Shown: in pieces, positions 1-53,350 of the stretch | Layout of the letters: each line of letters starts with the position of its first letter | Numbering within the stretch: the first letter of the stretch is position 1 | Source: Candidatus Woesearchaeota archaeon | GTDB taxonomy: Archaea; Nanobdellota; Nanobdellia; Woesearchaeales; UBA10216 | Reading direction: 5' to 3' | Length of the DNA stretch: 53,350 bases | Assembly (NCBI GenBank): GCA_016188155.1 | Contig: JACPIH010000009.1 | Coordinates: forward strand, 1 to 53,350 | The notes under the pieces: model-generated | Databases searched by the model: none | Told to the model about the DNA's origin: nothing | Seen by the model: only the letters and a program-made list of their open reading frames with translations | Position numbers and translations under genes: made by a program

Positions 1-352
1 GGGGCTGCACCGAAAGCTGCTTTGCAACCAGCTCAACAATCTTCTCAGCCTTCTGCTCCTGTTTAATCTCGTTAAGCTTGGCACGGCGCAGCCCCTCAGT
101 AACCCTCCTCAGCGAAAGGTCAATGTGGCCGCGCTCCTTGTTGATGCCAATAACCTTGCACACTGCAGGCTTGTTCTCAACAACAAAATCACGGATGTTC
201 CTAACCCTGCCAGGCGCAACCTCAGAAATGTGAATCATGCCGGAAAGGCCGTACTCCTCAAGCTTCACAAAAACAGAATGGCTCTGCACACTTGTTACAG
301 TGCAGAAAACAAGCTCATTATCTTCAGGAAAGCCCTTCTTCTTGAGAAGCAT
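1..352 (-). CDS. translation initiation factor aIF2 subunit alpha (3' end truncated by window)
   Basis: Reverse-strand translation MLLKKKGFPEDNELVFCTVTSVQSHSVFVKLEEYGLSGMIHISEVAPGRVRNIRDFV... is an S1-domain N-terminus typical of aIF2a; it lies next to S27e and L44e as in archaeal operons. Confidence 0.93.
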   Translation of the reverse strand, partial: MLLKKKGFPEDNELVFCTVTSVQSHSVFVKLEEYGLSGMIHISEVAPGRVRNIRDFVVENKPAVCKVIGINKERGHIDLSLRRVTEGLRRAKLNEIKQEQKAEKIVELVAKQLSVQP

Positions 353-391
353 TTTTAATTCACCACAACACCCAAACAAACAAGCGCTGAA

Positions 392-577
392 TCAGTCCAG
401 CACTTCCAAAACGCGAGCCTTGAGCCTGGACTTGCCACCGGTAGGGTCTGCAAGGGGCTTGCCGCAAACAAGGCACTCCACAACAGTTGAAATCTTGCCA
501 AATATTATCTGCTCATTCTTGCACTTCGGGCAGCGGACCTTTACGAATTTTGAAGTTGGCTCCTTGACTTTAACCAT
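392..577 (-). CDS. rps27e: 30S ribosomal protein S27e
   Basis: 61 aa, FVKVRCPKCKNEQIIFGKISTVVECLVCGKPLADPTGGK zinc ribbon. Confidence 0.95.
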   Translation of the reverse strand: MVKVKEPTSKFVKVRCPKCKNEQIIFGKISTVVECLVCGKPLADPTGGKSRLKARVLEVLD

Positions 578-658
578 TTAAAAATCACCCACAAACTAGA
601 AGATAAAGGCGGTTTAAAAAGTTATTGGACACAAAATTTGGGGTTGGAGCCTGGCAAA

Positions 659-967
659 CTACTCGAACTCCACCTTCTTAATCCTGAAGCCCTCGCGCTG
701 GACATGCGCCTTTCCGCAGACGCCGCACTGGTACCTGAGATCGGTCTTCTTGGTCTGCTTCTTGCCTGTCATCTTCCACTGGGTAACAGGCGGCTTGCTG
801 TAACGGCCGAGGTTGCCACTGCCTCTGGCTCGGCCTCTCCTTCTGGCACGGATTTTCGAACCGTACTTCAGAGGGCTTGGTGCCTTCTTCTTGGCAAGGA
901 AAACCTTGTGCTCAGTGTGCTTTCTGCAAAAAGGGCAGAAGCGCTTTACTGACTTTGGGAATTTCAT
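659..967 (-). CDS. rpl44e: 50S ribosomal protein L44e
   Basis: MKFPKSVKRFCPFCRKHTEHKV...RYQCGVCGKAH. Confidence 0.93.
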   Translation of the reverse strand: MKFPKSVKRFCPFCRKHTEHKVFLAKKKAPSPLKYGSKIRARRRGRARGSGNLGRYSKPPVTQWKMTGKKQTKKTDLRYQCGVCGKAHVQREGFRIKKVEFE

Positions 968-1014
968 GTCAAGGGCAAGAATAAGGCAGTGTTTTAAAAA
1001 GGTTACGGAAGCTT

Positions 1015-2490
1015 TTACCTGCTTCGGGAACCAAACAAAACTGATGCTGCAGAGCGGCTTTTGTAGTGCTGGACCATGTTCTCGCCAACGCCGCCGACTG
1101 GATGACCCCTCACGAAAGTGTAGCCCTCAGGTACTTTGAAAGTCACGCTTGCAGCAAGGGCCAGCTGCTTGGGAGAGGGCTGTTGGTCAGGCAGAAGTCT
1201 CCTCTTGTGCCTAGGCACATAATAAGGTGTCACTATTCTGGAAAGCTCATGAGCCCTTTCGGATTCTTCCTGGGCTTTATGAGACTCAGTGTTGTAGATG
1301 AAATGTTCTATTGGCAACCATTTAATTGGTGAGCCCTGGCTTGTATGTGCATTAGGCTGGCCTGAGCGTTCTATCCTATACGTTCTTTCAATATCCTTGT
1401 AAACCATCATGTCTCTTCCTATGGCAGCAACAAGCAAACATACACCAAGAAAGGGGTCAAGCAAAACTGGGCCTGTACTTTCATTCATGTGCTGAACCAA
1501 GTTTGATTGCATAAATCTAAAACGACCAGTGTCATTTGGAAGAAAAATTTTTCCTGCAACTACAGTATTATCTGTGTGCCTTATAAGATAGTGAAACCCA
1601 CTCTGAGGCGAATCCAGATCAATTATCGTTATTGAAGCTATGCTTTGGCCGCCTTTGTAACGCGGTTTTCCCTTGTCATCCGAAAGAATTATTTGGTGCG
1701 GAAGCGGAACGTACCTCTCCCTCTGTTCGTAGGCATACCTTAACAGATTATCAGCTGTCTTATCGGCACTGGCTATGTTAGGATAGCCCTTAATCACATC
1801 GATGTCACTCCACTCGTCGCCATCTTGAACAAGCTTGTCAATTGAAGGGTTTTCAAAAAAGCTAAGCGCATGGCCAGCAAGCCTTTGCCATTTCACCAGT
1901 GCCTCATTAAAGGCGGCTTTGTTATCAGGAGGCTCTCTGATGGCCTTTGACAGGACTTGTCCTGAAGGCGTTATGCCACTAATGTACTTTCCCTTGCCAA
2001 CCATAGCAAGTGAAACAGCACGCCACAAGTCAGACACAAGCAGGTAGGCAACTCCGGCTGTAACTCCGGAATGCAAACTTTCTTCTGCAGGGAGATTTTG
2101 ATTGAAAACATCTTTCTGCGGGTCATAAAGCGGACTAATCTGATAATTCAGAAGTCTAGAAGTGACGTCCCTGAACCATAGGGGGTCACGCCTGGCTTTC
2201 CTGATAAAGTCATACAAAGCCACAGCACGGGTTCTTAAGTTACGTTCAAGCTCTTCCCTTGACAAGGAGCCAACTGACAAACCATCAAAAAACGGGGCAA
2301 GTTCTGGTGGAAGAAAGCTGTGCGGCACAAACCTGCCAGCCATGTTGTTTTGGTACAACAGCAGATAAGTATTGAAAAGCGCTGTGTGCATAAGCGAATT
2401 TGTCAAGGCGTCAGGGATTGCAGCAGGAGCTACCCCTGAGAATAGCTTTCTTACCCTTGTTGACAGATCATCCGTTGTTCCATCAGCCAC
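1015..2490 (-). CDS. orphan hypothetical protein, 491 aa
   Basis: Long uninterrupted ORF; no family recognised. Confidence 0.75.
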   Translation of the reverse strand: MADGTTDDLSTRVRKLFSGVAPAAIPDALTNSLMHTALFNTYLLLYQNNMAGRFVPHSFLPPELAPFFDGLSVGSLSREELERNLRTRAVALYDFIRKARRDPLWFRDVTSRLLNYQISPLYDPQKDVFNQNLPAEESLHSGVTAGVAYLLVSDLWRAVSLAMVGKGKYISGITPSGQVLSKAIREPPDNKAAFNEALVKWQRLAGHALSFFENPSIDKLVQDGDEWSDIDVIKGYPNIASADKTADNLLRYAYEQRERYVPLPHQIILSDDKGKPRYKGGQSIASITIIDLDSPQSGFHYLIRHTDNTVVAGKIFLPNDTGRFRFMQSNLVQHMNESTGPVLLDPFLGVCLLVAAIGRDMMVYKDIERTYRIERSGQPNAHTSQGSPIKWLPIEHFIYNTESHKAQEESERAHELSRIVTPYYVPRHKRRLLPDQQPSPKQLALAASVTFKVPEGYTFVRGHPVGGVGENMVQHYKSRSAASVLFGSRSR

Positions 2491-2662
2491 AAAACATCAC
2501 CAAAAGTTACCACTAATAAGCAGCTAATTTGTATTGATTTAAAAACATAACTGAATTGCGGCTAAAAACAAGTCAGACCAAGTCAGGCGCGCGCTTTCAG
2601 AAAAACCTTTATATACACCAAAAGGCAGCTCTGATGGCGTTGGGATTATCAGGTGGAACGTG

Positions 2663-3334
2663 ATGGAAGAGCAGACCGGGCAGACACAGCAGGCACAGCC
2701 TGTAAAGATAACATTCACTTACGAATCGCTTTTTGACATGGTGGTAAGGGAGAAAAGCAAGGAAGAGCTGCAGCAGCTCAGCCAGAACTTCTTCACAGAG
2801 CTGGTAAGCTACCTTAACGAGAAAAAAAGCGCCGTAAACATCCTCAACTCGGAAGAGAGGGAAAAGGCAAACAGGCAGCTGCTCAACATAAACAGGCTTG
2901 TGAAGGAGCTTTACGAGCGAAGGGAGAAAAAGATACTTGGGCTGGCGCTGGCTCGCTCCAGGGCCGGGGTTGACATAATAGACACATCCGCTCTGCTTGC
3001 CGAGGAAAAAGCGTTCTTTGACGGGCTTGTAAGGCAGCTGGACGTGTTCAGGGAAGGCGTTCTGAATAGCTTACTCGTGGCGAAAAGCCCAAAGCACATG
3101 GCTGAAGCTGCGGAAATGGCAGCTGAAAAGGCAGCAACAGCAGCCGCGGAAGGAGCAAGGAGCGAAGAAAATCCTACAAAGCTTGTGAGATTCCTGCACG
3201 CCGTGCCAAGGTTTGTGGGAAGGGAACTGGAGGTATACGGCCCTTTCGACCATGAGGATATCGCTAATTTGCCAAGGGAGATTGCTGAGGTCCTGATAGC
3301 CAAAGGCCGCGCTGAGGAAATGGCACAGGCATGA
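2663..3334 (+). CDS. GINS complex subunit (Gins51/15-like)
   Basis: C-terminal RFVGRELEVYGPFDHEDIANLPREIAEVLIAKGRAEEM matches the GINS small B-domain pattern; TATA-like ctttatatacacc upstream. Confidence 0.8.
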   Translation: MEEQTGQTQQAQPVKITFTYESLFDMVVREKSKEELQQLSQNFFTELVSYLNEKKSAVNILNSEEREKANRQLLNINRLVKELYERREKKILGLALARSRAGVDIIDTSALLAEEKAFFDGLVRQLDVFREGVLNSLLVAKSPKHMAEAAEMAAEKAATAAAEGARSEENPTKLVRFLHAVPRFVGRELEVYGPFDHEDIANLPREIAEVLIAKGRAEEMAQA

Positions 3335-3429
3335 CCCCTTTGCGAAAGCGGTCCGCAAGTCGGCTTGCGCCGACTGCGCCCAGTCGACTGCTGTCGACTT
3401 GGGAATCGGAAAACGACTGATTCTAAAAG
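3331..3429. repeat. double-palindrome element copy 1 (overlaps the GINS stop codon)
   Basis: GCAAGTCGGC-TTGC-GCCGACTGC (3355-3377) then CCCAGTCGAC-TGCT-GTCGACTTGGG (3379-3403); flanks ATGACCCCTTT and TTCTAAAAG are shared with copy 3. Confidence 0.75.
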
Positions 3430-3469
3430 CAGCGAAAGCTTAATAACCATTTCTAATCCTCTACTGAGC

Positions 3470-4699
3470 ATGGCAACGCTGACATTCGAGGACCTGAAGT
3501 TCAGGCAGAGTAACGGGAAGGTGGTTGTGGAGTTCCTCGGAAACTACCAGTTTGAAGTGAATAAGGAAGCGCTAAGCAACATCAGCAGGTATGAAATAAG
3601 TGAAAAGGGGAGCAACAGCATAAAGTTCGCAGGCATAGATGAAGAAACGGCCAAGGGAAGGTTTAATGCTGTCCTTGACTACGGCCTTGCAAACCTTACC
3701 AATGCAACAACCAGGAAGAAAACGCTGTATGTCCACCGCTACTCCGGAATACCGCTAATCGGGACTACAAGCTTCGGCATTATCGACAGGAACACAAACA
3801 TGATTGAGGTAAGGCCCCTGACCGGCTGTAACATGAACTGCATATTCTGCTCAGTGGATGAAGGATTGGCCTCAAAAAAGACATCCGAAGTGGTAATTGA
3901 AGAAGACTACCTTGTTACGGAAGTAAAAAAACTTGTTGAGTTCAAGGGCTGCGAGTGCAATATCATAATCAATTCACAGGGCGAGCCAACCCTTTACAAG
4001 CCGCTGCCAGGGCTGATACGGGACTTGAAAGCAGTTGCCGGCATAAAAACAGTAACCCTGATAACAAACGGGACCTACCTTACCGAGAAATTCGTAGATG
4101 AGCTTGCCGGTGCCGGGCTTACAATGCTAAACATATCTCTGAACGCCATTGACACGAAAATTGCAAAGATAATGGAAGGGCACGGAAAATATGACGTTGA
4201 GCAAGTCAAGAAAATGTCGGCTTATGCAGCAAAAACAACCATCAAGGTCTCACTGGCTCCGGTCATTGTGGGCGGGTATAACGAGGCAGAAATGGAAAGA
4301 ATAGTTGCGTTTGCAAAAGAAATCGGGGCAACAACGGCAATGCAAAACTACCTTCACTACAAGCTGGGCAGAAACCCCAGGGATGCGGAACAGATCCAGT
4401 GGCCGGCATTTTATAAAAAGCTTGAAGAGCTCGAGAAAGAATATGGCTCAAAGCTCATATTTTCAGCGGCAGACTACAGCATAATCAAAACAAGGCCGCT
4501 GCCAAAGCCATTCAGGAAGGGACAGACGGTCAAGGCTGTGGTTGTGGCAGAAGGAAGGTATCCAAGAGAATACATTGCTGCTGCCGACGAGAGGATAATA
4601 ACGCTGCCGGACTGCGAAAAAAGCCTCAGAAGCGGCGAAAAGATAAAAATCAGGATAGTGAGCGACAAGCACAACATATTTTACGGGAAAATGGTCTGA
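3470..4699 (+). CDS. radical SAM protein with TRAM-like C-terminus (COG2100-like)
   Basis: CNMNCIFCS Fe-S motif, INSQGEPTL; C-terminal KGQTVKAVVVAEGRYPREYI...EKIKIRIV. Confidence 0.8.
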   Translation: MATLTFEDLKFRQSNGKVVVEFLGNYQFEVNKEALSNISRYEISEKGSNSIKFAGIDEETAKGRFNAVLDYGLANLTNATTRKKTLYVHRYSGIPLIGTTSFGIIDRNTNMIEVRPLTGCNMNCIFCSVDEGLASKKTSEVVIEEDYLVTEVKKLVEFKGCECNIIINSQGEPTLYKPLPGLIRDLKAVAGIKTVTLITNGTYLTEKFVDELAGAGLTMLNISLNAIDTKIAKIMEGHGKYDVEQVKKMSAYAAKTTIKVSLAPVIVGGYNEAEMERIVAFAKEIGATTAMQNYLHYKLGRNPRDAEQIQWPAFYKKLEELEKEYGSKLIFSAADYSIIKTRPLPKPFRKGQTVKAVVVAEGRYPREYIAAADERIITLPDCEKSLRSGEKIKIRIVSDKHNIFYGKMV

Positions 4700-4702
4700 T
4701 TT

Positions 4703-6163
4703 ATGAACGGCATTAAATTTGATAAGAGCTGGCTCATATTCATAGCCGCAGCTGCTGTTTTTCTCGCAATAAAGGTTTTTGCCGCGGATTACGCTGTCAG
4801 CGACGAGAATACGTATTTCAAGATGGGGCAGCTTGTGGCACAAGGGCAAGTTCCATACAGGGACTTCTTCTTCTCACACACGCCATTGCAGATTTACATT
4901 TACGCTGTGATATTCAAGGTTTTCGGGTTCAACTTTCTGCTTCTGAAGATTCTTTCGGCAGCCGCAATTGCCATAACCGCAGCTTTTATCTTTGCAATAA
5001 TCAAGGAAAGGCTTAATTTCAATATTGCAGCGGCAGCGTCTGTTGTTTTCCTTTTTTCCTACGGCACGCTGCTCTTCTCAAATTTCCCGACAGGGGCTGA
5101 CTTTGCGATAGCATTCATGGCTGCGGCCTTCTATTTTTTCATGAGGAAAAGCTTTTTGGCAAGCGGAATCCTTTCAGGGCTTGCGGCAGCAACAGCACAG
5201 CTCAGCCTGCTGCTTTTTATAATTTTGGCAGCGGCAGCAGCTTTTATTCTGAAAGACAGAAAGGCAGCCGCAAGGCTGATGCTGGGGTTTGCAATTGCCT
5301 TCGGCCCTGTCAGCCTCGTTTTTCTGGCTGCAGCGAAGGGTGAATTCATAAGACAAATTCTTACTTATCACCTTAACAAGCCTGGCGAGGAGGTGGACAA
5401 GGCAGCAATATTCCTGAGGATTGTAAAGACAAACTGGCTTTTGTTCATAGCTGCGGCAGCTGCCGCCGTTTCAAAGTACAGGGTGAGGATAAGCGTCCTG
5501 CTTCCGCTGGCTCTTGCAGGGGCTTATATTGCGGCGTTTCCGCTGATAAAGAGCTCATTCAACTACTACGTGCTCTACGCGTTTCCATTTCTGGCCATCG
5601 CAGGCGGCTATGGGCTGTTTTCAGCCTATGAGCTGCTTGCTGAGAGGCTAAAGTTAAGGCGGGGTGTAGCTGCAGCTGCGATTGCGGCAATTATCGTGCT
5701 GGCTTCTTTCTCAGCTGCAAGGCAATTCAGCAGCTACGATTTCCAGGACTTTCCCATTGCAGGGGAAGCTGCGGCTTACGTCAGGGAAAACACACAGGAA
5801 GGCCAAACAATCTTTGGAGATGACTCAACAACCCCACTCATATCACTGCTTTCACGAAGGGAAATAGCCCTTAATTACGTGGACAACAACGCAATGCGGT
5901 ACAGGTCCGGCATTACTGACTTGGGCACAACAATCCAGCTGCTCCAGGAAGCCATAAGCAGGAAAGAACTAAAGCTTGTTCTGCTCAGAAGGATAAAGGT
6001 TCAGGAAGGGGCTTATGTTGACTTTGGAATAGGAACAGAAGACAGATTCATGGCATTTGTCAAAGAGAACTGCAGGCTTGCAAAAGAGTTCCAGTACGAA
6101 TGGAAGGACTTAACGCAGCAGCTGGAAGTTTACGAGTGCTTACCGGTTCTTACGACTGCCTGA
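4703..6163 (+). CDS. GT-C family membrane glycosyltransferase (PMT/ArnT-like)
   Basis: Multi-TM protein; N-terminal DENTYFKMGQLVAQGQVPYRDFFFSHTPLQIY acidic loop motif. Confidence 0.75.
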   Translation: MNGIKFDKSWLIFIAAAAVFLAIKVFAADYAVSDENTYFKMGQLVAQGQVPYRDFFFSHTPLQIYIYAVIFKVFGFNFLLLKILSAAAIAITAAFIFAIIKERLNFNIAAAASVVFLFSYGTLLFSNFPTGADFAIAFMAAAFYFFMRKSFLASGILSGLAAATAQLSLLLFIILAAAAAFILKDRKAAARLMLGFAIAFGPVSLVFLAAAKGEFIRQILTYHLNKPGEEVDKAAIFLRIVKTNWLLFIAAAAAAVSKYRVRISVLLPLALAGAYIAAFPLIKSSFNYYVLYAFPFLAIAGGYGLFSAYELLAERLKLRRGVAAAAIAAIIVLASFSAARQFSSYDFQDFPIAGEAAAYVRENTQEGQTIFGDDSTTPLISLLSRREIALNYVDNNAMRYRSGITDLGTTIQLLQEAISRKELKLVLLRRIKVQEGAYVDFGIGTEDRFMAFVKENCRLAKEFQYEWKDLTQQLEVYECLPVLTTA

Positions 6164-7997
6164 AAACATAGAAGTGAAGCTTCCTGGCAATCGAGGCAGC
6201 TTTTTCCGGCTTCAAGAGGACAAGGGCAGCCACAGCCAACGTTAAGAGGGTCATGATGCTGCCAATGACAAATGCTGATGAGGAAAATGTGAATGTAACT
6301 TCCTTGCCAGAATCATCAGCTTTAACCTTAGCCGAAAGAAGGCCGTTAAACGATTCTGCTTCTTTTGTAACGCCGCTGAACTTCCACCCCTTGTAATAAT
6401 TCTGGTTAATGACCAGGGTTGACTCAGACCCTATTTCAGGAAGCTTTACAGAAATTCTCTGCGGCGAGAAACGGGTAAAATTCAATGACTGGTTTGTTTC
6501 AGCGATGTAGGCGTTGCCGATAAAGGCATTGTAGGGAATGCCATCCACAAACTGGGGCAGAGCCCGGGTTTTGATATGCAGCCGCTCGTAGCAGTTTAGG
6601 GTGCCAATGCCCTGCAGTAGATTCGGATACTGGGAAAAGTACGGTGCAGACGTGAGCATCTGGATAAACTCTGGCTGCCCTAGGTTGGTTGACTTGATAT
6701 CCAGCGGCTGCCGCGGAAAGGCATCGTGAAGCAAAGGCCTTGAAACAAGCACAAGGTCAGCAGCTACAATAACAGTTAAGATAGTAACGGCAGCTATCCC
6801 TACGGTGTCTGATTTTGACACCTTAAGCGATGACAACGATTTTGCAGCAAGCAGGGAAACCAAAAATACGAAAACTACCATGAACCTTGAAGGCCCGTGA
6901 AGCGAGCTGAAGAAAGGAAGCTCCCTCAAAAGCTGCCACGGGCCAAACGGAAGATAATTCCCAAGGGCAACGGCAAGGAAGAAAACAGCAGATGCCATAA
7001 GCTTCCATGTCTTTTTCAAAATGACAAGCGAGAGGGCGGCAAGAAGCAGGGGAACCAGCCCGGCATAAGCAGAATATTCGTGCCAGCCCCAGGCAACCTT
7101 GCCAGCCAGGGCAGCAAGCTCCTTTTGCCTGCCTTCAGGAACCAAATCACGGCCAGTCTCCAAATCATTCCCGGCCAGGGACTGGTCCCTTGACAACAGG
7201 CTCTTGAAAACAATCTTGGCAGAGGTAAGCTGGACGTCCTTTTCAGCGCTGATCCCGGAAGCAAAGTCGAGAACAGGCAGCAGCTTTACCGACGACAAAA
7301 GCAGGGCAAGTGCCAGGATTAATGCGACAGCTGCAACAGGAGCAAGCCTTTTTGCTGCCAGGGCATCTAGCAGGGAATAAAAAGCCAGAAGGGCAACTGC
7401 CGCGTAAAACGGGTAAATTCCTCCTGAGAGGAACATGAGTGCGAGAACAGCGGCAGCAGCAACCATCCACCTGACTTTTTTGGCCAGGCCTTCTGCCGAT
7501 GCCGAGTTGAGATAAAAAAGGAAAACAAGCGGAAGAAGCGCAAAGGGAAAGAACGTTGTGTGGCCTGCTGCCATCCTTGCAGCAAACCAGCTGCTGAACA
7601 TGAATGCAAATGCGGCGAATATGGAAGCGGAGCGGCTGCAGCCAAGCCTCCTCGCAGCCAGAAAAGTGCCGGCAAGGCCCAAAGCAAGAAAAACAAGCGC
7701 CTCAACCTTCAGCCCAACAACCGCGCCAAACAACAGCACGAAAGCGAAGAAAGGCGAGAAGTACGGCGACTGCGGATTCGCGAGAAGAACGTTTCCGCCG
7801 CAGTAGTAGGGAGTCCACAGCGGGAACTGGCTGAACGAGAGAAGGGAAATCCTGCCAGACTCATGGTAAAACATGTGCTGGTCCCAATCGTAAATTCCCC
7901 AGTTGCCAATGTTGTTAAAGATGGGCTGAAGGAAAAGAAAAGCTGCCACGAGGGAAACTGCAACTGCAACTATAATTGCAAATAGCCTCATAAGCAA
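6150..7997 (-). CDS. multi-TM membrane protein, YfhO/GT-C-like
   Basis: 615 aa; N-terminal YDWDQHMFYHESGRISLLSFSQFPLWTPYYCGGN loop typical of YfhO-like GT-C proteins. Confidence 0.7.
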   Translation of the reverse strand: MLMRLFAIIVAVAVSLVAAFLFLQPIFNNIGNWGIYDWDQHMFYHESGRISLLSFSQFPLWTPYYCGGNVLLANPQSPYFSPFFAFVLLFGAVVGLKVEALVFLALGLAGTFLAARRLGCSRSASIFAAFAFMFSSWFAARMAAGHTTFFPFALLPLVFLFYLNSASAEGLAKKVRWMVAAAAVLALMFLSGGIYPFYAAVALLAFYSLLDALAAKRLAPVAAVALILALALLLSSVKLLPVLDFASGISAEKDVQLTSAKIVFKSLLSRDQSLAGNDLETGRDLVPEGRQKELAALAGKVAWGWHEYSAYAGLVPLLLAALSLVILKKTWKLMASAVFFLAVALGNYLPFGPWQLLRELPFFSSLHGPSRFMVVFVFLVSLLAAKSLSSLKVSKSDTVGIAAVTILTVIVAADLVLVSRPLLHDAFPRQPLDIKSTNLGQPEFIQMLTSAPYFSQYPNLLQGIGTLNCYERLHIKTRALPQFVDGIPYNAFIGNAYIAETNQSLNFTRFSPQRISVKLPEIGSESTLVINQNYYKGWKFSGVTKEAESFNGLLSAKVKADDSGKEVTFTFSSSAFVIGSIMTLLTLAVAALVLLKPEKAASIARKLHFYVFRQS

Positions 7998-8026
7998 CCG
8001 CGCAGCTCAAGCGTATAAAAATTTTA

Positions 8027-9472
8027 TCACGACATCACAAGAAGGTATGCACAGTGGCGGCTGCTGCAAAACCTTTTAACAGCAACGTGACTAAAAGGGA
8101 ATTTGCTTATATTGTCATCAAAAACGACAACGTATTCGTGGTTGGCAGCTAAGAATTCCGCGAAGTTGTAATAAACACTCATTTTCCTGCCGGAGTAGTA
8201 AGCTACAGGCGGGCAGTTGCCAACGCAGCCGAACTCTGCAACGCTGATGCTGCGGAGATAAAGGCCCATTTCCTTTGACACCTCACGCAAGCCATCCTCA
8301 TAAGCTATGGCCGGCGTGTATAATCTCGCAAATTGCGGGTAAAGAGAAACAAGAACAACAGCTGCCACGGCCACAATAACCACCACTGCGGGTTTTAAGG
8401 GAAGAAGCTGCCTTACAAACGATGCAAACCTAACAACTCCAAGCCCTATAAAAGGAACTGCAAACAGCATGAAAAGCAGCAGAAACCGCTCAGCTTCCCA
8501 CTCAATGCCAGGAGGCTTTGTCACTCCCCTGTTGATTATAAATGCGGAGTATGCTAGCGTTACAAGGAGGCAGTATAACAGGAAAAGCGCGCCTGCATTC
8601 TTTCTCTGGGACTGCAGAGATAAAAAAATTGAGAGGGTAACTCCAATGCCAAGAAATGATGCCAGCAGGCCGATGCTGTCCCACAGCAGATAAGCGAAAA
8701 AGGCCGGGCTGGTGGGCTGGCTTTCAGCAACAACGTGGAAAGCTGTTTTAAACACGTAAAAAGGGCTCCCAAACCTTGCAATGCTGGAAAAAAGAAATTG
8801 CACTATCGCTGCTGCAAAAATAGCAGAGCTGGCTGCAATGTCTGCAAATCGCCTCCTCAGGTTAACCAGCAGCAAAGGTAGCAGCAAAACAAGGAGCAGC
8901 AGGTTGGTGAACTTCATCAGGACAGCCAGGGCAGCAAGCAATCCTCCGCAATAAATCAGCAGCCTCTTTTGCATCCGAAAACCCAAAGCATACGCTGCAA
9001 CAGAGGAAAATGCCAAAAAAGCGCCCAAAGCATCAGTCATCACCCACCGGCTGTTAAGAACAAACACAGGCAGGGCTGCTGAAACAGCGGCAGCAACCAA
9101 CGCAGGCTTTCGGCCAAAAACTGCCTTTGAAAGGAAATAAACAGGAAGCACAACAAGCGAGTTAAGGAAGGCAACAAGCAGCCTTGAAACACCCTCATAG
9201 CCAGCCAGCCCGGCGAATGGCGAAAGCAGCACAGGCAGGAGCGGAGGCCTTTGGAAGAGTTCCGAATAACCAACATCATGGCCTGAAAAAAGCCCGCCAT
9301 GCAACAGGTAGATAGTTTCATCCCAGAAGAAATAAGACGTATCGGGAAAAATGGCTCTGATGACAAAAGCGAGTAAGAACAGCACAAATAACAACAGAAA
9401 CGGTTTTGACTTAATCATCGTAATTACTGATTTTATCGCTGCTGCAACAACTGTTGTATGGCTTTGCCTCAT
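8027..9472 (-). CDS. GT-C family membrane glycosyltransferase
   Basis: Multi-TM; YFFWDETIYLLHGGLFSGHDVGYSELFQRPPLLPVLLSPF. Confidence 0.75.
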   Translation of the reverse strand: MRQSHTTVVAAAIKSVITMIKSKPFLLLFVLFLLAFVIRAIFPDTSYFFWDETIYLLHGGLFSGHDVGYSELFQRPPLLPVLLSPFAGLAGYEGVSRLLVAFLNSLVVLPVYFLSKAVFGRKPALVAAAVSAALPVFVLNSRWVMTDALGAFLAFSSVAAYALGFRMQKRLLIYCGGLLAALAVLMKFTNLLLLVLLLPLLLVNLRRRFADIAASSAIFAAAIVQFLFSSIARFGSPFYVFKTAFHVVAESQPTSPAFFAYLLWDSIGLLASFLGIGVTLSIFLSLQSQRKNAGALFLLYCLLVTLAYSAFIINRGVTKPPGIEWEAERFLLLFMLFAVPFIGLGVVRFASFVRQLLPLKPAVVVIVAVAAVVLVSLYPQFARLYTPAIAYEDGLREVSKEMGLYLRSISVAEFGCVGNCPPVAYYSGRKMSVYYNFAEFLAANHEYVVVFDDNISKFPFSHVAVKRFCSSRHCAYLLVMS

Positions 9473-9483
9473 CAGGAATAAGA

Positions 9484-9583
9484 AATGAAAATAAGAAAAA
9501 GAAACCCAAATCGTGCTTTGGCACGATTGGGCCCATTCGCTGAAAGCGAATTGGGAAAAGCCTTTGTAAGGCCTTTCTTTTTT
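9484..9583. repeat. double-palindrome element copy 2 downstream of the S-layer gene
   Basis: CCCAAATCGTGC-CTTTG-GCACGATTGGG (9505-9531) and CCCATTCGCT-GAA-AGCGAATTGGG (9532-9555), then an imperfect AAGCCTTTGTAAGGCCTT hairpin; reading minus, followed by TTTCTTTTTCTTATTTTC. Confidence 0.8.
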
Positions 9584-9590
9584 CAGCTAC

Positions 9591-12314
9591 TTACGGAGTT
9601 GCCGCCGGTGCTGCTGCTGGAGCCTCTACTACCGGGGCTGGAGCAACTACCTTAGGCACTGGGGCTCCCACTGTTATGTCAGTGAAGCTTGTTCCAGCTA
9701 CTTCAACCTCCATGCCCTTCAGGACGCCCTTCTCCTGCCACTTGGCGTAGTCAGCAAGGACTCTTGCAGCCCTTCTGGTGTCCATGGCAGATGCGCCTGC
9801 TACAAGCAGTGCGACCTTTCCATTGGCGTTCTCGACAAGCTTGACCATTGCCTTTCCTTCGGTAAAGCCCTCTGCACAGTTTGCTGGGTTACCCATCAAC
9901 GTTGCAGCTGCCGCGTTAGCACATGGCCCGCCAACAACGATGGAGTTCTGAGCTGTTATGTCAGCCACTTCCGTAGCAAGCTTGGCAGTGCCAACCTCGA
10001 TTGGGCTTGTCTCATAGTAGACAATCTGGCCTGCCTCTGAAGCCTCGCTCTTGGTCACTGTCGCGCCCGGACCCGAAACAACAACTATAGGCAGCCTCTG
10101 GCTCTTGACAGGTGACTCAATTATCAAAGAGTCAGGGTCGTTGCTGACCGTGCGCCAGTCAATATAGGTACCCAGGCTTGTGTACGTCTGCCTGAGGTTG
10201 GTGTCAGCGCTTGGCGTTATGTACTTCAGGTTGGTTGCTACAGTATGTTCTGCAATGTCAACCTTTGCGCTTGCAGCTGAGATATTAAACTCTACAGCGC
10301 TTGGAGCAACGTTGTCGTAGTCGTCAGCGTCCAGCGTCTGCAGCGAAAATATAAGGCTGCCCGCATAGTTATCACTGTCAACAGTACCAGAAGCTGACGC
10401 ATTCGCCGTGTAATTAACCGGATGGAACGTCAAGGAAATCTGGCCGCCACCTTTTGACGTTACGTTAATTACCTTCCCGTTGTCAGCCACTTGGTTTTCA
10501 AACGTACCTGCAGATTCCAAAGTGCCATCGCCGTCCAAGTCAATCTTCAACTGGAAGTTGCTGTTTGTGTCCAGCGAATTGTTCCATATCTTGAAGGTTC
10601 CGCCACCGAGCTTCAGGGTTGCGTCCTCAGTGCCTACGCCAGGATAGCCGGCTTGTGCCTTGTAGTCAACAGATTCTGTGCCGCCGCTGCCAAGGTTCTG
10701 GAACTCAATTTTCGGGCTGCTTTCGCCTGAGCCGATTGAGCTGAGATACCTGAGGCCGTAGGTCTTTCGCTGGCCCCGCTGCTGGGTGCTGTCAGTTATA
10801 ACAAGGTAGTCGTTCTTTGTTACGGTCTGGTTTTCAATCAGCACTGTGTCGTCATCACTGTCACCCATCTTTAACCTTGTGGTGCCTGCAGTATACGCAA
10901 TTGGCATCTTAACATTGTTGCCAGAGGCGTCAGCAAACTCAAGGTAATACTGGGTTGAGCCGGATGGCGTCAACTTGATTTTCTCAGTTGGCACAGGGTC
11001 TAATCCATTGTAAAGGATATCCCACGAGCTCAGCAATGCCTGAGGCTTTCTCAGCTTCTTGCTAAGCATTCCGCCAGACGGGATGTAATAGTCCTGGTCG
11101 GCTGTGACGTTGATAGCTATGCTGCTCAGCGTCATGGAGTTTGACGAACTGTTGCCGGTAACGATTGTAACCTTTGTGCCGGTTATTGTCTCAGTGCCGA
11201 CCTCCATGGTTTGCTCCCCAGCAGCTGCAGCAGACCCGGCTAATGTATCACGTAGCCTGACCTTGTCAGCGCCTAGGTAGAACTCTGCCTTCCTGACACC
11301 GCCAGCGAACTCCTGTGAGATTATGTCCCTTATGCCAACCTGGGTTCCGTCCTTAAGTGTCTGGGTGTTGCCTTCCTGCAAGGAGTCAGTTACCTCACCA
11401 TTAACGGTGAACTTAGCGGTTGTTGAGCCAACGAAGTCAAGCGTGACTTCATAGTCCTTGCCGCCAATCGTGTACGTCTTTGAGTCGCCCTCAGTGAGGA
11501 CGTCCTTTGTGGCACCGCCCATTAATGTCAAGTCAACATCAGCGTGGCCTGTGCTATCTGTCCTTGCTTTAACGATAGACCAGTCCCTGCCAAGGAAGTT
11601 GATGCTCTTGCCCTCAAAGTTCCACAGGAACGTTCCTGTTGCGGAAATTGCACCTGCACTGTCAGTAATGTCTGTCTTGGCAGTTTCGGTAAACTCAAGC
11701 GAGTACCTTGCAATGTTGTTGCCATTCTGTCCGTCAATAAAAAGGTAATCGCCAGTCTTGCTGTTGTCAGGGTCTTCTGCATAGACAACGGACAACATGA
11801 CTGGGTTGCCTGTGCTTGCGGCTGCCGGCTGGCTGTCAAAGTATATATATTGTCGGTAGTCGTAGTCGCCCTGCGTGTTGGAGAATGTTCCATCCTTGAG
11901 GAGGTTTGGCAACTCGTCCTTGCCAATGAAAGTTGTTATGTTCCTGACGTTCTCCTGCTGTGAGCTTTGAGTGCCTGCATCAAGCCTTTCAGAGAACTCA
12001 AGCTTCTTGGCGCCCTGGCCGACTCTCCAAGCCTCACCGGACAAGCTAACCTGCCCACCGCCGGTTGACTGGATTGTCTTCTTAACCCTTGAGGCATACT
12101 GCAAGGCGTTAGAGACATCAATAGAGCCTACAACGTCTGAAGAGGCTGCGCTGTCACCAACTACGAGAACTGCATTGAACTTTCCGTCCTTGACAAAAGG
12201 GTCAGGATAGTTTTTCAAGTCGGCAGCTGCGGCGGCACTTAATATAGTAGCACCCACCATGACTGCGCCTGTGCCTAAAGCTAAAATCTTACCGATAGTC
12301 TTGCGTAACTTCAC
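9591..12314 (-). CDS. S-layer protein (MJ-type family)
   Basis: Signal-like N-terminus VKLRKTIGKILALGTGAVMVGATILSAAAAADL; VVGDSAASSDVVGSIDVSNALQYA; C-terminal VVGGPCAN...LVAGASAMDTRRAARVLADY. GTG start at 12314 chosen because GGAGGTG lies just upstream. Confidence 0.88.
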   Translation of the reverse strand: MKLRKTIGKILALGTGAVMVGATILSAAAAADLKNYPDPFVKDGKFNAVLVVGDSAASSDVVGSIDVSNALQYASRVKKTIQSTGGGQVSLSGEAWRVGQGAKKLEFSERLDAGTQSSQQENVRNITTFIGKDELPNLLKDGTFSNTQGDYDYRQYIYFDSQPAAASTGNPVMLSVVYAEDPDNSKTGDYLFIDGQNGNNIARYSLEFTETAKTDITDSAGAISATGTFLWNFEGKSINFLGRDWSIVKARTDSTGHADVDLTLMGGATKDVLTEGDSKTYTIGGKDYEVTLDFVGSTTAKFTVNGEVTDSLQEGNTQTLKDGTQVGIRDIISQEFAGGVRKAEFYLGADKVRLRDTLAGSAAAAGEQTMEVGTETITGTKVTIVTGNSSSNSMTLSSIAINVTADQDYYIPSGGMLSKKLRKPQALLSSWDILYNGLDPVPTEKIKLTPSGSTQYYLEFADASGNNVKMPIAYTAGTTRLKMGDSDDDTVLIENQTVTKNDYLVITDSTQQRGQRKTYGLRYLSSIGSGESSPKIEFQNLGSGGTESVDYKAQAGYPGVGTEDATLKLGGGTFKIWNNSLDTNSNFQLKIDLDGDGTLESAGTFENQVADNGKVINVTSKGGGQISLTFHPVNYTANASASGTVDSDNYAGSLIFSLQTLDADDYDNVAPSAVEFNISAASAKVDIAEHTVATNLKYITPSADTNLRQTYTSLGTYIDWRTVSNDPDSLIIESPVKSQRLPIVVVSGPGATVTKSEASEAGQIVYYETSPIEVGTAKLATEVADITAQNSIVVGGPCANAAAATLMGNPANCAEGFTEGKAMVKLVENANGKVALLVAGASAMDTRRAARVLADYAKWQEKGVLKGMEVEVAGTSFTDITVGAPVPKVVAPAPVVEAPAAAPAATP

Positions 12315-12408
12315 TCTCAACACCTCCATGTTGTCTTACTCATCATAATGTTGCCTTTCTTTTTGCGAAACAGCTTTTGCTGCTTCCCAAAGCCCAAAAT
12401 TGCAGGGG

Positions 12409-12419
12409 ATATATAAAGG
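12409..12419 (-). promoter_or_regulatory. TATA box of the S-layer gene
   Basis: Minus-strand CCTTTATATATC about 95 nt upstream of the GTG start. Confidence 0.6.
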
Positions 12420-12882
12420 TTTTGTTTGCATCAAATGCGGCTTTAAACGCCGACTTGTTTTAAACATACACTTTTAGTTATCCTTAGTTATCCTTCCACC
12501 TGCTTTTGAACCTTTTTTCATCTGCTTCAGCCGAGCCCTGAGCTTAGGCAACACTGCATACCTTGCAATACTGCTTATGCCGGTAATCCAACTGATAAGG
12601 GCTAACTGATGACACCTACTTTATAAAGTTTTCGGAACTGGAGGATATAAATTCGCCAGAAAATAGCCAAAAACGTATATAGGAATGAGTATTAATAAAG
12701 GTTCGGGAATCCCTAGTAGGAAAGGCCAATAGTGCAAAAATCGCCGAACCGGCATCAATGACAACTTTTTTATAATAGGGCAGGTTAATCGCTGCAGCAC
12801 AAAACACGGCCAGAACAGAGAACTAAAGCGGCAGCAAAGGATAACAGTTTTACAACGCTACGTTTTTCTCGACAAGAAAAAC

Positions 12883-12966
12883 GCGGGGATGCCGCAGCGG
12901 CCAACCGGGGCAGGCCTAGGACCTGCTGGCTTAGTGCCTTCGGCGGTTCGAATCCGCCTCCCCGCA
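12883..12966 (+). tRNA. tRNA-Leu(TAG)
   Basis: GCGGGGA/TCCCCGC acceptor, GCAGG-CCTAGGA-CCTGC anticodon arm, long variable arm, GGCGG-TTCGAAT-CCGCC T arm, A73; no encoded CCA. Confidence 0.95.
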
Positions 12967-13041
12967 CTCAACATTTTTGTTCGCAGCGGCTCACAAAAAG
13001 CTTGACCAAAAACAAACGCAAACGAAAGAAATTTATAGTAG

Positions 13042-13077
13042 TTATTACTAATAATTCCTAGTAAATAAGCGCTTATT
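13042..13077 (+). promoter_or_regulatory. candidate vapBC operator
   Basis: TTATTA-C-TAATAA (13042-13054) and perfect 14-bp palindrome AATAAGCGCTTATT (13064-13077), just 3' of a TATA-like aaatttata. Confidence 0.5.
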
Positions 13078-13161
13078 AAGCGTTTTGGCTTCGGCATTTG
13101 CAAAAAACCCGACGACAAAATAGAAAGAGCCTATGCGCAGAGGCAGCAGGCGGTGTAAAAA

Positions 13162-13410
13162 ATGGCTGTTTCAAGGGTAACAAGGAACTATCAGGTAACT
13201 GTGCCGAGGGAGATAAGGGAGCTGGCAGACATCAAGGTAGGCGACATGGTGCTCTTCATTAAAGAAGGCGAAGATGTTGTCTTAAGGAAGATAGACAAGG
13301 AGCTGCTCGGCAAGGGCTTTGGGCTGTGGAAAAAAGCGCAGGAAAAGACGCCCTGGCTCGTTGACCGGTTCCTGAGGAAGGAGGCAAGGCAGGCGCCTAA
13401 AAAAGTTTAG
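13162..13410 (+). CDS. AbrB/MazE-fold antitoxin (VapB-like)
   Basis: VTRNYQVTVPREIRELADIKVGDMVLFIKEGEDVVLRK. Confidence 0.85.
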   Translation: MAVSRVTRNYQVTVPREIRELADIKVGDMVLFIKEGEDVVLRKIDKELLGKGFGLWKKAQEKTPWLVDRFLRKEARQAPKKV

Positions 13411-13413
13411 AAA

Positions 13414-13794
13414 ATGGCAAAGAAACTATTAATCAGCAATGATGTCTTCATTGACTACCTGGTGGGTGAGCCGCGTGCAAAGGAGTTCTTTGAGCAGCTG
13501 CCCGAAGGCATATTCTATTACTCAGCGCTGACCAAGCTGGAACTTCTTTCGGCAGAGGTGTGCTCTGACTCAAACGTAAGAAGCGCGACAGCGGCAATGC
13601 TATCGCTGGGAAAAAAGGCTGAAATTGATGATGCGATAATAGGGGTAGCGGCTGAGCTCAGAAGGGTGCACAGCCTCTCGCTGCCGGACTCGGTAATGGC
13701 GGCCACCGCCCTGCACCTGAAGGCAGAGCTGGTCACCAAGAACGTCAGCGCCCTCAAAAAGATAAAGGAACTCCTGCTGATGAAGCCGTACTGA
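13414..13794 (+). CDS. PIN-domain toxin (VapC-like)
   Basis: N-terminal SNDVFIDYL, TKLELLSAE, SLPDSVMAATALHLKAELVTKN; 3-nt gap from the antitoxin. Confidence 0.85.
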   Translation: MAKKLLISNDVFIDYLVGEPRAKEFFEQLPEGIFYYSALTKLELLSAEVCSDSNVRSATAAMLSLGKKAEIDDAIIGVAAELRRVHSLSLPDSVMAATALHLKAELVTKNVSALKKIKELLLMKPY

Positions 13795-13871
13795 CACCTT
13801 GCTAAGCGCTGCTAAGCGCAAAATAAAGCTGCGCAACATTTTTAAAGGAGCATCTTTTCCGAACTTTGAAC

Positions 13872-14498
13872 ATGACAGACGCAAAGCTCGAGGAAGCAAA
13901 GCCGATTGTTGAGGCTGAAAAAAAGGGTAGCACGCAGGGTAAGCATGAGCATGATATTGTGACGGCTCTTTCGGTTGATGCCAACCAGCTTATAGAACTA
14001 CTGGCAAAAGAGCTGCAAAGCATCCCGCAGATAAAGCCGCCAGCATGGGCTCCCTTCGTAAAAACAGGAGCCAGCAAGGAAAGGCCGCCAGCAAGAAAGG
14101 ACTGGTGGCATGTAAGGGCTGCATCGGTTCTCAGGACAGTGGCAAGGCTTGGGCCGGTTGGAACATCAAAGCTCCGAACCAAATACGGAGGAAAGCACAG
14201 CCGCGGCTACAAGTCAGAAAGGTTCGCTCGCGGCTCAGGAAGCATAATAAGAAAGGCAATGCAGCAGCTTGAGAAGGCAGGCCTTGTCAAGCAGGCTGTA
14301 AAAGGCGTTCACAAAGGCAGGATAATCACGGAAAAAGCATCATCCATACTGAGGGCTGCAGCGCACAAGGCACTGGCAGAGCCAAGGAAGGCAAAAACTC
14401 AGAAGATGCAAGCTCCGCAATCACACTCAACACAGGCAGCAGTTATACAGTCTCCAACAGCAGAAAAGAAAGAAGCAAAGGAGACGAAAAAGCAGTAA
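13872..14498 (+). CDS. rps19e: 30S ribosomal protein S19e with N- and C-terminal extensions
   Basis: KDWWHVRAASVLRTVARLGPVGTSKLRTKYGGKHSRGYKSERFARGSGSIIRKAMQQLEKAGLV. Confidence 0.93.
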   Translation: MTDAKLEEAKPIVEAEKKGSTQGKHEHDIVTALSVDANQLIELLAKELQSIPQIKPPAWAPFVKTGASKERPPARKDWWHVRAASVLRTVARLGPVGTSKLRTKYGGKHSRGYKSERFARGSGSIIRKAMQQLEKAGLVKQAVKGVHKGRIITEKASSILRAAAHKALAEPRKAKTQKMQAPQSHSTQAAVIQSPTAEKKEAKETKKQ

Positions 14499-14512
14499 AA
14501 GAAAGCCTAAAG

Positions 14513-14878
14513 ATGGATACTGAGCTCGAAGATTTGAAGAAGCAAAGATTAGAGCAAATCAAACAAGCATACGCCGGGCAATACCAGAGATATGCAACCG
14601 AAAGGCAGCAGGCCGAGGCAGAAACAGCCCAGCAGCTGGAAGCCATTGAAGAAATAGTAAAGGCTCACCTCACCAAGGAGGCGCTGCAAAGGTACGGAAC
14701 CCTGAAGCTGGCACATCCGGAAACAGCAACACAATTCATCGTGGCAGTAGCGCAGGCCATTGAGGCAGGAAGGCTGAAAAGCTTCCTAAGCGAAGAGCAG
14801 ATGGTCAATGCGCTGAAGCAGATATCAAAGCTTTCGCAGCAGCAACAGCATGGAAAAATTAAAGTGGTAAGGAAATAA
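14513..14878 (+). CDS. PDCD5-family DNA-binding protein
   Basis: MDTELEDLKKQRLEQIKQ...HPETATQFIVAVAQAIEAGRLKSFLSEEQMVNALKQIS. Confidence 0.85.
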   Translation: MDTELEDLKKQRLEQIKQAYAGQYQRYATERQQAEAETAQQLEAIEEIVKAHLTKEALQRYGTLKLAHPETATQFIVAVAQAIEAGRLKSFLSEEQMVNALKQISKLSQQQQHGKIKVVRK

Positions 14879-14881
14879 AAA

Positions 14882-15055
14882 ATGGCACGCTACAAACATC
14901 CTAGCAGGAAACAAAGGCTTGCGAAGAAGGCAGACCAGACAAAGTGGGCACCCTTCTGGACAGTGCCAAAGACGTACGGCAAAGGAAGAAAGATACACCC
15001 TGGAAGGCACACGGCTGTCAAAAGAAGCTGGAGAAGGCAAAAATTAAAGGCTTAA
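14882..15055 (+). CDS. rpl39e: 50S ribosomal protein L39e (57 aa; not in the ORF track)
   Basis: MARYKHPSRKQRLAKKADQTKWAPFWTVPKTYGKGRKIHPGRHTAVKRSWRRQKLKA. Confidence 0.95.
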   Translation: MARYKHPSRKQRLAKKADQTKWAPFWTVPKTYGKGRKIHPGRHTAVKRSWRRQKLKA

Positions 15056-15067
15056 ATGTGATGGGAA

Positions 15068-15496
15068 ATGGCTGCTGTTGAACGAACACTAACAATCAAC
15101 CTGAGAAAGGAAATAATGAAGGTGCCTGACTACAAAAGGGCCAAGAAGGCCGTAACGGCCATAAGGGAATTCCTGCAGAGGCACATGAAGGCAGATGCCA
15201 AAGACGTAAAGATAGGAAAATACCTCAACCTAAAGATTTGGGAGCACGGCATAAAAAAGCCGGCACACAAGATAACAGTAATTGCCAAGAAGGACGACAA
15301 AGGCATAGTGACCGCAGAGCTGCCAAGCATACCAGCCAAAAAGCAGAACGAAAAGAGGCTCAAGGCAAAGGAAAAGCAAGGGAACAAGGCAAAAACACCA
15401 GAGCAAAAAGAGACGAAAGCCACGGCAACGCAAACTACGGCAACAACTGCGACAGCCGCAACTGAAAATAAGGCAGCCGCACCAGCCGAAGCATAA
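15068..15496 (+). CDS. rpl31e: 50S ribosomal protein L31e with Lys/Thr/Ala-rich tail
   Basis: VERTLTINLRKEIMKVPDYKRAKKAVTAIREFLQRHMKADAKDVKIGKYLNLKIWEHGIKKPAHKI. Confidence 0.93.
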   Translation: MAAVERTLTINLRKEIMKVPDYKRAKKAVTAIREFLQRHMKADAKDVKIGKYLNLKIWEHGIKKPAHKITVIAKKDDKGIVTAELPSIPAKKQNEKRLKAKEKQGNKAKTPEQKETKATATQTTATTATAATENKAAAPAEA

Positions 15497-15566
15497 GGAT
15501 TCTATAATATTGTATTCTACCAATTCCAGAAAGATTTATTAAAAGGGTTGCCCGGATTTGTAGGCC

Positions 15567-16700
15567 ATGGATGAAAAAATGGTGATAGAGGATGCAAAAA
15601 GGCTCCTTATACAAAACCGAAAGACTGTAGGCAGCTGGACATTCACAGTTCCTTCTCCCCATGAGTACAGGCACCAGTGGCTTTGGGACAGCTGCTTCCA
15701 CGCAATCGCTTTAAGGCATTTTGACACGGCAGCTGCCGAGAAGGAGCTTCTAAGCCTCGTTGCCTCCCAACACAGGAACGGAATGGTTCCCCATGAAAGC
15801 AAATATGTGCTCTTCGGGATAAAACTGCCCTACACGAGCAGGATAACCCAGCCGCCGCTCATCGCAAGGGCAGCCCTTGATGTTTACAAAAAAAGCAGGA
15901 ACAAGGACTTCCTCAGGCAAATCTTTCCTAAGCTTCAGCTTTACCACAAATGGCTGGAGGAAGAAAGGGAAATCGGCAACGTCCTGAAAGTAGTTGACTC
16001 CAATGAAAGCGGCGAGGACAACTCAGTGATATGGGATGATGAGTTTACTGTTCCAGTTCACAAGACTTATCTCAGGTGGTTCACAACATACATGCCCGGT
16101 TTCCCGCAGCTCGCGATGATAAAAAGCGTAAAGGCAACCGCAATCTACGCTGACGCCCTGGAAAGCATGGCAGGGCTTGCACGGATTTTGGGAAACAAAA
16201 GCCTAAGCAGCCATTACTCCGAAAAGCACTCTAAAGTTGTTGCGGCGATGAAAGAAGCGTTTAAGCAGAAAGACAGAACCTACTGCAGCCTTACCCATAA
16301 TGGCAAGCCGATACCTTACAGGACAAACTCAATGTTCTCGCCACTATTTGCGGCTGCAATAACCAAAAAAGAGGCAAAAAGCCTTGTTGAAGGGCACCTG
16401 CTGAACGAAAGGGAGTTCTGGACGCCTTACCCAATACCAACGGTTGCCATTAGCGAGAAAAAGTTCTCTGCAAAAGGATACTGGCGCGGCCCCATGTGGA
16501 TAAACGTGAACTGGATAATTTACAGGGGATTGCTGCGCTACGGCTTCAAAGATGTTGCAGAGCAGCTGCTGCAGAAAACTATCGCTGCAATAAAAAAGAG
16601 CGGCTTCAGGGAATACTACAACCCGCTCACCGGGGAAGGGCTGGGAGCAAAGGACTTCAGCTGGAGCGCCCTGGTAATGGACATGATACTCCAAAAGTAG
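15567..16700 (+). CDS. GH63/MGH1-like glycoside hydrolase
   Basis: HQWLWDSCFHAIALRH, GYWRGPMWINVNWIIYRGL, REYYNPLTGEGLGAKDFSWSALV. Confidence 0.8.
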   Translation: MDEKMVIEDAKRLLIQNRKTVGSWTFTVPSPHEYRHQWLWDSCFHAIALRHFDTAAAEKELLSLVASQHRNGMVPHESKYVLFGIKLPYTSRITQPPLIARAALDVYKKSRNKDFLRQIFPKLQLYHKWLEEEREIGNVLKVVDSNESGEDNSVIWDDEFTVPVHKTYLRWFTTYMPGFPQLAMIKSVKATAIYADALESMAGLARILGNKSLSSHYSEKHSKVVAAMKEAFKQKDRTYCSLTHNGKPIPYRTNSMFSPLFAAAITKKEAKSLVEGHLLNEREFWTPYPIPTVAISEKKFSAKGYWRGPMWINVNWIIYRGLLRYGFKDVAEQLLQKTIAAIKKSGFREYYNPLTGEGLGAKDFSWSALVMDMILQK

Positions 16701-16770
16701 TAAGGATTTATATACAAGCTCTCATTTTCACCATCCCAGCGCATAAAAACGGGCTTTACCGGAAGCCCCA

Positions 16771-16841
16771 TGACCCTTTCCCAAGTCGACAGCTGTCGAC
16801 TGGGCCCAATCGCAGCAGCGATTTGGGTTCTAAAAGGGTCA
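16771..16841. repeat. double-palindrome element copy 3 with closing outer stem
   Basis: TGACCCTTT (16771-16779) / AAAGGGTCA (16833-16841) enclose CCCAAGTCGACAGCTGTCGACTGGG (16780-16804) and CCCAATCGCAGCAGCGATTTGGG (16805-16827). Confidence 0.85.
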
Positions 16842-16929
16842 ATCCAAAAACTGCGAGAGAACAAAGCAAACCGGCCATCAAACGCTATTGTTCTAAATAT
16901 TTATTTGAAATGCAAGAGGAAGAAACTAC

Positions 16930-18309
16930 ATGAAAATAGAAGAACTTAACCTAAACCCGCTGCTTCTCAAAGCTGTCAAGGGCATGGGATTCACAGAGCC
17001 AATGCCCATACAGGAAAAGTGCATCCCCGAGATAAGGCTTGGAAAGGATGTGGTGGGGCAATCAAGCACGGGCTCCGGCAAAACAGCCGCCTTTGGGCTG
17101 CCTATCCTGGAAAAGATACGGCCCGGGGTGGGGCTTCAGGTGCTTATACTTACGCCAACAAGGGAGCTTTGCGTCCAGGTCACAGAAGCACTAAATGAGT
17201 TCGGAAGGTACATTCACGCCAGGGCTGCCAGCGTATATGGCGGAGTTGGAATAGACCCCCAGATAAGAGCCATCAGAACGGCAGACATTGTCGTGGGAAC
17301 GCCAGGAAGGATTCTTGACCACCTGGAACGGAGAACAATCGCGTTCAATAACGTAAAATTCCTCGTTCTGGACGAAGCTGACAGGATGTTTGACATGGGA
17401 TTCATAGACGATGTTGAGCGAATCATAAGCAGAGTGCCGAAGGAAAGGCAAACCATGCTGTTCAGCGCAACCTTCTCCTCAGGAATACAGGACATAGTCA
17501 GGAGGCACATGCGCTCGCCGGTAAATGTAAAGGGAGAGATTTACGTTGACAAGAAACTGCTGAAGCAGGTATATTACGACATTAAGGTTTATGAAAAATT
17601 CTCGCTCCTGGTTCACCTGCTGAAAAAGAGCACATCAGGGCTTGCGCTGATATTCTGCGCAACAAGGAGGGAAGTTGACGTAGTAGCAAAAAACCTGAAG
17701 ATGCAGGGAGTGAATGCAATGGCAATCCACGGAGGACTTACGCAGAACAGAAGGCTGTACGCCCTCGACTCACTGAAAAAAGGGCACATAAACGTGCTGG
17801 TTGCCACTGATGTTGCCGCCAGAGGGCTTGACATCAAAGACATCTCCCACGTCTACAACTATGATGTCCCTAAATCCTCGGAAGAGTATGTTCACAGGAT
17901 AGGAAGGACCGCAAGGGCAGGCGTGGGCGGCGATGCGGTAACGTTGCTTTCAGATAGGGATTACGAAAACTTCAGCAGTGTACTGCGGGACCGCACGCTT
18001 GAAATCCGCAAGGCAGAACCGCCTCACTTTGAAAAGGTCCAATTCGTCAGGGTACAGCGCGAATTTGGCGGAGCAGAAAGAAGGGATTTTGGCAGAAGCC
18101 CCCAGCACGGGCCGCGGCGCTACGGGCAACCGTCACATGGCTCGTCGCACGGCAGCTACGGCGGCTACCGCAGCGAATCACCACAGGACAGCATGAACAC
18201 GAGCAGGGGCAACCGCCAGGACAGGAGCAACGAAAGAAGGCCATACCGCCACAGCTCAGGCGGCGGCTCACACCGTTCGGGCGGCAGCCAGGGCCGAGGA
18301 CGCTATTAA
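16930..18309 (+). CDS. DEAD-box RNA helicase with low-complexity R/G/S/H-rich tail
   Basis: STGSGKTAAFG, PTRELCVQ, VLDEADRMFDMGF, SATF, HRIGRTARAG. Confidence 0.95.
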   Translation: MKIEELNLNPLLLKAVKGMGFTEPMPIQEKCIPEIRLGKDVVGQSSTGSGKTAAFGLPILEKIRPGVGLQVLILTPTRELCVQVTEALNEFGRYIHARAASVYGGVGIDPQIRAIRTADIVVGTPGRILDHLERRTIAFNNVKFLVLDEADRMFDMGFIDDVERIISRVPKERQTMLFSATFSSGIQDIVRRHMRSPVNVKGEIYVDKKLLKQVYYDIKVYEKFSLLVHLLKKSTSGLALIFCATRREVDVVAKNLKMQGVNAMAIHGGLTQNRRLYALDSLKKGHINVLVATDVAARGLDIKDISHVYNYDVPKSSEEYVHRIGRTARAGVGGDAVTLLSDRDYENFSSVLRDRTLEIRKAEPPHFEKVQFVRVQREFGGAERRDFGRSPQHGPRRYGQPSHGSSHGSYGGYRSESPQDSMNTSRGNRQDRSNERRPYRHSSGGGSHRSGGSQGRGRY

Positions 18310-18341
18310 TCAGTAAAATTCTTTAATAGCTGCCCAATCAT

Positions 18342-19346
18342 GTGCTGACAATGGAAAATCTGCTTCCCTTCGAAAAAACAAAACGGGAAATTCTGGTAAA
18401 AAGAAAAGACGCCACAACTTCCGAGCAGCACGGCTGCAGGCCGGAAGACCGCAAAACAGAAGAGCTCATCAGCTACGGCATCGTAAACCTTGACAAGCCA
18501 GCCGGACCGACTTCGCACCAAGTGACTTCTTACGCGAGGGACATCCTAAAAGTGAAAAAAGCAGGCCACTCGGGAACGCTTGACCCAAACGTAACAGGGG
18601 TGCTGCCGGTAGCAATCGGAAGGGCAACAAGGATAGTGCAGCTCCTTCTTACCGCAGGAAAGGAATACGTTTGCCTCATGCACATCCACAAGGACATTGA
18701 CGAGAAAAAGCTTCGGGAGGTGTGCACAGAGTTCACCGGCAAAATAAAGCAGCTTCCCCCGGTAAGAAGCTCTGTCAAAAGGCAGCTGAGGGAGAGGACA
18801 GTTTATTATTTTGAGCTGCTGGAAGTTGACGGCAAAGACGTGCTGTTCAAAGTTGGAACGCAGGCAGGAACTTACATAAGGAAGCTTGTTTCTGACATTG
18901 GTGAAAAGATAGGTGGGGCGCATATGGTCGAGCTGCGAAGGACAAAGGCAGGGCCGTTCAGCGAAGATGATGGAACCCTTGCGACTTTGCAGGACTTGGC
19001 TGATGCATACCACTATTACAAAAATGAAGGCAATGACAAATACATCAGGCACATAATCCAGCCCGTAGAAAGGGCTGTTGCCCACATCCCCAAAATCTGG
19101 ATAACCGACAGCGCTGTCGAAAGCCTATGCCACGGTGCGCCATTGCACATGCCAGGGGTTGCAAAGCTCGAGAACGGCATAGGCAAAGGAGACACTGTGG
19201 CAATAATGACGCTAAAAGATGAGCTAGTGGCCTACGGAAAAGCAGCAGAAGACTCACAGAAAATCCTGAAAGACGAGAAAGGCCTTGCCGCAAAGGCAGA
19301 AGCGGTGTTCATGAAGGAAGGGACTTATCCGAGAATGAGAGAATAG
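18342..19346 (+). CDS. cbf5: tRNA/rRNA pseudouridine synthase Cbf5 (TruB family)
   Basis: YGIVNLDKPAGPTSHQV, KKAGHSGTLDPNVTGVLPVAIG, AGTYIRKLVSDIGEKIG, PUA-like C-terminus. Confidence 0.93.
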   Translation: MLTMENLLPFEKTKREILVKRKDATTSEQHGCRPEDRKTEELISYGIVNLDKPAGPTSHQVTSYARDILKVKKAGHSGTLDPNVTGVLPVAIGRATRIVQLLLTAGKEYVCLMHIHKDIDEKKLREVCTEFTGKIKQLPPVRSSVKRQLRERTVYYFELLEVDGKDVLFKVGTQAGTYIRKLVSDIGEKIGGAHMVELRRTKAGPFSEDDGTLATLQDLADAYHYYKNEGNDKYIRHIIQPVERAVAHIPKIWITDSAVESLCHGAPLHMPGVAKLENGIGKGDTVAIMTLKDELVAYGKAAEDSQKILKDEKGLAAKAEAVFMKEGTYPRMRE

Positions 19347-19353
19347 CTAACAT

Positions 19354-19752
19354 CTATTTTTTCTTAGATGAAAAGAGATTTTTATGCGAAGTGTAAGCAC
19401 CTAAAAGTATTGCAGCAAAAACAAGTAGGTTGCCCGAACCAGGCACATCATGACCCATGGTCAAATACGCGATTCTCCATAAAACGCCATATAACCAGAC
19501 AAAGCCGAAGAATAACCCGGCAATTTTCAACCAGGAAAGCTTCGTTTTACCTTTCAGTGAAGCAACAGCCTTAAACCCGCAAAAACCATAAATTAGTAGA
19601 TACGGCACGAGAAGGGTGATAAGAGCCAAACCAAAAGAAACATTAGAAAAGTCCAAAAGAAAGAAAGCGAGATTTCCAGGGATTGAACCGGCCACATATG
19701 CAATAATCGACCAAAGAAACACTACCTTAAGGTCGTTTTTTATTATATTCAT
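19354..19752 (-). CDS. small multi-TM protein
   Basis: Hydrophobic segments; ends MGHDVPGSGNLLVFAAILLGAYTSHKNLFSSKKK; start choice uncertain. Confidence 0.55.
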   Translation of the reverse strand: MNIIKNDLKVVFLWSIIAYVAGSIPGNLAFFLLDFSNVSFGLALITLLVPYLLIYGFCGFKAVASLKGKTKLSWLKIAGLFFGFVWLYGVLWRIAYLTMGHDVPGSGNLLVFAAILLGAYTSHKNLFSSKKK

Positions 19753-19799
19753 CAAAAAAGATCTCGAGAGAATCAGATATATAAATTTAATTGCGCAAA

Positions 19800-20093
19800 T
19801 CAATCAACCGTGAAAAGCCCGCTGCTGCTGTCAACCTTGAAAAGCCCCATTCTTGCACCGGCGTCAAGCCAAGCGTGGGCATAGCTCGCAGCTGCCAAAG
19901 CCGTGAGGAGGTCTCCTTTCTTTGCAAAATGCTTAGAGTCGCTAAGGTAATTCTTTGCCATCGCGAGGAAATCTGCAGCAGACTTGAATTCTTTTGAGCT
20001 TTTGTCTGAAGCCGCAATTTTGACTAAAGTCAACGCCTTCTCAGTCATTGACCAGTACTTCTCCAGCTTTTGCTCAACTGCTGCGGCTGCCAT
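19800..20093 (-). CDS. DUF357-like archaeal protein
   Basis: KLEKYWSMTEKAL..AADFLAMAKNYLSDSKHFAKKGDLLTALAAASYAHAWLDAGARMGLF. Confidence 0.75.
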   Translation of the reverse strand: MAAAAVEQKLEKYWSMTEKALTLVKIAASDKSSKEFKSAADFLAMAKNYLSDSKHFAKKGDLLTALAAASYAHAWLDAGARMGLFKVDSSSGLFTVD

Positions 20094-20143
20094 AGGGAGG
20101 GCGAACGAGGGGCCGCTTTAAAACTTTTACCTTTAAGTATTTG

Positions 20144-20392
20144 CTAAGAAAAAAGCTGAATTTCTGCAGGCAAGGAGATTTTTAAGCCCTTTTGAGCTTG
20201 CATCCTTTTCCTGAATCCCATGATTCCTATGCCTGTAACTTTTTTTGTTTTTTTGTCTATCCTCTCGAATACGCCATCACCCAAATTTTTATAGTGCCCT
20301 TCACCTTGGTCGCCAATGTTTAGCTCCAAGAAGTCGCCTTCTTCGTCATAGTACAGGTTCAGTTTTCCAGTCATCTTATTTTTTCCTTTCAT
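20144..20392 (-). CDS. DUF2283 family protein (antitoxin-like)
   Basis: LNLYYDEEGDFLELNIGD...GHYKNLGDGVFERIDKKTKKVTGIGIMGFRKR. Confidence 0.7.
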   Translation of the reverse strand: MKGKNKMTGKLNLYYDEEGDFLELNIGDQGEGHYKNLGDGVFERIDKKTKKVTGIGIMGFRKRMQAQKGLKISLPAEIQLFS

Positions 20393-20691
20393 TTTATTTT
20401 GTCCGTGTAGAAGCTCGTAATTACAAAGCCTTCCCCGTTTAAATACTTAACTGAAATGAATAAATACTGCTTTTTCTCCTTGTAGTAGCGGTAGTAAAAG
20501 CTTACTGCTGCATCGTATGAAAACGACATTATTTTATCAGGGTATCGCAAAGCGTCTTTTACTTGCTCTGCCTGATCCGACATTTCTGGATGTTTTTGAA
20601 TATGCGCCCATCTTTCTTTTGTCAGGTAGATTGTTCTTCCGGTTTTATCCTTAATTTCAAATACTCTTAACTTAACCATGTTTCCACTCAC
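20389..20691 (-). CDS. small protein, possible PBECR/DUF4258-like toxin
   Basis: TIYLTKERWAHIQKHPEMSD...LRYPDKIMSF...YYRYYKEKKQYLFISVKYLNGEGFVITSFYTDKIK; 4-nt overlaps with both neighbours. Confidence 0.6.
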   Translation of the reverse strand: MSGNMVKLRVFEIKDKTGRTIYLTKERWAHIQKHPEMSDQAEQVKDALRYPDKIMSFSYDAAVSFYYRYYKEKKQYLFISVKYLNGEGFVITSFYTDKIK

Positions 20692-20936
20692 ACAAACTCC
20701 GGAGGGCGTTTCTTCCTTATTACGATAACGAGCTCAAGGTCAAGCGGCTTATTGTAGAAGACTGTCCTTTTCTTCAGCTCAGAATACCTGCTCACCTTGG
20801 CGACTTTAAAATCGTGCTTATCCAAAATTTCAAAAACCTCCGATTTCAGGTGGGCAGCAATCGTATGAAAGCATTCCTTATACTCCTCAAAGTCAAGGAT
20901 GCTGTGGTTGACAAGCACGAATTTGTTTTTTCTCAT
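20688..20936 (-). CDS. hypothetical protein, first gene of a three-gene overlapping set
   Basis: 82-aa ORF, ATGA-type overlap with the next gene. Confidence 0.55.
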   Translation of the reverse strand: MRKNKFVLVNHSILDFEEYKECFHTIAAHLKSEVFEILDKHDFKVAKVSRYSELKKRTVFYNKPLDLELVIVIRKKRPPEFV

Positions 20937-21034
20937 TTTTTCACGCTTTTTTTACAAAAGTTTAAATATGCTTGAGTAACAATCTGCGTTTCGATGAGGG
21001 CGGAATTCGTAGCCATTTGCTACGGCAAATTGTG

Positions 21035-21107
21035 AGCCGATGAGGGGAATCGAACCCCTTCCTTCCGCTTGATGAGGGCGGACGCGTATCCAATTCGCTA
21101 CATCGGC
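21035..21107 (-). tRNA. tRNA or tRNA-like gene, CAT-centred anticodon loop (identity ambiguous)
   Basis: GCCGATG/CATCGGC acceptor, GCG/CGC D stem with GG, TCCGC/GCGGA anticodon stem, AGGGG-TTCGATT-CCCCT T arm; anticodon loop is 9 nt (CCTCATCAA); position 73 is T. Confidence 0.7.
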
Positions 21108-21389
21108 TTTTCACTTTTCTCGCCGCTGCCAAATTCTCAAAGAACTTGCTTAAATACCCTAGCCGGGCACGTGTCCAGTGACGTTGCCTAAAAGGGCTGT
21201 AGGGGCTAAATTTGGGTTCTACAGGCGCTGCAAAGCCATTGCGCAAAGTTTCCGGAAATGTCCAGTGGTTCTTGCGGAAAATAAGAAAAGTTTTCAGAAA
21301 TCAGGTTAAGGAATTACAATTTCAGCAGTTTCAGGCTAAAAATTTTTATTAGAAAACTTTAAATAATTGCACTAAACAGGAAAGGTGTT

Positions 21390-22121
21390 ATGGTGCGGAG
21401 GAAATTATTAGTTGCTGTTATGTTCGCTTTTGTTTTACTTGCAACCCTATCGCTTTTTGCTTATGCAGCTTCAGGACCTTCTGTTGCCAAAACTGTAAAG
21501 GAAGACGAAAAGCCAAAGCCACAGGTTCAAAAGGCCGGGGAGGTAACTGCGGATGAAGCTGCAAAATACAAGTGCAGCGACTTAACGGCAATGAATGACA
21601 GGATAAGGTGCAGGCTTAAGCTGCAGGAAGAAAACGAATATGATTATCTGCCGGAAGAGTGCAGAGCATTGGTAAATGAGTCAAGAGGAAAATGCGTTGC
21701 AGACTACAAAAAGTCGCAGCAGTGCTGGACGTCGCTGAACGACACAGAAAGGTTTGACTGCGCAAAGAAGTCATTCGGGCTCGTTGGAACTGTAGCCTCG
21801 CAAAAGGCGCAGTGCAACAACCTTACCGGAACAAACAGGTCAGGCTGCATACTGCAGCTAAGGGACAGGGTGGACGCAGTAGTGAAGTTCAGGATTTACA
21901 ACCTTGAAGAAAAAGCGCAGCGCCTGATGGAAAAAGGGCTTGCAACTGAAGAGGCCGCCGCTAACTTCATTACGCAGATGGAGCAGCAGAAGCAGAACTA
22001 CAACGCAGCCCAGGCAGTAGCTGAGAAGAAGGCTGTTGTCAAGGGCGTGCAGAAGCTGTGGAAGGAGTTCATAAGCAACATGAAGCCAGGGCTGGCCGGT
22101 AAAAACGTGAGCAAAATATGA
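21390..22121 (+). CDS. secreted Cys-containing hypothetical protein
   Basis: Signal-like RRKLLVAVMFAFVLLATLSLFAYAA; multiple spaced Cys residues. Confidence 0.65.
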   Translation: MVRRKLLVAVMFAFVLLATLSLFAYAASGPSVAKTVKEDEKPKPQVQKAGEVTADEAAKYKCSDLTAMNDRIRCRLKLQEENEYDYLPEECRALVNESRGKCVADYKKSQQCWTSLNDTERFDCAKKSFGLVGTVASQKAQCNNLTGTNRSGCILQLRDRVDAVVKFRIYNLEEKAQRLMEKGLATEEAAANFITQMEQQKQNYNAAQAVAEKKAVVKGVQKLWKEFISNMKPGLAGKNVSKI

Positions 22122-22408
22122 AAAATCTTGCAGTCATTGCGGTTATTGCAGCGATAATTGCCACAATGGTACTTGGCGGATGCGCACCACAACAGTCGCC
22201 AGAACTACCAGAACAACCTGCACAGCCGCAAGAACAGCAGCAACAGCTAACACTACCACCTGAATCTCAGCCGATTGCACAGCAGCCACCAGCGCAACAA
22301 CCTGCAGAGCAACAAGCGCCAGCTACAACACCCGTAACCGCCGGGGATGATGACCTCTACAGCGACAACCTTGACCAATCACTGGAAGAATTAGACCAGC
22401 TTGAGTAA
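22118..22408 (+). CDS. small putative lipoprotein, Pro/Gln-rich
   Basis: Lipobox-like ATMVLGGC then PQQSPELPEQPAQPQEQQQQ; 4-nt overlap with the upstream gene. Confidence 0.65.
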   Translation: MKNLAVIAVIAAIIATMVLGGCAPQQSPELPEQPAQPQEQQQQLTLPPESQPIAQQPPAQQPAEQQAPATTPVTAGDDDLYSDNLDQSLEELDQLE

Positions 22409-22486
22409 ATAAAAAATTGGCAGTTGCACCAGCTGCCTTCTGAAAGATTTAAATAGTCCTGCACTGCTGTCTGCAAAAGCCAAAAA

Positions 22487-22996
22487 ATGAGGTTTTCACC
22501 ACTAGAACTGACAAAGGACCTGGCAAGCCTGACCTACCATGACGTAGCCAGGAGGAGGCTGGTAACGCCATTCCTCATATTCATCTCATTCCTGCTGGCT
22601 TTTGCCACCACAAGGGCGGTAGCCTACTTATTCCCGTCAGTAAACCTGATAATAGGCCGTTACCACATCCACCACTTCTACTACGGCATTGCGCTGCTTG
22701 TTGCATCAAACTGGATAGCCCTGATAACGAACAGGCCATGGCCAAAATACTTTGCAGCAGTGCTGTCCGGGTTTGGCCTCGGAATCATTGCCGATGAGAT
22801 AGGGCTGCTGCTAACGTGCACATCTCCTCAGTTGCTGCAGTGCGACTATTACGCCAGAATAACCCTGGACATATTCATAGCTATTGTGGCAGCCTTCCTC
22901 TCGGTGCTGTATTTAATGCCGGTGATGAGGAGGTTCAGGAGGGTAACCTACAGGACCCTGATGCTTATGCTCGGCGTATTCAGAAGGAGACGCTGA
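22487..22996 (+). CDS. conserved-looking membrane protein with HIHHFYYG motif
   Basis: 3-4 predicted TM segments; RYHIHHFYYGIALL, GFGLGIIADEIGLLL. Confidence 0.6.
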   Translation: MRFSPLELTKDLASLTYHDVARRRLVTPFLIFISFLLAFATTRAVAYLFPSVNLIIGRYHIHHFYYGIALLVASNWIALITNRPWPKYFAAVLSGFGLGIIADEIGLLLTCTSPQLLQCDYYARITLDIFIAIVAAFLSVLYLMPVMRRFRRVTYRTLMLMLGVFRRRR

Positions 22997-23134
22997 CTCT
23001 GATTATTCTTTTAGGAATAATTCTTTCACAACAGTTTATAAACAAGAATATTGCTGGAAGTGGCGTGGCAATTGCAGCAATGAAGAATTGCAGCGCATAT
23101 AACGGAATTAAAAATGGATGAGGTGGGCAAGGAA

Positions 23135-24316
23135 ATGACTAAAATAACATACGTTACTTCAGAATCAGTAACAGAAGGGCACCCAGACAAAATCTGCGAC
23201 CAGATTTCTGACGCAATACTTGACAGCCTTCTAGCGCAGGACCCGTACTCCAGAGTGGCTGTTGAATGCCTGACAACTACAGGAACGGTTGTTGTTGCAG
23301 GTGAAGTAACCACGCGTGGCTTCGCAGACATACAGACAATCGCCAGGAGAAAGCTCCGCGAAATAGGATATACAGACCCTCGCTTCGGCATAGACTGCGA
23401 GGACGCAGGGGTCCTAGTTGCGCTCCACGGGCAGAGCCCTGACATTGCACAGGGCGTTGACAAGGAAGGAGCCGGAGACCAGGGCATGATGTACGGCTTT
23501 GCCACTACAGAAACGCCAGAGCTTATGCCACTTCCCATAATGCTGGCCCACAAGCTCACAAGAAGGCTGGCGGAAGTCAGGAAAACAGGCATCATAAACC
23601 ACATCGGGCCTGACGGCAAGTCACAGGTAAGCGTTGAGTACCATGATGGAGCTCCAAAAAGGGTAAGCACGGTTGTCATAGCTGCACAGCATACAGACGA
23701 TAAGGACGAGGCAGCACTCAAGCAGGAAATCCTTGAGAATGTGATAAAGCCGGTGTGCGGCAAATACTTTGACAGCAACACCAAGGTGCACATCAACGCC
23801 ACAGGCAAGTTCGTAATCGGAGGGCCGGAAGGCGATACAGGAGTTACAGGAAGGAAGATAATCGTTGACACCTATGGCGGTGTCGGGAGGCATGGAGGAG
23901 GGGCTTTTTCAGGGAAAGACCCGACAAAAGTTGACAGGTCTGGGGCATATGCTGCAAGGTGGGTTGCAAAAAACATCGTTGCCGCAGGATTAGCTGACAA
24001 GTGCGAGGTGCAGCTCTCTTATTGCATAGGCGTTGCAGAGCCGACCTCAGTAAATGTAGACTGCTTCGGCACAAACAAGGTTGAAGAGGAAAAAATTGTT
24101 GCAGCAGTGAAGAAGCACTTCAAACTAACGCCAAGGTGGATTATTGACACGCTTCAGCTGCGCAGGCCCATTTACCAGAAAGCGGCAGCCTATGGCCACT
24201 TCGGCAGGACCGACCCTGACTTCACCTGGGAACGGACAGACATGGCAGAAACGCTGAGAAGGGAGTGCGGGATGGCCGAAAGAAGGGCTACGGTTGCCGC
24301 GGTGGTTGGGGATTAA
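23135..24316 (+). CDS. metK: S-adenosylmethionine synthetase, bacterial-type MetK
   Basis: [88 protein letters not shown]. Confidence 0.95.
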
Positions 24317-24370
24317 CTCAAAATTTGCAGGTTTATGGCAAAAGCTTTTTAAATAAGTAATTACTCATTA

Positions 24371-25144
24371 GTGGTTATGGATAGCCATGTTAATTATCAG
24401 GCTGTTGTTGTTGACTGCGTAAACGTATGCCTTGAAGATGGGCAAGCAAATGCTATGCCTGCCTTAGAAAGGATACTTGGCGTCCCGACATCTGATATAG
24501 AAAAGGCATTAGGCGGCGATTTGCGGGCAGCCTACACCACTCGCAGACTGACTGCAGAGCAATACTGGGATACTGTGATAATGGACATTCTTCGCCTCTC
24601 AAAATCTGGGGTTATTGAAAGAATTGCTAGTGCGAGAGGAGTAACTGCAGAAGACGTTGGCAGCCTAGGAAGCTTGGAAACCGTAATCAATGAGCATTAC
24701 AAGCCCATTCCCAAAGTAATAGATGTCCTTGAACGCTTAGAAAAAATATACCTGCTTGGCATGATATCCAACACATCATTCGAGAGGTCAACGTACTGGC
24801 AGGCAAACTTTCCTGGGATTTTCAGACTGTTTGGCCATCGTGTACTCTTTTCCAACCTGCCACCGTACGTGAGAAAGCATCAAGGGTTAAAAGAAATGTT
24901 GAACTTAATGTCTGTTCATATGAACTTGCCGGTTGGGAGCATGATTTACGTTGATGACAAAAGCCTAAATGTCGAGGCTGCTATTGACGCTGGCGTTGGC
25001 GGAAGCATACATTTGACAACTACGCCGCAGTTGCCGCTAGCAAGCACTCAACAAGAACTTGCGCTCCCTTCTTCGAGAATTGTTGCGGCAACTTACGACA
25101 CCTTTGAGAGCGTCTTAAAAGAGAGCTACCAGCTCAAGTTATAG
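24371..25144 (+). CDS. HAD-superfamily-like protein with degenerate motif I
   Basis: AVVVDCVNVCLED (motif I), GMISNTS (II), YVDDKSLNVEAAIDAGV (IV). Confidence 0.65.
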   Translation: MVMDSHVNYQAVVVDCVNVCLEDGQANAMPALERILGVPTSDIEKALGGDLRAAYTTRRLTAEQYWDTVIMDILRLSKSGVIERIASARGVTAEDVGSLGSLETVINEHYKPIPKVIDVLERLEKIYLLGMISNTSFERSTYWQANFPGIFRLFGHRVLFSNLPPYVRKHQGLKEMLNLMSVHMNLPVGSMIYVDDKSLNVEAAIDAGVGGSIHLTTTPQLPLASTQQELALPSSRIVAATYDTFESVLKESYQLKL

Positions 25145-25298
25145 CTGATTTAAGAGCAGACCTCAGGGCAATGTTTATAAAGAGAAAAAGACCTCCCTTC
25201 TCTGTGACATAAGTCAGTGAGCCATACCATCTTTTTATTAAAAAATCAAGCCAGAAAGGGAATCAGCTTATTGTACCAGGGGGCATATTGGGAGCGCG

Positions 25299-27539
25299 GT
25301 GAAAGTGAAAACTGAACCATTGAATGTTAGTTTAGGGGAAGATGAATTGGGGCAGGAACGTAGGTTTAACGGGGACGGTCATAATGGAAATGGGAAAACA
25401 GACACCATAGACCCCAGAACAATGGTTCTTGAAGCACTTCTGGCTCAGGCAGAGAACAACAGATATATTGTGGTAAGGCTCGGCGAAAACCAAGCAATCA
25501 TGGGAGAGGTTGCTGAAGGTGTACGGGAAGCCTTGCACAGCGAGCGCTTGAAAAGTTCTATGCCACCAGGCTATGCACAAAACGTTGATGTGCTTGTTGC
25601 TGCCGATACAGTTCATGCCATACAATACCTTCAGGAGAAGGAGTATCACAGAGTTTCTGGAATTATAATGCATCCTGAAGAAGTGCCTGAGGGCGACCAC
25701 CTATTACGAGTTCTTAATGGTGTCGACACTCATCGCGTCATAGACCTTAGTCAAAAACCATCAATTTTCGCAGGAGGGGTGGTTAATAAGGAAGCCCTGT
25801 TAGAAGAGGTTATAGCAATTTTGCGGCATAATTACAACGTCCTGCAGGAAGTAATATCAAACTATTTACCAAAGGGGGAAGTGCTTTCATCAGGTCTTTT
25901 GCCGCCTGCTAGAATCGGGCAAAATGACATTACACTGGAAGGGATTATAGAAACTAGGGAAGGGCTTAAAGACGCATGGGCAGCTAGAAAAAATGCGGAA
26001 TCCATAAATACAAAGAGAGCGATCGAAGCCAAAAGACCCAGGCAACAGGTAACACAGGTTGTTCCAGAAGATATTCAAAAGGCCATACAAGCACTAGCAG
26101 CAACAGACTACCCGGCGCTAAAAGGGCAGGAGTATGCCGCACCCGTACCTACAGACCCTAAAGACCCTGATTTCTTAAATGACACACGCAGGCTCAGCAA
26201 AGAACTTGGTGAACTTGTGGAGATTATATCGTCTTCTGTGGGTGCTGGAGGCACTCCCGGGCTAACACACTTTTACAGGTACGCGACGAAAGGCATTATA
26301 GGCTTATTCGATGAAAACGTCCAGGCAACACCTGAACAAAAGTTTATCTGGGTCAAGCCTTATAATACAGCTGCAGAGGTCCAGGCTCTTTTCCACCAGT
26401 TCTTATTCAACCAGTTTGATTTGCAAAGAGACAGGGGCATAAATGTTTTGCATGAACCTTTGGCGTACCATTACTCAGAGCGGCTTGATCAATACTTTGT
26501 CATCTCGCGCGCACCCCTACTTGCTATAACTGCTGAAGTTGCGAACCAAGTAAAAAAGCTTGGGCCTGATTTCTTTGATGGTTACCTTGGCGCACTGATG
26601 GAGATAGGGTTTGAACAGCTTGTTAAGTATAAGGGGACAGCACAAACTGGTTTTGATGCAAAACAAAGAACCTTAATATTGCATGGGTACAAGGCAAAAG
26701 CGATAACAGCCAAAGATGATTTGGAAAGGGCTACTGGAGAAAAATTATCAGAAGCGGAGCTGCGTTTATTCTTGGAGTCGTTGGGGACTATTTTTGACGA
26801 CGTATCTCTCTGGGACCCGCAGCTCTTTGGTCCGATTATGGACTATAAACCTTATAACAACGGGAACAGGCTTGGAGTCATAAGACCATCGCCTGAACTA
26901 GTTCGAGCAGTGTTGTTTGGTGGGAGAACAACGCAGCCTGAGAGAGAGTCTGTTACACGCAGCATGAGAGAAACATACGGTATTCTTGAACACGAAGGAA
27001 GACCAGGAATCACTTTAGAAGATTCTTCCCACATGATTGACTCTCCAGAATTACTAATAGAACCTGCCAAAAGGCCACATTTCTTCGTGTCGTACATAAC
27101 GGCAGTGATGCCAAACGCCACAGACCGGGAATTATCCGGCGTATGGCCTGCATATTTTGGAATGGAAGAAGGCAAAACGATTCGTAAAATGCAGCGAACG
27201 GTCCATTACATGATTACGAACTTCAGGAACGCTCCGAGGGAAGAAGTTGGGAAAAATTTTGAAAGCTATTTGGAGGGCTACAGAACTTATGCTGGGTGGC
27301 TAGCTCAGACAGCTTACGCCGCAGTAATTTTAACCTCACAACATTTAGGCGATAAGTTTGACCAGCAAGTAAAAGTGGTAAGTCAGTTATATTCCGAGCG
27401 GGAGCCAAAGTTACCTTCAAGCCCCGGAGCTTTGGCAGCTTTACCGAGGGCTTTCTATGGCACTTTCGTTGCGTTGCAACGCCTCCTTGAACTTGAACCG
27501 AAAGCTGGTTTGCTGCGAAGATTGGATGTTTTGCGCTAA
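25299..27539 (+). CDS. orphan 746-aa protein
   Basis: Long ORF; N-terminal alpha/beta region, middle segment FIWVKPYNTAAEVQALFHQF...YHYSERLDQYFVISRA...MDYKPYNNGNRLG; no family recognised with confidence. Confidence 0.75.
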   Translation: MKVKTEPLNVSLGEDELGQERRFNGDGHNGNGKTDTIDPRTMVLEALLAQAENNRYIVVRLGENQAIMGEVAEGVREALHSERLKSSMPPGYAQNVDVLVAADTVHAIQYLQEKEYHRVSGIIMHPEEVPEGDHLLRVLNGVDTHRVIDLSQKPSIFAGGVVNKEALLEEVIAILRHNYNVLQEVISNYLPKGEVLSSGLLPPARIGQNDITLEGIIETREGLKDAWAARKNAESINTKRAIEAKRPRQQVTQVVPEDIQKAIQALAATDYPALKGQEYAAPVPTDPKDPDFLNDTRRLSKELGELVEIISSSVGAGGTPGLTHFYRYATKGIIGLFDENVQATPEQKFIWVKPYNTAAEVQALFHQFLFNQFDLQRDRGINVLHEPLAYHYSERLDQYFVISRAPLLAITAEVANQVKKLGPDFFDGYLGALMEIGFEQLVKYKGTAQTGFDAKQRTLILHGYKAKAITAKDDLERATGEKLSEAELRLFLESLGTIFDDVSLWDPQLFGPIMDYKPYNNGNRLGVIRPSPELVRAVLFGGRTTQPERESVTRSMRETYGILEHEGRPGITLEDSSHMIDSPELLIEPAKRPHFFVSYITAVMPNATDRELSGVWPAYFGMEEGKTIRKMQRTVHYMITNFRNAPREEVGKNFESYLEGYRTYAGWLAQTAYAAVILTSQHLGDKFDQQVKVVSQLYSEREPKLPSSPGALAALPRAFYGTFVALQRLLELEPKAGLLRRLDVLR

Positions 27540-27545
27540 ACTTTC

Positions 27546-28469
27546 TTACAATGCAAGCACCATGTAAGGGCCTAACATGCAGAATACCCTGTTTGTGATA
27601 TCAATAGAATGGTGTATCATCCAGTAATCTGCGTATGTCAGCTTTCTTTTAAACAGGTCATGTGCCTCGTCAATTACTCTGTTGCGTTCATTCTTCAAGG
27701 CAACAATTTTCGCAGTGTCAAACTTGTAAAACAGCTCGTAATAAAGCCTTAAAAGCTTGCTTGATGACTCAAATAAATCAATGACGTCTTTGTTAAGCTT
27801 AGTTTGAGTGGAACTCAAATTTGCAAAATGGTGGCAGATGTACTTGTACTGGTCAGCAATGTGCTCCAACTCCTCAACAATATAATATAAAGGACCGAGT
27901 TTTTTAAAATTAAAAGCAGAATTCTTCTTATTAAGTGCCCTCCTGCAAATAATCGTGAACCTGTTATTGGCTTCTTCCAAAAGAGCTACGTTCTTTAGAT
28001 GGTCATAGTTCCCTTTCTTAAAAACAGAGACACTATCGTCAGCCATATTAACCAGTAACAAGAATATCCTCCTTAACAGAGAGTCAAAATCCTCTATCAC
28101 GCCGCCTGAAACGTATTTGACAAGGCAGAAGTTCTGCCCCTGCTCAAGGATTTCAAACCCGATGGCTTCCTTGGTAATTGAACTCTGGATGATGGTCGCC
28201 ATTTCGGGCTTGTTGAAAGTAATCCTTAATTCATCAACTCCTCTTTTATAAAGCGACCTTATGCACCTGGGAATCATTTCCCCAAGGTCACTAATGTCAA
28301 GTTCGGCTCTCTCAAGAACTGGAACGTTATCCGCTGTTATTACAACCTTACTCCCATCCTCCTGCACGTCAATCTCCTGCCCCCTTTTGACGTTGTTGCG
28401 GATGGCCCACTGCCTTGGCAGCGAAACCAGCTGGGTTGAGCCTGCAATCTGGATTACCTTGCGCTTCAT
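27546..28469 (-). CDS. AbrB-PhoU fusion regulator (PhoU family)
   Basis: MKRKVIQIAGSTQLVSLPRQWAIRNNVKRGQEIDV followed by helical PhoU-like region. Confidence 0.8.
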   Translation of the reverse strand: MKRKVIQIAGSTQLVSLPRQWAIRNNVKRGQEIDVQEDGSKVVITADNVPVLERAELDISDLGEMIPRCIRSLYKRGVDELRITFNKPEMATIIQSSITKEAIGFEILEQGQNFCLVKYVSGGVIEDFDSLLRRIFLLLVNMADDSVSVFKKGNYDHLKNVALLEEANNRFTIICRRALNKKNSAFNFKKLGPLYYIVEELEHIADQYKYICHHFANLSSTQTKLNKDVIDLFESSSKLLRLYYELFYKFDTAKIVALKNERNRVIDEAHDLFKRKLTYADYWMIHHSIDITNRVFCMLGPYMVLAL

Positions 28470-28554
28470 TTATAAGACACCCCCGAATTACATAAACTCA
28501 TATAACAATTGATAAAACTTTAATGACCCCTCGAATTTATAAATAAAGCCGCTG

Positions 28555-28584
28555 CTTAATAGCACAGCACTTAATAGCACAGCA
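28555..28584. repeat. 15-bp perfect tandem duplication
   Basis: CTTAATAGCACAGCA CTTAATAGCACAGCA. Confidence 0.9.
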
Positions 28585-28728
28585 CTGAAGTATAAGGAAA
28601 TTATAGAAAAAAGAGGCTTTATTTAAAGTTTTCTGTTTTTATGAAAGATTTATACTTTTTATAAAATATAACCGAAAATTATATAAGAGCCAGTGCTTTT
28701 ATAAGCCTTATTCGCCTGTTAGGGTTAC

Positions 28729-28795
28729 GGCTCCAAACACTTAATGCCGTGAGGCAATGTCTTGCGTAAAAAACGGCGTTAAGTGCGGAAGAGCC
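28729..28795 (+). ncRNA. candidate structured RNA element
   Basis: Nested stems GGCTC/GAGCC, CACTTAA/TTAAGTG, GCCGT/ACGGC, GCAA/TTGC with internal loops. Confidence 0.4.
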
Positions 28796-28848
28796 AAACA
28801 AACGCAGTTTGGGGGAAATTAGGGGAAAATCGGGGTAAAAGGGTTAAA

Positions 28849-29193
28849 ATGCACTCAAGCCTATATTCAACGAAGCACGAATGCCTGCTATGCGGGGATG
28901 TGATAACAAACCCGATATGCTACACCTGCCTGGAATCAGAGGTAGAGGAATGGCTCACAGGCAGGATGCCCGCCATAATACCCAAGGTGAAAAAAACAGG
29001 CAAGATTTTCGCCTCTTACACGCACCAGGGAACGAGGTGCATACTTTGCGGAAACAACATGAATGTCTGCACTCACTGCTACTGCTATGAGGTCAACAAG
29101 CTGTTTGAGAACTACCCAAGGCTGGCAGAGGAGTTTGTGGAGTTCTTTAATTTTGAGCTACGAGGAAGCAGCAACTTCGTTACACAGGGATAA
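28849..29193 (+). CDS. small zinc-binding protein with several CxxC motifs
   Basis: HECLLCGDVITNPICYTC, TRCILCGNNMNVCTHCYC. Confidence 0.75.
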   Translation: MHSSLYSTKHECLLCGDVITNPICYTCLESEVEEWLTGRMPAIIPKVKKTGKIFASYTHQGTRCILCGNNMNVCTHCYCYEVNKLFENYPRLAEEFVEFFNFELRGSSNFVTQG

Positions 29194-29205
29194 GCAGGGA
29201 TTAAA

Positions 29206-29352
29206 ATGAAAAAGGTGTGGCACACCGAAGTTGGGGAAGACAGCCTTGAGCTGTTAGCTTCAGAAGTAGAAGACCTTGAAAACGACGAGTTGTCAACGGG
29301 CGAAGCCGGCTTCATAAGCGGCTATGAGGAGGAAGAAGAGTACTGGGACTGA
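29206..29352 (+). CDS. 48-aa acidic microprotein (paralogue A; not in ORF track)
   Basis: MKKVWHTEVGEDSLELLASEVEDLENDELSTGEAGFISGYEEEEEYWD. Confidence 0.65.
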   Translation: MKKVWHTEVGEDSLELLASEVEDLENDELSTGEAGFISGYEEEEEYWD

Positions 29353-29456
29353 TGAAAAAGGCGGTATGGTACATTGAGCTTGGCGAAGACGGGCTTGAAA
29401 TAGGCTCGGAGGAAGTCGAGAATAAGGCTGAGAACAATAAAGATTCAGAAGGATGA
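29352..29456 (+). CDS. 34-aa acidic microprotein (paralogue B; not in ORF track)
   Basis: MKKAVWYIELGEDGLEIGSEEVENKAENNKDSEG; TGATG overlap with paralogue A. Confidence 0.6.
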   Translation: MKKAVWYIELGEDGLEIGSEEVENKAENNKDSEG

Positions 29457-29469
29457 CCTTTAATTTACC

Positions 29470-30405
29470 CTAATTCTTCAGCGCCAGGGCAGCGGCACCA
29501 AAAACCCCTGCGTCGTCACCAAGCCTGTTCCTCACGATTTTAATGCCGTCTGAAAAAGCAGGATAGGCGTACTTTTTTGCGGCTGCTGTTACTTTGCCGT
29601 AAAACTCTGAAGGCAGGTTACTGACGCCTCCTCCGAGAACAATAACTTCAGGGTTAAAGGTGTTTATAAGGTTGGCGAGGGCCATTCCGAATTTCTCGTA
29701 TGTCTCACCCATTATTTTTACAGCTATGGCTTCTTTTGAATGAAAGATTTTTTTGGGGTCAGGATTCTGAATCCTCCCGCCAGCCGCAATGTACCGCTGC
29801 GTAATGTGCTTGCCTGAGCACCACGACTCAAAATGCCCTTTCTGGCCGCAGCCGCACCTCGGCCCAGTGGGGTCCACTGTTGTATGGCCGATGTGGCCAG
29901 CTCCCCCGTCACGGCCCTTGTAAAGCGTGCCATCGAGAATAAGGCCGCCGCCAATGCCAGTTCCAACAATAATGCCAATAACGTTTCTGCAGCCCTTTGC
30001 GGCACCGAACATGAACTCGGCAAGGGCAAAGCATATGCTGTCGTTTTCGATATGTAATGGAGCGGCTATTTTTCGCTGCAGCAACTGCCGCGATAAAATA
30101 TCCCTGAGCTTTACATCCTTCAAACATGGAATGTTTGGAACCATTTCAAGCCTGCCATTCTTCAGGAAGCCTGCTGTTCCTATGCCGATGCCGCCAAGCC
30201 TGAATCCCCTGACATTTTCCCTGCCATAACCGTAGAGGGAAAGGATAACGCCAGTTATGTTGCCGAGAACCCTGCCTCTGCCAGCTGTTGCTTCGGTTGG
30301 CACGCGGATTTTTTTCAAAACAGTGGGCAGCAAAGAAACAGAAGCTGCCTTTACAAGAACGCCCTCAATCTTCGTGCCGCCAATGTCCAAGCCGATAACG
30401 TACAT
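29470..30405 (-). CDS. ROK-family sugar kinase
   Basis: MYVIGLDIGGTKIEGVLV, GIIVGTGIGGGLILDG, GHIGHTTVDPTGPRCGCGQKGHFESW. Confidence 0.92.
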   Translation of the reverse strand: MYVIGLDIGGTKIEGVLVKAASVSLLPTVLKKIRVPTEATAGRGRVLGNITGVILSLYGYGRENVRGFRLGGIGIGTAGFLKNGRLEMVPNIPCLKDVKLRDILSRQLLQRKIAAPLHIENDSICFALAEFMFGAAKGCRNVIGIIVGTGIGGGLILDGTLYKGRDGGAGHIGHTTVDPTGPRCGCGQKGHFESWCSGKHITQRYIAAGGRIQNPDPKKIFHSKEAIAVKIMGETYEKFGMALANLINTFNPEVIVLGGGVSNLPSEFYGKVTAAAKKYAYPAFSDGIKIVRNRLGDDAGVFGAAALALKN

Positions 30406-30416
30406 GCTTTACTTCC

Positions 30417-31331
30417 TCATGCCATGTTTTCGCTGCCCAGCACCCTTATGCGTCTCATCACAACAGCTTTCATGGCTTCTGTAGCTGGCGAAAGTATCTC
30501 CCTGGGATCATAAACAGAACGGTTTTCGCTAAGCACCTTCCTGACTGCTACCATGAAAGCAATCCTTATGTCAGTATCAGTGTTGACCTTGCAAATTCCA
30601 AGCTTGATAGCCTTAATTATCTGGGATTCCGGAACGCCTTTGGCATTGGAGATTTTTGCGCCGTACTTGCTCGCCATTGCCACCAAAGAACCGTGAACCG
30701 ATGATGCGCCATGGAGGACAAGAGGAACGTCAACGAGTTTCCCTATTTCCTTCAGCCTCCGCAAATCAATCTTTTGAGAGCCCCTGAACTTGTAAGCGCC
30801 GTGGGAAGTGCCAATGGCAACAGCAAGCGAGTCACATCCAGTCAGCCTAACAAACTTTGCTGCCGCAGAAGGGTCTGTGTAGGTGTGCCTTGCAGAAAAA
30901 ACCTCATCCTCCCTGCCCTTAAGCTGGCCAAGCTCAGCCTCAACAGACACGCCCTTTTTATGGGCCAGGGCAACAACTTTTTTTGTAACAGCTACGTTCT
31001 TGCCAAATGGGAGTGCAGAGCCGTCAATCATCACTGAAGAAAAGCCAAAGCCAACACATTCCCGGGCAACTTCAATGCTTGGGCCGTGGTCCAAATGGAC
31101 TGCCACAGGAACCGGAACCTTCCTGGCAAAAGCCAAAGCCAAACCGGCAAGCTCAAAGCCACCGTACTTAAGCGCGCCAGATGACAGCTGGAGGAAAACA
31201 GGAGCGTTAGCTTCAACTGCTGCAGCGATGATGGCCTTGGTAATCTCCAAATTATTGGTGTTAAAGGCTCCAACAGCATAGCAACCCCTTTTTGCCTTCC
31301 GCAAAAGCTTGTTTCCGGAAACAAGAACCAT
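30417..31331 (-). CDS. class II fructose-bisphosphate aldolase
   Basis: GAFNTNNLE, VAVHLDHG, SVMIDGSALPF, AIGTSHGAYKF, VLHGASS. Confidence 0.9.
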   Translation of the reverse strand: MVLVSGNKLLRKAKRGCYAVGAFNTNNLEITKAIIAAAVEANAPVFLQLSSGALKYGGFELAGLALAFARKVPVPVAVHLDHGPSIEVARECVGFGFSSVMIDGSALPFGKNVAVTKKVVALAHKKGVSVEAELGQLKGREDEVFSARHTYTDPSAAAKFVRLTGCDSLAVAIGTSHGAYKFRGSQKIDLRRLKEIGKLVDVPLVLHGASSVHGSLVAMASKYGAKISNAKGVPESQIIKAIKLGICKVNTDTDIRIAFMVAVRKVLSENRSVYDPREILSPATEAMKAVVMRRIRVLGSENMA

Positions 31332-32345
31332 CTAAATCCTCCTCACGGCAAGCGATGCGGAATGCGCCTTGATGAAGGACGCCAGCGCCGACCTGCCAAT
31401 CCTGAACTGGGTTCCCTCGTGAGTGATTTTCATAGCGGCAGCGGCGGCACCAACCCTAAGGGCTTCGCTTATGCTTTTTCCGCCGTAGTACGAATGGGCA
31501 AAAGCAGCGCTGAAAGCGTCACCGGCTCCGGTAGTATCCTTTACCTTGACGGGAACAGCCGTTACGTGGTAAGCTGTGCCATTAAAAGCAGCATAAGCGC
31601 CATCTACATCTTTCATCACGACAGCCACCTTTCCAGGAAGAGAGCCCAGGATTTCTTTAATTTCTGATTTGCCAGTGAAATAGCGACCTTCTTCATAATT
31701 TACAATGACCATGTCAAATAAGTGATGCGTTCGCCTGATTCTTCCCGCCCAGTCGTGAAGCATTGTTATGCTCGGGGCAAAAACAACAGGCTTCCGGTGC
31801 CTCGTGGAAAGCGAAATAATTTTTTCAAAAAGCCCATAATTCTGGGCTGAAACCAAAGAGGTTACAAAAACCCGGCGGCAGTTCACTACGTCACTCTCAC
31901 GGATGTCTGACGAACCCAAAAGGCTATTTGCACCCCTGAAAGCAAGGATAGATTTTTCTCCTCCGGAAACCAGGACAACACCAACGCCTGTTTTAGCCTT
32001 AGGAAAAACCTTAACAGAGCCAGTCACTATGCCGGCTTTTTTCAAGTTGCCAAGGGCAAGGCTGCCAAATTCATCTTTCCCAATGCCGGAAAGCAATCGA
32101 ACAGACCCGCCAAGGCTCCGGAGAACAACAGCAGAATTGGAAGCGCTGCCGCCAGGCCTTAAATCAATTGCTGAAAGCTCTGACTTTGAACCGTAAGAAA
32201 TGCAAACCAAGTGCTCAGCATGCCTTCCACCAATGTCAATGCGCTCAACGTCGCTTGTCTTAGCAATAATGTCAAGTGTTGAGCTGCCAACAACAAAAAA
32301 ATCAGCGGAAGCCTTACCGCCAAGCCCTGCACTCTTTTTTGACAT
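31332..32345 (-). CDS. PfkB-family carbohydrate kinase
   Basis: GGSASNSAVVLRSLGG; VKDTTGAGDAFSAAF. Confidence 0.9.
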   Translation of the reverse strand: MSKKSAGLGGKASADFFVVGSSTLDIIAKTSDVERIDIGGRHAEHLVCISYGSKSELSAIDLRPGGSASNSAVVLRSLGGSVRLLSGIGKDEFGSLALGNLKKAGIVTGSVKVFPKAKTGVGVVLVSGGEKSILAFRGANSLLGSSDIRESDVVNCRRVFVTSLVSAQNYGLFEKIISLSTRHRKPVVFAPSITMLHDWAGRIRRTHHLFDMVIVNYEEGRYFTGKSEIKEILGSLPGKVAVVMKDVDGAYAAFNGTAYHVTAVPVKVKDTTGAGDAFSAAFAHSYYGGKSISEALRVGAAAAAMKITHEGTQFRIGRSALASFIKAHSASLAVRRI

Positions 32346-32384
32346 AGCTAAAAACTTAGTTCGAGAATTTATAAATCTTCCTGA

Positions 32385-33113
32385 TTACGGCAGCACCAAG
32401 CCGCCTGTGAGAAGCTTGCCGATAGAGAACGTGGCGGCGGCAGCGATTGCGCCTATGGCTGCCATTTCAAAGCCACTGGTAAACCAGTTCTTTCTTGTGA
32501 AAAATGTCCTTGCGGCACCCACAGCAAATAGTGAGCCGATAGCAAGGGTAACAGATGAAACAACGCCCGCCTCTGCAGTAACAGAAGGGAACAAAAATGG
32601 AATTATCGGAAGAATTCCCCCGGCTACGGAAGCAAGGCCTATCACTGAACCGACAACAACGGGCTTGTCAGGCTCCTTCGGAAAGCCAAACTCCTCCGCC
32701 CTCATGACCTCAAGCCAGCTCTCCTTCGAAGATGTGATTATCCTCACTATGGTTTCGAGCTCCCTACCCTTAAAGCCCTTGGCAGCGTAAAATTCCCTGA
32801 CCTCCTGTCGCTCCCATTCGGGAAACTTCTCAATGTGCTCCTTCTCCTTGCGCAGCTCCTCCCGGTAGTAATCGTTCTGGGACTTAGTGGACAGGTAGCC
32901 GCCAAGCGACATAGAAATGGTCTCACCAAGCAAGCCAGCCACGGCTGACAACATGATAATGCCCTTGTCACCCAAGACGCTCACGCCAGCAACAACCGCA
33001 ATGACAGTAACTATGCCGTCCTGGATGCCAAAAACAACCTCCCTGATGAGCTTACCCTCTTTGGAGTGCTCCTCCTGCTGCTCAGGCCTTGGAATCTCCT
33101 TCTGAGTTTTCAT
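32385..33113 (-). CDS. VIT1/CCC1-family Fe/Mn transporter-like protein
   Basis: VVFGIQDGIVTVIAVVAGVSVLG, GETISMSLGGYLSTKSQNDYYREE. Confidence 0.85.
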   Translation of the reverse strand: MKTQKEIPRPEQQEEHSKEGKLIREVVFGIQDGIVTVIAVVAGVSVLGDKGIIMLSAVAGLLGETISMSLGGYLSTKSQNDYYREELRKEKEHIEKFPEWERQEVREFYAAKGFKGRELETIVRIITSSKESWLEVMRAEEFGFPKEPDKPVVVGSVIGLASVAGGILPIIPFLFPSVTAEAGVVSSVTLAIGSLFAVGAARTFFTRKNWFTSGFEMAAIGAIAAAATFSIGKLLTGGLVLP

Positions 33114-33928
33114 TTTGACATTCCAGCTTTGGCCGATGATGTTTTTAAATCTTCACGTTTAGAAAGAGGTTTCAAAAGCTTCAACAGCATATAGCCCCCA
33201 ACAACAGCCATAGGTATACTCCAGAACTGGCCCCAAGTTAGGCCAAATGCGTAATCAGGAACGACTTTGACAAATTCAAGGAAAAAGCGGATGCTGCCGT
33301 AAAGGAAGACAAATGCCCAGAACAGGAAACCTTTTGGGAGCTTCCATTTTCGTTGTTGCTGCAGCTGCCACAAAACAACGAAAATTAGAAGGTTCTTGAC
33401 GGCCTCGTAAATCTGCACGGGATGCCTGAAGCCCTCAACGCCCTGGAACTCCACGCCCCAAGGCAAGCTTGTTGGGGTGCCGTAAAACTCGCCATTGATG
33501 AAGTTGGCAATCCTTCCGAAGGCAAGCGCCAGGGCAGCAGGGATGACAACAATGTCTGCAATGTCGTAAAAGGCAAGCTTTTTCCTTTTTGCAAAAAGAT
33601 ATCCAGCTATCACAAGCCCTATGAAGCCGCCGTGAAACGCCATGCCGCCATTCCACACGGCAACGATTTGAGCGGGATTTTCAATGTAGTAGCCAAATGA
33701 CGAAATGACGTGGCCAAGCCTTGCGCCCACAACAACTGCAGCCGTACTGAGCAAAAGCAGCTCATCAAAGTCCCTGCTGCAGAGGGGAAGCTGCCGCTTT
33801 TTAGCGAGATACCTTATTATTAAGAAAGAAACAAGCAGCCCAAGTGCGAATATCAGGCCATAGTACCTTACCGCAAAAGGTCCAAACTCAAAAAAAACCG
33901 GGTCAATGTTGTGGTAAAACATTTTCAA
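33110..33928 (-). CDS. lgt: prolipoprotein diacylglyceryl transferase (bacterial-type Lgt)
   Basis: VWNGGMAFHGGFIG, FGRIANFINGEFYGTPTSLPWGVEF, RHPVQIYEA, GSIRFFLEFVK. Confidence 0.92.
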   Translation of the reverse strand: MKMFYHNIDPVFFEFGPFAVRYYGLIFALGLLVSFLIIRYLAKKRQLPLCSRDFDELLLLSTAAVVVGARLGHVISSFGYYIENPAQIVAVWNGGMAFHGGFIGLVIAGYLFAKRKKLAFYDIADIVVIPAALALAFGRIANFINGEFYGTPTSLPWGVEFQGVEGFRHPVQIYEAVKNLLIFVVLWQLQQQRKWKLPKGFLFWAFVFLYGSIRFFLEFVKVVPDYAFGLTWGQFWSIPMAVVGGYMLLKLLKPLSKREDLKTSSAKAGMSK

Positions 33929-33967
33929 AAATAAAAGAACATGCCCCTTTTTATTACTTTCCTATTA

Positions 33968-34807
33968 TCATGATTTTCCTAAAGCAACTGAAGAGCCTGA
34001 TGCCCTGTTAATCCTGGCAAAAACAAAGCCAATGACTGCAAGGTAAGCCCCATAGGCAATTACTTCAAGAAGTGAAGGGTCGCCGTTGTAGCCGAACAGG
34101 GATTTTGCAAGGTCACCAAGAAAGCCCTTCTCGTTAAGGAGCCAGTTTGTATTCCAGACATGCTCAACCGTCATGGGCAGGACCTGGGCTTCCTGGAACT
34201 CGTGAACGCCATGCGCAACCAGGCCCGCGGCAAAAAGAACAAGGAGCAGGCTTGTGACGTTGAAAAACATTCTCAGATTGACTTTTTTTGCTGCCGTGAA
34301 AAAAAGGTAACTTATTCCAAGCGCAAAAGCTATACCTAAAGCCCCGCCCACAAACACGTTCTGGCCGCTTGCAAAGGCCGCGGCGCCAAGGAAGATAACC
34401 GTCTCAACGCCCTCCCTGAAGACTGCCACAAAGGAAAGCAGGAAGAGCTCAAGCTTCTCCTGCTTCTCAACTGCCCTGGACACCCTCTCCTCAACATGGC
34501 GCTTCAAGTGCATCCTCTGCCTGAACATCCATACAATCATCCATGACAAAAGCGCTGCAGCCAGCACCATGGTGCTGCCTTCAAACAGCTGCTCAGCCCT
34601 GCCCTCAAAGCCGCCAGCAACAGTCTGGAAAAGAACCGCTGCCACAATGCTGGCGATAACCGCGAAAAATATGCCCAGATAGACGTAGCGGTTAAACTTC
34701 TGCTGCTTAACCCTGTAAAGAAAAACAAGCATTATTCCAACAACGAGGGCTGCCTCAAGCGTTTCCCTGAATGTTATGACCGCGCTGGACAAGTCCATAA
34801 GAGCCAC
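33968..34807 (-). CDS. FTR1-family iron permease
   Basis: TFRETLEAALVVGI and VFREGVETVIFLGA. Confidence 0.88.
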   Translation of the reverse strand: MALMDLSSAVITFRETLEAALVVGIMLVFLYRVKQQKFNRYVYLGIFFAVIASIVAAVLFQTVAGGFEGRAEQLFEGSTMVLAAALLSWMIVWMFRQRMHLKRHVEERVSRAVEKQEKLELFLLSFVAVFREGVETVIFLGAAAFASGQNVFVGGALGIAFALGISYLFFTAAKKVNLRMFFNVTSLLLVLFAAGLVAHGVHEFQEAQVLPMTVEHVWNTNWLLNEKGFLGDLAKSLFGYNGDPSLLEVIAYGAYLAVIGFVFARINRASGSSVALGKS

Positions 34808-34928
34808 AAAAAAACACCCGCCAAATCACCGAATTCACTAAACCCCGTTGGTTCACTATTGTGAAGATTGCTTGGGCAGCTTTTATTTAAATTTTGCTGT
34901 TACGGCTTTCATCACTGTGCCAAGTTTG

Positions 34929-35843
34929 CTATGTGCTAACAGTGCCAGAAAAAACGTAAGCTGCAGACCCAGTCATGTAGACGTGGTTGTCCTTCGCCCA
35001 TTCCACAGTCAAGTCCCCGCCGCGAAGATGAACCTTCACCTTCCGGTTTGTCCTTTCATTCAATGCAGAAGCAACAAGCGATGCGCAGGAGCCGGTGCCG
35101 CAAGCCAGCGTCTCACCTACCCCGCGTTCCCAGACGCGAAGCTCAATCTCGCCCCTGTTTAAGACGCGCACAAACTCAACATTAGCCCTCCTTGGGAAAG
35201 CAGCATGGTTCTCAATCTCCTTTCCAATCTCCTCTATGTCAAAAGCGTCAATGTCGATGCCGGCATCGTCAGCGAACACAACAGCATGCGGATTGCCCAT
35301 TGACACGGCAGTGATCCTGATTTGCTTGTATTTAAGCTGCAATGGCTCATTGACGGCAGTAGCTGCCGCTTTGCCGTTCATGGGAATTTCCTTCCTGAGA
35401 AGCCGCGGGGAGCCCATGTCAACCCTGAACATTCCGCCTGTGGCAACTATTTTCTTGACTCCGGAAATTGTTTCTATCCTCAGCTCCCTGCTGCTGTAGC
35501 CCCTGTCAACAATCAGCTTTGCAATGCACCTTATGCCGTTGCCGCACATCTCGGCCTCAGAGCCGTCAGCGTTTATGATTCGCATCACGCCATCGTAACC
35601 TTTTCTCTTGGAAGGCAGGGCAAGAAGTATGCCGTCTGCTCCTATGCCGAAATGCCTGTCGCAGATTCTTTTGGCAAACGACTTCAATTCCGGCTCGGAC
35701 AGCCTGTCAAACGCTTTCCTGATATCGCCATCAAACAGGTCGAAAACCACATAATCATTCCCCAAACCGTGCATTTTCACAAACTTCAGCCCGGCATTCA
35801 ATCCAGCAGCCATTTTTTCACCCTTAATTCGCTCCGAGCTCAC
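34929..35843 (-). CDS. dapF: diaminopimelate epimerase
   Basis: HGLGNDYVVFD, NADGSEAEMCGNGIRC, MGNPHAVVF, ERGVGETLACGTGSCA. Confidence 0.95.
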   Translation of the reverse strand: MSSERIKGEKMAAGLNAGLKFVKMHGLGNDYVVFDLFDGDIRKAFDRLSEPELKSFAKRICDRHFGIGADGILLALPSKRKGYDGVMRIINADGSEAEMCGNGIRCIAKLIVDRGYSSRELRIETISGVKKIVATGGMFRVDMGSPRLLRKEIPMNGKAAATAVNEPLQLKYKQIRITAVSMGNPHAVVFADDAGIDIDAFDIEEIGKEIENHAAFPRRANVEFVRVLNRGEIELRVWERGVGETLACGTGSCASLVASALNERTNRKVKVHLRGGDLTVEWAKDNHVYMTGSAAYVFSGTVST

Positions 35844-37366
35844 CCCAAAAACTTCCTTATCCTCGCCGCATCCACTATCAGCTCCTGAAGCTCCCTTGAC
35901 CTGTTATGGGCGTACGCGTCAATGATCTCTCTAACCAGCAACGCATGCTCTTTATCCTGAACTATGCCAAGCTCTGTGCGGAAGCGGTCGATTGTCGGCT
36001 TGAGCTGGGCTATTACCGTCCTCGGCAAGACCATGACGCAGTCGTCACTGTAATACCTGAGCGCATCGGCAAGGTCGCTTTGAAAGTTCTTATATGTTTC
36101 GCTCATTGCATCGAAGTCTTTCCCGGAAAGCACGTTAAGCCCAAGGAGCTCAGGAGGGAAGCCCACTGAGTAAAGGGCGCCGCAGAAGCTTATGGCCCTT
36201 GGCAGGGAAACACCATTCATGCCCTGCATCTTCCTGGAATAGCCAAAAAGGCCGATGTGCAGCTTTCGCTTCCTTCTCTGCGGAACGTAGGAAGCAATCT
36301 GGTTGACAATTGGGGCAAGCACTGAAATCTGCGACTTATAGGCTGAAGAGGTGCGCTCAGCAATGTCAAGGCAGGCTGTTTCGTCAACAGGAGCAGGCTT
36401 GCCTCGCTGCGCTTCGTTAATTTCTGCGACAGCCTTCCTTACCTTTTCTTCATCATAATCGTACTTGAATGCCGACTGGATAGTGAATGTCTGAACCGAA
36501 GGATAGCCCCTGAGGCAGTTCGTGTTGTCAGGCCTGAGGTTGCCCCTGAATGGGCAGGAGCCAACGCCAATAACCGGCAGCAGCGGGATTCCAAGCCTCA
36601 GCTCAAGGTCATACAGGCGCTGAACAGCTACCTTGTTAAACATGACAGCTGCCAGGCTGCCATAGTTCAGGGCAGGATCGCTTCTCGCGAGAAAAACTCT
36701 GACGTAGTCCAGCTCCTTTCCCTTCAAGTAGTCCTCAACAATCGCTGGTGAGGACAGCATCTGCTCTTTTGTCTCAAAAAGCGGAATCACGTTAATCTGC
36801 TTGGGCTCAAACCTTCCAATCCAGTCACCAACTGTTGTGTCAAAAAGTGGCTTGCCTTCCTTGCCAGCAACAAAATCGCGATAGTAATGGAATATGCGGT
36901 TCATTTCAGATGCTGACGACGTCATGGGCAGGATAATCTCAAACACAGGCGCGCAAGCATCCGCAGAGCCGGAACCGGAGCCCTTGCCGCCAAAGCTCCT
37001 CGCCACGTCAAAGCTTCTCGGGATGGACTCAAGCGTTTCAAGCAGGACCTTGGCCTCCTCATGCTCTACAGAAGGGTTGGGCACCCTGAGCGTCAGGAAG
37101 ACATCACTGCCAAGCACGTTTTTTTTGAAAAACTCCTCATGCCTTGAAAGCAGCTTCCTGACAACGTAATCATCAACCTCCTTGCCCTCAGCATCCCACA
37201 TCTGCTCGGTGCACCTAAGGTGGGAAAAAGAGTAGTATGCCTCCTTGATTTCAGTGTCGCCCTCAATAACAGGGGTTTCTGAAAAAAACGGCATGGAAGC
37301 GTTGTCAGGGTGCTGGGTGCTCATGCACCTGGGAATCTTTCTTTGCAGAGAAGCAATAGAACTCAT
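35840..37366 (-). CDS. ppcA: archaeal-type phosphoenolpyruvate carboxylase
   Basis: IPRCMSTQHPDNASMPFF, FKYDYDEEKVRKAV, GVGSCPFRGNLRP; 4-nt overlap with dapF. Confidence 0.9.
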   Translation of the reverse strand: MSSIASLQRKIPRCMSTQHPDNASMPFFSETPVIEGDTEIKEAYYSFSHLRCTEQMWDAEGKEVDDYVVRKLLSRHEEFFKKNVLGSDVFLTLRVPNPSVEHEEAKVLLETLESIPRSFDVARSFGGKGSGSGSADACAPVFEIILPMTSSASEMNRIFHYYRDFVAGKEGKPLFDTTVGDWIGRFEPKQINVIPLFETKEQMLSSPAIVEDYLKGKELDYVRVFLARSDPALNYGSLAAVMFNKVAVQRLYDLELRLGIPLLPVIGVGSCPFRGNLRPDNTNCLRGYPSVQTFTIQSAFKYDYDEEKVRKAVAEINEAQRGKPAPVDETACLDIAERTSSAYKSQISVLAPIVNQIASYVPQRRKRKLHIGLFGYSRKMQGMNGVSLPRAISFCGALYSVGFPPELLGLNVLSGKDFDAMSETYKNFQSDLADALRYYSDDCVMVLPRTVIAQLKPTIDRFRTELGIVQDKEHALLVREIIDAYAHNRSRELQELIVDAARIRKFLG

Positions 37367-37394
37367 TCACAAATCACCGTTGCCGCCACACAGC

Positions 37395-38657
37395 TCACAT
37401 GCCATAAACCACATGAGAAAGGCTCTCCTTCTTCCTTATGACTCTTACATCCCTGCCATTAACGAGCACCTCACCAGGCCTTTGCCTTGTGTTGTAGTTT
37501 GAAGCCATTGAAAAGCCATAAGCTCCTGCTACGAGAATAGCAAGCACATCACCTTCCTTTACGGATGGAAGCTCCCTGTCAACAATGCCGTGCTCGTCCC
37601 TTGTGAACACGTCGCCTGACTCGCACACATTGCCGCAAACAGCCACTTTCTCTGTTTTTTCGCTGGTGCAGCGGTCAACAACGACGATTGGATGGTAAGA
37701 GCCGTAAGCCATGGGCCTTATCAGGTGGTGAAAGCCCGTGTCAACGCCAACAAACCTGTGCTTCGGCGTTTGCTTGACTGTGTTGACTGTGCACAACAAC
37801 ACTCCTGATTCTGCAACGATGAACCTGCCCGGCTCTAACGCCATTGTGAGCTGCCTGCCAAAGCCGCTGCAGAATTTTGCGAATAAGCTGCTCACTGCAG
37901 CGCCAAAACCGGCCAGGTCAATGGGCTTCTGGTCAGGCCTGTAAGGCACGCCGATTCCCCCGCCAAGATCCACAAATTCAAGGTCCTTTAGCTCACCCTT
38001 GTGCTTATTGATTACGGAAAGCAGCACTTTCATCGCTGCCAGGAACTTATCAGTCTCAAGAATTCCCGAGCCGATGTGCTGGTGGACACCAACAATTTTG
38101 AGGCCGTATTTTGCAGCTATGTCAAACGCTTTCCCAACATCGCCAGCCCAGATGCCGAACTTGCTCTCAGGGCCGCCTGTGATGACATGGCTGTGATGCC
38201 CAGCACCAACGTCAGGATTTATCCTGAAGCACACGCTCGAGTTTGGATTCAGCTTGCCGTAGCGCTCAAGCTGCGACAGCGAGTCGCAGTTCACAAGGAC
38301 CCTTTTGCCCATGGCAAATTTCATCTCCTCGTCGGTTACGGATGTTGAGGTGAACATTATCTGCTCCGGCCTGAAGCCCGCCTTTAAGGCAAGAACTATC
38401 TCGCCAGGTGAGACCGCATCAATACCCAAGAAGTCCTTTCCTTCGTCCCTTATCACTTTAAGGATGGAAAGGTTTGTGTTTGCCTTTGCAGCATAGTAAA
38501 CCTTCAGCGGGCGGTAAGCCACTTGCTGCACGAGAGCCCTGACTTTTGAGCGTATAGTTTCCTCATCGTAAACGTAGAGGGGTGTCCCGAACTTCCCTGC
38601 CAAGTCAGAAGCTGCAACTTCCCCAATGAACAGCCTGTTGCTCTTTACCGAAATCAT
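37395..38657 (-). CDS. lysA: diaminopimelate decarboxylase
   Basis: YYAAKANTNLSILK, GGGIGVPYRPDQ, EPGRFIVAESG, VCESGDVF. Confidence 0.95.
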   Translation of the reverse strand: MISVKSNRLFIGEVAASDLAGKFGTPLYVYDEETIRSKVRALVQQVAYRPLKVYYAAKANTNLSILKVIRDEGKDFLGIDAVSPGEIVLALKAGFRPEQIMFTSTSVTDEEMKFAMGKRVLVNCDSLSQLERYGKLNPNSSVCFRINPDVGAGHHSHVITGGPESKFGIWAGDVGKAFDIAAKYGLKIVGVHQHIGSGILETDKFLAAMKVLLSVINKHKGELKDLEFVDLGGGIGVPYRPDQKPIDLAGFGAAVSSLFAKFCSGFGRQLTMALEPGRFIVAESGVLLCTVNTVKQTPKHRFVGVDTGFHHLIRPMAYGSYHPIVVVDRCTSEKTEKVAVCGNVCESGDVFTRDEHGIVDRELPSVKEGDVLAILVAGAYGFSMASNYNTRQRPGEVLVNGRDVRVIRKKESLSHVVYGM

Positions 38658-38703
38658 TTTTGCACCAAATCTCAGACGTTTGCCTATTCAGACGCCTGCT
38701 TAC

Positions 38704-39876
38704 TTACTTCAGCGCTTTCTTTATGCGCTCCATGGCCTCAGCCAGCCTTGCATCAGGAACAGTCAGCGAGATCCTGAAATAGCCCTCGCCGTAGCTGCCA
38801 TAAGCTGCTCCGGGGGTTACGACTACGCCTGCCTTTTCCAGCAGGTGAGTTGCAAAGCCTGCGGATGTATAGCCCCCTGGAACCTTGCACCACATGTAAA
38901 ACGTAGCTTTTGGCTTCTTCGCTTGTATGCCAACGCCTGTAAGTGTATCGAATGCCAAGTCTCTTCTCGTTTGATAAACGCCATTGAGGGTTTCAATGTG
39001 AGAGGGAGGAGTTTTAAGCAACGCTGTAATGGCAGCGTATTGCACAGCGTTGAACACCCCTGAGTCGACGTTGTTCTTCACAGTGGCCATGGCGGATATG
39101 AGTTCCTCGCTGCCAACGGCCATTCCGATGCGCCATCCTGTCATGTTGTAGGGCTTGGACAGGGAGTTGAACTCCACGCCAACGTCCTTTGCACCAGGCA
39201 CCTCAAGGAAGCTTAATGGCCTGTAGCCGTCAAAGGCAATCTCGCTATAAGGGTTGTCTGAGCAGACAATGATGCTGTTATCCTTTGCAAAGTCAACAAC
39301 CTCCTTGTAAAAGTCTTTTTCGGCAACAGCTGTTGTTGGATTATTGGGATAGCTGAGGTACAGTATTTTTGCTTTTTTCACAACATCCTTGGGTATCTTG
39401 TCAAGCTGCGGCAAAAAGCCGTTTGCCTCAAGAAGCGGAAGGTCATAAACAATGCCATTGGCAAGTATCGTGCTTGTCCTGTAGGGCGTATAGCACGGGT
39501 TGGGAACAAGCGCGTAATCCCCAGGGTTCACAAATGCAAGCGACAAGTGCAGGCTGCCCTCCTTTGAGCCAATCAGGGCAAGGACCTCGCTGACAGGGTC
39601 AAGGGCAACGTTGTGCCTTCTCTTGTACCATGCTGCAACAGCCTCCCTGAATGAAAGCATGCCCTCGTAGTCCGGGTACTGGTGGTTCCTTGGGTCATTT
39701 GCTGCCCGCTCCAGCTCCTGAATTATGTGCTTCGGCGTGGGCATGTCAGGGTCCCCAATGCCCAGGCTTATGACATCAACCCCTTTCTTCCTGGTCTGCT
39801 CAATCTTCTTGCTGATCTCAGCAAAAAGATAAGGAGGGATCTGCTGCAAGCGCCCTGAACGGGTGTATTTTGTCAT
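38704..39876 (-). CDS. dapL: LL-diaminopimelate aminotransferase (class I/II aminotransferase)
   Basis: PPYLFAEISKKIEQTRKKGVDVISLGIGDPDMPTP, YLSYPNNPTTAVA, SLSKPYNMTGWRIGMAVG. Confidence 0.88.
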   Translation of the reverse strand: MTKYTRSGRLQQIPPYLFAEISKKIEQTRKKGVDVISLGIGDPDMPTPKHIIQELERAANDPRNHQYPDYEGMLSFREAVAAWYKRRHNVALDPVSEVLALIGSKEGSLHLSLAFVNPGDYALVPNPCYTPYRTSTILANGIVYDLPLLEANGFLPQLDKIPKDVVKKAKILYLSYPNNPTTAVAEKDFYKEVVDFAKDNSIIVCSDNPYSEIAFDGYRPLSFLEVPGAKDVGVEFNSLSKPYNMTGWRIGMAVGSEELISAMATVKNNVDSGVFNAVQYAAITALLKTPPSHIETLNGVYQTRRDLAFDTLTGVGIQAKKPKATFYMWCKVPGGYTSAGFATHLLEKAGVVVTPGAAYGSYGEGYFRISLTVPDARLAEAMERIKKALK

Positions 39877-39888
39877 TTTAACATTACC

Positions 39889-40560
39889 TTATGTCGTGTT
39901 ATTCGCTCTGTACTCCACAATCAGTCTAGCAAGGGTGTCGGTTTGCTGCCCATGCCCCCTGATAGCCCTTGCACTAAGCGCCTCTGTAACCAATTCGTTA
40001 AGTATAGCTTCAGAGTGCTTAAGGCTGTGCCAACCAGAGACAAAAGGCCTCGTAAGATCCTCACTAAACAGGTAGGTAGTAGCTGCAAACTCCCTCAGTT
40101 TCTGTGCAAGTTGCACAAGTGCAGCACCGGTAACACCAAGCTGTTGAGTCTGCGGAGAAGCTGCCTGGTGACCGTTACCAATACGGTTAACTTTGCCGTT
40201 AAGCTCTGCCTGATACTTCATCTCTATGCCTACTTCTGCAATGGAGTTAGCAAACGCCCTCAACTCGGAATTTGGCCAAGTGTAAGCGCCATAGCTTGGC
40301 GCTACAATCAAGGAAATATGGAAAAGTTCCAAATGCGCAAGGGCTTCGTGCATTGAAGGGAGGTAAATTTCAATTTTTGCAATGCCGCTGTTGACTGCAG
40401 CAGTAGCAATGAAATCCGCAGTTTTCCGCATAATGCCAAAACATGTAGCAACTTTTACTTCCAATTCGCTTAGTGCTGCATCCTGATCCCCCCTGACCAG
40501 GTTCCGCCTGCTCTGCTGAGCGTGTCTGAAATATTGAATCGGCGAAGGAGTGTCAACCAT
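39889..40560 (-). CDS. orphan 223-aa protein inside the lysine operon
   Basis: Abuts the asd stop with no gap, 12 nt before dapL; no family recognised. Confidence 0.65.
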   Translation of the reverse strand: MVDTPSPIQYFRHAQQSRRNLVRGDQDAALSELEVKVATCFGIMRKTADFIATAAVNSGIAKIEIYLPSMHEALAHLELFHISLIVAPSYGAYTWPNSELRAFANSIAEVGIEMKYQAELNGKVNRIGNGHQAASPQTQQLGVTGAALVQLAQKLREFAATTYLFSEDLTRPFVSGWHSLKHSEAILNELVTEALSARAIRGHGQQTDTLARLIVEYRANNTT

Positions 40561-41493
40561 TTACCCAATCAGCCCCCTTGCCTTCATTAGCTCGGCATTC
40601 AAAATGGCTGCGCCTGCAGCTCCCCTTATCGTGTTGTGGCCAAGCACGACAAACTTGTAGTCAAGCACAGGGCACTTCCTTATCCTGCCGACAACAGATG
40701 CCATTCCTTTTTCCAGATTGCGGTCCAGCTTCGGCTGCGGCCTGTCCGGTTCGGTCCTCACAACTATTGGATGCTGTGGTGAGGATGGCGGCTTCAGCGA
40801 CTTCAGCGGGTTGATGGCATTCGCCACACCGCTGCCGCTGAACTGCCCAAGGAGCTTCAAGGTTTCTGTCTGCATCTTCTCCTCTTCCATCCCGATGTAA
40901 GGGTAAACGTTGTCAAGGATGTCAAGCGAGGCAACTCCGGGATAGCCAGCACCGCTCAATGCCTGCATCGTGGTTACCATAACCTTTTCCAGGCCAAACC
41001 TGTCCATGAGAGGCTTTAACGCCAGGACCATGTGGATGGTGCTGCAGTTCGGATTCGTAACTATGAACCCCTTCCATCCCCTTTGTTTTTGCTGGACTTT
41101 GACCAAACCAAGATGGTCAGCGTTAACCTCTGGAATCAGAAGAGGAACATCGGCATCCATCCTGTGGTTCCTTGAGTTGCTGCTTACAACATAGCCGGCT
41201 TTCGCGAATTCCTCCTCAACCGGGCCAGCAACTGCAGCATCAAGCGCAGAGAACACGAGCCTGCAGTCAAGGTTGGGCCTGCATTCCTTTACCCTCATCT
41301 TTCTGGCGTATTCAGGGATATCTGCTGAAATTTTCCACCTGCCAGCCACAGCCTCCTCATAAGTTTTGCCTGCAGACTGCTCAGAGGCTGCAAGCTCGCT
41401 AACTTCAAACCACGGATGGCCCTCAAGCAGCTGCACGAAGCGCTGCCCGACCATTCCTGTTGCCCCCAAAATCCCGACTTTGATTTTTTTCAT
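40561..41493 (-). CDS. asd: aspartate-semialdehyde dehydrogenase-like protein, apparent internal deletion
   Basis: [83 protein letters not shown]; lacks the usual RVPVxDGHxE segment. Confidence 0.92.
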
Positions 41494-41623
41494 GTAATCT
41501 GTCCCCTCATCATTCTTCTCATTATCTTCCCAAACGCTGCCAGTTGTGGCTGCGGCTGCAGCTGGTATTAAAAGTTATCGGGAAAACAGGCAAAGACCAA
41601 AAAAAAGGCTTTCACCCGGGCTT

Positions 41624-42376
41624 TCACTTGAAAAAATCGCTGATGAAATCGTTCATCGTGAAAAAGCCCTTCTTTCCCTTAACCCACTCAGCAGCCATCA
41701 CAGCGCCCAAGGCAAACCCTGCCCTGCTCCTTGCAGTGTGCTTCAGCTCTATCGTGTCGGCCTCGCTATCAAAGCCAACAATATGGGTCCCTGGAATCCA
41801 GCCGGCCCTGACGCTGGCAAAATGAAGCTCCTCAGGATTGATTTTGCGGTCAAGCTTGTCATACTGGACTTGCTTCTTCCTGCTGATGTTTTTGACAAGT
41901 ATTTCGGCAATGCTCCTTGCAGTCCCCGAAGGGCTGTCAAGCTTCTGGTTGTGATGGAGTTCGTATCCGAATGCGTCGTATTCCGGGACTTTGTTGATCA
42001 GCTTCGCTGCTGCCTCAACAATTCTGTAAAACGCGTTAACGCCAATTGAAAAGTTTGAGCTGTAGATGAATCCTGTTCCGGCAGCCCCGACAAGCTGCTT
42101 TGCCTCTGTCATGCCGTCATACCACCCCGTAGTTCCAACCACCATGTTTTTCCTGGCAGCCGCAACCCTGCGGATGTTGTCAACTACGGCAGAGGGGACT
42201 GTAAAGTCAATCACGGCATCAGCGTCTTTCAGGCAGCTGCCTGAGCTGTCAATTTCCTTGTGGGTTGCGCCAGCATCGGCCTTGTCAACAATTGCGCAGA
42301 CAGTATGCCCGCGGAGCCTTGCAATCCTTTCAATCTCCTTACCCATCTTGCCATACCCAACCAGAGCTATTTTCAT
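41624..42376 (-). CDS. dapB: 4-hydroxy-tetrahydrodipicolinate reductase
   Basis: KIALVGYGKMGKEIERIA, DFTVPSAV, VVGTTGW, ELHHNQKLDSPSGTA. Confidence 0.95.
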   Translation of the reverse strand: MKIALVGYGKMGKEIERIARLRGHTVCAIVDKADAGATHKEIDSSGSCLKDADAVIDFTVPSAVVDNIRRVAAARKNMVVGTTGWYDGMTEAKQLVGAAGTGFIYSSNFSIGVNAFYRIVEAAAKLINKVPEYDAFGYELHHNQKLDSPSGTARSIAEILVKNISRKKQVQYDKLDRKINPEELHFASVRAGWIPGTHIVGFDSEADTIELKHTARSRAGFALGAVMAAEWVKGKKGFFTMNDFISDFFK

Positions 42377-42437
42377 GATTCAATCACCACCAACCATCTT
42401 CGCATCTTCGCCATTATTGCCTCAGTCTTTGCCACAG

Positions 42438-43370
42438 CTAAACTGTTGCTGTTGCAGCTGCTGCCTTCAATATGCCCATCTTCTGCAGCACGGCTTTCAG
42501 CTTGTCAGCATTTGCCGGCTGCATCTCGCACAAAGGCATCCTCACAGGGCCTGCAGGCATTCCTGCCATGTTCATTGCTGCTTTTATCGGAATCGGGTTT
42601 GTCTCAATAAACGCTGCCTTGAACAGAGGCAGCATTTCATAATGAAGCCTTCTCGCAGCTGCAAAGTCCCCTTTCAGCGCTGCTGCGCACATGCCACTGA
42701 CCTTTCCCGGAATCAGGTTGCTCACAACTGAAATAACGCCTCGGCCGCCAAGGGACATGAGAGGCAGTGTGAGGTTGTCATCGCCGCTCACAACACTAAA
42801 AGTTTTTGGAAGCTGGTCAATAACGTCCATCATTTGCGCCAGGTTTCCAGACGCTTCCTTAACAGCAATAATGTTTGGAACCTGAGCCATTCTGGCAAGC
42901 GTGGCTGTCTCTATGTTTACCCCGGTTCTGCCCTGGATGTTGTACACAATTACAGGTATGCTCACAGCCTCAGCTATCGCCTTGAAGTGCCTGTAAAGCC
43001 CTTCCTGGGTGGGCTTGTTGTAATAAGGCGAAACCACAAGCACAGCATCTGCCCCCAATTCCTCGGCCTGCTGCGAAAGTTCAATGGAATGCTCTGTCGA
43101 ATTGGTGCCGGTGCCAATGATAACCGAAACTCTTCCAGCTGCGGCTGCTACAACGGCTTTAATTACCGTTTCCCTTTCTTCATCGCTGACAGTAGGGCTC
43201 TCGCCCGTTGTGCCAAGGGGAACAAGCCCCGAGATGCCGTTGGCGATCTGGAACTCAACGTTCCTCTTTAGGCCTTCAATGTCAAGCTCGCCGCTTTCCG
43301 TAAAGGGCGTTACCATGGCGGTTATCGCGCCCTCAACCCTGACATTTGCTTTTGAACCCATCATTCCCAC
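42438..43370 (-). CDS. dapA: 4-hydroxy-tetrahydrodipicolinate synthase
   Basis: GLVPLGTTGESPTVSDEE, VSPYYNKPTQEGLYRHF, VIVYNIQGRTGVNI, IAVKEASGNLAQ. Confidence 0.95.
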   Translation of the reverse strand: MGMMGSKANVRVEGAITAMVTPFTESGELDIEGLKRNVEFQIANGISGLVPLGTTGESPTVSDEERETVIKAVVAAAAGRVSVIIGTGTNSTEHSIELSQQAEELGADAVLVVSPYYNKPTQEGLYRHFKAIAEAVSIPVIVYNIQGRTGVNIETATLARMAQVPNIIAVKEASGNLAQMMDVIDQLPKTFSVVSGDDNLTLPLMSLGGRGVISVVSNLIPGKVSGMCAAALKGDFAAARRLHYEMLPLFKAAFIETNPIPIKAAMNMAGMPAGPVRMPLCEMQPANADKLKAVLQKMGILKAAAATATV

Positions 43371-43412
43371 CTCATCTGCTTCGTCAAATTTGTTCTAAAT
43401 TGTTCGAAACTT

Positions 43413-44801
43413 TTAAGCCCTTAATTTGCCGGATTTAGCCCTGGCAGTTGCGACTATAGCGGCTGTGGCGGCTGCGCCAAAAAATTCATCATGCAGGGCC
43501 TGCACAGCCTCAGTGAGGCGCTCCTCCCTGACAACGATGCTCTCGTTCACGACAGAATAGCTCTGGGAAGTCATCTCAACATTAATCCCCCTCTTCCCAA
43601 GAGTGGAAAATATCCTGCCGCCAACGCCAGGCGTTGACCTTATACCGCTGCCAACCACGCTTATGGATGCCCTGTCAGACAGGACAGTAACATCGGCAAA
43701 TTCCTTAAGCCGCTCCACAAGCCTTGAAATGTCAAACTTCCTCTCAACAGTAACTGAAACGTTTACTTCCGACGTTGCAATCAGGTCAACAGGAACATTG
43801 AACTCATCAAAAAGCTTGAACACATGGTGAAGGAAGCCGTATGCCAGCAGCATCCTTGCCGAGTTTACGTTTATCACGTAGATGTTCTTCTTGCAGGTTA
43901 TCGCTGTCACGGCATTCTTTGTGTTCACGGTTTTCAGGATAAGCGTGCCCTTTCCAGCGGGGTTGAACGTGTTAAGCACCCTTACAGGTATTTCCCTGCT
44001 CATTGCAGGCAATATTGTTTTGGGATGCAGCACCTTTGCCCCAAAGTATGCAAGCTCGCTTGCTTCCTCAAAGGAAACAACGTCAACAGTCCTTGCATCA
44101 GGGATGATTTTCGGATCTGCACTCATAACCCCGTCAACATCAGTCCAAATCTGAATCTCCTCTGCGCCAAGTGCAGCGCCGTAAATGGCAGCGGTGTAGT
44201 CGCTGCCCCCCCTCCCAAGCGTTGTTACCTCGCCTTCCAAGGTCTTCCCAATAAAGCCGGTCACTATCGGGATTACGCCTGCTGGAATGCCCTTCACAGC
44301 CTCGGCGATTGCTGGATAGGCAGCCGGGAGGACTTCTGCGTTGCCAAAATTGGCATCGGTAATCATGCCCAGGTCATAAGCATTGAAAGCCCGGGCGTTA
44401 ATTCCTGATGCACCGGCAAAAGCGGCAACTATCTTTGAAGACATCCTTTCCCCAAAAGAGACAACATAGTCTGTTGTGCGGGCAGTCAGCTCCCCGATTA
44501 ATGAGACTCCAAAAAGGACATGCTCAAGCTCTGCAAGCTCGCCTGAAACCAGGTTAGCATCCAGCCCAAGCGCTTCAATAATCGGCCTGTGCTTGACCTC
44601 AACCTCCTTGACAATAGCAGGCACAGGGGATTTCCTGTCCACTGCCTTCCGCGCTGCCGCAATAAGCATGTCGGTTACGCCTGAAACTGCTGAGACCACA
44701 ACAAACGGCTTCCTGACCAGGCCAGCCTTGACTACCCCGACAACGTTCCTGATGCTCTCGGCGCTGCCGACAGACGTGCCTCCAAACTTCACAACAATCA
44801 T
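43413..44801 (-). CDS. lysC: aspartate kinase with C-terminal ACT region
   Basis: MIVVKFGGTSVGSAESI, FGERMSSKIVA, TLGRGGSDYTAA, KVLHPKTI. Confidence 0.93.
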   Translation of the reverse strand: MIVVKFGGTSVGSAESIRNVVGVVKAGLVRKPFVVVSAVSGVTDMLIAAARKAVDRKSPVPAIVKEVEVKHRPIIEALGLDANLVSGELAELEHVLFGVSLIGELTARTTDYVVSFGERMSSKIVAAFAGASGINARAFNAYDLGMITDANFGNAEVLPAAYPAIAEAVKGIPAGVIPIVTGFIGKTLEGEVTTLGRGGSDYTAAIYGAALGAEEIQIWTDVDGVMSADPKIIPDARTVDVVSFEEASELAYFGAKVLHPKTILPAMSREIPVRVLNTFNPAGKGTLILKTVNTKNAVTAITCKKNIYVINVNSARMLLAYGFLHHVFKLFDEFNVPVDLIATSEVNVSVTVERKFDISRLVERLKEFADVTVLSDRASISVVGSGIRSTPGVGGRIFSTLGKRGINVEMTSQSYSVVNESIVVREERLTEAVQALHDEFFGAAATAAIVATARAKSGKLRA

Positions 44802-44941
44802 TTACCAATCAGCCCCCAAAATTTCCTTACAGCCTGACCGCAGAATAGCTTTCTGCCTATTTAAAGCTTATTCGCTTGAACGCCTAGCCGCTTATGCTGC
44901 CAGGGCAGGATAGAGGCACAGGCACCACTATTAAAACTTAA

Positions 44942-44980
44942 TGTTATAAAAATAACAAAATTTAAATAATACTGTTATTT
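44942..44980. promoter_or_regulatory. candidate operator/promoter in the lysC-ACT regulator divergent region
   Basis: TGTTAT (44942-44947), ATAACA (44952-44957), TGTTAT (44973-44978); AAATAACA-N15-TGTTATTT flanks TATA-like TTTAAATA (44961-44968). Confidence 0.6.
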
Positions 44981-44995
44981 AGCTGCCAAGGGAAA

Positions 44996-45664
44996 ATGGT
45001 AACCGTAAGCGCAATCGTTAAGAAAATAGTGAATGAAAAGCCGCTGCTGCAGGAGGGGCTGCGGCAGGGTGTTATCAGCTTTGCAGCCCTGGCTGAGAAG
45101 ATTAAGCCGCAGGTTGAACAGCAGCTGGGAGGAAACGTGAACGATGCTGCTGTAATAATGGCGCTGCGAAGGCACAGCGAGGCACTTGCAGAAGGCGATG
45201 CCAGGAAGGTAAGGTTTGAGCTGCACACCCAGCTTATACTTAAAACGAACCTGGTTTACTTTGCGGTAAAAAGGTCGCCGCAGCTCTTCAAAAAGCTTGA
45301 AGTGCTTTACAAGTCCTTCGATTATGAAGCTGGGGATACCTTCAACGTAATCCACGGCAACCAGGAGGTGTCGATAATAACGAACGATAAATACGAGAAA
45401 AAGGTCATTTCCGCAATTGATGGTGAGCATGTAACCACAAAAGAGCGAAACCTCGTGTCAATATCGCTGAGCCCTGAAAAGGACTTCCTCTACACGCCAG
45501 GTTACATCTTTGCGATAACGAGGAAGCTTTACTGGGACAATATCAACATATTCGAGCTGGTCACGACAGCTTCAGAGCTGACCTTCATCTTCCAGAAGAA
45601 AGACGCCATGAGGGCTTACGGATCGATACAGGAGCTGATAGACGAAATGAGTCAGACTAACTAG
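44996..45664 (+). CDS. putative ACT-domain-type regulator of amino-acid metabolism
   Basis: 222 aa; pattern RNLVSISLSPEKDFLYTPGYIFAITRKLYWDNINIFELVTTASELTFIF resembles an ACT domain. Confidence 0.65.
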   Translation: MVTVSAIVKKIVNEKPLLQEGLRQGVISFAALAEKIKPQVEQQLGGNVNDAAVIMALRRHSEALAEGDARKVRFELHTQLILKTNLVYFAVKRSPQLFKKLEVLYKSFDYEAGDTFNVIHGNQEVSIITNDKYEKKVISAIDGEHVTTKERNLVSISLSPEKDFLYTPGYIFAITRKLYWDNINIFELVTTASELTFIFQKKDAMRAYGSIQELIDEMSQTN

Positions 45665-45728
45665 TGTTACCTTTTAATAGTGGTGAAAATAGAAAGATTT
45701 AAATAGGGGCGATTACCAAGTAAAAGGC

Positions 45729-47165
45729 ATGGTTACGCTGGAAAATGTGGTGGCTAAATTTGGAGGCACCTCTTTAGCAGACGCCAAAGGCGTTCGAGGA
45801 TGTGTAGACATAACTATAGGCAAGTTTGACGGGAGAGCCAGAAAGAGTGTTGTTGTTTCTGCTCCTGCCGGCATAACCAATTGGCTGATTGCCTTGGGAA
45901 GGCACAGGCTTGGTGAAGGGGGAGGACAGGATACTTCTCGTGAAATCGCGCAGAGGTTTGCATCAATAATTCAGGGGTATGGACTTGAAGGGCAAGTCTC
46001 TGAAGATTACGTTGAACGGTTGTTGCGGCAAAGAGCTGATGCCAGCACCAGTATCAAAAATCATGCCGCGTATAAAGACCAGCTACACGCCTTGGGGGAA
46101 GAGGCGATGGCAACAATTTTTGCATTAGCTTTACGAAAGGAAGGGCTGCAAGCAAGAGTGCTCATGCCACAGGACATTGGATTCTATGTAACAAGCACAT
46201 TTGGTGACGCAAGGGTTTTGCCAGAGTCCTTTGCGAACATCGGGAAGGCGGCAAAGCAACTGGGCGCTAACGAGTTTGCAGCATATCCGGGCTATTTCGC
46301 GGTAACAAAGGAAGGAAAGATAGTCACTTTTGAAAGAGGCGGTTCTGACACTGTAGGCAGTATCATAGCAAATGGCGTTGGGGCTGATTTTTACGAAAAG
46401 TGGACCGACCAGGACGGAATAGGTGTTTTGAGCCCGTCTGTAAACGGTAACGGCCAATCCATAAACATTCAACGGATTGGCGTAATGACGTATGAAGAAG
46501 CTGTTTTGTTAACTAATGCAGGATTTAGAGTGCTACATCCAGATTCTATAAAGCCAGCAAAGGAAAAGTCTATACCAATTGCCGTCAGGAATTCAATGAA
46601 CCCAAGCCACTCTGGAACCGTAATAATTGATAATGCCCCGCCATCTTCACTAGCCACCGGAATAGCCTACAAAGGCGGTTTTGTGAGCGTATCCTGCTGG
46701 AACCCATACGATATAGAATTGCGGAACGACGTCATTAGCGGCCTACGAGCGGAGCTCAGCAAAAAGGGAATACGGCCTGCCCTTATAACATCGCAAAACG
46801 GGGAAAGCTTAATCTATGACCAGGAAAGGCTAAACAGCGCCGCATTAAATGATGCGAAAAGAAGTGTTTTTGCCAGATTGAAGGAAGAAAGGCCTGAAGC
46901 AGCGGCAGAAGTTAACACAATGCAACTTAATGTAACTTATGGCAATTCGTTAGTCAGTGTTGTCGGCAGGGGTATGCAACATAATAGGAGGACTGTTGAT
47001 GAAAGGGTATTCGAAGGCATTAGACAATCGGGTGTTGAAGCGAGACTGGTAGGGGACGATGAGATTAGCAGGGTGCTCTTAATACGTGAAGACCCTCTTG
47101 CGAAAGAGCCTGAGAATGCCAAACGCGTTGCGGTAGGGTTGTACAAGCAGTTTTTTCCAAATTAA
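45729..47165 (+). CDS. second aspartate-kinase-like protein
   Basis: VVAKFGGTSLADAKGV, FERGGSDTVGSIIANGVGADFYEKWTDQDGI, RVLHPDSI, C-terminal ACT-like VSVVGRGM. Confidence 0.85.
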   Translation: MVTLENVVAKFGGTSLADAKGVRGCVDITIGKFDGRARKSVVVSAPAGITNWLIALGRHRLGEGGGQDTSREIAQRFASIIQGYGLEGQVSEDYVERLLRQRADASTSIKNHAAYKDQLHALGEEAMATIFALALRKEGLQARVLMPQDIGFYVTSTFGDARVLPESFANIGKAAKQLGANEFAAYPGYFAVTKEGKIVTFERGGSDTVGSIIANGVGADFYEKWTDQDGIGVLSPSVNGNGQSINIQRIGVMTYEEAVLLTNAGFRVLHPDSIKPAKEKSIPIAVRNSMNPSHSGTVIIDNAPPSSLATGIAYKGGFVSVSCWNPYDIELRNDVISGLRAELSKKGIRPALITSQNGESLIYDQERLNSAALNDAKRSVFARLKEERPEAAAEVNTMQLNVTYGNSLVSVVGRGMQHNRRTVDERVFEGIRQSGVEARLVGDDEISRVLLIREDPLAKEPENAKRVAVGLYKQFFPN

Positions 47166-47195
47166 CTATCTGCAATCTTACAATTTTAGTGCTGC

Positions 47196-47801
47196 TTAGT
47201 GCTGCTCGCCAACACTTTTGACCTTCATTTTCTCAACAGCAGCTTTCTCGCTTATGACTGCGCTGTTGCCGGTCGGGTCCTCGATGATTATCCTCAGCTT
47301 TTCCTCGCCCCAAACGCACCTGTTAATCTTTTTGATAAGGCTCTTTGCCTTCTGGACAGCGTCCTGGTCCTCCTCGGTATCCCTGACAACCTCAATCTGC
47401 TTCTTAATCCTCTGAAGAAGGCCCTCAACGTTGGTAACGTAGCCGTTTGACGCCTCGCCTGGCTCAATGTTGGCAACATAGGGAACCTTGACCGTTGCCT
47501 GGCCTGACTTCACAACCCTTATGCCCATGTCATCAGAGCCCGAAACTTCAATTGAATAGCGGGCAGGCTCCTTCGCTTCGGCGCATTCCAAATCGGCCTT
47601 GTGGAACTTGCAGCTGGTGCACGTCATTGAAAAAAGAAAAACCTTGCCAAAGTAAGGGATTTCCTGCTCCCTTTCCGTCAATGTCAGCGATTTTTTAGAA
47701 CACACCGGGCACAGCTCGCCCATAACAACATCAATTTTTGATTCGCCTTCGCTTTCGCCATTCCCTCTGTTGTTTTCTTTCTGCTCTGCCCCTTTCGCCA
47801 T
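47196..47801 (-). CDS. ZPR1-family zinc-finger protein
   Basis: CPVCSKKSLTLTEREQEIPYFGKVFLFSMTCTSCKFHKADLECAE. Confidence 0.88.
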   Translation of the reverse strand: MAKGAEQKENNRGNGESEGESKIDVVMGELCPVCSKKSLTLTEREQEIPYFGKVFLFSMTCTSCKFHKADLECAEAKEPARYSIEVSGSDDMGIRVVKSGQATVKVPYVANIEPGEASNGYVTNVEGLLQRIKKQIEVVRDTEEDQDAVQKAKSLIKKINRCVWGEEKLRIIIEDPTGNSAVISEKAAVEKMKVKSVGEQH

Positions 47802-47881
47802 GAACTGAAAACCCGGCAAAAGAGTTTAAATAGTTTTTGGTGAGCAATGTTTGTTGATATTTTTGATAAAGTCGAATGAAG

Positions 47882-48544
47882 TCAAATTTTTTGAATAATT
47901 GCGGCGCCGCAAAAAGATTCGATATAGCTGCAAATTTTGGCAAGCGCATCGTATAAGTAATCCATACTGGTATTTTTATTGCCTTGGATGTAAATTATAA
48001 AACTTTTCGTTTCCTTTGTAATTTTAGTCTGCTCACACTGCCTTACGTCCATCCTGCAAACGATTTTTTCAGCGTCAATGCACGCGTATTCCCCTCTGTT
48101 AACCTTTTCGGGCTTCTCCCCGCCCAATGGGACGTACAATTCGCTGCCACCAGTAATGCCTAAAACCAAATTTCCCCTGATTTTATCAGTATCATGGGCG
48201 CCAATCGAAAGAAAAGTTTCTGCGGAAACAAGGTTGTACGAATCAACTACCGTATTTATGTTAGGCAGCCTTCCGTTGCGCTTAATCAACTGAATAAGGC
48301 TCTGGGCTGGTGGTGTAAAGCCCTGTGCCCCGCACAGCCGGTAAAGTTCTTCATACGCTGACAGTATTTCGTTATCGGTAATATCTAAATCCATTACCTT
48401 TTCAATCGCCTCTTTCTTTTTATCCTCCAGAGCAGCGCTTTTGTTGGAAATTCTTGCATTAGCAAATACCGCGGCGACAACCTTTATTCCCAGCTTCAAG
48501 GCTTCCGGGGCTACAGAAATGCTTATGGCTCTGGCATCGTTCAT
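47882..48544 (-). CDS. B3/B4 tRNA-binding-domain protein (PheRS-beta editing-domain-like)
   Basis: LIQLIKRNGRLPNINTVVDSYNLVSAETFLSIGAHDTDKIRGNLVLGITGG. Confidence 0.78.
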   Translation of the reverse strand: MNDARAISISVAPEALKLGIKVVAAVFANARISNKSAALEDKKKEAIEKVMDLDITDNEILSAYEELYRLCGAQGFTPPAQSLIQLIKRNGRLPNINTVVDSYNLVSAETFLSIGAHDTDKIRGNLVLGITGGSELYVPLGGEKPEKVNRGEYACIDAEKIVCRMDVRQCEQTKITKETKSFIIYIQGNKNTSMDYLYDALAKICSYIESFCGAAIIQKI

Positions 48545-50679
48545 CTCACAACCGCATCGTCCTCAGCGTCAACAGAAATTATTTCCTTGTCAGTCCTTAG
48601 CGGCTTGCCGCCGTAAACAACCTTTTCGTCTTTGACTTTGAGGCTAAGCCTGTAAAATTCGTCAATGGCAATCTGTGTTTTGTTCGCGAGGATTGCCTTC
48701 GCGTCAGAGCCTTCCGGGAAAACAAGGTCTCCAGGGACAGAATCCTGGGGCGAAACAACCACGACCTTTTTCCCGTCGTCAGCAGCGAGGAGCATTCCCT
48801 GGCTTTCGTAGCCCCGAAGCTTTGCGTACTTGAGGTTTGAGGCAACAACGATTTTTTTGCCAAGAAGCCCGTCCTTTTTGTAGTAGGGGCGAAGCCCGGC
48901 AACAAGCTGGACTTTTTTGCTGCTGCCAACATCGACCTTCAAAACGTAAAGCTTGTCAGCATCAGGGTGCTCGGTTATTTCCTGTATTACTCCGACTTTG
49001 AGCACTGCAGGGAAAACTTTTGCAAGCGAGATGGTTTCCTCGATGGGGGCAAAAAATATCCTGGACTGGCCGATTTTGCTGCCAGCAAGCCTCCTGCCCA
49101 GGCTGTCAAAGCTGAGCTTTTCGATGCCATCAACGCCAAGCAGCCGCAAAACCTTCTCGGAATACTTCGGAAGTACTGGAAGCGACAGCAGAGCCAGGTC
49201 TTTAACTATATTCGCGGCAGCTGTGACTACGCCGTGGCATTTCTTTTTGTCTGTCTTGACAAGCTGCCAAGGCTGGTTATCCTGGAAATAGCGGTTTCCA
49301 ACGCTGCTTATCTCCAACAGGCCCCTGACGGCTTCCTTGAAATTGTATTCGGAATAATGCTTTATTGCAGCCTCGTACTTTGGCTGCAGCTGCTGCAGGA
49401 AGAACTTTTCGTCATCACCAAGGTCGCCAAGCCTTGAATCGAAGTTGTTGTTTATGAAAACCAGGGTGCGGTGGACAAAGTTGGCAATATTGCTGACGAG
49501 GTCGCTGTTTATTATAGTCTTGAAGTCCTCAAAGTCCAGGTTTATGTCACTTATTGCCTTCACAAGGTGAGAGGCGTAATAAAACCTGAGGAACTCAGGC
49601 TGGTGGTCGGCCACAGCAAGGTAATCCTTTGCCGTCAGGAAGTTGCCACGGGACTTTGACATCTTCTCGCCGTTTATCGTCAGGTGGCCGTGCACGGCAA
49701 GGTCTGAAGGGAGGTTAAGGCCTACGCCCATCAGCATTGCAGGCCAGAAGAGGAAGTGGAAATAGATGATGTCCTTGCCAATGAAATGGATTATTCTGGC
49801 GTTTTCATTGTGCCAATATGCCGCTGTTGCCGTCTGGTTCAGCTTTTCCTTGGAATATTTTTCCGTTGCCGCTATGTAGCCAATGGGCGCATCAAGCCAT
49901 ACGTAATAGTATTTGTTAAGCTCGCCCGGAATCTTAAAGCCAAAGTAAGGATCATCCCTTGATATGTCCCAGTCCTGCAACCCGTTCTTAATCCACTCAG
50001 CAACAAAATTCTTGACATCAGGCTGGATTTTATCATTGCTGTCAAGCCACTGCTGCAGCTGCTGCGAAAAGCTGCTGAGCTTGAAAAAATAGTGGAGCGA
50101 CTGCTTCCTTACAGGCACAGCGCCGCAAATCGCACACCTAGGCTCGATAAGGTCAACTGGCTGGTAGGTTGCGTTGCACTTCTCGCACTGGTCGCCGTAC
50201 TGGTCTTCTGCTCCGCATTTGGGGCATTTTCCCTTGACATAACGGTCAGGAAGATACCTTTTGCAGTTTTCGCAGTAAGTAAGCTCAACCAGGCGCTGGT
50301 AAATCAGCTTTTTCTCTGTCAGCTTTTCGAAAAAGAAGTCGCTGTAGAACTTGTTCTCGGGGCTGTTGGTTGAGTGGTAAACGTCAAAGTCAATAAAAAA
50401 CGAGGCAAAATCCTCCCTGTGGTCGTCGTAATACTTCGCAATAAGCTGCTCCGGAGGAATTTTTTCCTTGGCAGCTGCTATCTCTATGGGCGTGCCATGG
50501 GTGTCGTCAGCGCAGACAAACACGACATCCTTGCCTGAAAGTTTCAGAAACCTCACAAACGCGTCTGCCTGGACATACTCGACCAGGTGGCCAAGGTGAA
50601 TGGAGCCATTGGCGTAAGGCAGGGCTGCTGTTACGAGGATTTTCTCTTTCAGTTCAGACTTTTCCAGCTTCTTTATCAT
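48541..50679 (-). CDS. metG: methionyl-tRNA synthetase with C-terminal tRNA-binding domain
   Basis: TAALPYANGSIHLGHLVEYVQADAFVRF, GKCPKCGAEDQYGDQCEKC, KMSKSRGNFLTA, EMAP-like KVGVIQEITEHPDADKLYVLKVDVG. Confidence 0.96.
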   Translation of the reverse strand: MIKKLEKSELKEKILVTAALPYANGSIHLGHLVEYVQADAFVRFLKLSGKDVVFVCADDTHGTPIEIAAAKEKIPPEQLIAKYYDDHREDFASFFIDFDVYHSTNSPENKFYSDFFFEKLTEKKLIYQRLVELTYCENCKRYLPDRYVKGKCPKCGAEDQYGDQCEKCNATYQPVDLIEPRCAICGAVPVRKQSLHYFFKLSSFSQQLQQWLDSNDKIQPDVKNFVAEWIKNGLQDWDISRDDPYFGFKIPGELNKYYYVWLDAPIGYIAATEKYSKEKLNQTATAAYWHNENARIIHFIGKDIIYFHFLFWPAMLMGVGLNLPSDLAVHGHLTINGEKMSKSRGNFLTAKDYLAVADHQPEFLRFYYASHLVKAISDINLDFEDFKTIINSDLVSNIANFVHRTLVFINNNFDSRLGDLGDDEKFFLQQLQPKYEAAIKHYSEYNFKEAVRGLLEISSVGNRYFQDNQPWQLVKTDKKKCHGVVTAAANIVKDLALLSLPVLPKYSEKVLRLLGVDGIEKLSFDSLGRRLAGSKIGQSRIFFAPIEETISLAKVFPAVLKVGVIQEITEHPDADKLYVLKVDVGSSKKVQLVAGLRPYYKKDGLLGKKIVVASNLKYAKLRGYESQGMLLAADDGKKVVVVSPQDSVPGDLVFPEGSDAKAILANKTQIAIDEFYRLSLKVKDEKVVYGGKPLRTDKEIISVDAEDDAVVR

Positions 50680-50729
50680 GAGAGAAAAAGGAACTTGGAG
50701 TGTTTAAATAGTTTGCCACAATACACTGC

Positions 50730-51365
50730 TTACAAATGCTGTTGAAATTGAAAGGAGGAGATAACATGTAAATCAGGCACTGCCGGTTTCACTTTTTCTC
50801 TTAGCGGGACGGCTGCAATTGCAGCAACAACAGCTAGTTCGTCACGACTGAGTTGATTCTGATTTGGATTGAATGTTCTTTCAAGATAGTAAGTTACAGA
50901 CAAACCACCGTCATGTTCAAGCACAACCCCGTAACCGTGCATTGTGAAGAATCGAGTCGTACGCCTGAAACATGTTTCAGGACGATGAATAAGCGGTTGC
51001 CCAATCGCAAAAGCCACTTGTTCAAATATTCGCATCATGATGGTAAGCATTCCTGAACCGAAACCTTGTCCTTTTGGTTCAGCAGCTATATAGCCGCTTC
51101 TAACTTCTAAGTCCCTGTTAAACATGTTCGGCAGCGGAAGTTCATATGCTGCATGAACCAAGCCACTTGCTCGCCCTATGCCGAGAACAACTATTTCATC
51201 AGGACGCTCATCTGACGTTACCGAAGCCATTAAGCTCTCTTCCAGACCAGGCAGATAGTAGTCTCGAATTTGTTGCCAAGTCACACCATGCGGCGCATGG
51301 GCTTTTACAAGAAGAGCTGCAGCTTGCTCAACGTCTTCGGTCCTGCAAAGTCTTAATTCAAGCAT
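50730..51365 (-). CDS. GNAT-like N-acetyltransferase
   Basis: LRLCRTEDVEQAAALLVKAH; GYIAAEPKGQGFGSGML. Confidence 0.7.
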   Translation of the reverse strand: MLELRLCRTEDVEQAAALLVKAHAPHGVTWQQIRDYYLPGLEESLMASVTSDERPDEIVVLGIGRASGLVHAAYELPLPNMFNRDLEVRSGYIAAEPKGQGFGSGMLTIMMRIFEQVAFAIGQPLIHRPETCFRRTTRFFTMHGYGVVLEHDGGLSVTYYLERTFNPNQNQLSRDELAVVAAIAAVPLREKVKPAVPDLHVISSFQFQQHL

Positions 51366-51415
51366 ATTTAATCTAATGGAAATTTTTTTAATACTTAAAA
51401 CTTTGTAGTTGCATA

Positions 51416-51856
51416 TTAGAAATCTTCGGCTTCGCCAGAGCCCGCAACCCCGCCCTTCCCCTTCTTCTCCTTCATCTTCTTAGTGACGTCAATGTTGGCT
51501 TTGCACTTTATACACTGGAACCGCAAAGTAGGGATGCCCTCAATGTTTTTCCTCTTATACTGAATCTGAGCTTCGCCGCTGCTGCCGCAAGCTGGACAGG
51601 TATATTCTGCATTTGCTGTTAAGGATTCTTCATATGATTTTTTGTCAACGCTGTAGCCGCAGCTTGGGCAGACGTATTCATTTGCCCTGGTCTTGACCTT
51701 GCCCTTGCTGTCCCTTGGCTTGCCCATAATAGACTTTTTGCACTTGGGGCAGGTCTGCTTGAAAACCCACACCTTAACAGAACCCTTGCCGCCTTCAAGG
51801 GAGCGCTGCGTGAAGTAAACGCACTCGTCCATCGATTCTGGCTGCTTGAGGGCCAT
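51416..51856 (-). CDS. multi zinc-ribbon protein
   Basis: CPKCKKSI, CPSCGYSV, CPACGSSG, CIKCKAN. Confidence 0.75.
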   Translation of the reverse strand: MALKQPESMDECVYFTQRSLEGGKGSVKVWVFKQTCPKCKKSIMGKPRDSKGKVKTRANEYVCPSCGYSVDKKSYEESLTANAEYTCPACGSSGEAQIQYKRKNIEGIPTLRFQCIKCKANIDVTKKMKEKKGKGGVAGSGEAEDF

Positions 51857-51971
51857 AGAAAGAAAACACGTTGCAAGGGTTATTTAAAGTTTTCTTTAGC
51901 TGCCACAGCCGCTAAAACAAAAACAATTTAAACGCCAAGGACATTAGTAGCTTTCAGCAGAGGTGATAACT

Positions 51972-52010
51972 ATGTGCGGAACATGCGCAAAGCACAAGAA
52001 GCCAAAGTAA
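51972..52010 (+). CDS. 12-aa micro-ORF MCGTCAKHKKPK (not in ORF track)
   Basis: AGAGGTGATAACTATG strong Shine-Dalgarno, upstream TATA-like acaatttaaa, CxxC. Confidence 0.5.
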   Translation: MCGTCAKHKKPK

Positions 52011-52106
52011 ATCGCGCTTGGTTGTCTTGGTTGTAAATCACAGTTAAGACTTCATTTCTTGCTAAAAGGGATAATTATAAATACGATGCTGCTTAGGGGA
52101 GTTGGC

Positions 52107-52688
52107 ATGAGGGCAAGGCTTATTGCGGCACTGGTCATGGCACTAGTTGCTATGCTCGCTGTTGCAGGGTGCTCTCCATCGCAACTGCAGGAAAAACCAG
52201 CAGCCAGCACAATTCCAGATGACGAAAAAGAATGGAGTGACCTGGGAACCTTCCAGGTGGTAAACGACGCAGGCGAAGAAGAGCCTGCAGCGGCAATAGC
52301 AGAAGTAACAGCAACAGGCGCAAAACAGCTTGCCAAAAACTTCTACGAGTTCGGCAAGGCAGCTTATGACGGTGCGCTGAAAGAAGGCAAAATCGTTTTC
52401 CTTGACTTTTATGCAAACTGGTGCCCCATATGTAAGGCAGAGTCGCCGGAAATAACAGCGGCATTTAACGAGCTTAATGAAGAAAACGTTGTTGGGTTCA
52501 GGGTCAACTACAATGACGACCAGACCGATGCAGACGAGAAGGCTTTGGCAAAGAAGTTCGGCATAGCATACCAGCACACAAAGGTTGTCATAGCGCCTGA
52601 TGAGAAGGTGCTGTCAAGAACACTGAGGCAGCAAAGCAAACAGGAAGTGCTGGACCAGATAAGGGAATCCATCACAGCAGCAGGATAA
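52107..52688 (+). CDS. thioredoxin-fold putative lipoprotein
   Basis: Lipobox-like AMLAVAGC; VFLDFYANWCPICKAESPEI; start could be 52086. Confidence 0.82.
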   Translation: MRARLIAALVMALVAMLAVAGCSPSQLQEKPAASTIPDDEKEWSDLGTFQVVNDAGEEEPAAAIAEVTATGAKQLAKNFYEFGKAAYDGALKEGKIVFLDFYANWCPICKAESPEITAAFNELNEENVVGFRVNYNDDQTDADEKALAKKFGIAYQHTKVVIAPDEKVLSRTLRQQSKQEVLDQIRESITAAG

Positions 52689-52711
52689 GCACGTGAAGGT
52701 GATAAAGGAAA

Positions 52712-53350
52712 ATGGTTGAACTCACGTTGTTTGGGGCATTTGCGGCAGGGCTGGCTTCGTTCCTGTCTCCGTGCGTGCTGCCTCTGGTGCCGGCATTTGT
52801 AGCTTACCTGTCGGGAACATCAGCGGCAGAAGTGAAACAAGACAAGGCAAGGGCCAAGGTAGCCATTTTCATAAACACCATCCTGTTCGTGGCTGGCTTT
52901 ACACTCATATTTGCGCTTCTTGGAGCGCTGATTAACAGCGTTCTTCTCAATGTGTCATATACTGTAAAAGACGTTCTTGCAAAGGCAGGCGGGATAATAA
53001 TAATACTGCTTGGCCTCGTGCTCCTTGGCGTCATAAAGCCGGCGTTCCTGCAGCAGGAACACAAGCTCAGGCTCAAAGGGCTCAAGCCGAGCTACCTGAC
53101 ATCCTTCCTGTTTGGGTCTGCATTCGCCGTAGGGTGGACTCCGTGTGTGGGCGCAATACTGGGAGCAATACTCACGCTTGCCCTGACCCAGCCATCCATA
53201 GCGTTTTGGCTGCTGTTCGCATACGGACTAGGCCTGGGGCTGCCTTTCATCGCAGTAGGGCTGTTCACTTCAAGAGCAACAGAACTTATTAATAAGTATC
53301 AGAATGTAATGAAATATGTCAGCATAGCGGCAGGAATAATACTAATAGTG
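52712..53350 (+). CDS. ccdA: CcdA/DsbD-like thiol transporter (truncated by window end)
   Basis: MVELTLFGAFAAGLASFLSPCVLPLVPAFVAYLSG...SAFAVGWTPCVGAILGAIL. Confidence 0.9.
   Translation, partial: MVELTLFGAFAAGLASFLSPCVLPLVPAFVAYLSGTSAAEVKQDKARAKVAIFINTILFVAGFTLIFALLGALINSVLLNVSYTVKDVLAKAGGIIIILLGLVLLGVIKPAFLQQEHKLRLKGLKPSYLTSFLFGSAFAVGWTPCVGAILGAILTLALTQPSIAFWLLFAYGLGLGLPFIAVGLFTSRATELINKYQNVMKYVSIAAGIILIV

Follow-up and report, generated by a model that had tools for sequence, protein, structure and literature searches.

An acidic protein of 48 residues encoded by a Candidatus Woesearchaeota archaeon belongs to a family that recurs across its phylum, and genes of this family repeatedly stand back to back with a gene for an AbrB-PhoU protein. 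The window, by which we mean the whole 53,350-nucleotide stretch of DNA that was analyzed, comes from genome G000 (1.08 Mb in 41 contigs). The gene for the acidic protein, ORF1, is followed in the window by a shorter relative, ORF2, and preceded by a gene for a small cysteine-rich protein.

ORF1 and its partial duplicate

ORF1 occupies positions 29,206-29,352 of the forward strand, and its product has a net charge of -15, 35% aspartate plus glutamate and no cysteine. A search of the genomes of relatives recovered a homologue in 7/7 genomes of the same genus (E 4e-20 to 2e-14), and most genomes of the same family also carry one. Among seven genus members, differences fell at codon positions 1/2/3 in the ratio 155/50/349, and pN/pS over 36 aligned codons was about 0.21 (0.205), which indicates purifying selection. 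The other two forward frames over the same DNA gave 1.04 and 2.06, and one antisense frame gave 0.35, as expected where third positions coincide. ORF1 is clearly a real, conserved, coding gene. The idea that both ORFs are merely chance open frames, to which their shortness and the missing codon-position signal of ORF2 might point, deserves almost no credence and is already refuted for ORF1 by the gap between its own frame and the other forward frames and by hundreds of homologues. Two of the points on which the first-pass annotation had staked these genes, homologues and a coding pattern of substitution, came out in its favor as far as ORF1 is concerned. No model in Pfam, NCBIfam, PADLOC or PHROGs matched ORF1, an Rfam search at the locus was likewise negative, and no relatives were found among the viral contigs and plasmids searched. 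AlphaFold2, run with an alignment of three sequences, returned a mean pLDDT of 58 and assigned no secondary structure.

ORF2 (29,352-29,456, forward strand, 34 residues) begins within the stop codon of ORF1: the TGA at 29,350-29,352 and the ATG at 29,352-29,354 have one base in common, at TGATG. Both ORFs are present with this overlap and with the sequences first quoted for them. When ORF1 was used to query the whole of G000, ORF2 matched with E = 0.0019 and 52% identity over residues 2-32, a likeness that goes beyond chance. The similarity ends where the conserved core of ORF1 (residues ~24-40) starts, so ORF2 copies the N-terminal half only; it aligned to the family profile at positions 2-21 alone and lacks the core motif. 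Counterparts occur only in G000 and in G007, a species of the same genus, where the ORF (MKKTVWYIELGEDELEIGLEETENKAENE, 29 residues) starts nine bases past the ORF1 stop with no overlap. In the other genus members, the stretch that precedes the ROK gene contains no ORF2-like ORF. The ORF2 sequences of the two species differ at nine sites, two synonymous and seven non-synonymous (3/3/3 by codon position), differences that are compatible with neutrality and too few to decide, so that the coding status of ORF2 is unproven. We read ORF2 as a partial tandem duplicate that is decaying or at most accessory. Of the description of the pair as tandem paralogous microproteins, the paralogy stands; the two are not conserved as a unit, given that the second member is a truncated duplicate confined to two species. 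Nor does the proposed motif MKKxVWxxExGEDxLE serve as a signature, since the family is instead marked by a C-terminal LENDELSxxEAGFxxGY core.

A core motif across the phylum

The core of ORF1 lies at positions 29,275-29,334 of the forward strand (LENDELSTGEAGFISGYEEE) and a search of G000 with the phylum-wide profile recovered it at E = 1.7e-6. The consensus, which lies in the C-terminal half of the protein, reads [ED]LL[ED][DN]DE[LI]SxxE[AE][AG]FMxGY; as a short acidic protein with the core [DN]DE[LI]SxxE[AE][AG]F[ML]xGY, ORF1 is a member of the family. In alignment A1, built from relatives of ORF1, residues D27, E33, G39 and Y40 are invariant and E20, A34 and F36 nearly so. The A1 profile matched 124 of the 192 genomes of the order at E ≤ 1e-3. 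A second profile, A2, made from 42 diverse typed cores (one row is a consensus, and in a few others the flanks were altered slightly), matched 197 of 279 sampled genomes from throughout the phylum (Ca. Woesearchaeota with its relatives, other orders included) at E ≤ 1e-4, or 171/219 when good genomes only were counted; the profile searches covered this phylum, and the taxonomic range of the family is to be read within it. Stand-alone members (n = 123) have a median length of 51 residues, a median net charge of -14 and 36% aspartate plus glutamate. No model in Pfam, NCBIfam, PADLOC or PHROG covers the members, a search of solved structures with the core gave no useful match, and this family of acidic proteins of about 50 residues is unnamed and unannotated.

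The closest described likeness is to SHOCT, a short domain found on many unrelated proteins, mostly at a terminus (PMC3581485). The best match of the core was to PF22746 (SHOCT-like_DUF2089-C), at a sub-threshold E of 0.042 and in 3 of 42 members, and ORF1 itself gave no match to the SHOCT Pfam model. Both are about 30 residues long, and a reading of the sequence predicts an I/L-[ST]-x-x-E-[EA] turn between two short helices in the core. As with SHOCT, the core occurs both alone and attached to many unrelated proteins; unlike SHOCT, it is acidic, has FMxGY at its end and in most cases makes up a free-standing protein. By description the family can also be likened to DUF1127, bacterial small proteins often under 50 residues, for which a role in controlling phosphate metabolism, through binding to the sensor kinase PhoR, is reported in Agrobacterium (PMC12501420). 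Both are small proteins, and here the neighbor is AbrB-PhoU, the host archaeal and the motif acidic.

The attached forms are varied. The core forms a C-terminal tail on ScpB in four genomes of one family, f34 (L094-L096, assigned by Pfam PF04079, and L214, by sequence), and an N-terminal tail on SecF at L097. In 16 members it is followed by a TRASH, zf-FCS (MYM) or YHS-like zinc domain, and G000 has two such fusions to TRASH/YHS-like treble-clef domains, on contigs C12 (L203, 2851-3144, minus strand) and C38 (L204, 2234-2524), one of them divergent from the third AbrB-PhoU gene of the genome. Unlike these zinc proteins, ORF1 has no cysteine, and its zinc neighbor is a different, eight-cysteine protein. 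Eight members carry lysine-rich tails with up to 53% lysine that resemble histone H1 tails; at L211, L217, L218, L219, L161 and L112 the core precedes 70-130 residues rich in K, A and P, as in histone H1 or bacterial H1-like proteins.

Stand-alone members also have recurrent neighbors. In another order, a homologue of the replication initiator Orc1/Cdc6 lies directly upstream of the microprotein on the same strand (14/15), and in such loci from other orders of the class (L184-L200) the microprotein is often followed by a metallophosphoesterase-like gene, named by sequence only. The gyrB gene is downstream of the microprotein in about 11 loci; at L128 (3432-5996), where it is downstream of an AbrB-PhoU/microprotein pair, it contains an intein (Intein_splicing, TIGR01445). 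Chromosome and transcription proteins are the recurring theme of these contexts, with SecF as the exception. We considered a histone chaperone, suggested by the acidic and aromatic residues, as a general explanation and rejected it: G016, G018, G052 and G220 carry the microprotein and have no detectable histone, and many genomes negative for the microprotein do have one.

Genes around ORF1

The gene upstream of ORF1 (28,849-29,193, forward strand) encodes a 114-residue protein with eight cysteines arranged as CxxC-x8-CxxC and CxxC-x6-CxxC, a putative double zinc finger. It ends 12 bp before ORF1. The first-pass description of the ORFs as following a CxxC zinc protein in the same direction is accurate, and ORF1 is probably co-transcribed with the zinc gene. 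The eight cysteines are invariant in a 20-member alignment, and the G007 protein is 89% identical to that of the window. No Pfam family reached its cut-off with this protein, the best match among solved structures was not useful (E 0.048), and AlphaFold2 gave a mean pLDDT of 59 with an alignment of three sequences. Homologues below every Pfam cut-off (L034-L041) are spread over the order, and three of those outside the genome family (L036, L039, L041) lie near a TBP-like gene, named by sequence only.

The small unannotated module suspected downstream of the zinc gene is real: 13/13 zinc genes found in the family of genomes to which G000 belongs directly precede a microprotein, G011 being cut by a contig end. 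This co-occurrence stops at the family boundary: 0/8 zinc homologues outside it adjoin a microprotein. Three genomes of the same family (G010, G013 and G016), in which no zinc homologue was found, have adjacent AbrB-PhoU and microprotein genes, and the zinc gene therefore joined, or stayed in, a pre-existing AbrB-PhoU/microprotein pair. The zinc gene is a local partner of the microprotein, whereas AbrB-PhoU is the wider one.

The AbrB-PhoU gene of the window (27,546-28,469, reverse strand, 307 residues) is divergent from the microprotein operon. Its product combines an N-terminal AbrB/MazE DNA-binding domain (MazE_antitoxin, PF04014, E 1.1e-5) with a PhoU-like helical domain (PhoU, PF01895, E 5.1e-5), both passing the Pfam cut-off, and its profile relatives include the PhoU crystal structures 4q25 and 2i0m. 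The same architecture is known from TK2245 of Thermococcus kodakarensis, an archaeal SpoVT/AbrB plus PhoU protein found on isolated Thermococcus chromosomes (PMC7325993). The literature searched on AbrB/MazE-PhoU fusion regulators yielded no report of a microprotein partner. Next to the AbrB-PhoU gene is an ORF of 746 residues (25,299-27,539) for which neither Pfam nor NCBIfam gave a match.

Among loci retrieved with the microprotein as the sole query, AbrB-PhoU was the commonest neighbor and in almost every case lay upstream in divergent orientation. When 45 good genomes were compared in both directions, 37 AbrB-PhoU genes had a microprotein no more than 1.6 kb away, and 36 of these pairs were divergent; chance alone would yield about 0.2 such neighbors, by a rough estimate based on genome size and copy number. 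The AbrB-PhoU profile drew on microprotein-adjacent genes, and its ranking by E-value therefore favors these; the orientation bias and the adjacency counts are independent of that ranking. After removal of duplicates, a divergent AbrB-PhoU gene lay within 950 bp upstream of 51 of the 166 distinct microproteins, and one lay in another arrangement. All three AbrB-PhoU genes of G000 (C27, C12:25134 and C12:4345) have a divergent microprotein of their own, namely ORF1, a 41-residue protein and a 97-residue protein with a TRASH/YHS-like zinc domain, and G007 has the same three pairs. Other orders show the pairing too (L187, L195, L198), as do families that lack the zinc gene. About two thirds of microproteins are not adjacent to an AbrB-PhoU gene, and the family is present in four genomes with no AbrB-PhoU match (G214, G217, G234, G249). 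No fusion of the two proteins was seen. An apparent co-divergence of paired sequences (rho 0.28) disappeared once duplicate loci were removed, leaving a rho of 0.06 that 110 of 2000 permutations reached.

Between the divergent starts lies a conserved non-coding block of 72 bp (28,618-28,689). All 72 positions are identical in G007, the closest relative, from which the window differs at 31% of ORF1 synonymous sites. Identity is 56-70/72 in the six remaining genus members and 50-51/72 in G013, G017 and G018, while shuffled sequences reach at most 36/72; G013 retains the block even though the zinc gene is missing there. The block holds TTTTATGAAA...TTTTATAAAA dyads (I2 and I4) and a BRE/TATA-like stretch, ACCGAAAATTATATAAG, and is a probable shared divergent promoter/operator. 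Elsewhere in the AbrB-PhoU/zinc intergenic region there is a perfect 15-bp tandem duplication (28,555-28,584, CTTAATAGCACAGCA) that is absent from most relatives.

Possible roles of the microprotein

We tentatively favor the interpretation, to which we would give somewhat less than an even chance, that ORF1 is a docking microprotein that works with and modulates the divergently encoded, co-regulated AbrB-PhoU protein. AbrB-PhoU would bind the TTTTATAAAA-type dyads within the 72-bp block and from there control the zinc-microprotein operon as well as its own gene. The microprotein, small, strongly acidic and probably either a helical hairpin or a protein that passes from disorder to order on docking, would bind AbrB-PhoU through its DELSxxEAxFxxGY core, most likely at the helical PhoU part. 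Such binding could alter the DNA binding of AbrB-PhoU, or could recruit AbrB-PhoU to other chromosomal proteins that bear the motif. We infer the operator function, the physical binding and the direction of the regulatory effect.

Alternatively, the core of about 30 residues might be a promiscuous, SHOCT-like docking tail that binds a single hub, probably associated with the chromosome or the envelope, with AbrB-PhoU as nothing but a frequent co-regulated neighbor. The genomes that have the family without AbrB-PhoU, the missing co-divergence and the lack of fusions make such a general hub nearly as likely as a dedicated AbrB-PhoU partner. It would account for the same core on ScpB, SecF, zinc domains and H1-like tails and downstream of Orc1/Cdc6, and the weak SHOCT-like match agrees with it. 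By itself, however, it leaves unexplained the near-universal divergent orientation of AbrB-PhoU and the hyper-conserved intergenic block, and archaeal histones, as a candidate hub, do not track the family.

Improbable, in our view, is that the microprotein acts as a DNA mimic that displaces AbrB-PhoU, along with other DNA-binding proteins, from the sites they occupy. The charge of the stand-alone members and the DNA-binding proteins encoded by the partner genes are what such a mimic would call for, but conservation is highest at hydrophobic and aromatic residues and at glycine (F36, G39, Y40) as well as at acids, and the fusions to basic tails are easier to reconcile with docking than with mimicry of charge. 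A toxin-antitoxin-like module, in which the MazE/AbrB-fold protein would be the antitoxin and the microprotein a toxin or co-factor, is very unlikely: the MazE_antitoxin domain of the divergent protein is offset by the lack of the usual co-directional, overlapping gene order, by an acidic microprotein that resembles no toxin model, by the many copies per genome in housekeeping contexts, and by the failure of any toxin model to match the window proteins tested for a type II (MazEF-like) system.

A more ambitious reading can be entertained, although we consider it rather doubtful: a previously undescribed acidic docking module of about 30 residues may define a phylum-wide network linking AbrB-PhoU nucleoid/transcription factors, Orc1/Cdc6, the condensin protein ScpB, zinc proteins and H1-like basic tails. 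This cell would have three paralogous AbrB-PhoU systems, and ORF1 would act as the free-standing modulator of one of them.

Archaea with small genomes are believed to retain few dispensable genes, yet at least one member of this family is present in most of the genomes sampled, and its neighbors are often genes for chromosome or transcription proteins. ORF1 illustrates how a product of fewer than 50 residues can keep a conserved gene out of annotations. If docking proves true, the core would be a short peptide bait for a regulatory or chromosome-organizing partner shared throughout a phylum that is almost entirely uncultured.
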